A stretch of DNA of 40,055 nt from Bacteroidales bacterium. Lineage in GTDB: Bacteria; Bacteroidota; Bacteroidia; Bacteroidales; UBA932. Where the stretch lies: NCBI GenBank assembly GCA_016290835.1, contig JAEEVG010000018.1, forward strand, positions 1 through 40,055, given 5' to 3'. The position numbers and the translations under genes were made by a program. This document shows positions 1 to 40,055 of the stretch, piece by piece; positions within the stretch are counted from its first letter, which is position 1; the number at the start of each line of letters is the position of its first letter. Below the pieces are notes generated by a model that was not told the origin of the DNA, made no database searches, and saw nothing but the letters and a program-made list of their open reading frames with translations.

Positions 1-2
1 CG

Positions 3-3000
3 GATATCCGCCAGGATCTGTTCTCCTGGTATGTCAAGACGCCTTTCAGCATCGGCGGCCCGACTGTGACCGAGGACCCGTCCAATCCCGGGAACTATGT
101 TTACGATGTCGGCAAGCTGGATTATCTTTGGGTCAAGTTCTCGGTCAACGAAGTCCTGTCGGGGACGTATACCGAGAAGCGTTCCGCCTACCCCGGCGAT
201 TCGCATTATCATCCCGAATGGGAGCCGGGCCAGACCGTGAACGACCGGGACGGCCTGGGCGACAAGGAGGTCCCGGACCTGATGGACATCACCCAGCTGA
301 TCAAGTACATCTTCGCGGAGACGGCCAAGCAGAAGGCCTCCGGGAGCAGCGCGTTCATCTCTGATGACGGCTCTTCGACGCCGGTCATCCGGGTGACCGC
401 CTTCGTGGATGAGTATTATTATGAGAAGGATCCGCTCACGGGACAGGTCGATCCGGATCTGTGGCGCAAGTTCGTGAATGCGAACGCGCGGGAGATGCAT
501 ATCCTCTCCGATGCGCAGCACAGCCGCGACCGGCAGAGCGATGTGATCCTCTCCAGCCATTCCATCGTCCAGGAGTCCATCCAGACCATTTACAATATCT
601 ATGCTTCCGATCTGCATACCCTGTGGGGCGCAGAGCGTGTCGACGAGATGCGGAAGCTGGGCGGCGGGTGGCCCTATTGGCCTTATGCCCAGGGAGACGG
701 GAGCGGCACGGGCGGCCGCGCCGGGTCCTATAACACGGAGCTGGGCAAGGAGAACGGTCGTTTGAATTCTGCCTACATCTGGGATTTCTACAGTTCCCAG
801 AACGCGAACGGGACGGAACGGACGGACAGGCGCTGGGATACCTTCTTCGATTACCACGTGACCAATGAGGTCCCGGAGCTCCGGGAGGAGTATTACGGCA
901 TGGCTTATTCCTGCCTGACGCGCAACCGCGACAACAACGGCAACGGTTTCGTGGACCGCGACGAGGTGCGCTGGTATCTGGCCGCCTCGAATCAGTTGAT
1001 CGGTATGTGGGTGGGCAATGAAGCCCTCAATCTCGACATGCGGCTGTACCGGCCGGCCGAGAACCAGTGGCGCGCCCATATCATGTCCAGTACCGACAAG
1101 CGCGTCTGCTGGTCCGAGGAGGGTGCTGGCGCTACGCCTTATTCCTGGGATTATTCTTGGAGCAGCAACTATGTGTGGCACTCCATCGAGGAAGCCAGCC
1201 TCGGGGAGAGCGTCCGCTGTGTCCGCAACATCGGCACCTATAGTGACGGCGGCGCGCTCAAGGATATCAGTTATGCTCCCTACAGCCTGCTCACCGATCA
1301 GTATTTCACCCTGACGGCGAATGCGGACGACTCCTATACCTTCCATTTCGACCGGCTGAATCCCAAGTCGCTGCGGGATCTTTCCGAGGGGGATCTCCCC
1401 TACGAGAATCAGTTTAACGTGGCCAACCGGGTGTATCTCGAGATGACGACCCAGCCGCTTGCCGAAAATGTGGGCGAGACGCCCGAGGATGCGTTCAGCA
1501 AGAATCTGAAGGAGCTTAATGATGATATCACGGCCCTGGGTACCAATCCTTATTGCCCGCCCGGGTATCGTTTCCCCAATCAGACGGAGATGGCCCTGAT
1601 GAGCATGTATCTGCCGTATTCTTATTTTGAGACGGACAAATACGGGCAGCCGTACGAGGCCAATTATTATATGCCCACGCGGACCTATTACGACCGCGGC
1701 GTCATCGGCGGGGTCACGGCAGGTATGAATGACGAGGAAATCGCCATCGAGAGTACCAAGATCGGCTGGGGGTATTCCATGACCGATAACCGGTCCCACT
1801 GTATGAGGAACGCCAACATCACCCGTTCCCGATGCGTGCGGGATGTCGACCTGACCGGTTTCATCGACGGCGGCCTCACGATGCCGACTTCGGTGCTGAG
1901 TCCGACTGATCAGCAGACCGTTACCTTCAGCTTCTTCTCTACGGCTTCGGCGTTCGTGTATGCGTCGCTCAAGCTCTGCTATACCGACCGCAGCGGGAAT
2001 TATCACGAGCGTGATATCCCGGTCCAGCGGACGCCCAGCGGCCTTCAGTATCAGGCGGAGCAGTTGGTCGAGATCCCTTCGCTGAGTGAGTTCGGCCTCG
2101 TGGTGAGCGACCTGGATACGGATCTGAAGAATATGAAGTTCAAGGTGGAGATGCGCAATGCCGCCGGGACGTCGAAGACCTTCGAGACGCCTTTCGTGCT
2201 CGGGTCCCGCCTGAGCGGCTGCTCGATCAGCTTCCCGCAGCAGACCGGTACCGCCCAGAAGGGCGCGCCGCTGAAGATCGACATCGGCACGCGGAACGAC
2301 CGTTCGAAGCTGGAGAGCGTGGTGCTGCATTGGAAGGCCGCGGGGGATGCGGATTTCCAGGAGCTGCCCCTCGTCACGCCGGGCACCGTGAGCGCGTATC
2401 ACGGCCTTCTGTACACGGATGAGATCATCGGCGCCGCCTGGGAGACGGAAGCGAATCGCTACAAGGAGTATCTGTACTATGTCACGGCCGAATGCGATGA
2501 CGAGACGACCTATGTTTCCGAGACCGTTTCGCAGCAGTTCGTGCGCCTGGGCTATACGCCGAACCCGGTACCGACCGGAGGATGGACGAACAACAGCCAG
2601 TGCAATGTGACCTGGCGGAATGATGTCACGGGACTCAATTTCGACCGGGGTGATTTCATCGAGGCGGATATGGACCTGAGCAATTGCGTGTATGTGTATC
2701 TTACCGGCAATGATGCGAACGATATGGGCAAGGATTGCCTGATCGGCTTCAGTACCAACAATGTCGGGACCATCAACAATACCATTATGTGGTACTATCC
2801 TTCCGTGCAGAAGATGGTCCCGCCTCCGGGCGACACGGGCTGGACGCGTATGCGTGTCCACGCAGGCAGGTGGGCGGCGAAGGAGTATACCGGAGTCCTG
2901 ACCAGCCTGAATCTGATCCTGGACAAGGACGGAATCCTCCGCGACGGGATCCGGTATACCGATAATCCCGGCGATTGGAATTCCCGCGTCAAGGCGGCCC

Positions 3001-3125
3001 TGACCAGTTCGTCCTCCATCCAGCTCGGCTCTACCGAAGGTTCCCACCACTCCCGCGCGACCTACAACTACATCCGCGTCGTCCGCTACAAGGACAATGC
3101 GGTGACGCCCATCCCGCGTCCGTAG
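3..3125 (+). CDS. Large surface/adhesin-like protein, 5' end outside window
   Basis: The reading frame is open from base 3 without a stop, so the true start lies upstream; a GTG at 66 is an internal codon rather than a convincing start. About 1,040 residues are visible. The sequence is rich in Tyr, Asn, Asp and Trp, as in exported Bacteroidales surface proteins. Around bases 930-970 it carries a calcium-loop-like segment (DNNGNGFVDRDE), followed by a Trp/Tyr-rich module resembling those in DUF4906/fimbrillin-associated proteins. The C-terminal third looks like beta-sandwich repeats and a final jelly-roll-like domain. Family placement is from memory of similar Bacteroidales proteins and is tentative. 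A role in surface attachment or fimbrial assembly is inferred. The MATE gene follows after one base, so they are probably co-transcribed. Confidence 0.6.
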   Translation, partial: DIRQDLFSWYVKTPFSIGGPTVTEDPSNPGNYVYDVGKLDYLWVKFSVNEVLSGTYTEKRSAYPGDSHYHPEWEPGQTVNDRDGLGDKEVPDLMDITQLIKYIFAETAKQKASGSSAFISDDGSSTPVIRVTAFVDEYYYEKDPLTGQVDPDLWRKFVNANAREMHILSDAQHSRDRQSDVILSSHSIVQESIQTIYNIYASDLHTLWGAERVDEMRKLGGGWPYWPYAQGDGSGTGGRAGSYNTELGKENGRLNSAYIWDFYSSQNANGTERTDRRWDTFFDYHVTNEVPELREEYYGMAYSCLTRNRDNNGNGFVDRDEVRWYLAASNQLIGMWVGNEALNLDMRLYRPAENQWRAHIMSSTDKRVCWSEEGAGATPYSWDYSWSSNYVWHSIEEASLGESVRCVRNIGTYSDGGALKDISYAPYSLLTDQYFTLTANADDSYTFHFDRLNPKSLRDLSEGDLPYENQFNVANRVYLEMTTQPLAENVGETPEDAFSKNLKELNDDITALGTNPYCPPGYRFPNQTEMALMSMYLPYSYFETDKYGQPYEANYYMPTRTYYDRGVIGGVTAGMNDEEIAIESTKIGWGYSMTDNRSHCMRNANITRSRCVRDVDLTGFIDGGLTMPTSVLSPTDQQTVTFSFFSTASAFVYASLKLCYTDRSGNYHERDIPVQRTPSGLQYQAEQLVEIPSLSEFGLVVSDLDTDLKNMKFKVEMRNAAGTSKTFETPFVLGSRLSGCSISFPQQTGTAQKGAPLKIDIGTRNDRSKLESVVLHWKAAGDADFQELPLVTPGTVSAYHGLLYTDEIIGAAWETEANRYKEYLYYVTAECDDETTYVSETVSQQFVRLGYTPNPVPTGGWTNNSQCNVTWRNDVTGLNFDRGDFIEADMDLSNCVYVYLTGNDANDMGKDCLIGFSTNNVGTINNTIMWYYPSVQKMVPPPGDTGWTRMRVHAGRWAAKEYTGVLTSLNLILDKDGILRDGIRYTDNPGDWNSRVKAALTSSSSIQLGSTEGSHHSRATYNYIRVVRYKDNAVTPIPRP

Positions 3126-3126
3126 G

Positions 3127-4461
3127 ATGGAGATCAAACTCGAGGGTCATTATGGCTACGGACGGCTGATGTTTTCGGCCGTTCCGTTGATCGGGATGAT
3201 GGTGCTCATCAGCCTGTACAGCATCGTGGACGGCTTGTTCGTGTCCAATCTGGTGGGCACGACCGCGTTTGCGGCGCTGAATCTCATCTGGCCCGCGCTA
3301 GGTCTGGTGGGCGCCCTGGGGCTGATGGTGGGGACTGGCGGCGCGGCACTGGCGTCGAAGACCCTCGGGGAGGGCGACCGGCCGCGGGCGAACCGCTATT
3401 TCAGTATGTTCGTGGAGTTCGTCCTGCTGCTGTCGGTGCTGACCGCCGTTCCGCTGTTTATCTGGATGGAGCCGCTGTCCATTGCGCTGGGCGCGGAAGG
3501 GGCGATGATCGGGCAGTGCGTGATCTACGGGCGGATCTGTGCCGCCGGGATGCCTGCCTTCATGATGCAGATGGCCATCCAGCCATTCTTTATGGTGGCG
3601 GAGAAGCCGCAGATGGGGACGCTGGTGTCGCTGGTCTGCGGGCTGGTGAATATCGGGCTGGACGCGCTCTTCATCATTGTTTTCGACTGGGGACTGGCGG
3701 GGGCCGCGGCGGGTTCGATGATCGCCTGTGCGGTGGGTGGTTTCGCGCCGCTGCTGTGGTTTGCGCTGCGGCGGGACGATGGGACGGGGCTGCGTTTCTC
3801 CCCTGCCCGCCCGGCGCGGCGCCCGATCCTGCAGGCCTGCAGCAACGGGCTGTCGGAGTTCGTGGGGAATATTTCGTTCAACGTGGTGGCGATGTGCTAC
3901 AACCTGCAGTTGATGCGTTTTTACGGCGAGGACGGGGTGGCGGCGTATTCGGTCATCCTGTATCTCGGCTTCATCTTTATCGCGATCTATACGGGTTATA
4001 ATCTGACGGTTACGCCGTTGGTGGGGTTTAATTACGGGGCCGGGAATCACGGGGAGTTGCGCAGTCTGCTCCGCCGCAGCCTGCGCTTGATGTTGGCCCT
4101 GGGTGCCGTGCTGGCCTGTACGGCAGAGTTGCTGTCGGGTCCGGTGGCGCGGCTGTTCGTGGGTTATGATGCTTCGCTGACGGCGCTCACCGTCCACGCT
4201 ACGCGCATCTATTCGCCTTGCTTTCTATTGAGCGGGGTGACGCTTTTCTGTTCGGCCTGGTTCACGGGGCTGGGCAACGGGCCCGTGTCCGCGCTCATTT
4301 CTTTCGCGCGGACCTTCGTTTTCGAGTTGGGCTGTGTGTTCTTGCTGCCGGTGTTGCTGGGCGCCGACGGGATCTGGTTCTCCGCCTGTGTCGCCGAAGT
4401 CCTCTCCCTCCTCCTCGCCACCTACCTCCTCCTCCGCCACCGCCCCCGCTACCGGTACTAA
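3127..4461 (+). CDS. MATE family multidrug/Na+ antiporter
   Basis: A 444-residue integral membrane protein with about twelve hydrophobic segments arranged as two similar halves, the normal size and layout of MATE (NorM/DinF-type) exporters. The N-terminus (GRLMFSAVPLIGMMVLISLY) and the later segment with VTPLVGFNYGAG match conserved stretches of the family. Family members export cationic drugs or metabolites using an H+ or Na+ gradient; the substrate here cannot be read from sequence. The ATG lies one base after the stop of the upstream surface protein and no separate promoter is visible. Its 3' end faces the transposase gene, with one copy of the 161-bp repeat between them. Confidence 0.88.
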   Translation: MEIKLEGHYGYGRLMFSAVPLIGMMVLISLYSIVDGLFVSNLVGTTAFAALNLIWPALGLVGALGLMVGTGGAALASKTLGEGDRPRANRYFSMFVEFVLLLSVLTAVPLFIWMEPLSIALGAEGAMIGQCVIYGRICAAGMPAFMMQMAIQPFFMVAEKPQMGTLVSLVCGLVNIGLDALFIIVFDWGLAGAAAGSMIACAVGGFAPLLWFALRRDDGTGLRFSPARPARRPILQACSNGLSEFVGNISFNVVAMCYNLQLMRFYGEDGVAAYSVILYLGFIFIAIYTGYNLTVTPLVGFNYGAGNHGELRSLLRRSLRLMLALGAVLACTAELLSGPVARLFVGYDASLTALTVHATRIYSPCFLLSGVTLFCSAWFTGLGNGPVSALISFARTFVFELGCVFLLPVLLGADGIWFSACVAEVLSLLLATYLLLRHRPRYRY

Positions 4462-4474
4462 GCGGCTTGCAGCG

Positions 4475-4635
4475 CATTTAAAAAACAGGTGTCCAGAAAA
4501 TCGCCATCCTACGCGATATTTGTGGACACCTGTCGGTGTTTGAAGCCGATATTGGCTGTTTTGCGGGAGAGGTGTCCAGTTATTTTGCACCAGAAGGCGA
4601 TTTTTTGGACACCTGTCCGCGGAATGGGATTCGGG
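4475..4635 (+). repeat. REP-like double-hairpin element, copy 1
   Basis: A 161-bp element containing four occurrences of AGGTGTCCA or its complement, in alternating orientation. Hairpin 1 (4486-4532) has CAGGTGTCCA and TGGACACCTG arms extended inward by AAATCGC/GCGATATTT around a short loop. Hairpin 2 is at about 4570-4614. The outermost arms also pair over about 20 bp, so a larger cruciform is possible. It shares about 95% identity (8 differences) with copy 2 and the same orientation. It lies between the convergent 3' ends of the MATE and transposase genes, where it could also end transcription. Confidence 0.9.
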
Positions 4636-4653
4636 GTGCAACAGGGGTCGGAT

Positions 4654-5577
4654 TCAGCGGATGGCCAGGCAGCGGCGAAGTTGCCGGAGGGGAAGGTGCA
4701 GGCGACGTTCCAAGTCCCGGCCGATGCGGAAGCGTTGCTCCGGAGAAAGCTGATAGACAGATAGTTTGTGAAGAGCCGGGATATATTGAGTATCGATGAT
4801 TTGACAGACATCCATATCCGAAAGACGGTCCGGCGCATAGTTGTGCCCTTTTTCGGAGGAGAGCATTTCGGATATTGATTCATATGCAGGCTCCAGGGAT
4901 TCCAGCGTGATGGGAGACCCGTCCGTGCTGTCTTCAATCTGTTCTTTCTTCCATTCCTCTCCGGAGAGACGGCTCATATAATAGTCAAAGCAACGGGGTG
5001 TGCGGTAGTGATGCTCAACCAACTGTATCTGTTCGAAAGTGGAACGGAGCAGCATACCGCTGCTGTCCATGGCGAAAGAGTCGGGGAACTCGGAGCGCCT
5101 CGGGAGCAGGCGGGCGATGTCCTGCCGGGAAGTGATGGCAGGATGTTCCGGGGCTTTCCCCAAGTCTTTCCGGAAGAGGTGGTTGGCGGTGCAATGGGGA
5201 TAACTGAATGGTGTTGCGCTTTGTGCGTGGTGCAATCCATTGCGTAAAACATAACTGAGAGCCGCCAGAGTGTGTTTGTTGCCATCCACCGGGAGAAGAA
5301 AAAAGCCATCATCGAAAAGCGGACCGCATCCGTGGTGCCGGTTTCGGTGGAACTTGGTGATCCGCATTTTGAGGGTTTGGCACAGGCGGATGAGCTGTTT
5401 CTCTTCGCCTACTCCGATGCCGTGGATATGGGTGGACATCACGGCATCGACCCAGAGTTCGACTTGGCAGTTGAATGCTTCCAGAGCAAGAATGTTGGTG
5501 ATGGAGCGGACATCTTCTTCGTCCCGGAACAGGACTTCGCTGTGGCAGGTAATGCAGAAATGATAAAGTTGTTTCAT
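4654..5577 (-). CDS. REP-associated tyrosine transposase (RAYT), HUH/Y1 type
   Basis: A 307-residue protein from the ATG at 5577; an upstream in-frame TTG at 5628 is less likely. Residues 1-140 resemble the Y1/Transposase_17 fold: a first strand with HFCITCH, then LWVDAVMSTHIHGIGV carrying the HUH pair His50/His52 that holds the metal ion. FDDGFFLLPVDGNKHTLAALSYVL follows, in which Tyr109 is the likely nucleophile. Spacing and order match RAYT proteins, which act on single-stranded hairpin DNA. Residues 140-307 form a C-terminal region that I do not recognise. The gene is bracketed by two direct copies of a 161-bp hairpin repeat (4475-4635 and 5639-5799), the arrangement expected of a RAYT and its own REP family. 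Activity is inferred; function in the cell is unknown. Confidence 0.82.
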   Translation of the reverse strand: MKQLYHFCITCHSEVLFRDEEDVRSITNILALEAFNCQVELWVDAVMSTHIHGIGVGEEKQLIRLCQTLKMRITKFHRNRHHGCGPLFDDGFFLLPVDGNKHTLAALSYVLRNGLHHAQSATPFSYPHCTANHLFRKDLGKAPEHPAITSRQDIARLLPRRSEFPDSFAMDSSGMLLRSTFEQIQLVEHHYRTPRCFDYYMSRLSGEEWKKEQIEDSTDGSPITLESLEPAYESISEMLSSEKGHNYAPDRLSDMDVCQIIDTQYIPALHKLSVYQLSPEQRFRIGRDLERRLHLPLRQLRRCLAIR

Positions 5578-5638
5578 AGTCGGTCGGTTTTTCGGAAGCA
5601 AGGTAGCGAAACTCCGGCGGTTCTGCAACAGTTCAGCC

Positions 5639-5799
5639 CATTTAAAAAACAGGTGTCCACAAAATCGCCATCCTACGCGATATTTTTGGATACCTGTCGG
5701 TGTTTAGAGGCAATATTGGCTGTTTTGCGGGAGAGGTGTCCAGTTATTTTGCACCAGAAGGCGATTTTTTGGACACCTGTCCGCGGAATAGGATTCGGG
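5639..5799 (+). repeat. REP-like double-hairpin element, copy 2
   Basis: The second 161-bp copy, in the same orientation as copy 1, starting CATTTAAAAAACAGGTG and ending with GGATTCGGG. It lies between the 5' end of the transposase gene and the 3' end of tdh. Differences from copy 1 are few and partly clustered in the spacer between the two hairpins. Together, copies 1 and 2 delimit a unit of about 1.3 kb around the transposase gene. Confidence 0.9.
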
Positions 5800-5802
5800 C
5801 GG

Positions 5803-6756
5803 CTACAGGAGCTTTTCCCGCAGGTGCTTGATCATGTCGCGGGTCATGGATTCGAGGTTGTAGGAAGGGGTCCAGCCCCATTCCTTGCGGGCGCAGATGT
5901 CATCCATGCGGTTGGGCCAGGAGTCGGCGATGGCCTGGCGGACGGGGTCCACCTCGTAGCGCATCTTGAAGTTCGGGATGTGCTTGCGGATGGCATCGTA
6001 GACACCCTCCGGGTCGAAACTCATCGCGGTGATATTGAATGAGTTGCGGTGCACGAGGTAGCGCGGGTTGGCTTCCATCAGCCGGATGGCGGCCTTGATG
6101 GCATCGGGCATATACATCATGTCCATATAGGTCCCCTGGGCCAGCGGGCAGATGAATTCTTCGCCCTTGACGGCGGCGTAGTAAATCTCCACGGCGTAGT
6201 CGGTGGTTCCGCCGCCGGGGAGGGTCTTGTAGGAGATCAGGCCCGGGAAGCGGACCGAGCGGGTGTCCACGCCGTATTTGTGGTAGTAGTAGTCGGAGAG
6301 GAGCTCGGTCGCGACCTTCGTGACGCCATACATCGAGGTAGGCCGCTGGATGGTGTCCTGGGGGGTGTTGTCGCGCGGGGTGTCGGGTCCGAAGGAGCCG
6401 ATCGAGGAAGGCGTGAACACGGCGCAGTGCTTCTCGCGGGCCACTTCGAGGACATTGATCAAGCCGTTCATCTGGATGTCCCAGGCCTTGAGCGGCAGGC
6501 GCTCGGCGGTGGCGGAGAGCAGGGCGGCGAGGTTGTAGATGGTATCGATATCGTATTTGTCCACGATCTCGGCGATCTGGGTACCGTTGCAGACATTGGC
6601 CATTTCGGCGGGACCGCTCTCGAGCAGGTCGCCCGTGGGGGCGGAGCCGGGGATATAACCAGCAACGACCTGGCCCTGGTGATAAATCTTTCGGAGGGCC
6701 ATCGTGAGTTCGGAGCCGATCTGGCCGGTCGATCCGATGACAAGGACATTTTTCAT
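5803..6756 (-). CDS. tdh: L-threonine 3-dehydrogenase, short-chain (SDR/epimerase-like) type
   Basis: A 317-residue NAD-dependent SDR protein. The N-terminus has the Rossmann glycine motif GSTGQIGS (residues 8-15). The catalytic pair is Tyr143 and Lys147 (YGVTK), preceded by Ser117/Ser118 in TPSSIGSFGP. It matches the epimerase-like threonine dehydrogenases known from Flavobacterium and animals rather than the zinc-dependent E. coli type. It oxidises L-threonine to 2-amino-3-ketobutyrate. The divergently transcribed neighbour kbl encodes the next enzyme, which strongly supports the assignment. The ATG at 6756 is preceded by a TAAATTTG promoter element. The alternative, a generic sugar epimerase, is unlikely given this partner. 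Confidence 0.85.
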   Translation of the reverse strand: MKNVLVIGSTGQIGSELTMALRKIYHQGQVVAGYIPGSAPTGDLLESGPAEMANVCNGTQIAEIVDKYDIDTIYNLAALLSATAERLPLKAWDIQMNGLINVLEVAREKHCAVFTPSSIGSFGPDTPRDNTPQDTIQRPTSMYGVTKVATELLSDYYYHKYGVDTRSVRFPGLISYKTLPGGGTTDYAVEIYYAAVKGEEFICPLAQGTYMDMMYMPDAIKAAIRLMEANPRYLVHRNSFNITAMSFDPEGVYDAIRKHIPNFKMRYEVDPVRQAIADSWPNRMDDICARKEWGWTPSYNLESMTRDMIKHLREKLL

Positions 6757-6788
6757 AAGTATTCTGGCGCGAGCCGATTTTAGTTGTA

Positions 6789-6805
6789 CAAATTTATTAA
6801 TTTTG
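6789..6805. promoter_or_regulatory. Back-to-back -7 elements of divergent tdh and kbl promoters
   Basis: TAAATTTG on the minus strand (6796-6789) and TAATTTTG on the plus strand (6798-6805) both fit the Bacteroidetes -7 consensus TAnnTTTG and are one base apart. Each ends exactly 32 bases before the start codon it would serve. The -33 elements are weak (TTTT-type). The arrangement implies that polymerase can occupy only one of the two at a time. Confidence 0.6.
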
Positions 6806-6837
6806 TAAGAGAAAACGCTTATAAATCCACATAATTT

Positions 6838-8028
6838 ATGTACGGTAAATTCCAAACCTATCTTCAAAACGAACTGAAGGCCATCGACGACGCCGGACTC
6901 TACAAACGCGAACGGACCATCTGCTCCCCGCAGGGCGCGGAGATCACCCTCGCGGACGGCAGCAAGGCCTTGAACTTCTGCGCCAACAACTATCTCGGAC
7001 TCTCCGACAACCCCCGCCTGATCGCCGCCGCCAAGCAGGCGATGGACAGCCGCGGCTTCGGTATGTCCTCGGTGCGCTTCATCTGCGGCCGGCAGGACCT
7101 CCACAGGCAGCTTGAGGAGGCCATCTCGGCTTATTTCCATACGGACGACACCATTCTCTATGCGGCTTGTTTCGACGCCAACGGCGGCGTCTTCGAGCCC
7201 CTGCTCACCGCCGAGGATGCCATCATCTCCGACGCCCTCAACCACGCCTCCATCATCGACGGCGTGCGCCTCTGCAAGGCCGTGCGCTACCGCTACGCCA
7301 ACGCCGACATGGCCGAGCTGGAGAAATGCCTCCAGCAGGCCCAGGCCCAGCGTTTCCGTATCATCGTCACGGACGGCGTGTTCTCGATGGACGGCAACGT
7401 GGCGCCGATGGACAAGATCTGCGAGCTGGCGGAGAAATACGACGCCTTGGTGATGGTGGACGAGAGCCACAGCGCCGGCGTCGTGGGCCCGAAAGGCCGC
7501 GGTGTGGCCGAGCTGTTCAATCTCTACGGCCGCATCGACATCCACACCGGCACCCTGGGCAAGAGCTTCGGCGGCGCCGTGGGCGGCTTCACCACCGGCC
7601 GGCAGGAGATCATCGACATGCTCCGCCAGCGCTCCCGCCCGTACCTCTTCTCCAATTCGCTGCCGCCGATGATTTGCGCCGCCGGCATCGAGCTCTTCAA
7701 GATGCTCGACGAGAGCGATGCGCTCCACGACCGCCAGCAGGAGAACGTGGCGTATTTCCGGGACAAGATGATTGCCGCAGGCTTCGATATCAAACCCACG
7801 CAGAGCGCCATCTGCGCCGTGATGCTCTACGATGCGCCGCTTTCACAGAAGTTTGCCGCCGCCATGGCACAGGAGGGCATTTTCGTGACAGGATTCTATT
7901 ACCCGGTGGTCCCGAAAGGCCAGGCCCGCATCCGCGTCCAGCTCTCCGCTGCCCACACCCGTGAGCAGCTCGATAAGGCCATCGCCGCCTTCATCAAGGT
8001 CGGCAAGGAACTGGGCGTGCTCCATTGA
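6838..8028 (+). CDS. kbl: Glycine C-acetyltransferase (2-amino-3-ketobutyrate CoA ligase)
   Basis: A 396-residue PLP enzyme of the alpha-oxoamine synthase family, standard length for Kbl. It has the N-terminal NFCANNYLGLS signature and the phenylalanine-glycine-rich segment before FICGRQDLHRQLE. DESHSAGVVG precedes TLGKSFGGAVGG, whose Lys242 should bind PLP. It cleaves 2-amino-3-ketobutyrate with CoA to glycine and acetyl-CoA, completing the threonine degradation started by the divergent tdh. BioF and HemA-type paralogues are alternatives by fold, but the tdh neighbour and close motif match favour Kbl. Its TGA stop overlaps the TTG start of the next gene. Confidence 0.93.
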   Translation: MYGKFQTYLQNELKAIDDAGLYKRERTICSPQGAEITLADGSKALNFCANNYLGLSDNPRLIAAAKQAMDSRGFGMSSVRFICGRQDLHRQLEEAISAYFHTDDTILYAACFDANGGVFEPLLTAEDAIISDALNHASIIDGVRLCKAVRYRYANADMAELEKCLQQAQAQRFRIIVTDGVFSMDGNVAPMDKICELAEKYDALVMVDESHSAGVVGPKGRGVAELFNLYGRIDIHTGTLGKSFGGAVGGFTTGRQEIIDMLRQRSRPYLFSNSLPPMICAAGIELFKMLDESDALHDRQQENVAYFRDKMIAAGFDIKPTQSAICAVMLYDAPLSQKFAAAMAQEGIFVTGFYYPVVPKGQARIRVQLSAAHTREQLDKAIAAFIKVGKELGVLH

Positions 8029-8672
8029 TCCCGACGGTCGAATACCTGGAAGAGCGCTTCGACAGCTTCAACGCAAGCTGTTTCGAGGGCGCTCTTCCGC
8101 GTATTCCCATCAAGCTGAGCCGCGCCCGCACCTTCGTCGGGCGGCTGCAGTACAAACCTGTCCGGAACTGGCGAGGCAAGGTGGTCGGGGGTGAGAACTT
8201 CGTCATCCGCATCAGCACCAAATTCGATCTGCCGGAAGCGGAGACCGAGGACACGCTCATCCACGAAATGATCCATTATTGGATCGTCCTGAACGGCCTG
8301 CAGGACAGTTCTACACACGGGCGCATCTTCCGCGCCAAGATGAAAGAAATCAACGAATTGCACGGCCGGCACCTGACCATCTCGCACCGCAGCACGCCGG
8401 AAGAACTGGACCACGACACCCGTGTCCGGGACCACTATTTCTGCGTCTCGAAACTCGCTGACGGCCGCACGGCGATCACCGTCGCCGCCCGCACCCGCAT
8501 TCGCAGCATCCAACGCCAATTCCGCTGGTCCCCGACTGTCCGCTCGACTGCCTGGTACCACAGCCGCGACCCCTGGTTCAACCGCTTCCCCCGCTGCCGC
8601 AGCCCCAAACTCTTCCCGGTCGACCCCGCCGCCCTCCAACCCCATCTAGAAGGCGCCGAAACGCTCGCGTAG
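8025..8672 (+). CDS. SprT-like zinc metalloprotein
   Basis: A 215-residue protein with the HEMIH zinc motif at residues 80-84 (HExxH), followed by STHGRIFRAKMKEINELHG, the usual SprT-like context. SprT/Spartan-like proteins are putative zinc proteases; the eukaryotic members remove DNA-protein crosslinks, while bacterial roles are unclear. The C-terminal CxxC zinc ribbon seen in many relatives is not obvious; only one Cys is left in that region. The start is a TTG overlapping the kbl stop (TTGA), implying translational coupling; no better ATG is available without losing conserved N-terminal residues. The 3' end is convergent with potD, with repeat copy 3 between them. Confidence 0.75.
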   Translation: MIPTVEYLEERFDSFNASCFEGALPRIPIKLSRARTFVGRLQYKPVRNWRGKVVGGENFVIRISTKFDLPEAETEDTLIHEMIHYWIVLNGLQDSSTHGRIFRAKMKEINELHGRHLTISHRSTPEELDHDTRVRDHYFCVSKLADGRTAITVAARTRIRSIQRQFRWSPTVRSTAWYHSRDPWFNRFPRCRSPKLFPVDPAALQPHLEGAETLA

Positions 8673-8690
8673 AGCCCTCCAAACCCCCTC

Positions 8691-8858
8691 CCCGAACCCT
8701 TGTATCCCCTTCCGCGGACAGGTGTCCAGAAAATCGCCTTCTGGTGCAAAATAACTGGACACCTCTCCCGTAAAACTGCCAATATTGGCCCTAAACACCG
8801 ACAGGTGTCCACAAATATCGCATAGGATGGCGATTTTGTGGACACCTGTTTTCGAAAT
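8691..8858 (-). repeat. REP-like double-hairpin element, copy 3 (inverted)
   Basis: The same element as copies 1 and 2 but in the opposite orientation. All four AGGTGTCCA/TGGACACCT boxes are intact. The flanking AGCGCATTT at one end and CCGCGGAA at the other are also conserved, so these belong to the element. A few extra bases occur near the CCGCGG end. It fills the gap between the convergent sprT-like and potD genes and could serve as a bidirectional terminator. Confidence 0.88.
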
Positions 8859-8879
8859 GCGCTGTCAGCAGCGGCAGGG

Positions 8880-10178
8880 TTATCTGCAGCGGTGTTTGCG
8901 GGCTCTGCGTTTGCGGCTGAAGAATCGTTTGTAGATACCGGCGGCGAGGGCGGCGAGGAGGACGACACCGATGACGATGCCGGTCCAGGCGTTGGCGTTC
9001 TCCCCTTTCACGCGGCCCCACATGGCCACGAGTTCCGGGGTGCGCTCGCCCCAGTCGTGCTCCTGGACGCTGCGCTCGATGTCGGCGCGGTCCGGATAGA
9101 GTACAGGGTCGATGCGGACGGAGTCGGCCTGCGCCCCGAAGAAGTAGGTCAGGTCGATGGGATCGAGTTCCTCATCGATGAAGGCGTCCATCACCTCGGC
9201 GGCGCCGCTGCAGGACACATAGCCGGTCTCCTCGACATTGCGGATCACGATGTCCGGGCGGCTCATGAAGTTGATCCAGTATTTGGCGGCCTTGACGTTC
9301 TTGGCGTATTTGGGGATCACCCAGCCGTCGAACCAGACGGTGAAGCCTTCCTTGGGCAGGGCGAAACGCAGCTCCACGCCCATCTCGGCGGCTTCCTCGG
9401 CGGCCCAGACCCCGTCTCCGCTCCAGTTGAGGCTGACCCAGGCGCGCTCCTGCGTCATCTGTTCCTTGCCGAAATCGGCCTCCCAGCCGGCCACGAGGGG
9501 CTTGACCTGCTTCATGAAATTCTCCACCTCGCTGAGCGCCTGGTCGGAGGAATCGAGCATCAGTTCGTCCAGGGTGACCTTGCCGCTGTCCAGATCGTCC
9601 TGACGCAGGTAGATGATGATCTGCGAGAAGACGTCGCGGGCGGAGTCCTTGATGAGGATCTTGTCGGCGAACTTGGGGTTGCGCAGGATGTCCCAGGTGG
9701 AGGCTTCCTCGTCGGTCACGTACTTGGCATTGTAGAGGATGCCGGTGGTGCCCCACATATAGCCCACGGCGTAGTCGTTGGCATTGCGGCCGGCCCCGAT
9801 CATCTTGTCGAAGCAGCTGCGGATGTAGGGTGCGAGGTTGTCGTCGATGTAGTTGGGCGTGTTGCCGAAGTCGCGGTCGATCGGGAGCAGCAGGTCGCTG
9901 CCGAGCATACGCTCGATGATGTAGTCGGACGGGCAGACCACGTCGAAGTCCTCGTGGCCTTTCTCGATCTTGGAGAGCATGGTCTCGTTGACGTCGAAGG
10001 TCTGGTAAATGACGCGGATCGGCTCGCCGGTCTGCGCTTCGTACCATTCCTCGAATTCAGGAATGACGCTCTCGTCGATGTAGTCGGACCAGTTGTAAAC
10101 TTTGAGGACCTGGCTGCGGTCCGGGGCGCAGCCGAACATCAGTGCGGCGGCGCACAGAAGGAGGAGTACTTTTTTCAT
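8880..10178 (-). CDS. potD: Spermidine/putrescine-binding lipoprotein with C-terminal membrane anchor
   Basis: A 432-residue solute-binding protein of the PotD/PotF family. The signal peptide ends in a lipobox (LMFGC, Cys17), followed by LKVYNWSDYID, the typical N-terminal strand of polyamine-binding proteins, and DFDVVCPSDY. It should capture polyamines outside the inner membrane and deliver them to PotBC. Unusually, the mature domain ends near residue 390 and is followed by a hydrophobic helix (about residues 399-416) and a strongly basic tail (KRFFSRKRRARKHRCR). It would therefore be anchored by lipid and possibly also by a helix. It is the last gene of the pot operon, overlapping potC by 4 bases (ATGA). 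Confidence 0.88.
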   Translation of the reverse strand: MKKVLLLLCAAALMFGCAPDRSQVLKVYNWSDYIDESVIPEFEEWYEAQTGEPIRVIYQTFDVNETMLSKIEKGHEDFDVVCPSDYIIERMLGSDLLLPIDRDFGNTPNYIDDNLAPYIRSCFDKMIGAGRNANDYAVGYMWGTTGILYNAKYVTDEEASTWDILRNPKFADKILIKDSARDVFSQIIIYLRQDDLDSGKVTLDELMLDSSDQALSEVENFMKQVKPLVAGWEADFGKEQMTQERAWVSLNWSGDGVWAAEEAAEMGVELRFALPKEGFTVWFDGWVIPKYAKNVKAAKYWINFMSRPDIVIRNVEETGYVSCSGAAEVMDAFIDEELDPIDLTYFFGAQADSVRIDPVLYPDRADIERSVQEHDWGERTPELVAMWGRVKGENANAWTGIVIGVVLLAALAAGIYKRFFSRKRRARKHRCR

Positions 10179-10981
10179 CGGGCTCTATTCGGGGTTTTCG
10201 TCCGGGCCGAGCGGAGGTTGATCACCAGCAGCAGGACCAGGATGATCAGGAAGATCAGGGTCATGAGCGGACGCAGCTCGGGGGTGAGACCGCCCTTGCG
10301 CGCGTCGGTGTAAATGTAAGTGGACAGGGTGTCGAGGCCGATGGTGCCGCGGGTGAAGAAGGTCACGGCGAAGTCGTCCAGCGACATTGTGAAGGCGAGG
10401 ATGAATCCGGAGATCATACCGGGCCGCAACTGCGGCACGAGCACCTTCCAGAAGGCCTGGGAGGGCGTGGCGCCGAGATCCAGCGCGGCTTCGTAGATGT
10501 TGGGATTCATCTGCGCAAGCTTGGGCAGGACGCTCAGCACGACATAGGGCGTGCCGAAGGAGATGTGGGCGAGGATCACGGTGGTGTAGCCCTGGCTGAT
10601 GTGCAGGAAGACGAACAGCAGGAAGAGGGATACGCCCGTGATCACGTCCGGGTTGATCATCGGGATGTTGTTCAGGAAGGTGACGGCCTGCCGGGTGCGG
10701 TTGCGCAGGTTGTAGATGCCCACGGCGGCGATGGTGCCGAGCAGCATCGACACGAGGGCGGAGATGAGCGCGATCAGCAGGGTGTTCTCCACGGCCGACA
10801 GCAGCGAACTGCTCCCCTGCATGTTGCCGGTGAAGAGGTTCGCGTAGAGCCGGGTGGAGAAGCCCGTCCAGTTGCCGAGCACCTTGCTCTCCGTGAAGGA
10901 GAACACGGCGATGAAGATCAGCGGCGCGTAGAGCAGCACCAGCAGGATGTAGATGTAGGCCTTGGCCAAGAATTTCTTCAT
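10175..10981 (-). CDS. potC: Polyamine ABC transporter permease PotC
   Basis: A 268-residue inner-membrane protein with six predicted hydrophobic segments. Near residues 165-185 it has the binding-protein-dependent permease (EAA) loop, EAALDLGATPSQAFWKVLVPQLRPG, which contacts the ATPase. The N-terminus (AYIYILLVLLYAPLIFIAVFSF) is typical of PotC. With PotB it forms the channel for spermidine or putrescine import. The start ATG at 10981 is three bases after the potB stop. Confidence 0.92.
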   Translation of the reverse strand: MKKFLAKAYIYILLVLLYAPLIFIAVFSFTESKVLGNWTGFSTRLYANLFTGNMQGSSSLLSAVENTLLIALISALVSMLLGTIAAVGIYNLRNRTRQAVTFLNNIPMINPDVITGVSLFLLFVFLHISQGYTTVILAHISFGTPYVVLSVLPKLAQMNPNIYEAALDLGATPSQAFWKVLVPQLRPGMISGFILAFTMSLDDFAVTFFTRGTIGLDTLSTYIYTDARKGGLTPELRPLMTLIFLIILVLLLVINLRSARTKTPNRAR

Positions 10982-10984
10982 ATC

Positions 10985-11741
10985 CTAGATGAGCCCTCCT
11001 TCGACCGCTTCTTTGCGCTCATCGGTGAGCAGCGTGGTGATGCCGATGATCACGAGCATGATCAGGGCCAGGGCCGCGCCGTAGTTCCACATCGAGGAGT
11101 TGATGTTCTCCTGGATGATGGTACCGAAGAGCTTGATCTTGTTGTTGGTCAGGAATTCCGAGATGGCGAAGGTGCTGACCGTGGGCATGAACACCATCAG
11201 GATGCCGCTGGACACGCCGGGCATCGAGAGGGGCACGGTGACCTTCCAGAACACCTGCCAGGGCGTGGCGCCCAGGTCCTGGGCCGCTTCGGCGTAGGAT
11301 TTGTCCATCCGGTTGAGCACGTTGTAGATCGGGTAAATCATAAACGGCAGGTAGTCGTAGACCATACCGAAGAGCAGGGTCCCCTTGCCCAGCGTGATGT
11401 CGAGCATGTTGAAGAGCTCGGCCGTGGCCAGGGTCCGCATCAGGGCGTTGATCCACATCGGCATGATGAAAAGGATGATCGTCACGGCGCTCCGGTTGAG
11501 CTCCTTGTTGGCGAGGATCCAGGCGGCCGGGTAGCCCAGCAGGATGCAGATCAGCGTGTTCTCGATGGCGACTTCGATGGACACGCCGAAGGTGCCGAGG
11601 GCATCGGAGTCGGAGAAGAACTTCGTGATGTTGGACAGGGTGAAGTGGCCGGAGCCGTCCTGGAAAGCATACACCAGGATGAGGACCAGGGGCAGCACCA
11701 CGAAGATGGTCAGGAAGACCACATATGGGATACTCCAGTGG

Positions 11742-11752
<11 letters not shown>
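10985..11752 (-). CDS. potB: Polyamine ABC transporter permease PotB
   Basis: A 255-residue six-segment permease with the EAA loop [20 protein letters not shown]. It is paired with potC downstream. The ATG at 11752 lies inside the last codons of potA (11-base overlap), so the two are translationally coupled. The function, forming the polyamine channel with PotC, follows from family and operon context. Confidence 0.92.
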
Positions 11753-13130
<1,378 letters not shown>

Positions 13131-13133
13131 CGT

Positions 13134-14165
13134 CTACCAGAGTCTGAAGTTGAGGTTATAGAGGATGCCGAAACTGAGGGAAAAACCTTCCATGAAGGAG
13201 TCGTAGGCGGCGAGGGCGTGCAGGCGGAGGTCCTGCGAGTCGCGCAGCGGGAAGAATTCGAAAATGGCACCCGCGTTCCACCAGTTGGACTCGTAGATGG
13301 TCTTCGGGGTAATGATATAGTTGCTGCGCAGGGAGAGGTCCCAGCGCTCGGAGGGGGCGTAGTCCACGCGGCCGTGGAGGGTCTGGCCGCCCAGCAGGGC
13401 GGAATAATCTTCGTTCATGCCGCAGGTGTTGCTCCAGTCGAGGGTGACGGTCCAGTCGCCCAGGAGGAGCTGGTTGCCCAGGGAGATGAGCCAGTTGTAT
13501 TCTCCCTTGTCCACGCCCAGGGCGGAGACGCTCCAGAGCGGGGAATACCAGTCGTAGTCGCCGCTCCACTGCGCGGAATAGGTCCAGAGGCCGCTGCCGA
13601 AGGGGCGCTCGCCGAAGGGCGAGGTGGTCATCTGCAGGCTGAAGGTGCTCAGCTCGGACGGGGTGGTCCAGGCGACTTTGCCGCCCCATTGGTAGGGCGA
13701 GAGATCATTCCACAGCGACGAGGCGAGCAGGGGGTGGACTTCCCAGTCCCAGTCGTCGTACTCGTGGCCGCCGGTGGTGATGCAGTCCTTGCCGAGGGTG
13801 AAGGTCCAGGAGCCGAACGTGAGGTCGGCCTTGCAGAAATCGACCCAGTTGACCGTGTCGGAGTAGCCGAGCGCCTTGAAGAGCTCGAATGCGTCATAGC
13901 CGGGCTGATTGGCGGCGCCCAAGGCGAACCAGTGATTGGCGATCGTCCAGGAGAAATGCTCCGATGCGGAGCCTTCGAAAAGGGTGTAGAGGGAAGAATT
14001 GCCGAGGTCGAAACCGAATTCTCTGGGGTTTGAGGTCCAGCTCGGATTCAGATCCAGGCGCGGAATGATACTGACCTCGGCGTAGTTACCGAGATCGTCA
14101 GCCTCTTGCGAGTGCGCAAGCAAGCCGAGCAGCAGCGCTGCAATCGATAAAAGGTATTTCTTCAT
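13134..14165 (-). CDS. Putative outer-membrane beta-barrel protein, first gene of pot operon
   Basis: A 343-residue protein with a signal peptide (MKKYLLSIAALLLGLLAHS). Its body has alternating aromatic/polar short strands rich in Trp, Tyr and Ser, and the C-terminus ends in an aromatic residue (NLNFRLW). Both features are typical of outer-membrane barrels. I do not recognise the family. The ATG at 14165 is chosen over an in-frame TTG at 14171 because it gives a clean signal peptide. It lies three bases upstream of potA and is driven by a minus-strand TACCTTTG element at 14203-14210. A role as a porin letting polyamines cross the outer membrane is an inference from the operon only. Confidence 0.6.
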   Translation of the reverse strand: MKKYLLSIAALLLGLLAHSQEADDLGNYAEVSIIPRLDLNPSWTSNPREFGFDLGNSSLYTLFEGSASEHFSWTIANHWFALGAANQPGYDAFELFKALGYSDTVNWVDFCKADLTFGSWTFTLGKDCITTGGHEYDDWDWEVHPLLASSLWNDLSPYQWGGKVAWTTPSELSTFSLQMTTSPFGERPFGSGLWTYSAQWSGDYDWYSPLWSVSALGVDKGEYNWLISLGNQLLLGDWTVTLDWSNTCGMNEDYSALLGGQTLHGRVDYAPSERWDLSLRSNYIITPKTIYESNWWNAGAIFEFFPLRDSQDLRLHALAAYDSFMEGFSLSFGILYNLNFRLW

Positions 14166-14202
14166 TTCCAACCATAAAAAGGGGTTTGGTGAAACTTCGG
14201 GG

Positions 14203-14231
14203 CAAAGGTAAACATTTTTTCAGTAAATTTG
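14203..14231. promoter_or_regulatory. Divergent -7 elements for the pot operon and the C-S lyase gene
   Basis: CAAAGGTA at 14203-14210 reads TACCTTTG on the minus strand toward the barrel-pot operon. TAAATTTG at 14224-14231 points toward the aminotransferase gene, 26 bases before its ATG. Both fit TAnnTTTG; no clear TTTG at -33 is seen for either. Confidence 0.45.
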
Positions 14232-14257
14232 CCCCTGAAGGACTATTATTTCTAACA

Positions 14258-15445
14258 ATGTATAATTTTGACGAAATCATTGACAGACGCGGCTCCCGCT
14301 GTATTAAATACGATGTTCTCGAGGCCGAGTTCGGCCGCGCCGACCTGAATGCCCTGTGGGTGGCGGATATGGATTTCCGCACGCCGGATTTCATCCTGGA
14401 TGCGCTCCGGCGGCGGCTGGATCATCCGGTGCTCGGCTACCCCAGCACGGGGGCGGATTATTTCGAGATCATTTCCGATTGGGTAGCGGATCTGCACGGC
14501 TGGAAGGTGCCCGCGGAGCAGTTCCGCTATGTGCCCGGGATCGTCAAGGGTTTCGGCTTTGCGCAGCGCTGCTTCCTGCAGCCCGGCGACAAGGTGATCA
14601 TCCAGAAGCCGGTCTACCACCCTTTCCGCATCGTCACCGAGATGAGCGGTTTCGAGGTGGTGAACAATTCCCTGCGGCCCGTTTATGACGAAGAGGGCTT
14701 CCTGCGGCGCTACGAGATGGATCTGGAGGATCTGGAACGCAAGATCGACGGGCGCACGCGGATGATGATCCTGTGCAATCCCCAGAATCCCGGCGGGACG
14801 GTCTGGCCGGAGGAGACGCTGCGCGAGCTGGCGGAGATCTGCGACCGGCACGGCCTCATCGTCGTCTCGGACGAAATCCATTGCGAGATGGTCCTGGGCG
14901 GCCGGAAGCACCATCCTTTCGCCTCGGTGAGCGAGGCGGCGGCTCGCTGCGCCATCACCTTCATGGCCCCCTCCAAGACCTTTAATATCGCCGGCGTGGT
15001 GAGTTCGTATGTCATCGTGCAGAATCCCGCGCTGGCGGAGCCTTTCTTCACCTACCTGGAGTCCAACGAGACGGACTACCCGCCCATCTTTTCGGCCGAG
15101 GCCACGCGTGCGGCCTACACGCCCGCAGGCAAGGTCTGGCGCTCCGAGATGCTGGATTATGTGCAGGGCAACGTGGACTTCGTGGACGGCTGGCTGCGGG
15201 AGAACCTGCCGCAGATCCGCGCCGTGCGCCCGGACGCGTCGTTCCTGGTATGGCTGGACTGCCGCAAGCTGGGGCTGGAGCAACCCGCGCTCGTGGACCT
15301 GTTCGTTAACAAGGCCCGCCTCGCGCTGAATGACGGGACCGTCTTCGGGGACGAGGGCAAAGGTTTTATGAGGCTGAATGTCGGGTGCCCGCGGGAGAAT
15401 CTGCGCGCGGCCCTGGAATCGCTGCGGGGCGCCCTGCGCGCCTAG
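14258..15445 (+). CDS. patB: PatB/MalY-type PLP C-S lyase (putative cystathionine beta-lyase)
   Basis: A 395-residue fold-type I PLP enzyme starting MYNFDEIIDRRGSRCIKYD, the characteristic PatB/MalY N-terminus. It has LWVADMDFRTP, the NPQNPGG loop, VVSDEIHCEM, and APSKTFNIAG with PLP-binding Lys240. Family members cleave cystathionine or cysteine conjugates to thiol or homocysteine, pyruvate and ammonia; an aminotransferase role is also possible. The ATG at 14258 is chosen because an upstream extension (from 14186) adds unrelated residues and crosses the promoter. Its stop codon overlaps the stop of the convergent response-regulator gene within a CTAG. Confidence 0.85.
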   Translation: MYNFDEIIDRRGSRCIKYDVLEAEFGRADLNALWVADMDFRTPDFILDALRRRLDHPVLGYPSTGADYFEIISDWVADLHGWKVPAEQFRYVPGIVKGFGFAQRCFLQPGDKVIIQKPVYHPFRIVTEMSGFEVVNNSLRPVYDEEGFLRRYEMDLEDLERKIDGRTRMMILCNPQNPGGTVWPEETLRELAEICDRHGLIVVSDEIHCEMVLGGRKHHPFASVSEAAARCAITFMAPSKTFNIAGVVSSYVIVQNPALAEPFFTYLESNETDYPPIFSAEATRAAYTPAGKVWRSEMLDYVQGNVDFVDGWLRENLPQIRAVRPDASFLVWLDCRKLGLEQPALVDLFVNKARLALNDGTVFGDEGKGFMRLNVGCPRENLRAALESLRGALRA

Positions 15446-16095
15446 ACGTTCACGATGCCGTCCGCCACGGCGTGGGCCACGCATTCCACGATGCTGTCCA
15501 GGCCGAATTTTCCTTTGATACGCTCTTTGTAGCTGTCCACGGTGTTGAGGGTGATCTCCAGGGCCGAGGCGATCTGGGTGTTGCTGTAGCCGGAGGTGGT
15601 GAGCTGGAGTACTTCCAACTCCCTGGGCGTCAGGCCCATGGGCTTGCGGGCCGACAGGTTCTGCGCACCGCCGAAGAGTCGCAGGATTTCCGCTTCGTTG
15701 ATCGTCTCGCCGAAGAACAGGCATTTGCCGTCCGCGACGTCGCAGATGGCCCGGATGATGGATTCGGGGGCGGAATCCTTGGCCAGGTAAGCCGCGGCGC
15801 CGGAGCTGATGGCCTTGAGGATGTAGGCTGGTTTCTTGTAGTGCGACAGGACCAGCGAGCGCACGGTGGGAAAGGCTTCCCGGAAGATGCCCAGCAGGGT
15901 CAGGCCGTCCGTTTCCGCTTCCAGCGAAATGTCCACCACCGCGACGTGCGTCTCCGGATGGGCGTTCAGAAAGGCCACGGCGGCGCCGGGAGAAGAGACG
16001 TGTTCGACGGAGCCGAAGGCGGGATCGGAGGAGAGCGTCAGTTTGAGCCCCATCACAAAGACGGCTGAGTCTTCAATGAGCAGTACGTTTATCAT
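15442..16095 (-). CDS. NarL/FixJ-type response regulator
   Basis: A 217-residue two-domain protein. The receiver has acidic Glu8/Asp9, phosphoacceptor Asp55 (VAVVDISLE) and a conserved Lys in AYLAKDS. The C-terminal LuxR-type helix-turn-helix reads LTPRELEVLQLTTSGYSNTQIA, ending in DSYKERIKGKFG. It is expected to bind DNA as a dimer after phosphorylation. Its ATG overlaps the stop of the histidine kinase gene (ATGA), so the two form a coupled two-component pair. Confidence 0.92.
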   Translation of the reverse strand: MINVLLIEDSAVFVMGLKLTLSSDPAFGSVEHVSSPGAAVAFLNAHPETHVAVVDISLEAETDGLTLLGIFREAFPTVRSLVLSHYKKPAYILKAISSGAAAYLAKDSAPESIIRAICDVADGKCLFFGETINEAEILRLFGGAQNLSARKPMGLTPRELEVLQLTTSGYSNTQIASALEITLNTVDSYKERIKGKFGLDSIVECVAHAVADGIVNV

Positions 16096-18860
16096 AAGTC
16101 GATCGTTATCTCAAGTCCTTTTCCGGGCAGGTTCCGGGTCTGCATTTCAGCCCCCATCTTGCCGAGGAGTTCGCGCGTGATGACCAGGCCCAGCCCGTGG
16201 CCCCAGGCGGCACCTTCTTTCATCCCCGGGCCTTCGTCCGTGATGGTGATGGTCTTTTCCCGGGCCTTCAGCCGCACTTTCCCGCCCGGAGGCGTGACTT
16301 TCACGGCATTGTCCAGCAGGTTCCGCAGGCAGGTCAGCAGCATATTGCGGTCGGTGCGCACGGTCAGTGTGGGCGGGATGTCGATCTCGATGAGCTCGCT
16401 CCTCTGCACGCTCCCGGCGGCCTCGGCGGCCAGTTCCGCAAGCTTCTCTTCGCGCATGGCCGGCTCCAGCATCCCCTTCTGGTTCAGGGACCAGAGCAGG
16501 AGGTTTTCCAGCAGGGCGCCGGTGTTCTCGGCCGAGGCGCTCAGGGCCTGCAGCCCCTCTTTGAGCTGCGCCGGGCTGAGGCGTTCGGCCTGCTCCAGCA
16601 GCTGCCGGGCCAGCAAGCGGTTGCCGGAGACGGGGTTCCGCAGGTCGTGGGAGATGATGGAGAAGAAGCGGTTGCGGGTGTCCAGCTGCGCCATCAGCAG
16701 CCGGCGTTCGCGCTGGCGGATGATCGTCCACACGAGGGCGCCGATCAGCAGCAGGTAGAGCAGCAGAAAGGGCCAGCGCAGCCACAGGGGCAGCGGGACG
16801 CGGATTTCGCGGATGGCGGAACTGCCCTTTTCCCAGCGGCCGAAGAGGTCCGAGTCCTGTTCCTCGAGGATGTGGCGCCCGGGCTGGATGCCCTCCGGGA
16901 GGCCGGAGAAGCGGCCGGGTGTCCACGCTCCCCCGCTGAGGCGGTAGCGGTGCCGGATCAGTAGCTGCAGGGGCAGATTGCCTGCCGTGCGGATGGCGAG
17001 CAGGCTGTCGGGATGGAAAAGCGCCGCGCCCTCGAGGCCGCCGAATGCCAGGCGGCCGTCGGAGAGGATGCAGGCGGTCTTTTCGCCGAAAACATCCGAG
17101 GGGAAGCCCAGTTCTTTGGGCACCCGCCCGATGCTGCCGTCGGTGTCCACGAAGTACAGGCCCTCTTCCGTTCCGGCCCAGAGGCGCCCCTTGGCATCGG
17201 CGCGGACGGACTGGACCAGTTTGCCTTTGAACAGCGGTGCCCGCCCCGGCGTCCAGAGTCCCGCGCGGGTGGCTGCCCAGAGCGTTCCGTCCGGGGCGAG
17301 GCAGAGGTCCGTGACATAGTTGTCCGGAATGGAGAGGCTGTCCAAGGGGTTTGGCAAGTATTTGGTAACCAGCCTGGTATCCTTGTCGATGAGATTGAGG
17401 CCCGCCTCCGTGGTGCCATAGGCCAGGTTTCCGTCGGCATCCTCGATGAGCCGGCTTCCCAGCCGGGAACTCAGGTAGATGGCGGAGTCGGCCGGGGGCT
17501 GCGGATAGAAGAACGGACTCAGCCATTCGGGCGGCAGGGTCCGGCCGCTGTTGCGGTCCCATTCGTTGATGCCGACGCCCTCCCAGGAGACCACATAGAA
17601 GCGGCCGTCGCGGCTCTCCAGGAAGTCTGCGATCCAGTTGTAGTGGCTGCGGTCTTCCCAGGCCACGATGTGCTGTTGCGGGTCGATGGGGCCGCTGATC
17701 TTGCCGTGGCGCCGTTTCCCGTTCTGGACGATGTCGAAGCCGGTATTGTTCCAATAGCCGATGTACAAGGCCCCTTCCCTATCCTCATAGAGGCTGGATA
17801 TGCGCTCGTCGTGGGTCCCGATCCGGAGTTTTCCGTCCCGGGTCTGCAGGAGGGCGGTCACCTGGGCGGTCGAGATCGTCTGCACCTGCTGCAGGCCCGG
17901 GCAGAGCACCGACAGGCCGTTGTCCCCGCCCGTCCAGAGGTTGCCCTGGCGGTCTTCGAAGAGGCAGTAGAGTTCGCCGGAAGAGAGGCTGGCGGGGTCC
18001 TCCGGGTCGTGGGTGAATACCCGGGTCGCTTCCGGGCTTCCGGGATCGACCAGGCCCAGTCCATAGGAGCCGGCGGCCCAGAGCCGGCCCTCCCTGTCCG
18101 CGAGCAGGCGGGCGTGGGAGATGGGCAGCCGCCCGTGGTCGATCACGTCCGTCTCGCCGAAAGTGTTCAGCGTACTCCGGCCGTCGTCGAAAGCATAGAG
18201 CGTGCCGCCGAGTTCGGCGTAACTGCCTGAGCAGTGGCCTTCTGTGTAGCGGAGGCGGGCCTGGGGACGGTCCCGGTCCGCGACGAATTGTGTCCTGACA
18301 ATGCGTCCGCCCAGCCAGAGCGTCCCGGCGCTGTCTTCGAATATCTGATAATAGGGATAGTCGCCTTCGTTGTAGCGTTTGTCATAAAGGGTCCGCTGCT
18401 CTTCCCGGATGCCGTCCTCCGGTGAGAAGGAGAGTTTTACCAGCAGGCTGTCCCCCACCGTCGCCCAAACGTATCCGTCGGAGTCTGCCAGGAGGGCGCG
18501 GATGTTGCCGCCCCGGTAGGCTTCGGCCACCGCCTGTCCGGGCATCTCCAGCACCTGCAGTCCTTCGGTGGTGCCGGCCCAGATCCTGTTGCGGGGGTCC
18601 ACGGCCAGGGCGGTGATGCGCCTGCCGGGAATCAGGGTCCGGAATGCTTCGCCGTCAAAGCGGCTCAGGCCGCCCCGCGTGCCCACCAACAGGGCGCCGT
18701 CCGCATCCTGCGCGATGGCGTACACCGTGTTGGAAGGCAGTCCTTCGGCCGACAGATAGTTGACAAAGCGGGGCCGGAAAGGCTCCGTCCCGCCCGGCGC
18801 GGAGCGGGCATTCAAGCTGACGGCGAGCAGCAGCGTGAATATGACGGAGAAAGGACGCAT
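16092..18860 (-). CDS. Beta-propeller sensor histidine kinase
   Basis: A 922-residue membrane sensor from the ATG at 18860, which gives a good signal peptide (MRPFSVIFTLLLAVSLNARS). The periplasmic part has repeated propeller motifs such as LPSNTVYAIAQDADGALLVGT and DRQGNLWTGGDNGLSVL, as in hybrid two-component sensors of Bacteroidetes. A Y_Y_Y-like domain and one membrane helix (LRWPFLLLYLLLIGALVWTI) follow. The kinase core has the H-box SHDLRNP (His about 738), the N-box LRNLLDNAV and G-box DEGPGMKEG. Unlike classical HTCS proteins it lacks a fused receiver and AraC domain; a separate NarL-type regulator follows. The ligand is unknown; polysaccharide sensing is only a family precedent. Confidence 0.88.
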   Translation of the reverse strand: MRPFSVIFTLLLAVSLNARSAPGGTEPFRPRFVNYLSAEGLPSNTVYAIAQDADGALLVGTRGGLSRFDGEAFRTLIPGRRITALAVDPRNRIWAGTTEGLQVLEMPGQAVAEAYRGGNIRALLADSDGYVWATVGDSLLVKLSFSPEDGIREEQRTLYDKRYNEGDYPYYQIFEDSAGTLWLGGRIVRTQFVADRDRPQARLRYTEGHCSGSYAELGGTLYAFDDGRSTLNTFGETDVIDHGRLPISHARLLADREGRLWAAGSYGLGLVDPGSPEATRVFTHDPEDPASLSSGELYCLFEDRQGNLWTGGDNGLSVLCPGLQQVQTISTAQVTALLQTRDGKLRIGTHDERISSLYEDREGALYIGYWNNTGFDIVQNGKRRHGKISGPIDPQQHIVAWEDRSHYNWIADFLESRDGRFYVVSWEGVGINEWDRNSGRTLPPEWLSPFFYPQPPADSAIYLSSRLGSRLIEDADGNLAYGTTEAGLNLIDKDTRLVTKYLPNPLDSLSIPDNYVTDLCLAPDGTLWAATRAGLWTPGRAPLFKGKLVQSVRADAKGRLWAGTEEGLYFVDTDGSIGRVPKELGFPSDVFGEKTACILSDGRLAFGGLEGAALFHPDSLLAIRTAGNLPLQLLIRHRYRLSGGAWTPGRFSGLPEGIQPGRHILEEQDSDLFGRWEKGSSAIREIRVPLPLWLRWPFLLLYLLLIGALVWTIIRQRERRLLMAQLDTRNRFFSIISHDLRNPVSGNRLLARQLLEQAERLSPAQLKEGLQALSASAENTGALLENLLLWSLNQKGMLEPAMREEKLAELAAEAAGSVQRSELIEIDIPPTLTVRTDRNMLLTCLRNLLDNAVKVTPPGGKVRLKAREKTITITDEGPGMKEGAAWGHGLGLVITRELLGKMGAEMQTRNLPGKGLEITIDL

Positions 18861-18867
18861 CTTGTCG

Positions 18868-18875
18868 CAAATATA
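18868..18875 (-). promoter_or_regulatory. -7 element just upstream of the histidine kinase gene
   Basis: TATATTTG on the minus strand fits TAnnTTTG exactly but ends only 7 bases before the ATG at 18860. The transcript would therefore be nearly leaderless. No clear -33 TTTG is present. Confidence 0.4.
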
Positions 18876-18890
18876 ACAAATTCCCACCGG

Positions 18891-18945
18891 AATAACCTCG
18901 GTTATTTGTTCTGCTGTGGCGGATTCCACCACAAGGATGAATCCG
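18891..18945. promoter_or_regulatory. Two perfect inverted repeats between divergent operons (candidate operators)
   Basis: AATAACCTCGGTTATT (18891-18906) is a perfect 7-2-7 palindrome. CGGATTC (18920-18926) and GAATCCG (18939-18945) form a second perfect pair around 12 bases. Both lie between the kinase gene and the divergent exported-protein operon. Binding by the neighbouring NarL-type regulator is an inference. Confidence 0.4.
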
Positions 18946-18953
18946 GTGAAAGG

Positions 18954-18961
18954 TATCTTTG
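18954..18961 (+). promoter_or_regulatory. -7 element of the four-gene exported-protein operon
   Basis: TATCTTTG fits TAnnTTTG and ends 16 bases before the ATG at 18978. No TTTG at about -33 is visible, which would suit an activator-dependent promoter. Confidence 0.45.
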
Positions 18962-18977
18962 TCAAAAATCTTTTTCT

Positions 18978-20447
18978 ATGAAGAAAATGCTTTCTTTACT
19001 GGCTGTTTTGCTGTCGCTGGCCCTCCTGCCGGCCGGCGGGCAGAACGTGAAAATCGTGAGCCAGACCTGCCCCGATTGCGGCGTGACGGTCTATGGGCGG
19101 CTTCTCGAGCCCTCGGACCACAAACCCGGATGCAAGTGGTATGTCGAACCCGAAACGGAGTCTTCCCACAACCACGAATCCGAATCTTCCTGGGGATCCT
19201 CGGCCTACTCCGACAGCCATTCTTTCGGTCTGATCGAAGGGAAACCGCTGACCAATGATGAATACTACGAACTCCTGCTCCGGACGCATTGCGACTACTG
19301 CGGAGGTGAAGGGACCAATCACGCTGCCGACTGCATTATCGGCAAGACGTACAAACTCTGGCAGGATGCCATGCATGCCGGGCGGGAATGGGACGCGATC
19401 CGCCTGCGGGACAATGTGGTGACCCTGATGCTCGGGACCACTTCCGGGATGGATAAGATCCACGCGATGCGCGGGGTGAGCGTCCCGAAGCCCGACCCTG
19501 AACCGGTCGCCGCCGAGAAGCCCAGCACCAAACTGAAGGACTATACCCCCGCGCCGGAAAAGCCCGCCGTCAGCGTCAGCGCGCCCTTGATTCCCTGTCC
19601 GCTGGCGCAGCACGCTCCCGAGTTCTCCGGCATCAATGAGCACGACATTGTCTATGACAAACCCCAGAGCCTCTCCGCGCAGCATCCCTGGGGTGAGGTT
19701 GATCTGGATGAGCTGCGGCGGGTGAAGCGTCTGGGCTACCTCGACTTCCTGTCGGATTATGATATTGAGCGATATAGCAATACGCCCGGGGGTACGGTCA
19801 TTCTGGGGAAACGCACGCCCGAAGGAAAGACGCTGTGGATGGTGATGCAGCGTAACCAGGAGAGCGGAAAGTACACCGGGAGCGTGATGAATGACACAGA
19901 AGACAGTGTCGGGAAAATGGTTTCGCCGCAGGATGTCCGTCTGGAGGCGGAAGGAAGCCTCGTCGTGATGGAGTTTTCCGGTGGCTATAAAGTGGTCAAG
20001 ACCATCGACGGCATTCTGGTGGTAAGGGGCTACAATATCGAAGTTCTCCCCTTGCGGGTCGATGGCCATCCTGTCATTTCGTGGAGTCAGGATCCATCCT
20101 GGGAAGGAAAAGTATTTGCCAAAGAAACCCGGCTGTACAATGACAAAGGGCAGACAATTGCAGAAGGAGAGCAACTGGAGTACTATGATGATGCTGTTAT
20201 TGCCAGGATGGATAACGGGGCCCGCGCAACGCTTTACAACTGGCAGGGCGGGAGTCTTTTCTTTGATGTGGGCGGTAGGAATTCCGACAGGATGGAAGAC
20301 ATCCGGTGCTACAACAGTGACCGGGGCTCCTATTATGTCATCAAAATACGCGAGGGCCGATACGCCCTGATTGGCAAGGGTTTCCGCCGCGTAGGCGGCA
20401 CCTATGCTTCGGCCGATGAGGCCCACGCAGCTTGGAAACAACAATAA
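18978..20447 (+). CDS. Exported protein with two CCHC zinc-binding-like motifs, unknown function
   Basis: A 489-residue protein with a signal peptide (MKKMLSLLAVLLSLALLPAGG). Two cysteine/histidine motifs of the same form follow: Cys31-x2-Cys34-x13-His48-x3-Cys52 and Cys105-x2-Cys108-x6-His115-x3-Cys119. These look like zinc knuckles, unusual outside the cytoplasm. A Pro-rich linker (about residues 165-205) leads to a C-terminal half of short beta-strand repeats. I do not recognise the family. It is the first gene of an operon divergent from the two-component system and is followed immediately (TAAATG) by a lipoprotein gene. The ATG at 18978 is chosen for its signal peptide; an upstream in-frame ATG at 18906 lies before the promoter. 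Confidence 0.75.
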   Translation: MKKMLSLLAVLLSLALLPAGGQNVKIVSQTCPDCGVTVYGRLLEPSDHKPGCKWYVEPETESSHNHESESSWGSSAYSDSHSFGLIEGKPLTNDEYYELLLRTHCDYCGGEGTNHAADCIIGKTYKLWQDAMHAGREWDAIRLRDNVVTLMLGTTSGMDKIHAMRGVSVPKPDPEPVAAEKPSTKLKDYTPAPEKPAVSVSAPLIPCPLAQHAPEFSGINEHDIVYDKPQSLSAQHPWGEVDLDELRRVKRLGYLDFLSDYDIERYSNTPGGTVILGKRTPEGKTLWMVMQRNQESGKYTGSVMNDTEDSVGKMVSPQDVRLEAEGSLVVMEFSGGYKVVKTIDGILVVRGYNIEVLPLRVDGHPVISWSQDPSWEGKVFAKETRLYNDKGQTIAEGEQLEYYDDAVIARMDNGARATLYNWQGGSLFFDVGGRNSDRMEDIRCYNSDRGSYYVIKIREGRYALIGKGFRRVGGTYASADEAHAAWKQQ

Positions 20448-20939
20448 ATGAATGAGATAATGAAACGATTCCTGATTGTTTTTGCGGCCGTCCTGCTGCT
20501 CTTCTCCGCTTGCGGCGGCGGGGAGAAGAACTATTTCACCGATCTGTCCAAGGGCGAGACTTTCCTCAGTCTGCTCGCCTTCGAGGACGGAAGCCAGAAG
20601 GGCTATACGGTCATCTCGGATGTCCTGTATGCCGGCTCCGACACTTCGTCCCGCTACAAGATGGTCTTCTACCTGCCCGACGGCTGGGACGATACGTATC
20701 CGATTTTCCTGGATCGGTATGTGCCGCAGGAAGGGCCTGCGTGGACCGCTTATCAGGGGGCTCCCGTGGCCGAGGCCGCACTGAAGGAGGGCAATATGAT
20801 TGTCGTCCTCGTGGCCTATGACGAATGGACGGCCATTCCGGACATCCTGCTGGCTGAATTCTTCCTCAAGGAGAACGATGCCGTCCTCCCGGGCGACAGC
20901 CGGCAGATCCTTACTACCGCTTATTTTGAATTCGAATGA
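20448..20939 (+). CDS. Small lipoprotein, unknown function
   Basis: A 163-residue protein with a hydrophobic leader and lipobox LFSAC (Cys22 from the ATG at 20448, or Cys18 from the alternative ATG at 20460). The mature part is acidic and has no motif I know. The first ATG directly abuts the stop of the previous gene, suggesting coupling. The second gene of the four-gene exported operon; its stop overlaps the next start. Confidence 0.7.
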   Translation: MNEIMKRFLIVFAAVLLLFSACGGGEKNYFTDLSKGETFLSLLAFEDGSQKGYTVISDVLYAGSDTSSRYKMVFYLPDGWDDTYPIFLDRYVPQEGPAWTAYQGAPVAEAALKEGNMIVVLVAYDEWTAIPDILLAEFFLKENDAVLPGDSRQILTTAYFEFE

Positions 20940-21397
20940 TGATGAAAACGATTCTTGTAGTTTTGATGGCGTCCGCCCTGTTCTTTTCTGCGGGACGCCA
21001 GGACCGCGTGACTTTCGTGGATAAGGGCGTGGAGAAGTGCGCGCTCAAGTCCGGGGACCGCAATGGAGACGGCGTGCTGAGCCGCGAGGAGGCCGATGCG
21101 CTGGAGGTGCTGAACCTGACCCCCTACCGCATTGACATTTTCGAGGTGGGCAGCTATGCCGACTTGAAGCAATTCCCGCATCTGAAGCAGGTCTGGCTGG
21201 GCGACAGCGAGGTCCAGGAGCTGGATCTGTCGGCGAATTACCAGCTTGAAATGGTGTGTGTCCAGAGCGAGGCGCTCAAGGTGTTGACGCTGGCCGTCGG
21301 CTGTGCTCCGAAACTGGCTATGCCGAACCGGGAAGGGGAACTCGTCGTCCGCCGGAAGTACAGCGAGAACGACCCCAATTCAATTTGGTACCGATAG
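20936..21397 (+). CDS. Small exported protein with EF-hand-like loop and leucine-rich segment
   Basis: A 153-residue protein with an N-terminal hydrophobic leader (MMMKTILVVLMASALFFSAG). A canonical calcium-loop sequence, DRNGDGVLSREE, spans residues 41-52 (Asp41, Asn43, Asp45, Ser49, Glu52 as ligands). After it, the pattern FPHLKQVWLGDSEVQELDL resembles one or two leucine-rich repeat turns. Calcium binding and protein contact are inferred from these motifs; function is unknown. The start ATG overlaps the upstream stop. The alternative start two codons later changes little. Confidence 0.7.
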   Translation: MMMKTILVVLMASALFFSAGRQDRVTFVDKGVEKCALKSGDRNGDGVLSREEADALEVLNLTPYRIDIFEVGSYADLKQFPHLKQVWLGDSEVQELDLSANYQLEMVCVQSEALKVLTLAVGCAPKLAMPNREGELVVRRKYSENDPNSIWYR

Positions 21398-21409
21398 CGA
21401 GTCTGCGCC

Positions 21410-21856
21410 GTGAAAAGATTGCTATTATTGACGATTCTGATCGGCGGGCTCGCCGCTGCGCAGACGCCGGAAGAGCTTTATCAGCAGTATATTACGCCGG
21501 AGACCCAGGCGATCCTGGATCGTTTCGAGGAGGCGGAGCGGCAGACGCAGGAGGCCGAGGAGGCCGCCCGGACCAAGAAGACGCTGGCGCTGGCGGCGGC
21601 CGTTCTCATCGGCCTGATCCCCGTGGGTGCGACCGTCCGGAACATCGTGCGGAAGAAAAGCTGGAAAGAGAATCCTTCCGGCACGCTGCAGGCGCTGGGC
21701 GTCAGCGTTTTGGGCGGAGCTGTGCTGTTCGCGCTCAACTACGGCGTGTTCCTGCTGAAGATCCGCTACGGCGATGCCTTCAACACGGCCTTCGTCTTCC
21801 TGATCGTGGCCGTGTTGATCGCCGGGAGTATTTATCTGTACCGGAAGAAGGACTGA
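21410..21856 (+). CDS. Small membrane protein, unknown function
   Basis: A 148-residue protein starting at a GTG, with a hydrophobic leader (MKRLLLLTILIGGLAAAQ). A charged, probably coiled-coil stretch follows (RFEEAERQTQEAEEAARTKK, about residues 38-57), then three hydrophobic segments (about 58-76, 95-115 and 122-142). No family recognised. The last gene of the operon; its stop lies four bases from the stop of the convergent symporter gene. Confidence 0.65.
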   Translation: MKRLLLLTILIGGLAAAQTPEELYQQYITPETQAILDRFEEAERQTQEAEEAARTKKTLALAAAVLIGLIPVGATVRNIVRKKSWKENPSGTLQALGVSVLGGAVLFALNYGVFLLKIRYGDAFNTAFVFLIVAVLIAGSIYLYRKKD

Positions 21857-21860
21857 GCCG

Positions 21861-23066
21861 CTAGTCTTTCGCTTCCCGCAGGTCCTTGTCGGTCATTGCG
21901 CAGACGCAGGAGTCGGACCAGACGTTTTCGGCCGTCTCCACCATATCCACGACCGTGTAGATGGGCAGGATGAGGCCCATCACTTCCACCGGCGCTCCGA
22001 TTCCCGTCATCAGGGAGAGCGTCAGGAAGAAGCAGCCCATCGGCACGCCGGCGTTGCCCACGGCGGCGATCACGGAGATCAGCACCCAGAGCAACATCTG
22101 CCAGATGCTCAGGTCCATCCCCCCGCAACTCATCACGAAGAGCGAGGTCACCAGGATGAAGGCCGCGCAGCCGTTCATGTTGATGGTGGTGCAGATCGGG
22201 AGTACGAAGCGGGCGACCTTGGGGTCAGCGCCCAGCCGGTTCTCGGCGGAGGAGAGGGTGACGGGCAGGGTGGCGGCGGAGCTCTTGGTGAAGAGGGCCA
22301 TCACCACGGCGGGACTCATCGCGCGGAAGACCTTCAGCGGGTTGAGCCCGCGGACGAGCAGGATGAGCGGCAGGACCACGGCGAACTGGACGAGGTTGCC
22401 GATCAGGATGACGGCGGCCCAGCGGCCGAGCGAGCCCAGGATGAGGCCGCCGGCGAGCTGGGAGCTCAGTTGGGCGGCGAAGGCCACGATGCCCAGCGGG
22501 AGGGTCTTGATGAGGGCGCGGATGAGGCGGTAGAAGACTTCCTGCAGGCCCTCGATACCATTGACCAGCACGCTCTTGCGCTCGGAGTCGGGCATGAAGC
22601 AGATGGCGAGGCCGAAGGCCGCGGCGATGAGCAGGATGCTCAGGACGTTGCCGGAGAGCAGGGGCTGGATGAGGTTGTCGGGGACGACGGAGATGATATG
22701 GTTGTAGAAACTCCCCTCTCCCTCGACGGCGGCGCTGCCGGCAATCATTTCTTTCGGGATGGGGGTCGGGGCGATCAACAGATAGAGTCCCAGACCCACC
22801 AGGGCCGCGAGGAAGGTGGTAAGCAGGGTGTAGGTGAGGGTGTGGGTGAAGATGCGGCGGGTGCTTTTCTGGCGCCCGAAACTGATCAGGGTGGTGAGGA
22901 TGGCGAGGGCCACCGTGGGGACGGCGAGGAACTGGAAGAGCCGGGTATAGATGGTGGCGATGAAGTCGCAGACGGCGAGGACGGGCTCCCAGCGGAGGAT
23001 GCCCAGGATGACGCCCAGGGCCAGGGCGCTGAGCCACCAGATAAGTTGTTTGTTACTGTCTTTCAT
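21861..23066 (-). CDS. Dicarboxylate/amino acid:cation symporter (DAACS/GltP-like)
   Basis: A 401-residue membrane protein of the SLC1/GltP fold. The hairpin HP1 serine-rich stretch KSSAATLPVTL, the TM7 motif NMNG (TTINMNGCAAF), and the HP2 region AAVGNAGVPMG are present. It should import glutamate, aspartate, serine/threonine or C4-dicarboxylates with Na+ or H+; the residues visible here do not fix the substrate. The start ATG at 23066 lies 12 bases after the MgtC-family gene stop, so the two are likely co-transcribed. Confidence 0.88.
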   Translation of the reverse strand: MKDSNKQLIWWLSALALGVILGILRWEPVLAVCDFIATIYTRLFQFLAVPTVALAILTTLISFGRQKSTRRIFTHTLTYTLLTTFLAALVGLGLYLLIAPTPIPKEMIAGSAAVEGEGSFYNHIISVVPDNLIQPLLSGNVLSILLIAAAFGLAICFMPDSERKSVLVNGIEGLQEVFYRLIRALIKTLPLGIVAFAAQLSSQLAGGLILGSLGRWAAVILIGNLVQFAVVLPLILLVRGLNPLKVFRAMSPAVVMALFTKSSAATLPVTLSSAENRLGADPKVARFVLPICTTINMNGCAAFILVTSLFVMSCGGMDLSIWQMLLWVLISVIAAVGNAGVPMGCFFLTLSLMTGIGAPVEVMGLILPIYTVVDMVETAENVWSDSCVCAMTDKDLREAKD

Positions 23067-23078
23067 TGATTTGTGATA

Positions 23079-23708
23079 TTATTCGACGCTGTCGAGGTCA
23101 ACGTCGGGCAGGGCGTTGAGGCGCTCCAGCAGCTGGACGGTGGTCTCTTTCTTCTTGATGCGGAGCTGGGTCTCGAGGCGGTAGCGTTCGCCCTGGCGGG
23201 ACAGGGAGCAGTCGGAGACTTCCTTGCCCAGGGTTTCGAGGGCCTGGATCAGCGCTTTGCGGTCCGCTGCGGAGAAGACGGCACGGGCTTCGCGTTCTCC
23301 GACGCGGATGGTGTAGAAGTGCAGGGCTTCGAGGCTGGCGAGGACCAGGATGGCGCAGAGGCCGGCCATCCAGTAGAGGCCGCAGCCGGCGCTCAGGCCG
23401 ATGGCGCCGGTGACCCAGAGTCCGGCCGCGGTGGTCAGGCCGCTGACATGTTTGTTCTTCATGATGATACCGCCGCCGAGGAAACCCAGGCCGCCGACTA
23501 CGCCGGCGGCGACGCGGGCTGCGTCGAAGCGATCGGCTCCTGCGAAGCCGTATTGGGAGATGATCATGAAGAGGGCGGAGCCCAGGGCGACGAGGACGTG
23601 GGTGCGGATACCGGCTCCCTTGGATCGGAGTTCGCGTTCATAGCCGATGGCTGCGCCGAGAAGGCCGGCGACGACTAGGCGGATGGACAATTCTAACGCA
23701 AGTGTCAT
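23079..23708 (-). CDS. MgtC/SapB family membrane protein
   Basis: A 209-residue protein. The N-terminal half has the MgtC signature: GAAIGYERELRSKGAGIRTH, then VVGGLGFLGGGIIMK and GLTTAAGLWVTGAIGL. The C-terminal cytoplasmic part is about 90 residues. Family members act in magnesium-limited growth and inhibit ATP synthase in Salmonella; most bacterial relatives are uncharacterised. The ATG at 23708 is used because the open frame upstream runs through the promoter. Confidence 0.85.
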   Translation of the reverse strand: MTLALELSIRLVVAGLLGAAIGYERELRSKGAGIRTHVLVALGSALFMIISQYGFAGADRFDAARVAAGVVGGLGFLGGGIIMKNKHVSGLTTAAGLWVTGAIGLSAGCGLYWMAGLCAILVLASLEALHFYTIRVGEREARAVFSAADRKALIQALETLGKEVSDCSLSRQGERYRLETQLRIKKKETTVQLLERLNALPDVDLDSVE

Positions 23709-23728
23709 AGCACAATCATAATAACCCC

Positions 23729-23736
23729 CAAAGTTA
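23729..23736 (-). promoter_or_regulatory. -7 promoter element of the mgtC-like/symporter operon
   Basis: TAACTTTG on the minus strand fits TAnnTTTG and ends 20 bases before the ATG at 23708. A T-rich TTTTT tract lies at about the -33 distance. Confidence 0.5.
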
Positions 23737-23780
23737 CAGAAAAATCTGAAAAACCTTACACTTCCCCAAAATCCGCCACC

Positions 23781-23855
23781 CGCCCCTGTCATCCTGAGCG
23801 CCCCCCTGTCATCCTGAGCGCCTCCCTGTCATCCTGAGCGAAGCGAAGGATCTAC
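23781..23855 (+). repeat. Three tandem 20-bp units ending in a dispersed short repeat
   Basis: CCCTGTCATCCTGAGCG is repeated three times with a 20-bp period (23781-23840). The last unit continues into AAGCGAAGGATCTAC. Its complement matches the dispersed AGATCCTTCGCTTCGCTCAG repeat found at 24699, 24896, 25756 and 27631. Confidence 0.85.
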
Positions 23856-24498
23856 ATCCCCCGTCGTGGCAGCCCGCTCCTCCCGGGCCTGCGCGCTGAC
23901 GTCGGGCCTCGCTGATCGCCGCAGGCCCGGGAGGCCGGTCTACCCGTCGGGGTGCGCCAGAGCCCGATTCCCACCCCGCCGCCTGCTTTTCTCTCGGCCG
24001 GGGTGCGCCAGAGCCCGATTCTCACCCCGCCGCTTGGTTTTCGCTCCGTCGGGGTGTGCCAGAGCCCGATTCTCACCCCGCCAGGGCCGCCCGACGGCGG
24101 CGGTGCTCGGGCGGTCGCCGCCTCGCGGATGCGAGGCTCGGCGGCTCCCGCCGTGGTTGGTTGGCTAGCCGGACTTCAGAGCCGATGGCAGTCCTCGGGG
24201 GCGCCAGCGCCTCGGAAGGCGGTCCTCAGACCGCCCGGCGGAGACCGGGACGGAGCGCGAAGCGCGATGTCGGTAGGTCGGGAGCCGCGGGGGTAGCGAA
24301 CGGAGTGAAACGCAGTGAGCGGATAAGGGGGCAGCGCCTCCTCAAGTTCGGCTCGGCGCTTAGCGGGAGGCGGGCTGAGAGCTTTGGGGGGCTCTCAGCC
24401 GCCCCCGCTCGCCTGGCAGGGCGGCCCGGAACCAGAGAGAGGCAGCGGCGACATCTCGGCCAGGAGCGGAGAGGGGGCCTAGTGCTCCCGGAACAAGA
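23856..24498. other. GC-rich, gene-free stretch with hairpins
   Basis: No convincing gene is seen here; all open frames in it are short, lack known motifs and have abnormal composition. It contains a 51-bp tandem repeat (annotated separately). It also has at least three perfect hairpins: GCCTCGC/GCGAGGC (24120-24137), GGCGGTC/GACCGCC (24218-24235) and GGCTGAGAGC/GCTCTCAGCC (24373-24400). Confidence 0.6.
23948..24083. repeat. 51-bp tandem repeat, nearly three copies
   Basis: Units starting CGGGGTGCGCCAGAGCCCGA begin at 23948, 23999 and 24050 with a 51-bp period. The third unit is partial. The period is a multiple of three, so a minus-strand frame over it reads as 17-residue repeats (IGLWRTPTERKPSGG-like). 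There is no signal that this is a real protein. Confidence 0.85.
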
Positions 24499-24510
24499 AA
24501 AGTTGAGTCC

Positions 24511-24656
24511 ATTTGTAGATAGGTGTCCAGAAAATCGCCATCTGGTGCAAAATAACTGGCTACCTATCCCCTGAAACCTACAATATCGACCCAAAAACCC
24601 GATAGGTATCCACAAATAACGCGTAGAATGACGTTTTTGTGGACACCTGTTTTGGA
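24511..24656 (-). repeat. REP-like double-hairpin element, copy 4 (diverged)
   Basis: A more diverged copy in the same orientation as copy 3. All four box positions are recognisable, two of them altered (TGGCTACCT, AGGTATCCA). In hairpin 1 a T-A pair of copies 1-3 is replaced by A-T (24634 with 24619 here), which preserves the stem. It lies in the gene-free island. Confidence 0.8.
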
Positions 24657-24669
24657 GGATGGCTTCGAG

Positions 24670-24726
24670 ATCCCGGGTCGGACCCGGGATGAGGGGGTAG
24701 ATCTTTCGCTGCGCTCAGAATGACGG
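24670..24726. repeat. Perfect palindrome plus dispersed short repeat
   Basis: ATCCCGGGTC-G-GACCCGGGAT is a perfect 10-1-10 inverted repeat (24670-24690). It is followed at 24699-24726 by AGATCTTTCGCTGCGCTCAG, a variant of the dispersed repeat. Confidence 0.75.
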
Positions 24727-24787
24727 GTTGGCTGACCCGGGAGGAGGGACTGGATATACGAGATCTCCCGTAACGTCCTTGAAACCA

Positions 24788-24851
24788 GGACACCTCGGGA
24801 GAAAAAGGCCTAAAACTCCCGTGGTCTAGTAGATTTAGGGACACCTCGGGA
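24788..24851. repeat. Direct repeat GGACACCTCGGGA, 51 bp apart
   Basis: Identical 13-bp copies at 24788-24800 and 24839-24851, with CGGGAG/CTCCCG arms between them. The GGACACCT core is shared with the REP-like elements, so this may be a decayed relative. Confidence 0.55.
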
Positions 24852-24895
24852 ACCTGGAGGTATCATAGGATTGAAGATCCCGGGTCAAGGCCGAT

Positions 24896-24926
24896 AGATC
24901 CTTCGCTGTGCTCAGGATGACAAGGA
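24896..24926. repeat. Dispersed short repeat copy
   Basis: AGATCCTTCGCTGTGCTCAG followed by GATGACAAGG. Same family as the copies at 23840, 24699, 25756 and 27631. Confidence 0.8.
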
Positions 24927-24987
24927 TGGCGGTGGTTGAGAGGGCTTGGATGAGGTTTGGCGGGTCGGTGGTGAGTTTTTTGGGTGG

Positions 24988-25021
24988 TTTGGGTGTTTTT
25001 TGAATTTTTTTACTATCTTTG
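24988..25021 (+). promoter_or_regulatory. Promoter of the arginine operon
   Basis: TTTG at 24988-24991 and TATCTTTG at 25014-25021, 22 bases apart, fit the Bacteroidetes consensus. It would start an untranslated leader of about 170 bases (to the ATG at 25198). The leader contains a small GGAGG/CCTCC stem near 25075 and the palindrome AATTGCAATT at 25143-25152, a possible operator. No known riboswitch is recognised in it. Confidence 0.55.
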
Positions 25022-25197
25022 TCCAAGTTATGCAGTGTGTGTATTATCAGATTTCCCGTCGAGACCGAAGATAGGAGGCGTAGAACCCTCCCACATCCCC
25101 GGAAATTCGATATATATCCCAATTCAGAATTTTCGCCTCAATAATTGCAATTGACAATCTCGGTTTGTCTTGCCATTAGGGGCCATATTGTATAGTA

Positions 25198-25758
25198 ATG
25201 AACGTTCAAGTTATGGTGGCCGATGAGCGCCACACCCGCTATGCGGAAGCGATCTGCCAGGAGATCTACATTTCTTCCCTGGAACGCAAGACCGGCATTG
25301 CCAAACGTACGCCGGAGTACATCATCGAGAAGATGCTCGCCGGAAAGGCGGTGATCGCCCTGACCGATGAGGGAGAGTTCGCCGGATTCTCCTACATCGA
25401 GTCCTGGGGCGGCAAGAGCTTCGTGGCCAATTCGGGCCTCATCGTGGCCCACCAGTTCCGCGGCCAGGGCATTGCCAAGCGCATCAAGGAGCAGACTTTC
25501 ATCCTGTCCCGCAAGCTCTTCCCTGATGCCAAGATCTTCTCCATCACCACGGGCGCTGCGGTGATGAAGATGAACTACGAGTTCGGGTTCCGCCCCGTCC
25601 CCTACTCCGAGCTGACGGACGATCCGGAGTTCTGGAAAGGTTGCGAGGGCTGCCGGCATTTCGACATCCTGCAGAGCCACGATTACAAGATGTGCATCTG
25701 CACCGGCCTGCTCTATGATCCCAAGGAGCACCTGGAGATCCATTCGCCGGGGGAATAG
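25198..25758 (+). CDS. GNAT acyltransferase, candidate N-acylglutamate synthase
   Basis: A 186-residue GNAT-fold protein. The acyl-CoA binding segment is about residues 80-100 (LIVAHQFRGQGIAKRIKE; RGQGIA is the Q/RxxGxG/A motif). The C-terminal part holds several cysteines (CEGCRHFD, CICTGLL). It is the first gene of the arginine operon, which otherwise lacks argA or argJ. It is therefore the natural candidate for making N-acetyl- or N-succinylglutamate. That role is inferred from position; a general acetyltransferase is possible. Confidence 0.72.
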   Translation: MNVQVMVADERHTRYAEAICQEIYISSLERKTGIAKRTPEYIIEKMLAGKAVIALTDEGEFAGFSYIESWGGKSFVANSGLIVAHQFRGQGIAKRIKEQTFILSRKLFPDAKIFSITTGAAVMKMNYEFGFRPVPYSELTDDPEFWKGCEGCRHFDILQSHDYKMCICTGLLYDPKEHLEIHSPGE

Positions 25759-25826
25759 ATTTTTCGCTTCGCTCAAAATGACAAAGGATCGCTAAAAGAC
25801 ATTTTGGATCGCTAAAAAGATATTTT
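25756..25826. repeat. Dispersed short repeat plus 20-bp tandem duplication before argG
   Basis: TAGATTTTTCGCTTCGCTCA (from 25756) is a copy of the dispersed repeat overlapping the stop of the GNAT gene. It is followed by GGATCGCTAAAAGACATTTT (25786-25805) and the near-identical GGATCGCTAAAAAGATATTT-T (25806-25826). The second unit ends at the argG start codon, so the ribosome-loading region is duplicated. Confidence 0.8.
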
Positions 25827-27041
25827 ATGGAAAAGAAAAAGAAGGTCGTGGTCGCGTTCAGCGGCGGTCTGGATACCTCCTACACGGTGATGTACCTCGC
25901 CAAAGAAAAAGGCTATGAGGTCCACGCCGCCTGTGCCAACACGGGCGGATTCAGCCCCGAGCAGCTCCGCACCAACGAGGAGAACGCCTACAAGCTGGGC
26001 GCCACGAAATATGTGACCCTCGACGTCACGCAGGAATACTACGCCAAGAGCCTCAAGTATATGATCTGGGGCAATGTGCTCCGCAACGGCACCTATCCCA
26101 TCTCGGTATCCTCCGAGCGCATCTTCCAGGGTATGGCCATCGCCCGCTACGCCAACGAGATCGGCGCGGACGCCATCGCCCACGGCTCCACCGGTGCCGG
26201 CAACGACCAGGTCCGTTTCGATATGACCTTCCTGGTGATGTGCCCCCAGATGGAGATCATCACCCTCACCCGCGACGGCAACCTCTCCCGCAAGGACGAG
26301 GTGGACTATCTCAACGCCCACGGCTTCAATGCCGATTTCGCGAAGCTCAAATACTCCTACAATGTCGGCATCTGGGGCACTTCCATCTGCGGCGGCGAGA
26401 TCCTCGATTCAAAGCAGGGCCTGCCCGAGAGCGCCTACCTCAAGCAGGTCTCCAAGACCGGCTCCGAGATCCTGAGCCTGGGCTTCGAGAAGGGTGAACT
26501 GAAGAGCGTGAACGGCGTGGAATACACCGACAAGATCGCCGCCATCCAGGCCGTGGAGGCCGTGGGAGCTTCCTACGGCATCGGCCGCGATATGCACGTG
26601 GGCGATACGATCATCGGCATCAAGGGCCGTGTGGGCTTCGAAGCCGCCGCGCCGATGCTCATCATCGGGGCCCATAAATTCCTGGAGAAATTCACCCTCT
26701 CCAAGTGGCAGCAATACTGGAAAGACCAGGTCGCGAATTGGTACGGGATGTTCCTGCACGAGAGCCAGTATCTCGAGCCCGTGATGCGGGACATCGAGGC
26801 GATGCTCGAGAGCAGCCAGCGCAACGTGAACGGCACCGTGACCCTCGAACTCCGCCCCTACGGTTTCTCCACCGTGGGCGTGGACTCCCCCGACGATCTG
26901 CTCAAGAGCAAGCTCGGCGAGTACGGCGAGACCCAGCGGGGCTGGACGGCCGCGGAGGCCAAGGGCTTCATCAAGGTCACGTCCACGCCGCTGCGTGTCT
27001 ATTACGGCAATCACCCGGAAGAATTCAAGGGCGATGATTAA
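25827..27041 (+). CDS. argG: Argininosuccinate synthase
   Basis: A 404-residue enzyme joining citrulline and aspartate with ATP. The N-terminal PP-loop reads AFSGGLDTS (SGGLDTS at residues 12-18). AHGSTGAGNDQVRFD, the conserved substrate loop, and GRVGFEAAAPMLI follow. The length is normal. The start ATG follows a tandem repeat directly. Its end overlaps the argC start by 8 bases. Confidence 0.96.
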   Translation: MEKKKKVVVAFSGGLDTSYTVMYLAKEKGYEVHAACANTGGFSPEQLRTNEENAYKLGATKYVTLDVTQEYYAKSLKYMIWGNVLRNGTYPISVSSERIFQGMAIARYANEIGADAIAHGSTGAGNDQVRFDMTFLVMCPQMEIITLTRDGNLSRKDEVDYLNAHGFNADFAKLKYSYNVGIWGTSICGGEILDSKQGLPESAYLKQVSKTGSEILSLGFEKGELKSVNGVEYTDKIAAIQAVEAVGASYGIGRDMHVGDTIIGIKGRVGFEAAAPMLIIGAHKFLEKFTLSKWQQYWKDQVANWYGMFLHESQYLEPVMRDIEAMLESSQRNVNGTVTLELRPYGFSTVGVDSPDDLLKSKLGEYGETQRGWTAAEAKGFIKVTSTPLRVYYGNHPEEFKGDD

Positions 27042-28017
27042 GGTCGGCATTATCGGCGGCGCCGGCTACACGGCGGGCGAGTTGATACGCATCCTGGTGA
27101 ATCACCCGGAGGCGGAGATCGTCTTCGTGCACTCGGGCAGCAACGCCGGCAATCCCCTCCACGCCGTCCACAGCGGCCTGCTGGGCGAGACGGATCTGCG
27201 TTTCAGTGACAACTGGGACCTCGATGCCGTGGACGTGCTTTTCCTCTGCTCTGCGCACGGGAAGAGCCGGGAGTTCTGGGAGCAGAACCCCTGCCCCGCC
27301 GGCCTGAAGGTAGTGGACCTCGCGCAGGACTACCGCGACGAATCCGAAGGCTATGTCTATGGCCTGCCCGAATGGCAGCGGGACAAGATCCGCTGCGCCG
27401 ACAAGATCGCCAATCCCGGCTGTTTCGCCACGGCCATCCAGCTCGGGCTGCTGCCCCTCGCGGACGCCGGCCTGCTCTCCGGGACCGTCCACGTGACCGC
27501 GATCACGGGTTCGACGGGCGCGGGGGTCAAGCCCTCGGTGACCACTCATTTCAGCTGGCGCAGCGACAATCTCTCGACCTACAAGGTCTTCGAGCACCAG
27601 CATCTGAAGGAAATCTGCCGCAACCTCGGAGAGATCCTTCGCTTCGCTCAGGATGACAGGAAGTGTTGTCCTCCTTCGATCCAGTTCGTGCCGATGCGGG
27701 GCGACTTCGCCCGGGGCATCTTCGCGAGCATCACCCTGGACTGCCCGCTCGACGGCGCCCGGGCACTCTCCCTGTACAAGGACTACTACGCCGATGCGCC
27801 TTTCACCTTCGTGTCCGACACGCCGGTAGATCTCAAGCAGGTGGTCAATACCAACAAGTGCCTCCTCGCGCTGGAGAAGCACGGCGATACCCTCGTGGTC
27901 AGTTCGGTGATCGACAACCTTCTCAAAGGGGCCTCCGGACAGGCGGTCCAGAATATGAACTTGATTTTCGGAATTCCGGAGACTTCCGGCCTGAAGCTGA
28001 AGGCATCAGCATTCTAG
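27034..28017 (+). CDS. argC: N-acyl-gamma-glutamyl-phosphate reductase with repeat-derived segment
   Basis: A 327-residue NADPH-dependent reductase. It has the N-terminal GGAGYTAGELIRIL nucleotide-binding motif, catalytic Cys130 in NPGCFAT, and FVPMRGDFARGIFA. It reduces N-acyl-glutamyl phosphate to the semialdehyde. The ATG at 27034 is chosen because MIKVGIIGGAGY is the canonical start and the upstream extension lies within argG. Residues about 200-212 (EILRFAQDDRKCC) are encoded by a copy of the dispersed repeat at 27631-27660. The frame is kept, so the enzyme is probably functional with an altered surface loop. Confidence 0.94.
   Translation: MIKVGIIGGAGYTAGELIRILVNHPEAEIVFVHSGSNAGNPLHAVHSGLLGETDLRFSDNWDLDAVDVLFLCSAHGKSREFWEQNPCPAGLKVVDLAQDYRDESEGYVYGLPEWQRDKIRCADKIANPGCFATAIQLGLLPLADAGLLSGTVHVTAITGSTGAGVKPSVTTHFSWRSDNLSTYKVFEHQHLKEICRNLGEILRFAQDDRKCCPPSIQFVPMRGDFARGIFASITLDCPLDGARALSLYKDYYADAPFTFVSDTPVDLKQVVNTNKCLLALEKHGDTLVVSSVIDNLLKGASGQAVQNMNLIFGIPETSGLKLKASAF
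27631..27660. repeat. Dispersed short repeat inside argC
   Basis: GAGATCCTTCGCTTCGCTCA followed by GGATGACAGG. It matches the intergenic copies almost exactly but lies within the argC coding sequence, in frame. Confidence 0.88.
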
Positions 28018-28023
28018 CGAGCG

Positions 28024-29151
28024 ATGGAACTTTTCGATGTCTATTCCCTTTTTGACGTGGCGCCCGTGCGGGCGCGCGGATGCACCGTCTGGGACGACAA
28101 GGGGCAGGAATACCTCGACCTTTACGGCGGGCACGCCGTGATCTCCGTGGGCCACTGCCATCCGCATTATGTGGCCGCCCTGAAGGAGCAGCTGGACCGG
28201 ATCGGTTTCTACTCCAACAGCGTGCGCAACCCCCTGCAGGAGCAGCTGGCGAAGCGCATCGGCGAGGTCAGCGGCTATGAGGATTACAGCCTGTTCCTCG
28301 ACAACAGCGGTGCGGAATCCAACGAGAACGCCGCCAAGCTGGCTTCCTTCCACACCGGCAAGGACCGTATCATTGCCTTCCGGCGCAGTTTCCACGGCCG
28401 CACTTCCGGCGCCGTGGCCCTGACGGACAACCCGGCGATCATCTCCCCTTTCAATGCCCACCACCGCGTGACCTTCTGTGACTTGAACGACGGCACGGCC
28501 GTCGCCGACGAACTCGCCAAGGGGGGCGTCGCGGCCGTAATTGTGGAGGGTATCCAGGGTTGCGGGGGCATCCACGTGCCCGAGCCGGGCTTCCTGCAGC
28601 ATCTATCCCGCCTGTGCGAGCACTACCACGCCGCGCTCATCCTCGACGAGGTGCAGAGCGGCTACGGACGCACGGGCAAATTTTTCGCCCACCAGTGGGC
28701 GGGTATCCGGCCCGACATCATCACCCTCGGCAAGGGCATCGCGAACGGATTCCCCTGCGGGGGCATCCTGATCTCCCCGGCATTCCGGCCGCGCAAGGGT
28801 ATGCTCGGCACCACTTTCGGGGGCAATTACCTCGCCTGCGCGGCGGCCCTCGCCGTGCTGGACATCATCGAGCAGGAGGACCTGGTGGAGAACGCCCGCG
28901 TCGTGGGCGAATACCTCAAGGCCCATCTCCCGCAGAGCCCGCGCATCAAGGAGGTCCGCGGTCGCGGCCTGATGCTCGGCATCGAGATGAACGAGAGCGT
29001 CGCTCCCCTGCGGAAGGCGCTCCTCTACGACAAGCACATCTTTACCGGCGTGGCCGGAACGAATATGATACGGCTGCTCGCCCCGCTCTGCCTCACGCAG
29101 GCCGAGGCGGACCGTTTCCTGCAAGCATTCAACGAAGTTCTCGCGCAATGA
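28024..29151 (+). CDS. argD: N-acylornithine aminotransferase
   Basis: A 375-residue class III PLP aminotransferase. It has DNSGAESNENAAKLA, SFHGRTSGA, LILDEVQSGYGRTGKFFA, and ITLGKGIANGFPCGG carrying the PLP lysine. It converts N-acyl-glutamate semialdehyde to N-acylornithine using glutamate. The gene starts 7 bases after argC and its stop overlaps the next start (ATGA). Confidence 0.94.
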   Translation: MELFDVYSLFDVAPVRARGCTVWDDKGQEYLDLYGGHAVISVGHCHPHYVAALKEQLDRIGFYSNSVRNPLQEQLAKRIGEVSGYEDYSLFLDNSGAESNENAAKLASFHTGKDRIIAFRRSFHGRTSGAVALTDNPAIISPFNAHHRVTFCDLNDGTAVADELAKGGVAAVIVEGIQGCGGIHVPEPGFLQHLSRLCEHYHAALILDEVQSGYGRTGKFFAHQWAGIRPDIITLGKGIANGFPCGGILISPAFRPRKGMLGTTFGGNYLACAAALAVLDIIEQEDLVENARVVGEYLKAHLPQSPRIKEVRGRGLMLGIEMNESVAPLRKALLYDKHIFTGVAGTNMIRLLAPLCLTQAEADRFLQAFNEVLAQ

Positions 29152-30110
29152 AATCCTTCTTCCACGTCAGCGATATCGGCGACCTCGGCGCAGCGCTCGA
29201 GGAAGCCCGGCAGGTGAAGGCCACCCCCTTCGCCTGGAAGCATCTCGGAACGGACAAGACCATCATGCTGGTCTTCTTCAACAGCAGCTTGCGCACCCGC
29301 CTGAGCAGCCAGAAGGCCGCGCTGAACCTGGGGATGAATCCCATCGTGCTCAACATCGGGCAGGACAGCTGGAAGCTGGAGACTCAGATGGGCGTGGTGA
29401 TGGACGGCGATAAGTCCGAGCATCTGCGCGAGGCCATCCCGGTGATGACCTCCTATTGCGACCTGATCGGCATCCGTTCTTTCGCGGGCCTGACGGACCG
29501 CGGATACGACTATTCCGAGACTGTCCTGCGCCAGTTCATCGACTATGGCGGCAAGCCGGTGATCAGCCTGGAGTCCGCCACCGTGCATCCCTGCCAGGCT
29601 TTCGCGGACCTGATCACCATCGAGGAATACCGCACCAAGCCGCGTCCCAAGGTGGTGATGACCTGGGCCCCGCACCCGCGGGCTCTCCCCCAGGCCGTCC
29701 CGAACTCTTTCGCCGAATGGATGAATGCGGCGGACGTGGACTTCGTGATCACGCATCCCCGCGGCTATGAACTCGACCCCGCTTTCGTCGGTCCCGCCCG
29801 CGTGGAGTATGACCAGATGAAGGCCCTGGAAGGGGCGGATTTCGTGTATGCCAAGAACTGGTCCTGCCCCGGGGTCACGAATCCCGCCCAGTACGGCCAG
29901 GTCCTCAGCAAGGATATGAGCTGGACCGTGGATGCGAAGCACATGGCCGTGACGGACAATGCTTATTTCCTGCACTGCCTGCCCGTGCGGCGCAATATGA
30001 TCGTGTCCGACGAGGTGATCGACTCCCCGCGGAGCCTGGTGATCCCGGAGGCGGCCAACCGCGTCGTGTCCGCCCAGGTGGTGATGAAACGCATGCTCGA
30101 GAGCCTATGA
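29148..30110 (+). CDS. argF': N-succinylornithine (N-acylornithine) carbamoyltransferase
   Basis: A 320-residue transcarbamylase close to the Bacteroides fragilis argF' type. It has the carbamoyl-phosphate loop SSLRTR (residues 46-51), ATVHPCQAFADL, and the C-terminal HCLPVRRNM. It carbamoylates an N-acylornithine to N-acylcitrulline instead of using ornithine. The specificity-switch position in MDGDKSEHL is Ser90. In the studied enzymes Pro there gives succinylornithine use and Glu gives acetylornithine use, and Ser in the acetyl enzyme switches it to succinylornithine. I therefore predict N-succinylornithine as substrate. The start is the ATG overlapping the argD stop. Confidence 0.9.
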   Translation: MKSFFHVSDIGDLGAALEEARQVKATPFAWKHLGTDKTIMLVFFNSSLRTRLSSQKAALNLGMNPIVLNIGQDSWKLETQMGVVMDGDKSEHLREAIPVMTSYCDLIGIRSFAGLTDRGYDYSETVLRQFIDYGGKPVISLESATVHPCQAFADLITIEEYRTKPRPKVVMTWAPHPRALPQAVPNSFAEWMNAADVDFVITHPRGYELDPAFVGPARVEYDQMKALEGADFVYAKNWSCPGVTNPAQYGQVLSKDMSWTVDAKHMAVTDNAYFLHCLPVRRNMIVSDEVIDSPRSLVIPEAANRVVSAQVVMKRMLESL

Positions 30111-30883
30111 TCAGCGTCTACAAGGTCGGGGGCAATGTCGTGGACGATCCGGCGGCGCTGGATCGTTTCTGCCGCGCATTCGCCGCGCTGGAGGGGCCGA
30201 AAGTGCTCGTCCACGGGGGCGGCGTGCGGGCCAGCCAGGTGCAGAAGGCCCTGGGCCAGGAGCCCGTCAAGATCGAGGGGCGGCGCGTCACCGACGCGGC
30301 CGCGCTCGAGGTCGTGACGATGGTCTATGCCGGCTGGTGCAACAAGGACATCGTCTCCCGCCTGCAGGCGCTGGGCTGCAACGCCATCGGCCTCGCCGGC
30401 TGTGACGGGGGCGTGCTCACTGCCAAGCGCCGCCCGCCCAAGACCCTCAGCGACGGGGTGACGAAAGTGGATTTCGGCTTCGTGGGCGACGTCACGGCGG
30501 CTTCGGTCAACGCTCCGTTCCTGCACAGCCTGCTGGACGGCGGGCTGGTGCCCGTACTCAGTGCGATCAACCACGACGGCGCCGGGCAGCTGCTCAATAC
30601 CAATGCCGACACCGTGGCCGCTGCGATTGCCGTAGCGCTGGGTGCAAAACTATTTTATTGTTTCGAAAAAAATGGCGTACTTTGTGACCGGAATGACGAA
30701 AGCAGCGTGATTCCGATCCTGGACCCGGCGCTTTGCCGGACGCTGCAGGCCGAAGGGCGCATCGCCGAGGGGATGATCCCCAAGCTCGACAATGCGTTCC
30801 GGGCTCTGCGGGACGGTGCGGCCGGAGTCGTGATACGCAGCGCCGACCTGTCCGAGACAGGCGGCACCGAATTGAAGTTATGA
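30107..30883 (+). CDS. argB: N-acylglutamate kinase
   Basis: A 258-residue amino acid kinase with the VLVHGGGVRASQVQKALG nucleotide/substrate loop, INHDGAGQLLNTNADTVAAAIA, and the C-terminal segment MIPKLDNAFRALRDGA. It phosphorylates N-acylglutamate. The length is normal for bacterial ArgB without the extra N-terminal helix linked to arginine inhibition, so feedback control may differ. It overlaps both neighbours by 4 bases (ATGA). Confidence 0.93.
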   Translation: MISVYKVGGNVVDDPAALDRFCRAFAALEGPKVLVHGGGVRASQVQKALGQEPVKIEGRRVTDAAALEVVTMVYAGWCNKDIVSRLQALGCNAIGLAGCDGGVLTAKRRPPKTLSDGVTKVDFGFVGDVTAASVNAPFLHSLLDGGLVPVLSAINHDGAGQLLNTNADTVAAAIAVALGAKLFYCFEKNGVLCDRNDESSVIPILDPALCRTLQAEGRIAEGMIPKLDNAFRALRDGAAGVVIRSADLSETGGTELKL

Positions 30884-31971
30884 GCTTGAAGGAAGATTCC
30901 ATACAGCTGCTCCGGCAGATGGTGCGCATCCCCTCCCGTTCGGGTGAGGAAGGCGCCGTGGCCGCGCTTGTGAGCGGGGCGCTCGATGCGTGGGGAATCC
31001 CCCACGAGATCGTCCGGGGCAACGTGCTGGCCCTCAACCGACGATTCGACCCCTCCAAGCCTACCCTCGCCCTCGACGCCCACCTGGACACGGTCCCTGC
31101 CAACGGCGGCTATACCCGTGACCCGTTCGACTCCGGCAACGACCCGGATATCATTTACGGTCTGGGCTCCAATGACGATGGCGGAAGTGTAGTGTCGATG
31201 ATCGCTGCGTTCCGCCATTTCTTTGACGCCCGGATGCCGTTCAACCTGATGCTGGTCCTCTCCTGCGAGGAAGAGGTGGCCGGGCCGGACGGCGCCCGCT
31301 GGCTCTTCGCGCCCGACGGGCTTTTCGCCTCCAGCGGGGCCTGGCCGATGCCGAAACGGGTCATCGTGGGCGAACCCACCGGGATGCGCATCGCGAGCAG
31401 CGAGCGCGGCCTGCTGGTGCTGGATGGCGAGGCGCAGGGCGTGAGCGGCCACGCGGCCCGCGGCGAAGGGGTGAACGCCCTCTACATCGCCCTCGACGAC
31501 ATCGCGGCCCTGCGCTCGCACCGCTTCACGCGACATTCGGATTTGATGGGCGACGTGCATCTCAACGTGACGATGATTTCCGCCGGACAGGCGCACAATG
31601 TGATTCCCGACGTATGCCGCTTCGTCGTGGACATCCGCCCGACCGAACAGTACACCAACCCCGAGATCGTGGAGGAACTGCAGGCGCTCTGCCGCAGCAA
31701 GCTCAGCCCCCGCAATCTCGCCAACCGCTCCTCTGCGACGCAGAGCGGCTCTCCCCTGCTCGCCGCCGCGGCGCAGCTCGGCATCGAGACCTATTCCTCG
31801 CCTACGACCTCCGACTGGATGCGCATCGGCTGCGATGCGGTCAAGATGGGACCCGGCGAGTCCGCCCGCTCCCACAAGGCGGACGAATACATCCTCGCCC
31901 GCGAGATTTCGGAGGGGATAGATGGATATATAGCATTTATTGAGACTCTATATGGCTACTCTCTGGAATAA
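30880..31971 (+). CDS. argE: M20 family deacylase, probable N-acylcitrulline/ornithine deacylase (ArgE-like)
   Basis: A 363-residue M20 metallopeptidase. Metal and catalytic residues are visible in ALDAHLDTVP, GLGSNDDGG, SCEEEVAG (general-base Glu), VGEPTG, and the late SHKADEYI. The dimerisation domain includes GVSGHAARGEG. In this pathway it should remove the acyl group, most likely from N-succinyl- or N-acetylcitrulline, giving citrulline for argG. The ATG at 30880 overlaps the argB stop. The last 20 bases overlap argH. Confidence 0.88.
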   Translation: MSLKEDSIQLLRQMVRIPSRSGEEGAVAALVSGALDAWGIPHEIVRGNVLALNRRFDPSKPTLALDAHLDTVPANGGYTRDPFDSGNDPDIIYGLGSNDDGGSVVSMIAAFRHFFDARMPFNLMLVLSCEEEVAGPDGARWLFAPDGLFASSGAWPMPKRVIVGEPTGMRIASSERGLLVLDGEAQGVSGHAARGEGVNALYIALDDIAALRSHRFTRHSDLMGDVHLNVTMISAGQAHNVIPDVCRFVVDIRPTEQYTNPEIVEELQALCRSKLSPRNLANRSSATQSGSPLLAAAAQLGIETYSSPTTSDWMRIGCDAVKMGPGESARSHKADEYILAREISEGIDGYIAFIETLYGYSLE

Positions 31972-33271
31972 AGGCACTTCCGCAACGGAAGCCGTGGAGC
32001 GTTTTACGGTCGGGAACGACCGGGTCCTCGACCGCAGGCTCGCCCGTTATGATGTGCAGGGTTCGCTCGCGCACATCCGGATGCTCGCGCAGATCGGCCT
32101 GCTGACCGAGGACGAATGTGCGGTCCTGACCGCCGCGCTGGAGCGCATCGCCGCACGGATCGAGGCGGGCGATTTCGAACTCGAACCCGATGTGGAAGAC
32201 ATCCATTCGCAGGTGGAACTGCTGCTCACCCGGGAGCTGGGAGAACTGGGCGGCAAGATTCATTCCGGCCGCTCCCGCAACGACCAGGTCCTCGTGGACA
32301 TCAAACTTTTCCTGCGCGACGAACTGCTTGCCGTGCGCGAGGAGGTCCTGACCCTGTTCCGCACCCTGCAGGCCCTCAGCGAGCAGTATAAAGAAGTGCT
32401 CCTGCCCGGGTACACGCACATGCAGGTGGCGATGCCCTCTTCTTTCGGCCTGTGGTTCGGCGCATATGCCGAGGCCCTCGTGGACGATATGAACGTCCTC
32501 GGCGGAGCGTGGAAGGTGGTGGACCGCAACCCGCTCGGCTCGGCCGCGGGCTATGGCAATTCCTTCCCCCTGGACCGGCAGATGACCACCGACCTGCTCC
32601 ACTTCGCCTCCCCTGTCTACAATAGCGTCGCCGCCCAGATGCAGCGCGGGCGCACGGAGCGGACCGTGGCTTCGGCCCTGGGTGGCATCGCGCTCACGCT
32701 CAATAAGTTCGCGGCGGACTGCTGCCTGTATATGTGCCCCAATTTCGGCTTCATCCATTTCCCGGACGAGCTGACCACGGGCTCCAGCATCATGCCCCAC
32801 AAGAAGAATCCCGACGTCTGGGAGATCCTGCGCGGCAAGTGCAACCGCATCCTCTCCTGCGAGAACGAGATCGCCCTCCTCTGCAGCAACATGCCCCACG
32901 GCTACCACCGCGACGCCCAGCTGCTCAAGGACATCCTCTTCCCCGCCCTGGAGGATCTGCACGCCTGTCTGCAGATGTGCGATTATATGCTCGCGCACAT
33001 CGAAGTGCGCACGGACATCCTCGACAATCCGCTCTACGACTACCTCTTCACCGTGGAGGAGGTCAACCGCCGTACCCTCGCCGGGGTCCCCTTCCGCGAC
33101 GCCTACCGCCAGGTGGGCATCGAGGTGAACGAGGGGCGTTTCCGCTACAGCGGGGGCGAAACCAAGGACCTGAAGGCCTCCGACCTGGGCCACACGCATC
33201 TGGGGAGCCTGGGCAATCTGTGCAACGACAAGATCGCCGCGCTGATGGACGCGGCTTCCAAATGGAAATAA
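31952..33271 (+). CDS. argH: Argininosuccinate lyase
   Basis: A 439-residue member of the fumarase/aspartase superfamily. It has HSGRSRNDQV near residues 107-116 and the signature GSSIMPHKKNPD near 276-287. It splits argininosuccinate to arginine and fumarate. The ATG at 31952 gives the usual MATLWNKG start; a TTG four codons upstream is unlikely. It overlaps the ArgE-like gene by 20 bases. Confidence 0.94.
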   Translation: MATLWNKGTSATEAVERFTVGNDRVLDRRLARYDVQGSLAHIRMLAQIGLLTEDECAVLTAALERIAARIEAGDFELEPDVEDIHSQVELLLTRELGELGGKIHSGRSRNDQVLVDIKLFLRDELLAVREEVLTLFRTLQALSEQYKEVLLPGYTHMQVAMPSSFGLWFGAYAEALVDDMNVLGGAWKVVDRNPLGSAAGYGNSFPLDRQMTTDLLHFASPVYNSVAAQMQRGRTERTVASALGGIALTLNKFAADCCLYMCPNFGFIHFPDELTTGSSIMPHKKNPDVWEILRGKCNRILSCENEIALLCSNMPHGYHRDAQLLKDILFPALEDLHACLQMCDYMLAHIEVRTDILDNPLYDYLFTVEEVNRRTLAGVPFRDAYRQVGIEVNEGRFRYSGGETKDLKASDLGHTHLGSLGNLCNDKIAALMDAASKWK

Positions 33272-33289
33272 GCAAAGAACAATATCAAG

Positions 33290-34366
33290 ATGGCAACACG
33301 CAAAAAAGTGAAACTCGTCCTGCAGAACGGACGCACCATGGTGGGCTGGGGCTTCGGCTACGATGGCCCCTGCGACGGAGAGGTGGTCTTCTCCACGGCC
33401 ATGGTGGGCTACACCGAGAGCCTTACCGATCCCTCTTATTCTGGCCAGATCCTCTGCCTGACGTATCCGATCCTGGGCAACTACGGCATCCCGCCGATGG
33501 AAGTGGACGATTACGGGATCATCAAGAGTTTCGAGTCTGAGAAAATCTGGATCCGCGGCTTGATCGTGACCGACTATAGCGAGAACTACAGCCACTGGGA
33601 CGCCGTCCAGAGCCTCGGCGACTGGATGGCGGCACAGAAGATTCCCGGCATCTGCGGCATCGACACCCGCCTCCTGACCCAGATCCTGCGCGAAGAGGGA
33701 ACGATGCTCGGCAAGATCGTTCCTGCGGACGACGAGAGTCCGTTCGACGTGCCTGACCCCCACCAGGACAATCAGGCTGCGCTGGTAAGCTGCAAGGAGA
33801 TCATCCGTTACGGAAAGGGCGACAAGAAGGTCGTGCTGGTGGACTGCGGCGTGAAGCACCAGATCCTGCGCAACCTGGTGATCCGCGGGGTGGAAGTCAT
33901 CCGTGTGCCTTGGGATTACGACTTCAACCAGCTGGAGTGGGACGGTCTGTTCCTCTCCAACGGGCCGGGCGATCCGATGCACTGCCAGGTGACGGTGGAG
34001 CACATCCGCAAGGCGATGGAGACCGGCAAGCCCATCTGCGGTATCTGCATGGGCAACCAGCTGCTCGGCCTGGCCGTCGGCGCCAAGACCTATAAATTGA
34101 AATACGGCCATCGCTCCCACAACCAGCCGGTGCGCCAGTGCGGCACCGACAAGTGCTATATCACCGCCCAAAACCATGGGTTCGCCGTGGACGACGCCAC
34201 CCTGCCCGCCGACTGGGAGCCTTTCTTCATCAATATGAACGACGGCACCAATGAGGGCATACGCCACACGAGCAAGCCTTTCTTCTCGGCCCAGTTCCAT
34301 CCCGAGGCTTCCAGCGGCCCGGAAGATACCGAATTCATCTTTGACGATTTTATTTCCAAGTTATGA
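33290..34366 (+). CDS. carA: Carbamoyl phosphate synthase small (glutaminase) subunit
   Basis: A 358-residue protein. The N-terminal CarA domain (VVFSTAMVGYTESLTDPSY) is followed by a class I glutamine amidotransferase domain with nucleophile Cys253 in GICMGNQLLG and His/Glu in FHPEASSGPEDTEF. It supplies ammonia to CarB. It starts 18 bases after argH and overlaps carB by 4 bases (ATGA), so carbamoyl phosphate is made from the same transcript as the transcarbamylase that uses it. Confidence 0.96.
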   Translation: MATRKKVKLVLQNGRTMVGWGFGYDGPCDGEVVFSTAMVGYTESLTDPSYSGQILCLTYPILGNYGIPPMEVDDYGIIKSFESEKIWIRGLIVTDYSENYSHWDAVQSLGDWMAAQKIPGICGIDTRLLTQILREEGTMLGKIVPADDESPFDVPDPHQDNQAALVSCKEIIRYGKGDKKVVLVDCGVKHQILRNLVIRGVEVIRVPWDYDFNQLEWDGLFLSNGPGDPMHCQVTVEHIRKAMETGKPICGICMGNQLLGLAVGAKTYKLKYGHRSHNQPVRQCGTDKCYITAQNHGFAVDDATLPADWEPFFINMNDGTNEGIRHTSKPFFSAQFHPEASSGPEDTEFIFDDFISKL

Positions 34367-37300
34367 TCGACTCCAACATAAAGAAAGTACTGGTGCTCGG
34401 ATCGGGCGCCCTCAAGATCGGCGAAGCCGGCGAATTCGACTACAGCGGCTCGCAGGCCCTCAAGGCCCTCCGCGAGGAAGGCATCAGCACCGTCCTGATG
34501 AATCCCAACATCGCCACGGTCCAGACTTCCGAGGAAGTGGCGGACAAGGTGTATTTCCTGCCTGTGACCCCCTTCTTCGTGGAGAAGGTCATCCAGAAGG
34601 AGCAACCGCAGGGCATCCTGCTCTCCTTCGGCGGCCAGACCGCGCTGAACTGCGGCGTGGAGCTGTTCAAGAGCGGAGTGCTCGAGAAATACGGCGTCCA
34701 GGTGCTTGGCACCCCGGTACAGGCCATCATCGACACCGAAGACCGGGAACTCTTCGTCGAGCGCCTCGACGAGATCAAGGTCAAGACGATCAAGTCGCAC
34801 GCCGCCGAGAATCTCGAGGAAGCCCGCGCCGCCGCCCGCGAGGTGGGTTATCCGGTCATCCTGCGCGCTGCCTACGCCCTGGGCGGCCTGGGCTCCGGCT
34901 TCTGCGAGAACGAGGAAGAACTGGAGGCCATGGCCCGGAAGTCCTTCTCCTTCTCGCCGCAGGTGCTGGTAGAGAAGTCCCTGCGCGGCTGGAAGGAAAT
35001 CGAGTTCGAAGTGATGCGCGACCGCTACGATAACTGCATCTGCGTCTGTAACATGGAGAACTTCGATCCGCTGGGCATCCATACCGGCGAGAGTATCGTG
35101 GTGGCGCCCTGCCAGACCCTCAGCAACGACGAATGCAATTTCCTCCGCAAGAAGGCCATCGAGATTGTGCGGCACATCGGCATCGTGGGTGAATGTAACA
35201 TCCAGTATGCCTTCAGCCCGGACGGCGATGATTACCGCGTGATCGAGATCAACGCCCGACTGAGCCGTTCTTCCGCGCTGGCATCCAAGGCCACGGGCTA
35301 TCCCCTCGCCTTCATCGCCGCCAAACTCGGCCTGGGCTACGGCCTGCACGAACTCAAGAACACCGTGACCAAGACCACGCCCGCCTTCTTCGAGCCGGCC
35401 CTGGATTACGTGGTGGTGAAGATCCCCCGCTGGGACCTCAATAAATTCAAGGGTGTCTCGCGCGAGATCGGCTCCAGCATGAAAAGCGTCGGCGAGGTGA
35501 TGGCCATCGGCCGCACCTTCGAGGAGGCGATGCAGAAGGGCCTGCGCATGATCGGCCAGGGGGCCAACGGCTTCGTGTGCAACAAGCCGTTCAAGAAGGA
35601 AGACCTGGACGACGCGCTGCGCCATCCGACGGACATGCGCATCTTCGCCGTCGCGGCCGCCTTCGAAGCTGGCTATTCTGCGAACCGCATCTATGATCTG
35701 ACCAAGATCGACCGCTGGTTCCTGGACAAGCTGGACAACATCGAGAAGACCTACCAGGAACTCGAGTCCTGCAAGAAACTGACCGACATCGGCTTCGATC
35801 TGCTCCAGAAGGCCAAGTGCCAGGGCTTCTCGGACATCCAGATCGCCCGCGTGCTGGGCGTGCCGGAGGCCAAGGTGCGGGAGTACCGCACGTTCCTGGG
35901 CCTGCGCCCGTATGTGAAGCAGATCGACACCCTGGCCGCGGAGTTCCCCTCCAACACCAACTACCTGTATATGACCTACAACGGTGAGGTGGATGACATC
36001 AGTTTCGAGGACGGCTCCAATACCGTCATCGTGCTGGGCTCCGGCGCCTATCGTATCGGCAGCAGCGTGGAGTTCGACTGGTGCGGCGTGAACGCCTTGA
36101 ATACCTTGCGCAAGAGCGGCTACAAGGCCATCATGATCAACTATAACCCCGAAACCGTCTCTACCGACTACGATGTCTGCGACCGGCTGTATTTCGATGA
36201 GCTGAGTTTCGAGACCGTCATGGAGATCTGCGGCCTGGAGAAGCCTTACGGGGTGATCGTGAGCGTTGGCGGCCAGATTCCGAACAACCTGGCCGTGCCC
36301 CTGATGCGGGCCGGCGTGCACATCCTGGGCACGACGGCCCACGATATCGACCGCGCCGAGGACCGCAACAAGTTCTCCCAGATCGTGGACAAGCTCGGCA
36401 TCGACCAGCCGCGCTGGAGCGAACTTACCACGATGGCCGATGTGGACCGTTTCGTGGACGAGGTCGGCTTCCCGGTGCTGGTGCGTCCTTCCTACGTGCT
36501 CTCCGGGGCTGCGATGAATGTCTGCTACAGCAAGGAAGATCTGCGGATGTTCCTGGATATGGCCGTGGAGGTCTCCGAGGAGCACCCGGTCGTAATCAGC
36601 TCGTTCATGCAGCGCTGCAAGGAGCTGGAGTGCGACGCGGTGGCCGACGGCGGCAAGGTGCTCGCCTACGCGATCTCCGAGCACATCGAGTTCGCGGGCG
36701 TGCACTCGGGCGATGCCACGATCCAGTTCCCGCCGCAGAAGATTTACGGCATCACCGCGGCCAAGATTCGCAAGACCACGGCGGCCATCGCCGCGGAGTT
36801 GCACATCACCGGCCCCTTCAATATCCAGTTCCTCGCCACCGACAACTACATCAAGGTCATCGAGTGCAACCTGCGTGCTTCACGCAGTTTCCCCTTCGTG
36901 TCCAAGGTGCTGAAAGTCAACCTGATCGATCTGGCCACCCGCTGTATGCTCGGCCAGCGGCCGGAGCGCGTGGACATCGATCCCTTCGAGCTGGAATACG
37001 TGGGCATCAAGTGTTCGCAGTTCTCCTTCGCCCGACTGGGCAAGGCGGACCCGGTGCTGGGCGTGGATATGGCTTCGACCGGCGAGGTGGGCTGCATCGG
37101 CGACAACCTCGACGAGGCCCTGCTCAAGTCGATGCTTTCCGTGGGACACCGCATCCCGCAGAAGTCCATCCTCATCTCTTCCGGCAATCCGCTGCAGAAA
37201 GCGGACCTGCTGCGCGCCTGCCTGCTGCTCGCGGAAAAGAAATATACGATCTACGCCACGGGCGGCACCTGCCGCTACCTCAACGAGAACGGCGTCCCGG

Positions 37301-37566
37301 CGCTGCGGGCCCTCTGGCCCAACGAGCACGATGACGGTTTCCCCGCGGCCCTGGACCTGATCCGCTCGCACCAGGTGGAACTGGTGATCAACATTCCCAA
37401 GAATTTCACCCGCAAGGAGCTCAGCAACGGCTATATGATGCGCCGGGCGGCGATTGACTTCAACGTTCCGCTGATCACCAACAGCCGGCTCGCCACCGCC
37501 TATATCCGGGCTTTCTGCGCCAAACCGCTGGAGTCGATCTCGATCAAGAGCTGGGACGAGTATTAG
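34363..37566 (+). CDS. carB: Carbamoyl phosphate synthase large subunit
   Basis: A 1,067-residue two-lobed ATP-grasp enzyme. Each half has its carboxyphosphate- or carbamate-phosphorylating domain: GSGALKIGEAGEFDYSGSQA near the N-terminus and GSGAYRIGSSVEFDWCGVNA near residue 560. An oligomerisation domain lies between them, and a C-terminal MGS-like allosteric domain follows (TIYATGGTCRYLNENGVPAL). It makes carbamoyl phosphate for arginine and pyrimidine synthesis. Full length, no defects seen. Confidence 0.97.
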   Translation: MIDSNIKKVLVLGSGALKIGEAGEFDYSGSQALKALREEGISTVLMNPNIATVQTSEEVADKVYFLPVTPFFVEKVIQKEQPQGILLSFGGQTALNCGVELFKSGVLEKYGVQVLGTPVQAIIDTEDRELFVERLDEIKVKTIKSHAAENLEEARAAAREVGYPVILRAAYALGGLGSGFCENEEELEAMARKSFSFSPQVLVEKSLRGWKEIEFEVMRDRYDNCICVCNMENFDPLGIHTGESIVVAPCQTLSNDECNFLRKKAIEIVRHIGIVGECNIQYAFSPDGDDYRVIEINARLSRSSALASKATGYPLAFIAAKLGLGYGLHELKNTVTKTTPAFFEPALDYVVVKIPRWDLNKFKGVSREIGSSMKSVGEVMAIGRTFEEAMQKGLRMIGQGANGFVCNKPFKKEDLDDALRHPTDMRIFAVAAAFEAGYSANRIYDLTKIDRWFLDKLDNIEKTYQELESCKKLTDIGFDLLQKAKCQGFSDIQIARVLGVPEAKVREYRTFLGLRPYVKQIDTLAAEFPSNTNYLYMTYNGEVDDISFEDGSNTVIVLGSGAYRIGSSVEFDWCGVNALNTLRKSGYKAIMINYNPETVSTDYDVCDRLYFDELSFETVMEICGLEKPYGVIVSVGGQIPNNLAVPLMRAGVHILGTTAHDIDRAEDRNKFSQIVDKLGIDQPRWSELTTMADVDRFVDEVGFPVLVRPSYVLSGAAMNVCYSKEDLRMFLDMAVEVSEEHPVVISSFMQRCKELECDAVADGGKVLAYAISEHIEFAGVHSGDATIQFPPQKIYGITAAKIRKTTAAIAAELHITGPFNIQFLATDNYIKVIECNLRASRSFPFVSKVLKVNLIDLATRCMLGQRPERVDIDPFELEYVGIKCSQFSFARLGKADPVLGVDMASTGEVGCIGDNLDEALLKSMLSVGHRIPQKSILISSGNPLQKADLLRACLLLAEKKYTIYATGGTCRYLNENGVPALRALWPNEHDDGFPAALDLIRSHQVELVINIPKNFTRKELSNGYMMRRAAIDFNVPLITNSRLATAYIRAFCAKPLESISIKSWDEY

Positions 37567-37578
37567 CGAGGTTCGGAA

Positions 37579-38523
37579 GTGGCCCGGTCGAAGTTCTTCT
37601 GGCATCTGCTGGCCCTCGCCGTCGTCGGCGTGTGGGGGGTCACTTTCGTGTGTACCAAGCAGTTGATCTCCGCCGGACTGGATCCGGCGGAGATTTTCGC
37701 CATCCGTTTCACCATGGCCTATTCGGGCATCTGGGCTCTTTCGCTCACCCGCGGGCCGGTCCGGTTCCGGAGCCGCAATTGGCAGGACGAGCTGCTGTTC
37801 GTCTTCCTGGGGATCACGGGTGGCTCCTTTTATTTCCTGACGGAGAATACGGCTCTCGCCTATACCCAGGCCTGCAACGTGGCCTTCCTGGTGTGCGTGT
37901 CTCCGCTGCTGACCGCGCTGCTGACGATGCTCTACCGGCGGCTGCGGCGGGATCGTTTCGCTGCGGCGCTGGAGCCGGTACGGCCGGATTTCCCCCTGGT
38001 CTGCGGCACGATCCTGGCCCTGGGCGGGATGGCGCTGATGCTCTTTGACGGTTCGCGGCTGCAGGTCTCGCTGAAGGGTGATCTGCTGGCCGTCGGCGCT
38101 GCGCTCTGCTGGGCGCTCTACAGCCTGTTCATGGGCAGGATGACCGAGGAGTACGGGGCGGTTTTCGCGACGCGCAAGGTTTTCGGCTACGGTTTGCTGA
38201 CCATCATTCCCTTCCTGCTGAGCGGGGAAGGTTTCTCGTTCGAGCCGCTGCGGGACTGGCGTGTGATCGCCAATCTGCTCTTCCTCGGGCTCGTGGCTTC
38301 CCTCGCCTGCTTCGTGGTCTGGAACCTGGTGATGTCCAAGCTCGGCAATATCACCTGCACCAACTATGTTTATCTTAATCCGGTCTTTACGCTCATCACG
38401 GCGATGATTCTGCTGGGAGAACGCCTCACCCCAGCCGGGGCCATCGGCTCGGCGCTGATCCTGCTGGGCGTGTTCCTGGCCGGCCAGCGGGGCCGCTGGC
38501 GCAGGACCGGGGGACGTGTTTGA
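37579..38523 (+). CDS. DMT superfamily permease (EamA type)
   Basis: A 314-residue membrane protein with ten hydrophobic segments in two EamA repeats (GVWGVTFVCTKQLISAGLDP in the first; NLVMSKLGNITCTNYVYLNP in the second). Family members usually export amino acids or metabolites. It starts at a GTG 12 bases after carB and is probably in the same operon. Export of an arginine-pathway compound is possible but unproven. Confidence 0.85.
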   Translation: MARSKFFWHLLALAVVGVWGVTFVCTKQLISAGLDPAEIFAIRFTMAYSGIWALSLTRGPVRFRSRNWQDELLFVFLGITGGSFYFLTENTALAYTQACNVAFLVCVSPLLTALLTMLYRRLRRDRFAAALEPVRPDFPLVCGTILALGGMALMLFDGSRLQVSLKGDLLAVGAALCWALYSLFMGRMTEEYGAVFATRKVFGYGLLTIIPFLLSGEGFSFEPLRDWRVIANLLFLGLVASLACFVVWNLVMSKLGNITCTNYVYLNPVFTLITAMILLGERLTPAGAIGSALILLGVFLAGQRGRWRRTGGRV

Positions 38524-38530
38524 AAAAATA

Positions 38531-38562
38531 TTTGGTGAATTCCCAAACTGTTCCTATATTTG
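38531..38562 (+). promoter_or_regulatory. Promoter of the tRNA-Phe gene
   Basis: TTTG (38531-38534), 20 bases, then TATATTTG (38555-38562): a full match to the Bacteroidetes promoter consensus. The tRNA begins 18 bases downstream. Confidence 0.8.
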
Positions 38563-38579
38563 CAGTCCCAAAACACAAC

Positions 38580-38652
38580 GGTGCTGTAGCTCAGATGGTA
38601 GAGCAAAGGACTGAAAATCCTTGTGTCGGCAGTTCGATTCTTCCCAGCACCA
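38580..38652 (+). tRNA. tRNA-Phe (GAA)
   Basis: A 73-base cloverleaf: acceptor GGTGCTG/CAGCACC, D-arm GCTC/GAGC, anticodon arm AAGGA-CTGAAAA-TCCTT with anticodon GAA, five-base variable loop, and T loop TTCGATT. The T stem GGCAG/CTTCC has one C-U mismatch. The 3' CCA is not encoded (ACAG follows). Confidence 0.95.
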
Positions 38653-38656
38653 CAGG

Positions 38657-38690
38657 AACCCGCTGATTATCAGCGGGTTTTCTTTTTCCG
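38657..38690 (+). terminator. Rho-independent terminator after tRNA-Phe
   Basis: AACCCGCTGA-TTA-TCAGCGGGTT is a perfect 10-bp stem with a three-base loop, followed by TTCTTTTT. Confidence 0.9.
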
Positions 38691-39000
38691 TCCCACTTTC
38701 CGTCCCACTTTTGGCCTTTCTGCGCCCTATTGCGTGGTACTTCAAAATACAGCTTCTACGGCCCTCTGCTGGCGTTTTTGACTACACTCTATTACCTTTG
38801 ATGCTGGTTTTTTGTTACTGTTTTTGTTACAGTTCATTTCTTGTAAAACGGGGTAAAAAGTGGGACGGAAGTCGCTTTTCCTCACAAAAAACTGGGACGG
38901 AAACTCTCATTTCGTTTGCCAATTTTATTGTTTTACGATAAAAGTGGGACGGAAAAACCGCTGAAAAGGAGCCGAAATCAGAAAAAAGTGGGACGGAAAG
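38687..39000. repeat. Cluster of six AAAGTGGGACGGAA-type motifs
   Basis: The motif GTGGGACGGAA occurs twice in inverted orientation at 38687-38713 and four times in direct orientation at about 38856, 38886 (one base changed), 38941 and 38985. The region has no gene I can support and is AT-richer than its surroundings. It begins immediately after the tRNA terminator, as arm-type integrase sites or another protein-binding array might. Confidence 0.75.
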
Positions 39001-39020
39001 GTTTTCTGCCTGATTTTTCG

Positions 39021-39028
39021 TAAATTTG
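39021..39028 (+). promoter_or_regulatory. -7 promoter element for the gene at 39056
   Basis: TAAATTTG fits TAnnTTTG and ends 27 bases before the ATG. A TTTT tract lies at roughly the -33 distance. Confidence 0.5.
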
Positions 39029-39055
39029 TAGTAACGACTTGACCTATAACAAACT

Positions 39056-39769
39056 ATGCCGCGCTTCACGCCATCTGTCCTGATATCTGACTGCTGGGGC
39101 TCCGTTGGGGACCTCACCTTCTATCATGTGGACGGCCGCTGCTACTTCAAGAAGAAGAATCAGTGTGAATTCCCCGGGACTGACGCGCAGAACAGCCAGC
39201 TCGATGTTCACCGACGGGCGCTGGCAGCCTGGAGAACTCTTGAGCATTCCGTTCAGCTGACCTGGAACGCCCTCGCAGAGCCCGTTATAAGCCACAAACC
39301 GCCCTTTGACAATACCGCGCATATCTCCGGCCAGAATCTCTTTGTAAGCGCCTATCACGGCTTCTATACGCTGGGAGACGAGCACGTCCCCTACCCGCAG
39401 GCCTGGCAGAAGTTTCCGGTGCATTCCCTGGACTTCGAGGACGCCGCCGTTGATGGCTCCGACCTCCGCCTTTGCTTCCACTCTTATTTTCCCGAGACGG
39501 AGCCTGCAGGCCGGTACCAGGTACTTTCCCGCATCCAGCTGACGAAGCCCGGCTACGGCCGAAATCAGGGCCATATGCGGAACTTCCTGGCCGACGCGCC
39601 CTGTGACTCAGGCGATGGTCGCGTTTGCATTGTAGTGGACGATTTCCGCCGGCGTTGGGATCTGGATCTTGACGAGTATCAAGTCCACGGCCGTTACGTC
39701 CTTCTTGACCGGCAAACCGGATATCGCAACATCCCGCGCGAGTTCTCTTTCTCAATGAAGCTGGAATAA
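39056..39769 (+). CDS. Hypothetical protein, unknown function
   Basis: A 237-residue protein with no signal peptide or membrane segment. The N-terminus (ISDCWGSVGDLTFYHVDGRCYFKKK), a central QLTWNALAEP and SGQNLFVSAYHGFYTL recall a loose group of Bacteroidales proteins often seen in prophage-like or variable regions. The resemblance is from memory only. It stands alone between the motif cluster and a terminator, close to a tRNA gene. It may belong to an acquired segment; codon use does not look foreign by eye. Confidence 0.7.
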   Translation: MPRFTPSVLISDCWGSVGDLTFYHVDGRCYFKKKNQCEFPGTDAQNSQLDVHRRALAAWRTLEHSVQLTWNALAEPVISHKPPFDNTAHISGQNLFVSAYHGFYTLGDEHVPYPQAWQKFPVHSLDFEDAAVDGSDLRLCFHSYFPETEPAGRYQVLSRIQLTKPGYGRNQGHMRNFLADAPCDSGDGRVCIVVDDFRRRWDLDLDEYQVHGRYVLLDRQTGYRNIPREFSFSMKLE

Positions 39770-39791
39770 AAAACATTCGAACGTATGGCGT

Positions 39792-39823
39792 GGAGCGTTC
39801 CGGGCTGGTTCCCGGGACGTTCC
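39792..39823. other. Imperfect hairpin downstream of the hypothetical gene
   Basis: GGAGCGTTCCGGG and CCCGGGACGTTCC pair over 13 positions with two imperfections around CTGGTT. Confidence 0.5.
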
Positions 39824-39836
39824 CTCTACATAGTAA

Positions 39837-39874
39837 GACCCCTGTAACCCATAAGGGCTGCAGGGGCCTTTTCT
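39837..39874 (+). terminator. Probable Rho-independent terminator
   Basis: CCCCTG and CAGGGG (39839-39866), with an inner CCC/GGG pairing, are followed by CCTTTTCT. The position fits the end of the gene at 39056-39769. Confidence 0.65.
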
Positions 39875-39928
39875 GTTCGATAAACAGGGAATTTAGTGCT
39901 CTAATTACTTCATACCATCGATTCGGAA

Positions 39929-40055
39929 TTATTCCTGAAAAGAATACCCGAACCCGGCCTTGGCGACAAGAGCATCTCCATACGGGCCGATTTTCTTGCG
40001 GATGCGGGTAATGTTTACATCCACCGTGCGGGGTGTGACAATGACATCGTCAGGC
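39929..40055 (-). CDS. OmpR/PhoB-type response regulator, C-terminal end only
   Basis: The minus-strand frame from the right edge to a TAA at 39929-39931 encodes PRTVDVNITRIRKKIGPYG, then VAKAGFGYSFQE and stop. This is the recognition helix and C-terminal hairpin of a winged-helix response regulator (the VDVxIxRLRKKIG...GxGY pattern). About 42 residues are visible; the rest is beyond the window. Confidence 0.85.
   Translation of the reverse strand, partial: PDDVIVTPRTVDVNITRIRKKIGPYGDALVAKAGFGYSFQE

Follow-up and report, generated by a model that had tools for sequence, protein, structure and literature searches.

A probable RAYT/REPIN-type system with a distinctive repeat and C-terminal region in a Bacteroidales genome

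The window, a stretch of 40,055 nt that forms contig 57 of a 2.66-Mb draft genome in 112 contigs, very probably holds a RAYT/REPIN-type system, in which one chromosomal Y1 HUH gene acts in trans on non-autonomous repeats of 132 nt. This reading is based on the predicted fold of the protein, the conservation of its catalytic residues, the dispersal of the repeats, a constraint on their pairing and a graded matching between repeat and protein. Together, the gene and its repeat appear to be a branch of the known REP/RAYT partnership that has not been described, in which the protein has an additional region and the repeat is marked in another way. The features are as follows.

4654 to 5577, minus strand: RAYT-like Y1 HUH protein, 307 aa, stop included (start from the first starts of relatives; fold; PDB match)
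5119 to 5577, minus strand: N-terminal Y1/HUH domain, about residues 1-153, limit approximate (order of secondary structure in the model; the NF047646 match covers only this part)
4657 to 5118, minus strand: mainly helical C-terminal region, about residues 154-307, conserved in the family and unrecognised (Pfam and PDB fold searches; A2 alignment)
4485 to 4616, plus strand: 132-nt repeat core, copy 3' of the RAYT gene (own-genome BLAST, 31-copy alignment, covariance model)
4485 to 4533, plus strand: first stem-loop of this core, columns 1-49 (hairpin analysis)
4568 to 4616, plus strand: second stem-loop of this core, columns 84-132, inverted relative to the first (hairpin analysis)
5649 to 5780, plus strand: 132-nt repeat core, copy 5' of the RAYT gene in the same orientation (own-genome BLAST, alignment, covariance model)
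8718 to 8849, minus strand: 132-nt repeat core between the SprT-like and solute-binding-protein genes (absent from the matching junction of genome G075)
24519 to 24650, minus strand: 132-nt repeat core, fourth copy of the window (own-genome BLAST, alignment, covariance model)

The gene encodes a Y1/HUH protein with His50, His52 and Tyr109, as the original prediction stated. This numbering fits an ATG start at 5577 and a length of 307 aa. The methionine aligned with 5577 is the earliest available start in 11 of 18 ORFs of the family (L031-L048); therefore, a TTG start at 5628 (324 aa) was set aside as less likely. The AlphaFold2 model, made from an alignment of 38 relatives, has a pLDDT of 94.3 and a pTM of 0.92. 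Its top Foldseek match is 4ER8 (E. coli RAYT with REP hairpin, E 1.9e-5), followed by the ISDra2 and IS608 transposases. The matches at E<=0.001 number 25, and all are RAYT or IS200/IS605-type except one named 'putative' transposase. The model places Y109 in helix 100-111, so the tyrosine is predicted to lie on the helix after the last strand of the sheet, as in the Y1 HUH superfamily fold.

The three residues H50, H52 and Y109 are invariant in 17/17 sequences of alignment A1, which consists of the window protein and 16 loci picked from a whole-protein search with no motif filter. They are also invariant in a set of 80/80 proteins; the region of the tyrosine was part of the search pattern of that set, so its conservation there is circular and only the two histidines are independent. 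H6, H102, H116/H117, C258 and C303 also show little or no variation in A1 and A2, although both H116 and H117 belonged to the search pattern of A2. Alignments A2 and A3 contain 38 and 37 loci drawn from 80 related loci, and L089, which has an internal stop, was left out of the protein alignments.

Profile searches recognise the protein weakly. The NCBIfam model NF047646 (REP_Tyr_transpos) matches at E 5e-6, but the 26.5 bits do not reach the curated cut-off of 80, and no Pfam model, PF01797 (Y1_Tnp) included, matches at E<=1. Among 39 family members, NF047646 is found in 10 and PF01797 in 2 at E<=0.01. A sequence-only search for a solved structure found none, and a search of viral structures gave nothing at E<=0.001. 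The own genome has one RAYT-type gene, and its three other matches in the protein search are 24-26% identical.

The C-terminal region was originally described as 165 residues long and unrecognised. Its length is closer to 154 residues, and it is indeed matched by no Pfam model at E<=1 and no PDB fold. W209, Q213, E229, E242, D254, C258 and R302-L304 within it are invariant in A2. Modelled alone, the region has a pLDDT of 75.3 and a pTM of 0.43, and Foldseek with this model finds no PDB match (best E 2.7). An IncFII_repA match in 1 of 39 A2 members (E 0.009) was taken as chance. The region may help the protein read the repeat.

The gene lies between direct repeats at 4470-4645 and 5634-5809, which are 93% identical over 176 nt (BLAST E 5e-74). 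The predicted pair of 161-bp repeats with about 95% identity is present as a 161-nt stretch with a 95% match, but the core that is shared between species is 132 nt. Alignment A4 consists of 31 copies from 6 genomes, 13 of them from the own genome and 18 picked from relatives; it is gap-free across its 132 columns, with a mean column identity of 82%. Beyond this core the flanks share little between species, and the own-genome copies alone share about 14-16 nt more on each side. Since these shared ends are limited to the own genome, the element that is copied here perhaps measures about 160 nt. The extra ends (window 4470-4484, 4617-4645 and others) are CCATT-like on the left and sometimes AATGG-like on the right; they are absent in other species.

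The repeat is dispersed in the genome. BLAST with the repeat finds 13 long places, together with minus-strand and partial echoes. The covariance model recovers these 13 at >=100 bits and adds three weaker places (C101:31053, C74:2800 and C39:11546). Thirteen strong copies are few beside the more than 100 REPs per genome reported elsewhere (PMC2817692). The repeat units had been called unusually large. They are less outsized than that, as the halves of about 49 nt fall inside, at the upper end of, the quoted REP length of about 20-60 nt (PMC3116915). ORFs of at least 80 aa in a mechanical list overlap 11/13 repeat cores, which in this G+C-rich DNA says nothing on whether the repeats are extragenic, as those of REPtrons are. 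Rfam has no match at E<=0.1 in positions 4300-6000.

Each bracketing copy contains two stem-loops with arms AGGTGTCC/GGACACCT, which agrees with the two hairpins that were predicted, and the two stem-loops of one copy are 74-76% reverse complementary to each other. Covariation favours a different use of these arms. If outer arms pair with each other and inner arms likewise, so that the repeat forms a single long cross-paired hairpin, the paired share of cells is 91.8%, and changes on both sides are seen in 15 cells; shuffles give 7.5 +/- 2.0, and 0/500 reach 15. The inner helix holds 13 of these 15 cells (columns 41-43 with 90-92 and 48-49 with 84-85). The two-hairpin fold pairs 90.3% of cells and has 6 doubly changed cells versus 3.3 in shuffles (37/500 reach); it also beats shuffles on 2 of 5 measures (3/500 and 2/500 reach). 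Shuffling breaks the relatedness of the copies, so shuffles can be beaten without structure, whereas slid controls keep the relatedness, and these give at most 5 doubly changed cells for the cross-paired fold. On this evidence the REPIN fold, a single long hairpin with cross-paired arms, is preferred to two separate hairpins. The repeats are inverted doublets able to form one hairpin (REPIN), as expected of a REPtron.

The repeat was also searched for in other genomes. In ten genomes chosen by protein similarity, it occurs in 5/5 with a RAYT 67-72% identical and was not found by BLAST in the five with a RAYT at 37-56%. Among 300 same-genus genomes, the own genome included, a BLAST screen that scored two candidates per genome found the repeat in 9, and 5 genomes have a RAYT of at least 67% identity. 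The repeat is present in 5/5 genomes with such a RAYT versus 4/295 others. The four repeat-bearing genomes without a close RAYT are G015, G210, G175 (E 7e-5) and G048 (E 6e-4), of which the last two are weak; all four have only distant Y1 proteins.

A covariance model, R1, was run on 20 genomes with at most 150 candidates scored. It was built from copies in the own genome (G000) and G061-G065 and favours those; G210 was not included in it. At >=100 bits it finds 13 places in G000, 4 in G061, 1 in G062, 6 in G063, 13 in G064, 3 in G065 and 5 in G210; in the remaining 13 of the 20 genomes no place reaches this score. Weaker matches occur in G015 and in G048, G066, G067, G075, G175, G215 and G268, yet the latter seven have no RAYT above 56%. 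G008, G107, G300, G123 and G011 have no R1 match at E<=0.001. Match counts from this screen and for the L136 and L079 repeats described below include both strands unless given as places, as the elements are self-palindromic. The matching of repeat to RAYT type is therefore graded and not absolute. With 13 strong copies in the own genome and copies in relatives with a close gene, the REP/RAYT-like arrangement that was proposed holds: the protein is Y1-like by structure, and the flanking repeat is dispersed and found in gene-bearing relatives.

Kinship, measured by one protein (the solute-binding protein), does not explain the distribution of the repeat. G008 and G107 are nearer (84%), yet they have neither the gene (E<=1e-40) nor the repeat, and G090 (78%), G118 (75%) and G187 (69%) have both. 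Of the seven genomes at 82-84% (G008, G107, G075, G268, G215, G015 and G160), none has a RAYT of at least 67%, and six are without a BLAST-level repeat, the exception being G015 (82%). G260 had no solute-binding-protein match at E<=1e-150 and is unplaced in this comparison. G210 (77% by this protein) may harbour an orphan repeat population: its assembly, 95% complete, has five strong repeats but lacks a close RAYT. This is compatible with non-autonomous elements that persisted after the gene was lost, or with a gene that the assembly failed to capture.

The neighbours of the unit were compared with those in G075. By Pfam, they are MatE, Epimerase, class I/II aminotransferase, SprT-like and solute-binding protein genes. 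G075 has the MATE, epimerase, aminotransferase, SprT-like and solute-binding genes together, and the RAYT gene and two repeats are absent among them; it holds one weak repeat elsewhere and a RAYT-family protein at 41%. At the corresponding position G075 lacks the whole unit, which here spans 4453-5805 and separates the MATE gene from the epimerase gene. This absence would also be expected of an IS200/IS605-like insertion sequence that moves whole, with the bracketing repeats as its ends and the scattered repeats as leftover ends. The flanks of L061-L064 are compatible with such movement as well, as their 3 kb contain no close relative of the window neighbours and only a 24-25% MATE match in two. 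Insertion sequences of the IS200/IS605 type, however, are expected in multiple near-identical whole copies, and here one gene copy stands against 13 strong repeat copies, which are complete inverted doublets and not single ends. The other Y1 proteins of the own genome are 24-26% identical, against a mean of 99.4% among IS copies of subclass 1.1 (PMC6006769, Table 1), and no match was found in 72,556 plasmid and 50,697 phage records at E<=1e-5. Movement as a whole insertion sequence is therefore improbable.

The junction between the SprT-like and solute-binding genes is filled by a repeat here (8718-8849) and lacks it in G075. A precise empty site was not obtained, as 286 nt here (8630-8915) correspond to about 60 nt in G075 and this segment is unalignable. 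The copy lies between two convergent genes, a position that would suit a host element such as a transcription-end or protein-binding palindrome, in which case the HUH gene would be a bystander or a tamed regulator. Repeats in genomes without the close gene agree with this. Such an origin is nevertheless highly unlikely, because G075 lacks the repeat at this site, the repeat tracks the gene better than it tracks kinship by one protein, and other members of the family are bracketed as well, by repeats of their own.

The epimerase-aminotransferase pair is inverted between the two genomes (window 5806-8021 versus 8699-6486 of the G075 locus L222), and the RAYT unit sits at one breakpoint of this 2.2-kb inversion. 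The breakpoint and the 112 contigs of the draft could suggest that unrelated stretches were joined by assembly error, but bracketing of such genes recurs in other assemblies, which leaves this explanation a negligible likelihood.

The RAYT/REPIN-type arrangement extends to the wider family, which is present in 94/300 same-genus genomes at E<=1e-40. The named relatives of the protein come from bins of uncultured Bacteroidales, Bacteroidia or Bacteroidaceae, most of them from ruminant guts, and the host probably belongs to the same group. Flanks were compared at 80 related loci, less L060 because of its short flanks. An upstream/downstream repeat match was found in 42/79 loci, versus 3/168 shifted windows and 8/158 cross-locus pairs, and was not found by this test in 37/79. 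Direct bracketing, as originally described, is usual (39/42 best flank matches) but not general, since the close relatives L061, L063 and L064 have their two flanking copies in opposite orientation. In L062 the downstream copy is 2 kb off and only one copy is near the gene.

Stem-loops with a long loop (10-bp arms, one mismatch allowed, loop of 18-40 nt) were counted at 76 loci, L060, L104, L118 and L128 being left out for short flanks. They occur in 62/76 upstream and 65/76 downstream flanks versus 83/400 control windows, and two or more occur in 63/152 flanks versus 11/400 controls. Such hairpins are not rare as such and are present in 26/95 other tiles of the window. The arm sequences vary widely between loci. 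A search with the L136 repeat gave 15 matches in the genome it comes from and 6 in the L134 genome, and 4 further genomes gave none; for the L079 repeat the numbers are 7 in its source genome, 50 in that of L072, 5 in that of L081 and zero in 3 further ones. The repeats of more distant members of the family are different ones, and both repeat families tested are dispersed in their own genomes. The L072 genome (G314) also contains tandem clusters of partial matches to the L079 repeat, spaced about 80-82 nt apart and resembling BIME arrays, for example at C16:89634-89866 and C6:10129-10590.

The closest known systems are the RAYT/TnpAREP proteins with REPINs (REPtrons) of E. coli (4ER8) and P. 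fluorescens SBW25. The likeness includes a Y1 HUH fold, here as predicted by the model, one gene of its type per genome, a repeat type that tracks the gene type, and a gene bracketed by inverted-doublet repeats that are dispersed in the genome. The original prediction compared the arrangement with that of proteobacteria; the likeness to RAYTs stands, although the host is of Bacteroidales type and not a proteobacterium. Differences from REPtrons are the C-terminal region of about 154 residues, the NF047646 score well under its cut-off, and the lack of both a GT[AG]G foot and a tryptophan in the W/Q region. The foot is found in 0/31 left feet and 3/31 right feet (window copy 24519, L017 and L023), and a version displaced by 1-2 nt adds one copy of 31 on each side. 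No W occurs at residues 83-96 in 79/80 and 17/17 sequences; the corresponding motif in E. coli is W94, Q95. W94, Q95 and R104 have been linked to the reading of GTAG in E. coli, with the role of W94 called unclear (PMC6006769). That both the foot and the Trp motif are lost agrees with a different mode of repeat recognition but is no proof of it. Since the tests for the recognition features of the canonical GTAG-type RAYTs (2.2, 2.4, 2.5, 2.7 and 2.8) failed, the system is best kept apart from that group.

The classification of TnpA and TnpAREP proteins has 11 subclasses (PMC6006769), and by the descriptions used here none fits and none has this Y motif. The second motif has a W in ten subclasses and is W[EQ] or FQ in 2.1 (PMC6006769); the family here has mostly GE (FD in the window protein) at the presumed equivalent. 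Subclass 2.6 (Bertels group 5) is closest in host and in atypical structures, since it occurs in Bacteroidetes and its gene is flanked by 'atypical secondary structures' with copies elsewhere (PMC6006769). It has a median of 179 aa, NH[LIV]H, WQ and YIH[QN]NP in that source, unlike the 307 aa, mostly THxH, absence of W and Y-V/I/T-LRN-G/A-LHH seen here; the two are set apart by protein description and not by repeat sequence. Subclass 2.1 (group 1, probably TIRYTs) is similar in its long protein with a C-terminal extension but differs in its W[EQ] or FQ and Y..LNP, and it is reported in that source to be without REP-like repeats (PMC6006769). The C-terminal HTH profiles of subclass 2.1 in Pfam (Bac_DnaA_C, HTH_23 and HTH_28) do not match the protein here at E<=1. 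TnpA subclass 1.2 has Bacteroidetes among its hosts and HH at Tyr+7/+8 (YIKNQKEHH, here YVLRNGLHH); unlike the present family, it has a median of 148 aa and WQ and is reported there without REPs (PMC6006769). The suggestion that the repeat family may be undescribed is upheld, as this branch matches none of the 11 subclasses as described in PMC6006769 and no description of it was found in the portions consulted of the literature searched (including PMC3733652, PMC12306157, PMC8266576 and PMC3116915; ISfinder excluded).

The repeat, an inverted pair of units of about 49 nt, could as single-stranded DNA fold into one long hairpin or two stem-loops. By analogy with studied RAYTs (PMC8266576, PMC3116915), the protein probably binds the folded strand, and Tyr109, with a metal held by His50 and His52, would cut next to the foot of the stem. 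The cut strand would then be joined to other single-stranded DNA, by which the repeats could spread (PMC8266576, PMC3116915); mobilisation of the repeat by this protein thus seems plausible on the same analogy. The chances appear balanced that the family is a large undescribed Bacteroidales subclass of RAYTs, in which tetranucleotide/Trp reading has been replaced by recognition of the long stem arms, aided by the conserved C-terminal region, and which has diversified into many protein-repeat pairs with unrelated arms and the same build. The family is common and is without features that have been connected with recognition in E. coli, and its naturally occurring protein-repeat pairs would lend themselves to swap experiments. 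A large conserved C-terminal domain and associated repeats occur together in it, two traits that were set apart in the 2018 classification as described in PMC6006769.

More distant Y1 proteins with other C-terminal ends also have upstream/downstream repeat matches in 5/12 loci tested (L012, L059 and L057, and more weakly L058 and L050). In three of these five loci the repeat match spans 89-94 nt, although the similarly long proteins of subclass 2.1 are reported without REP-like repeats.
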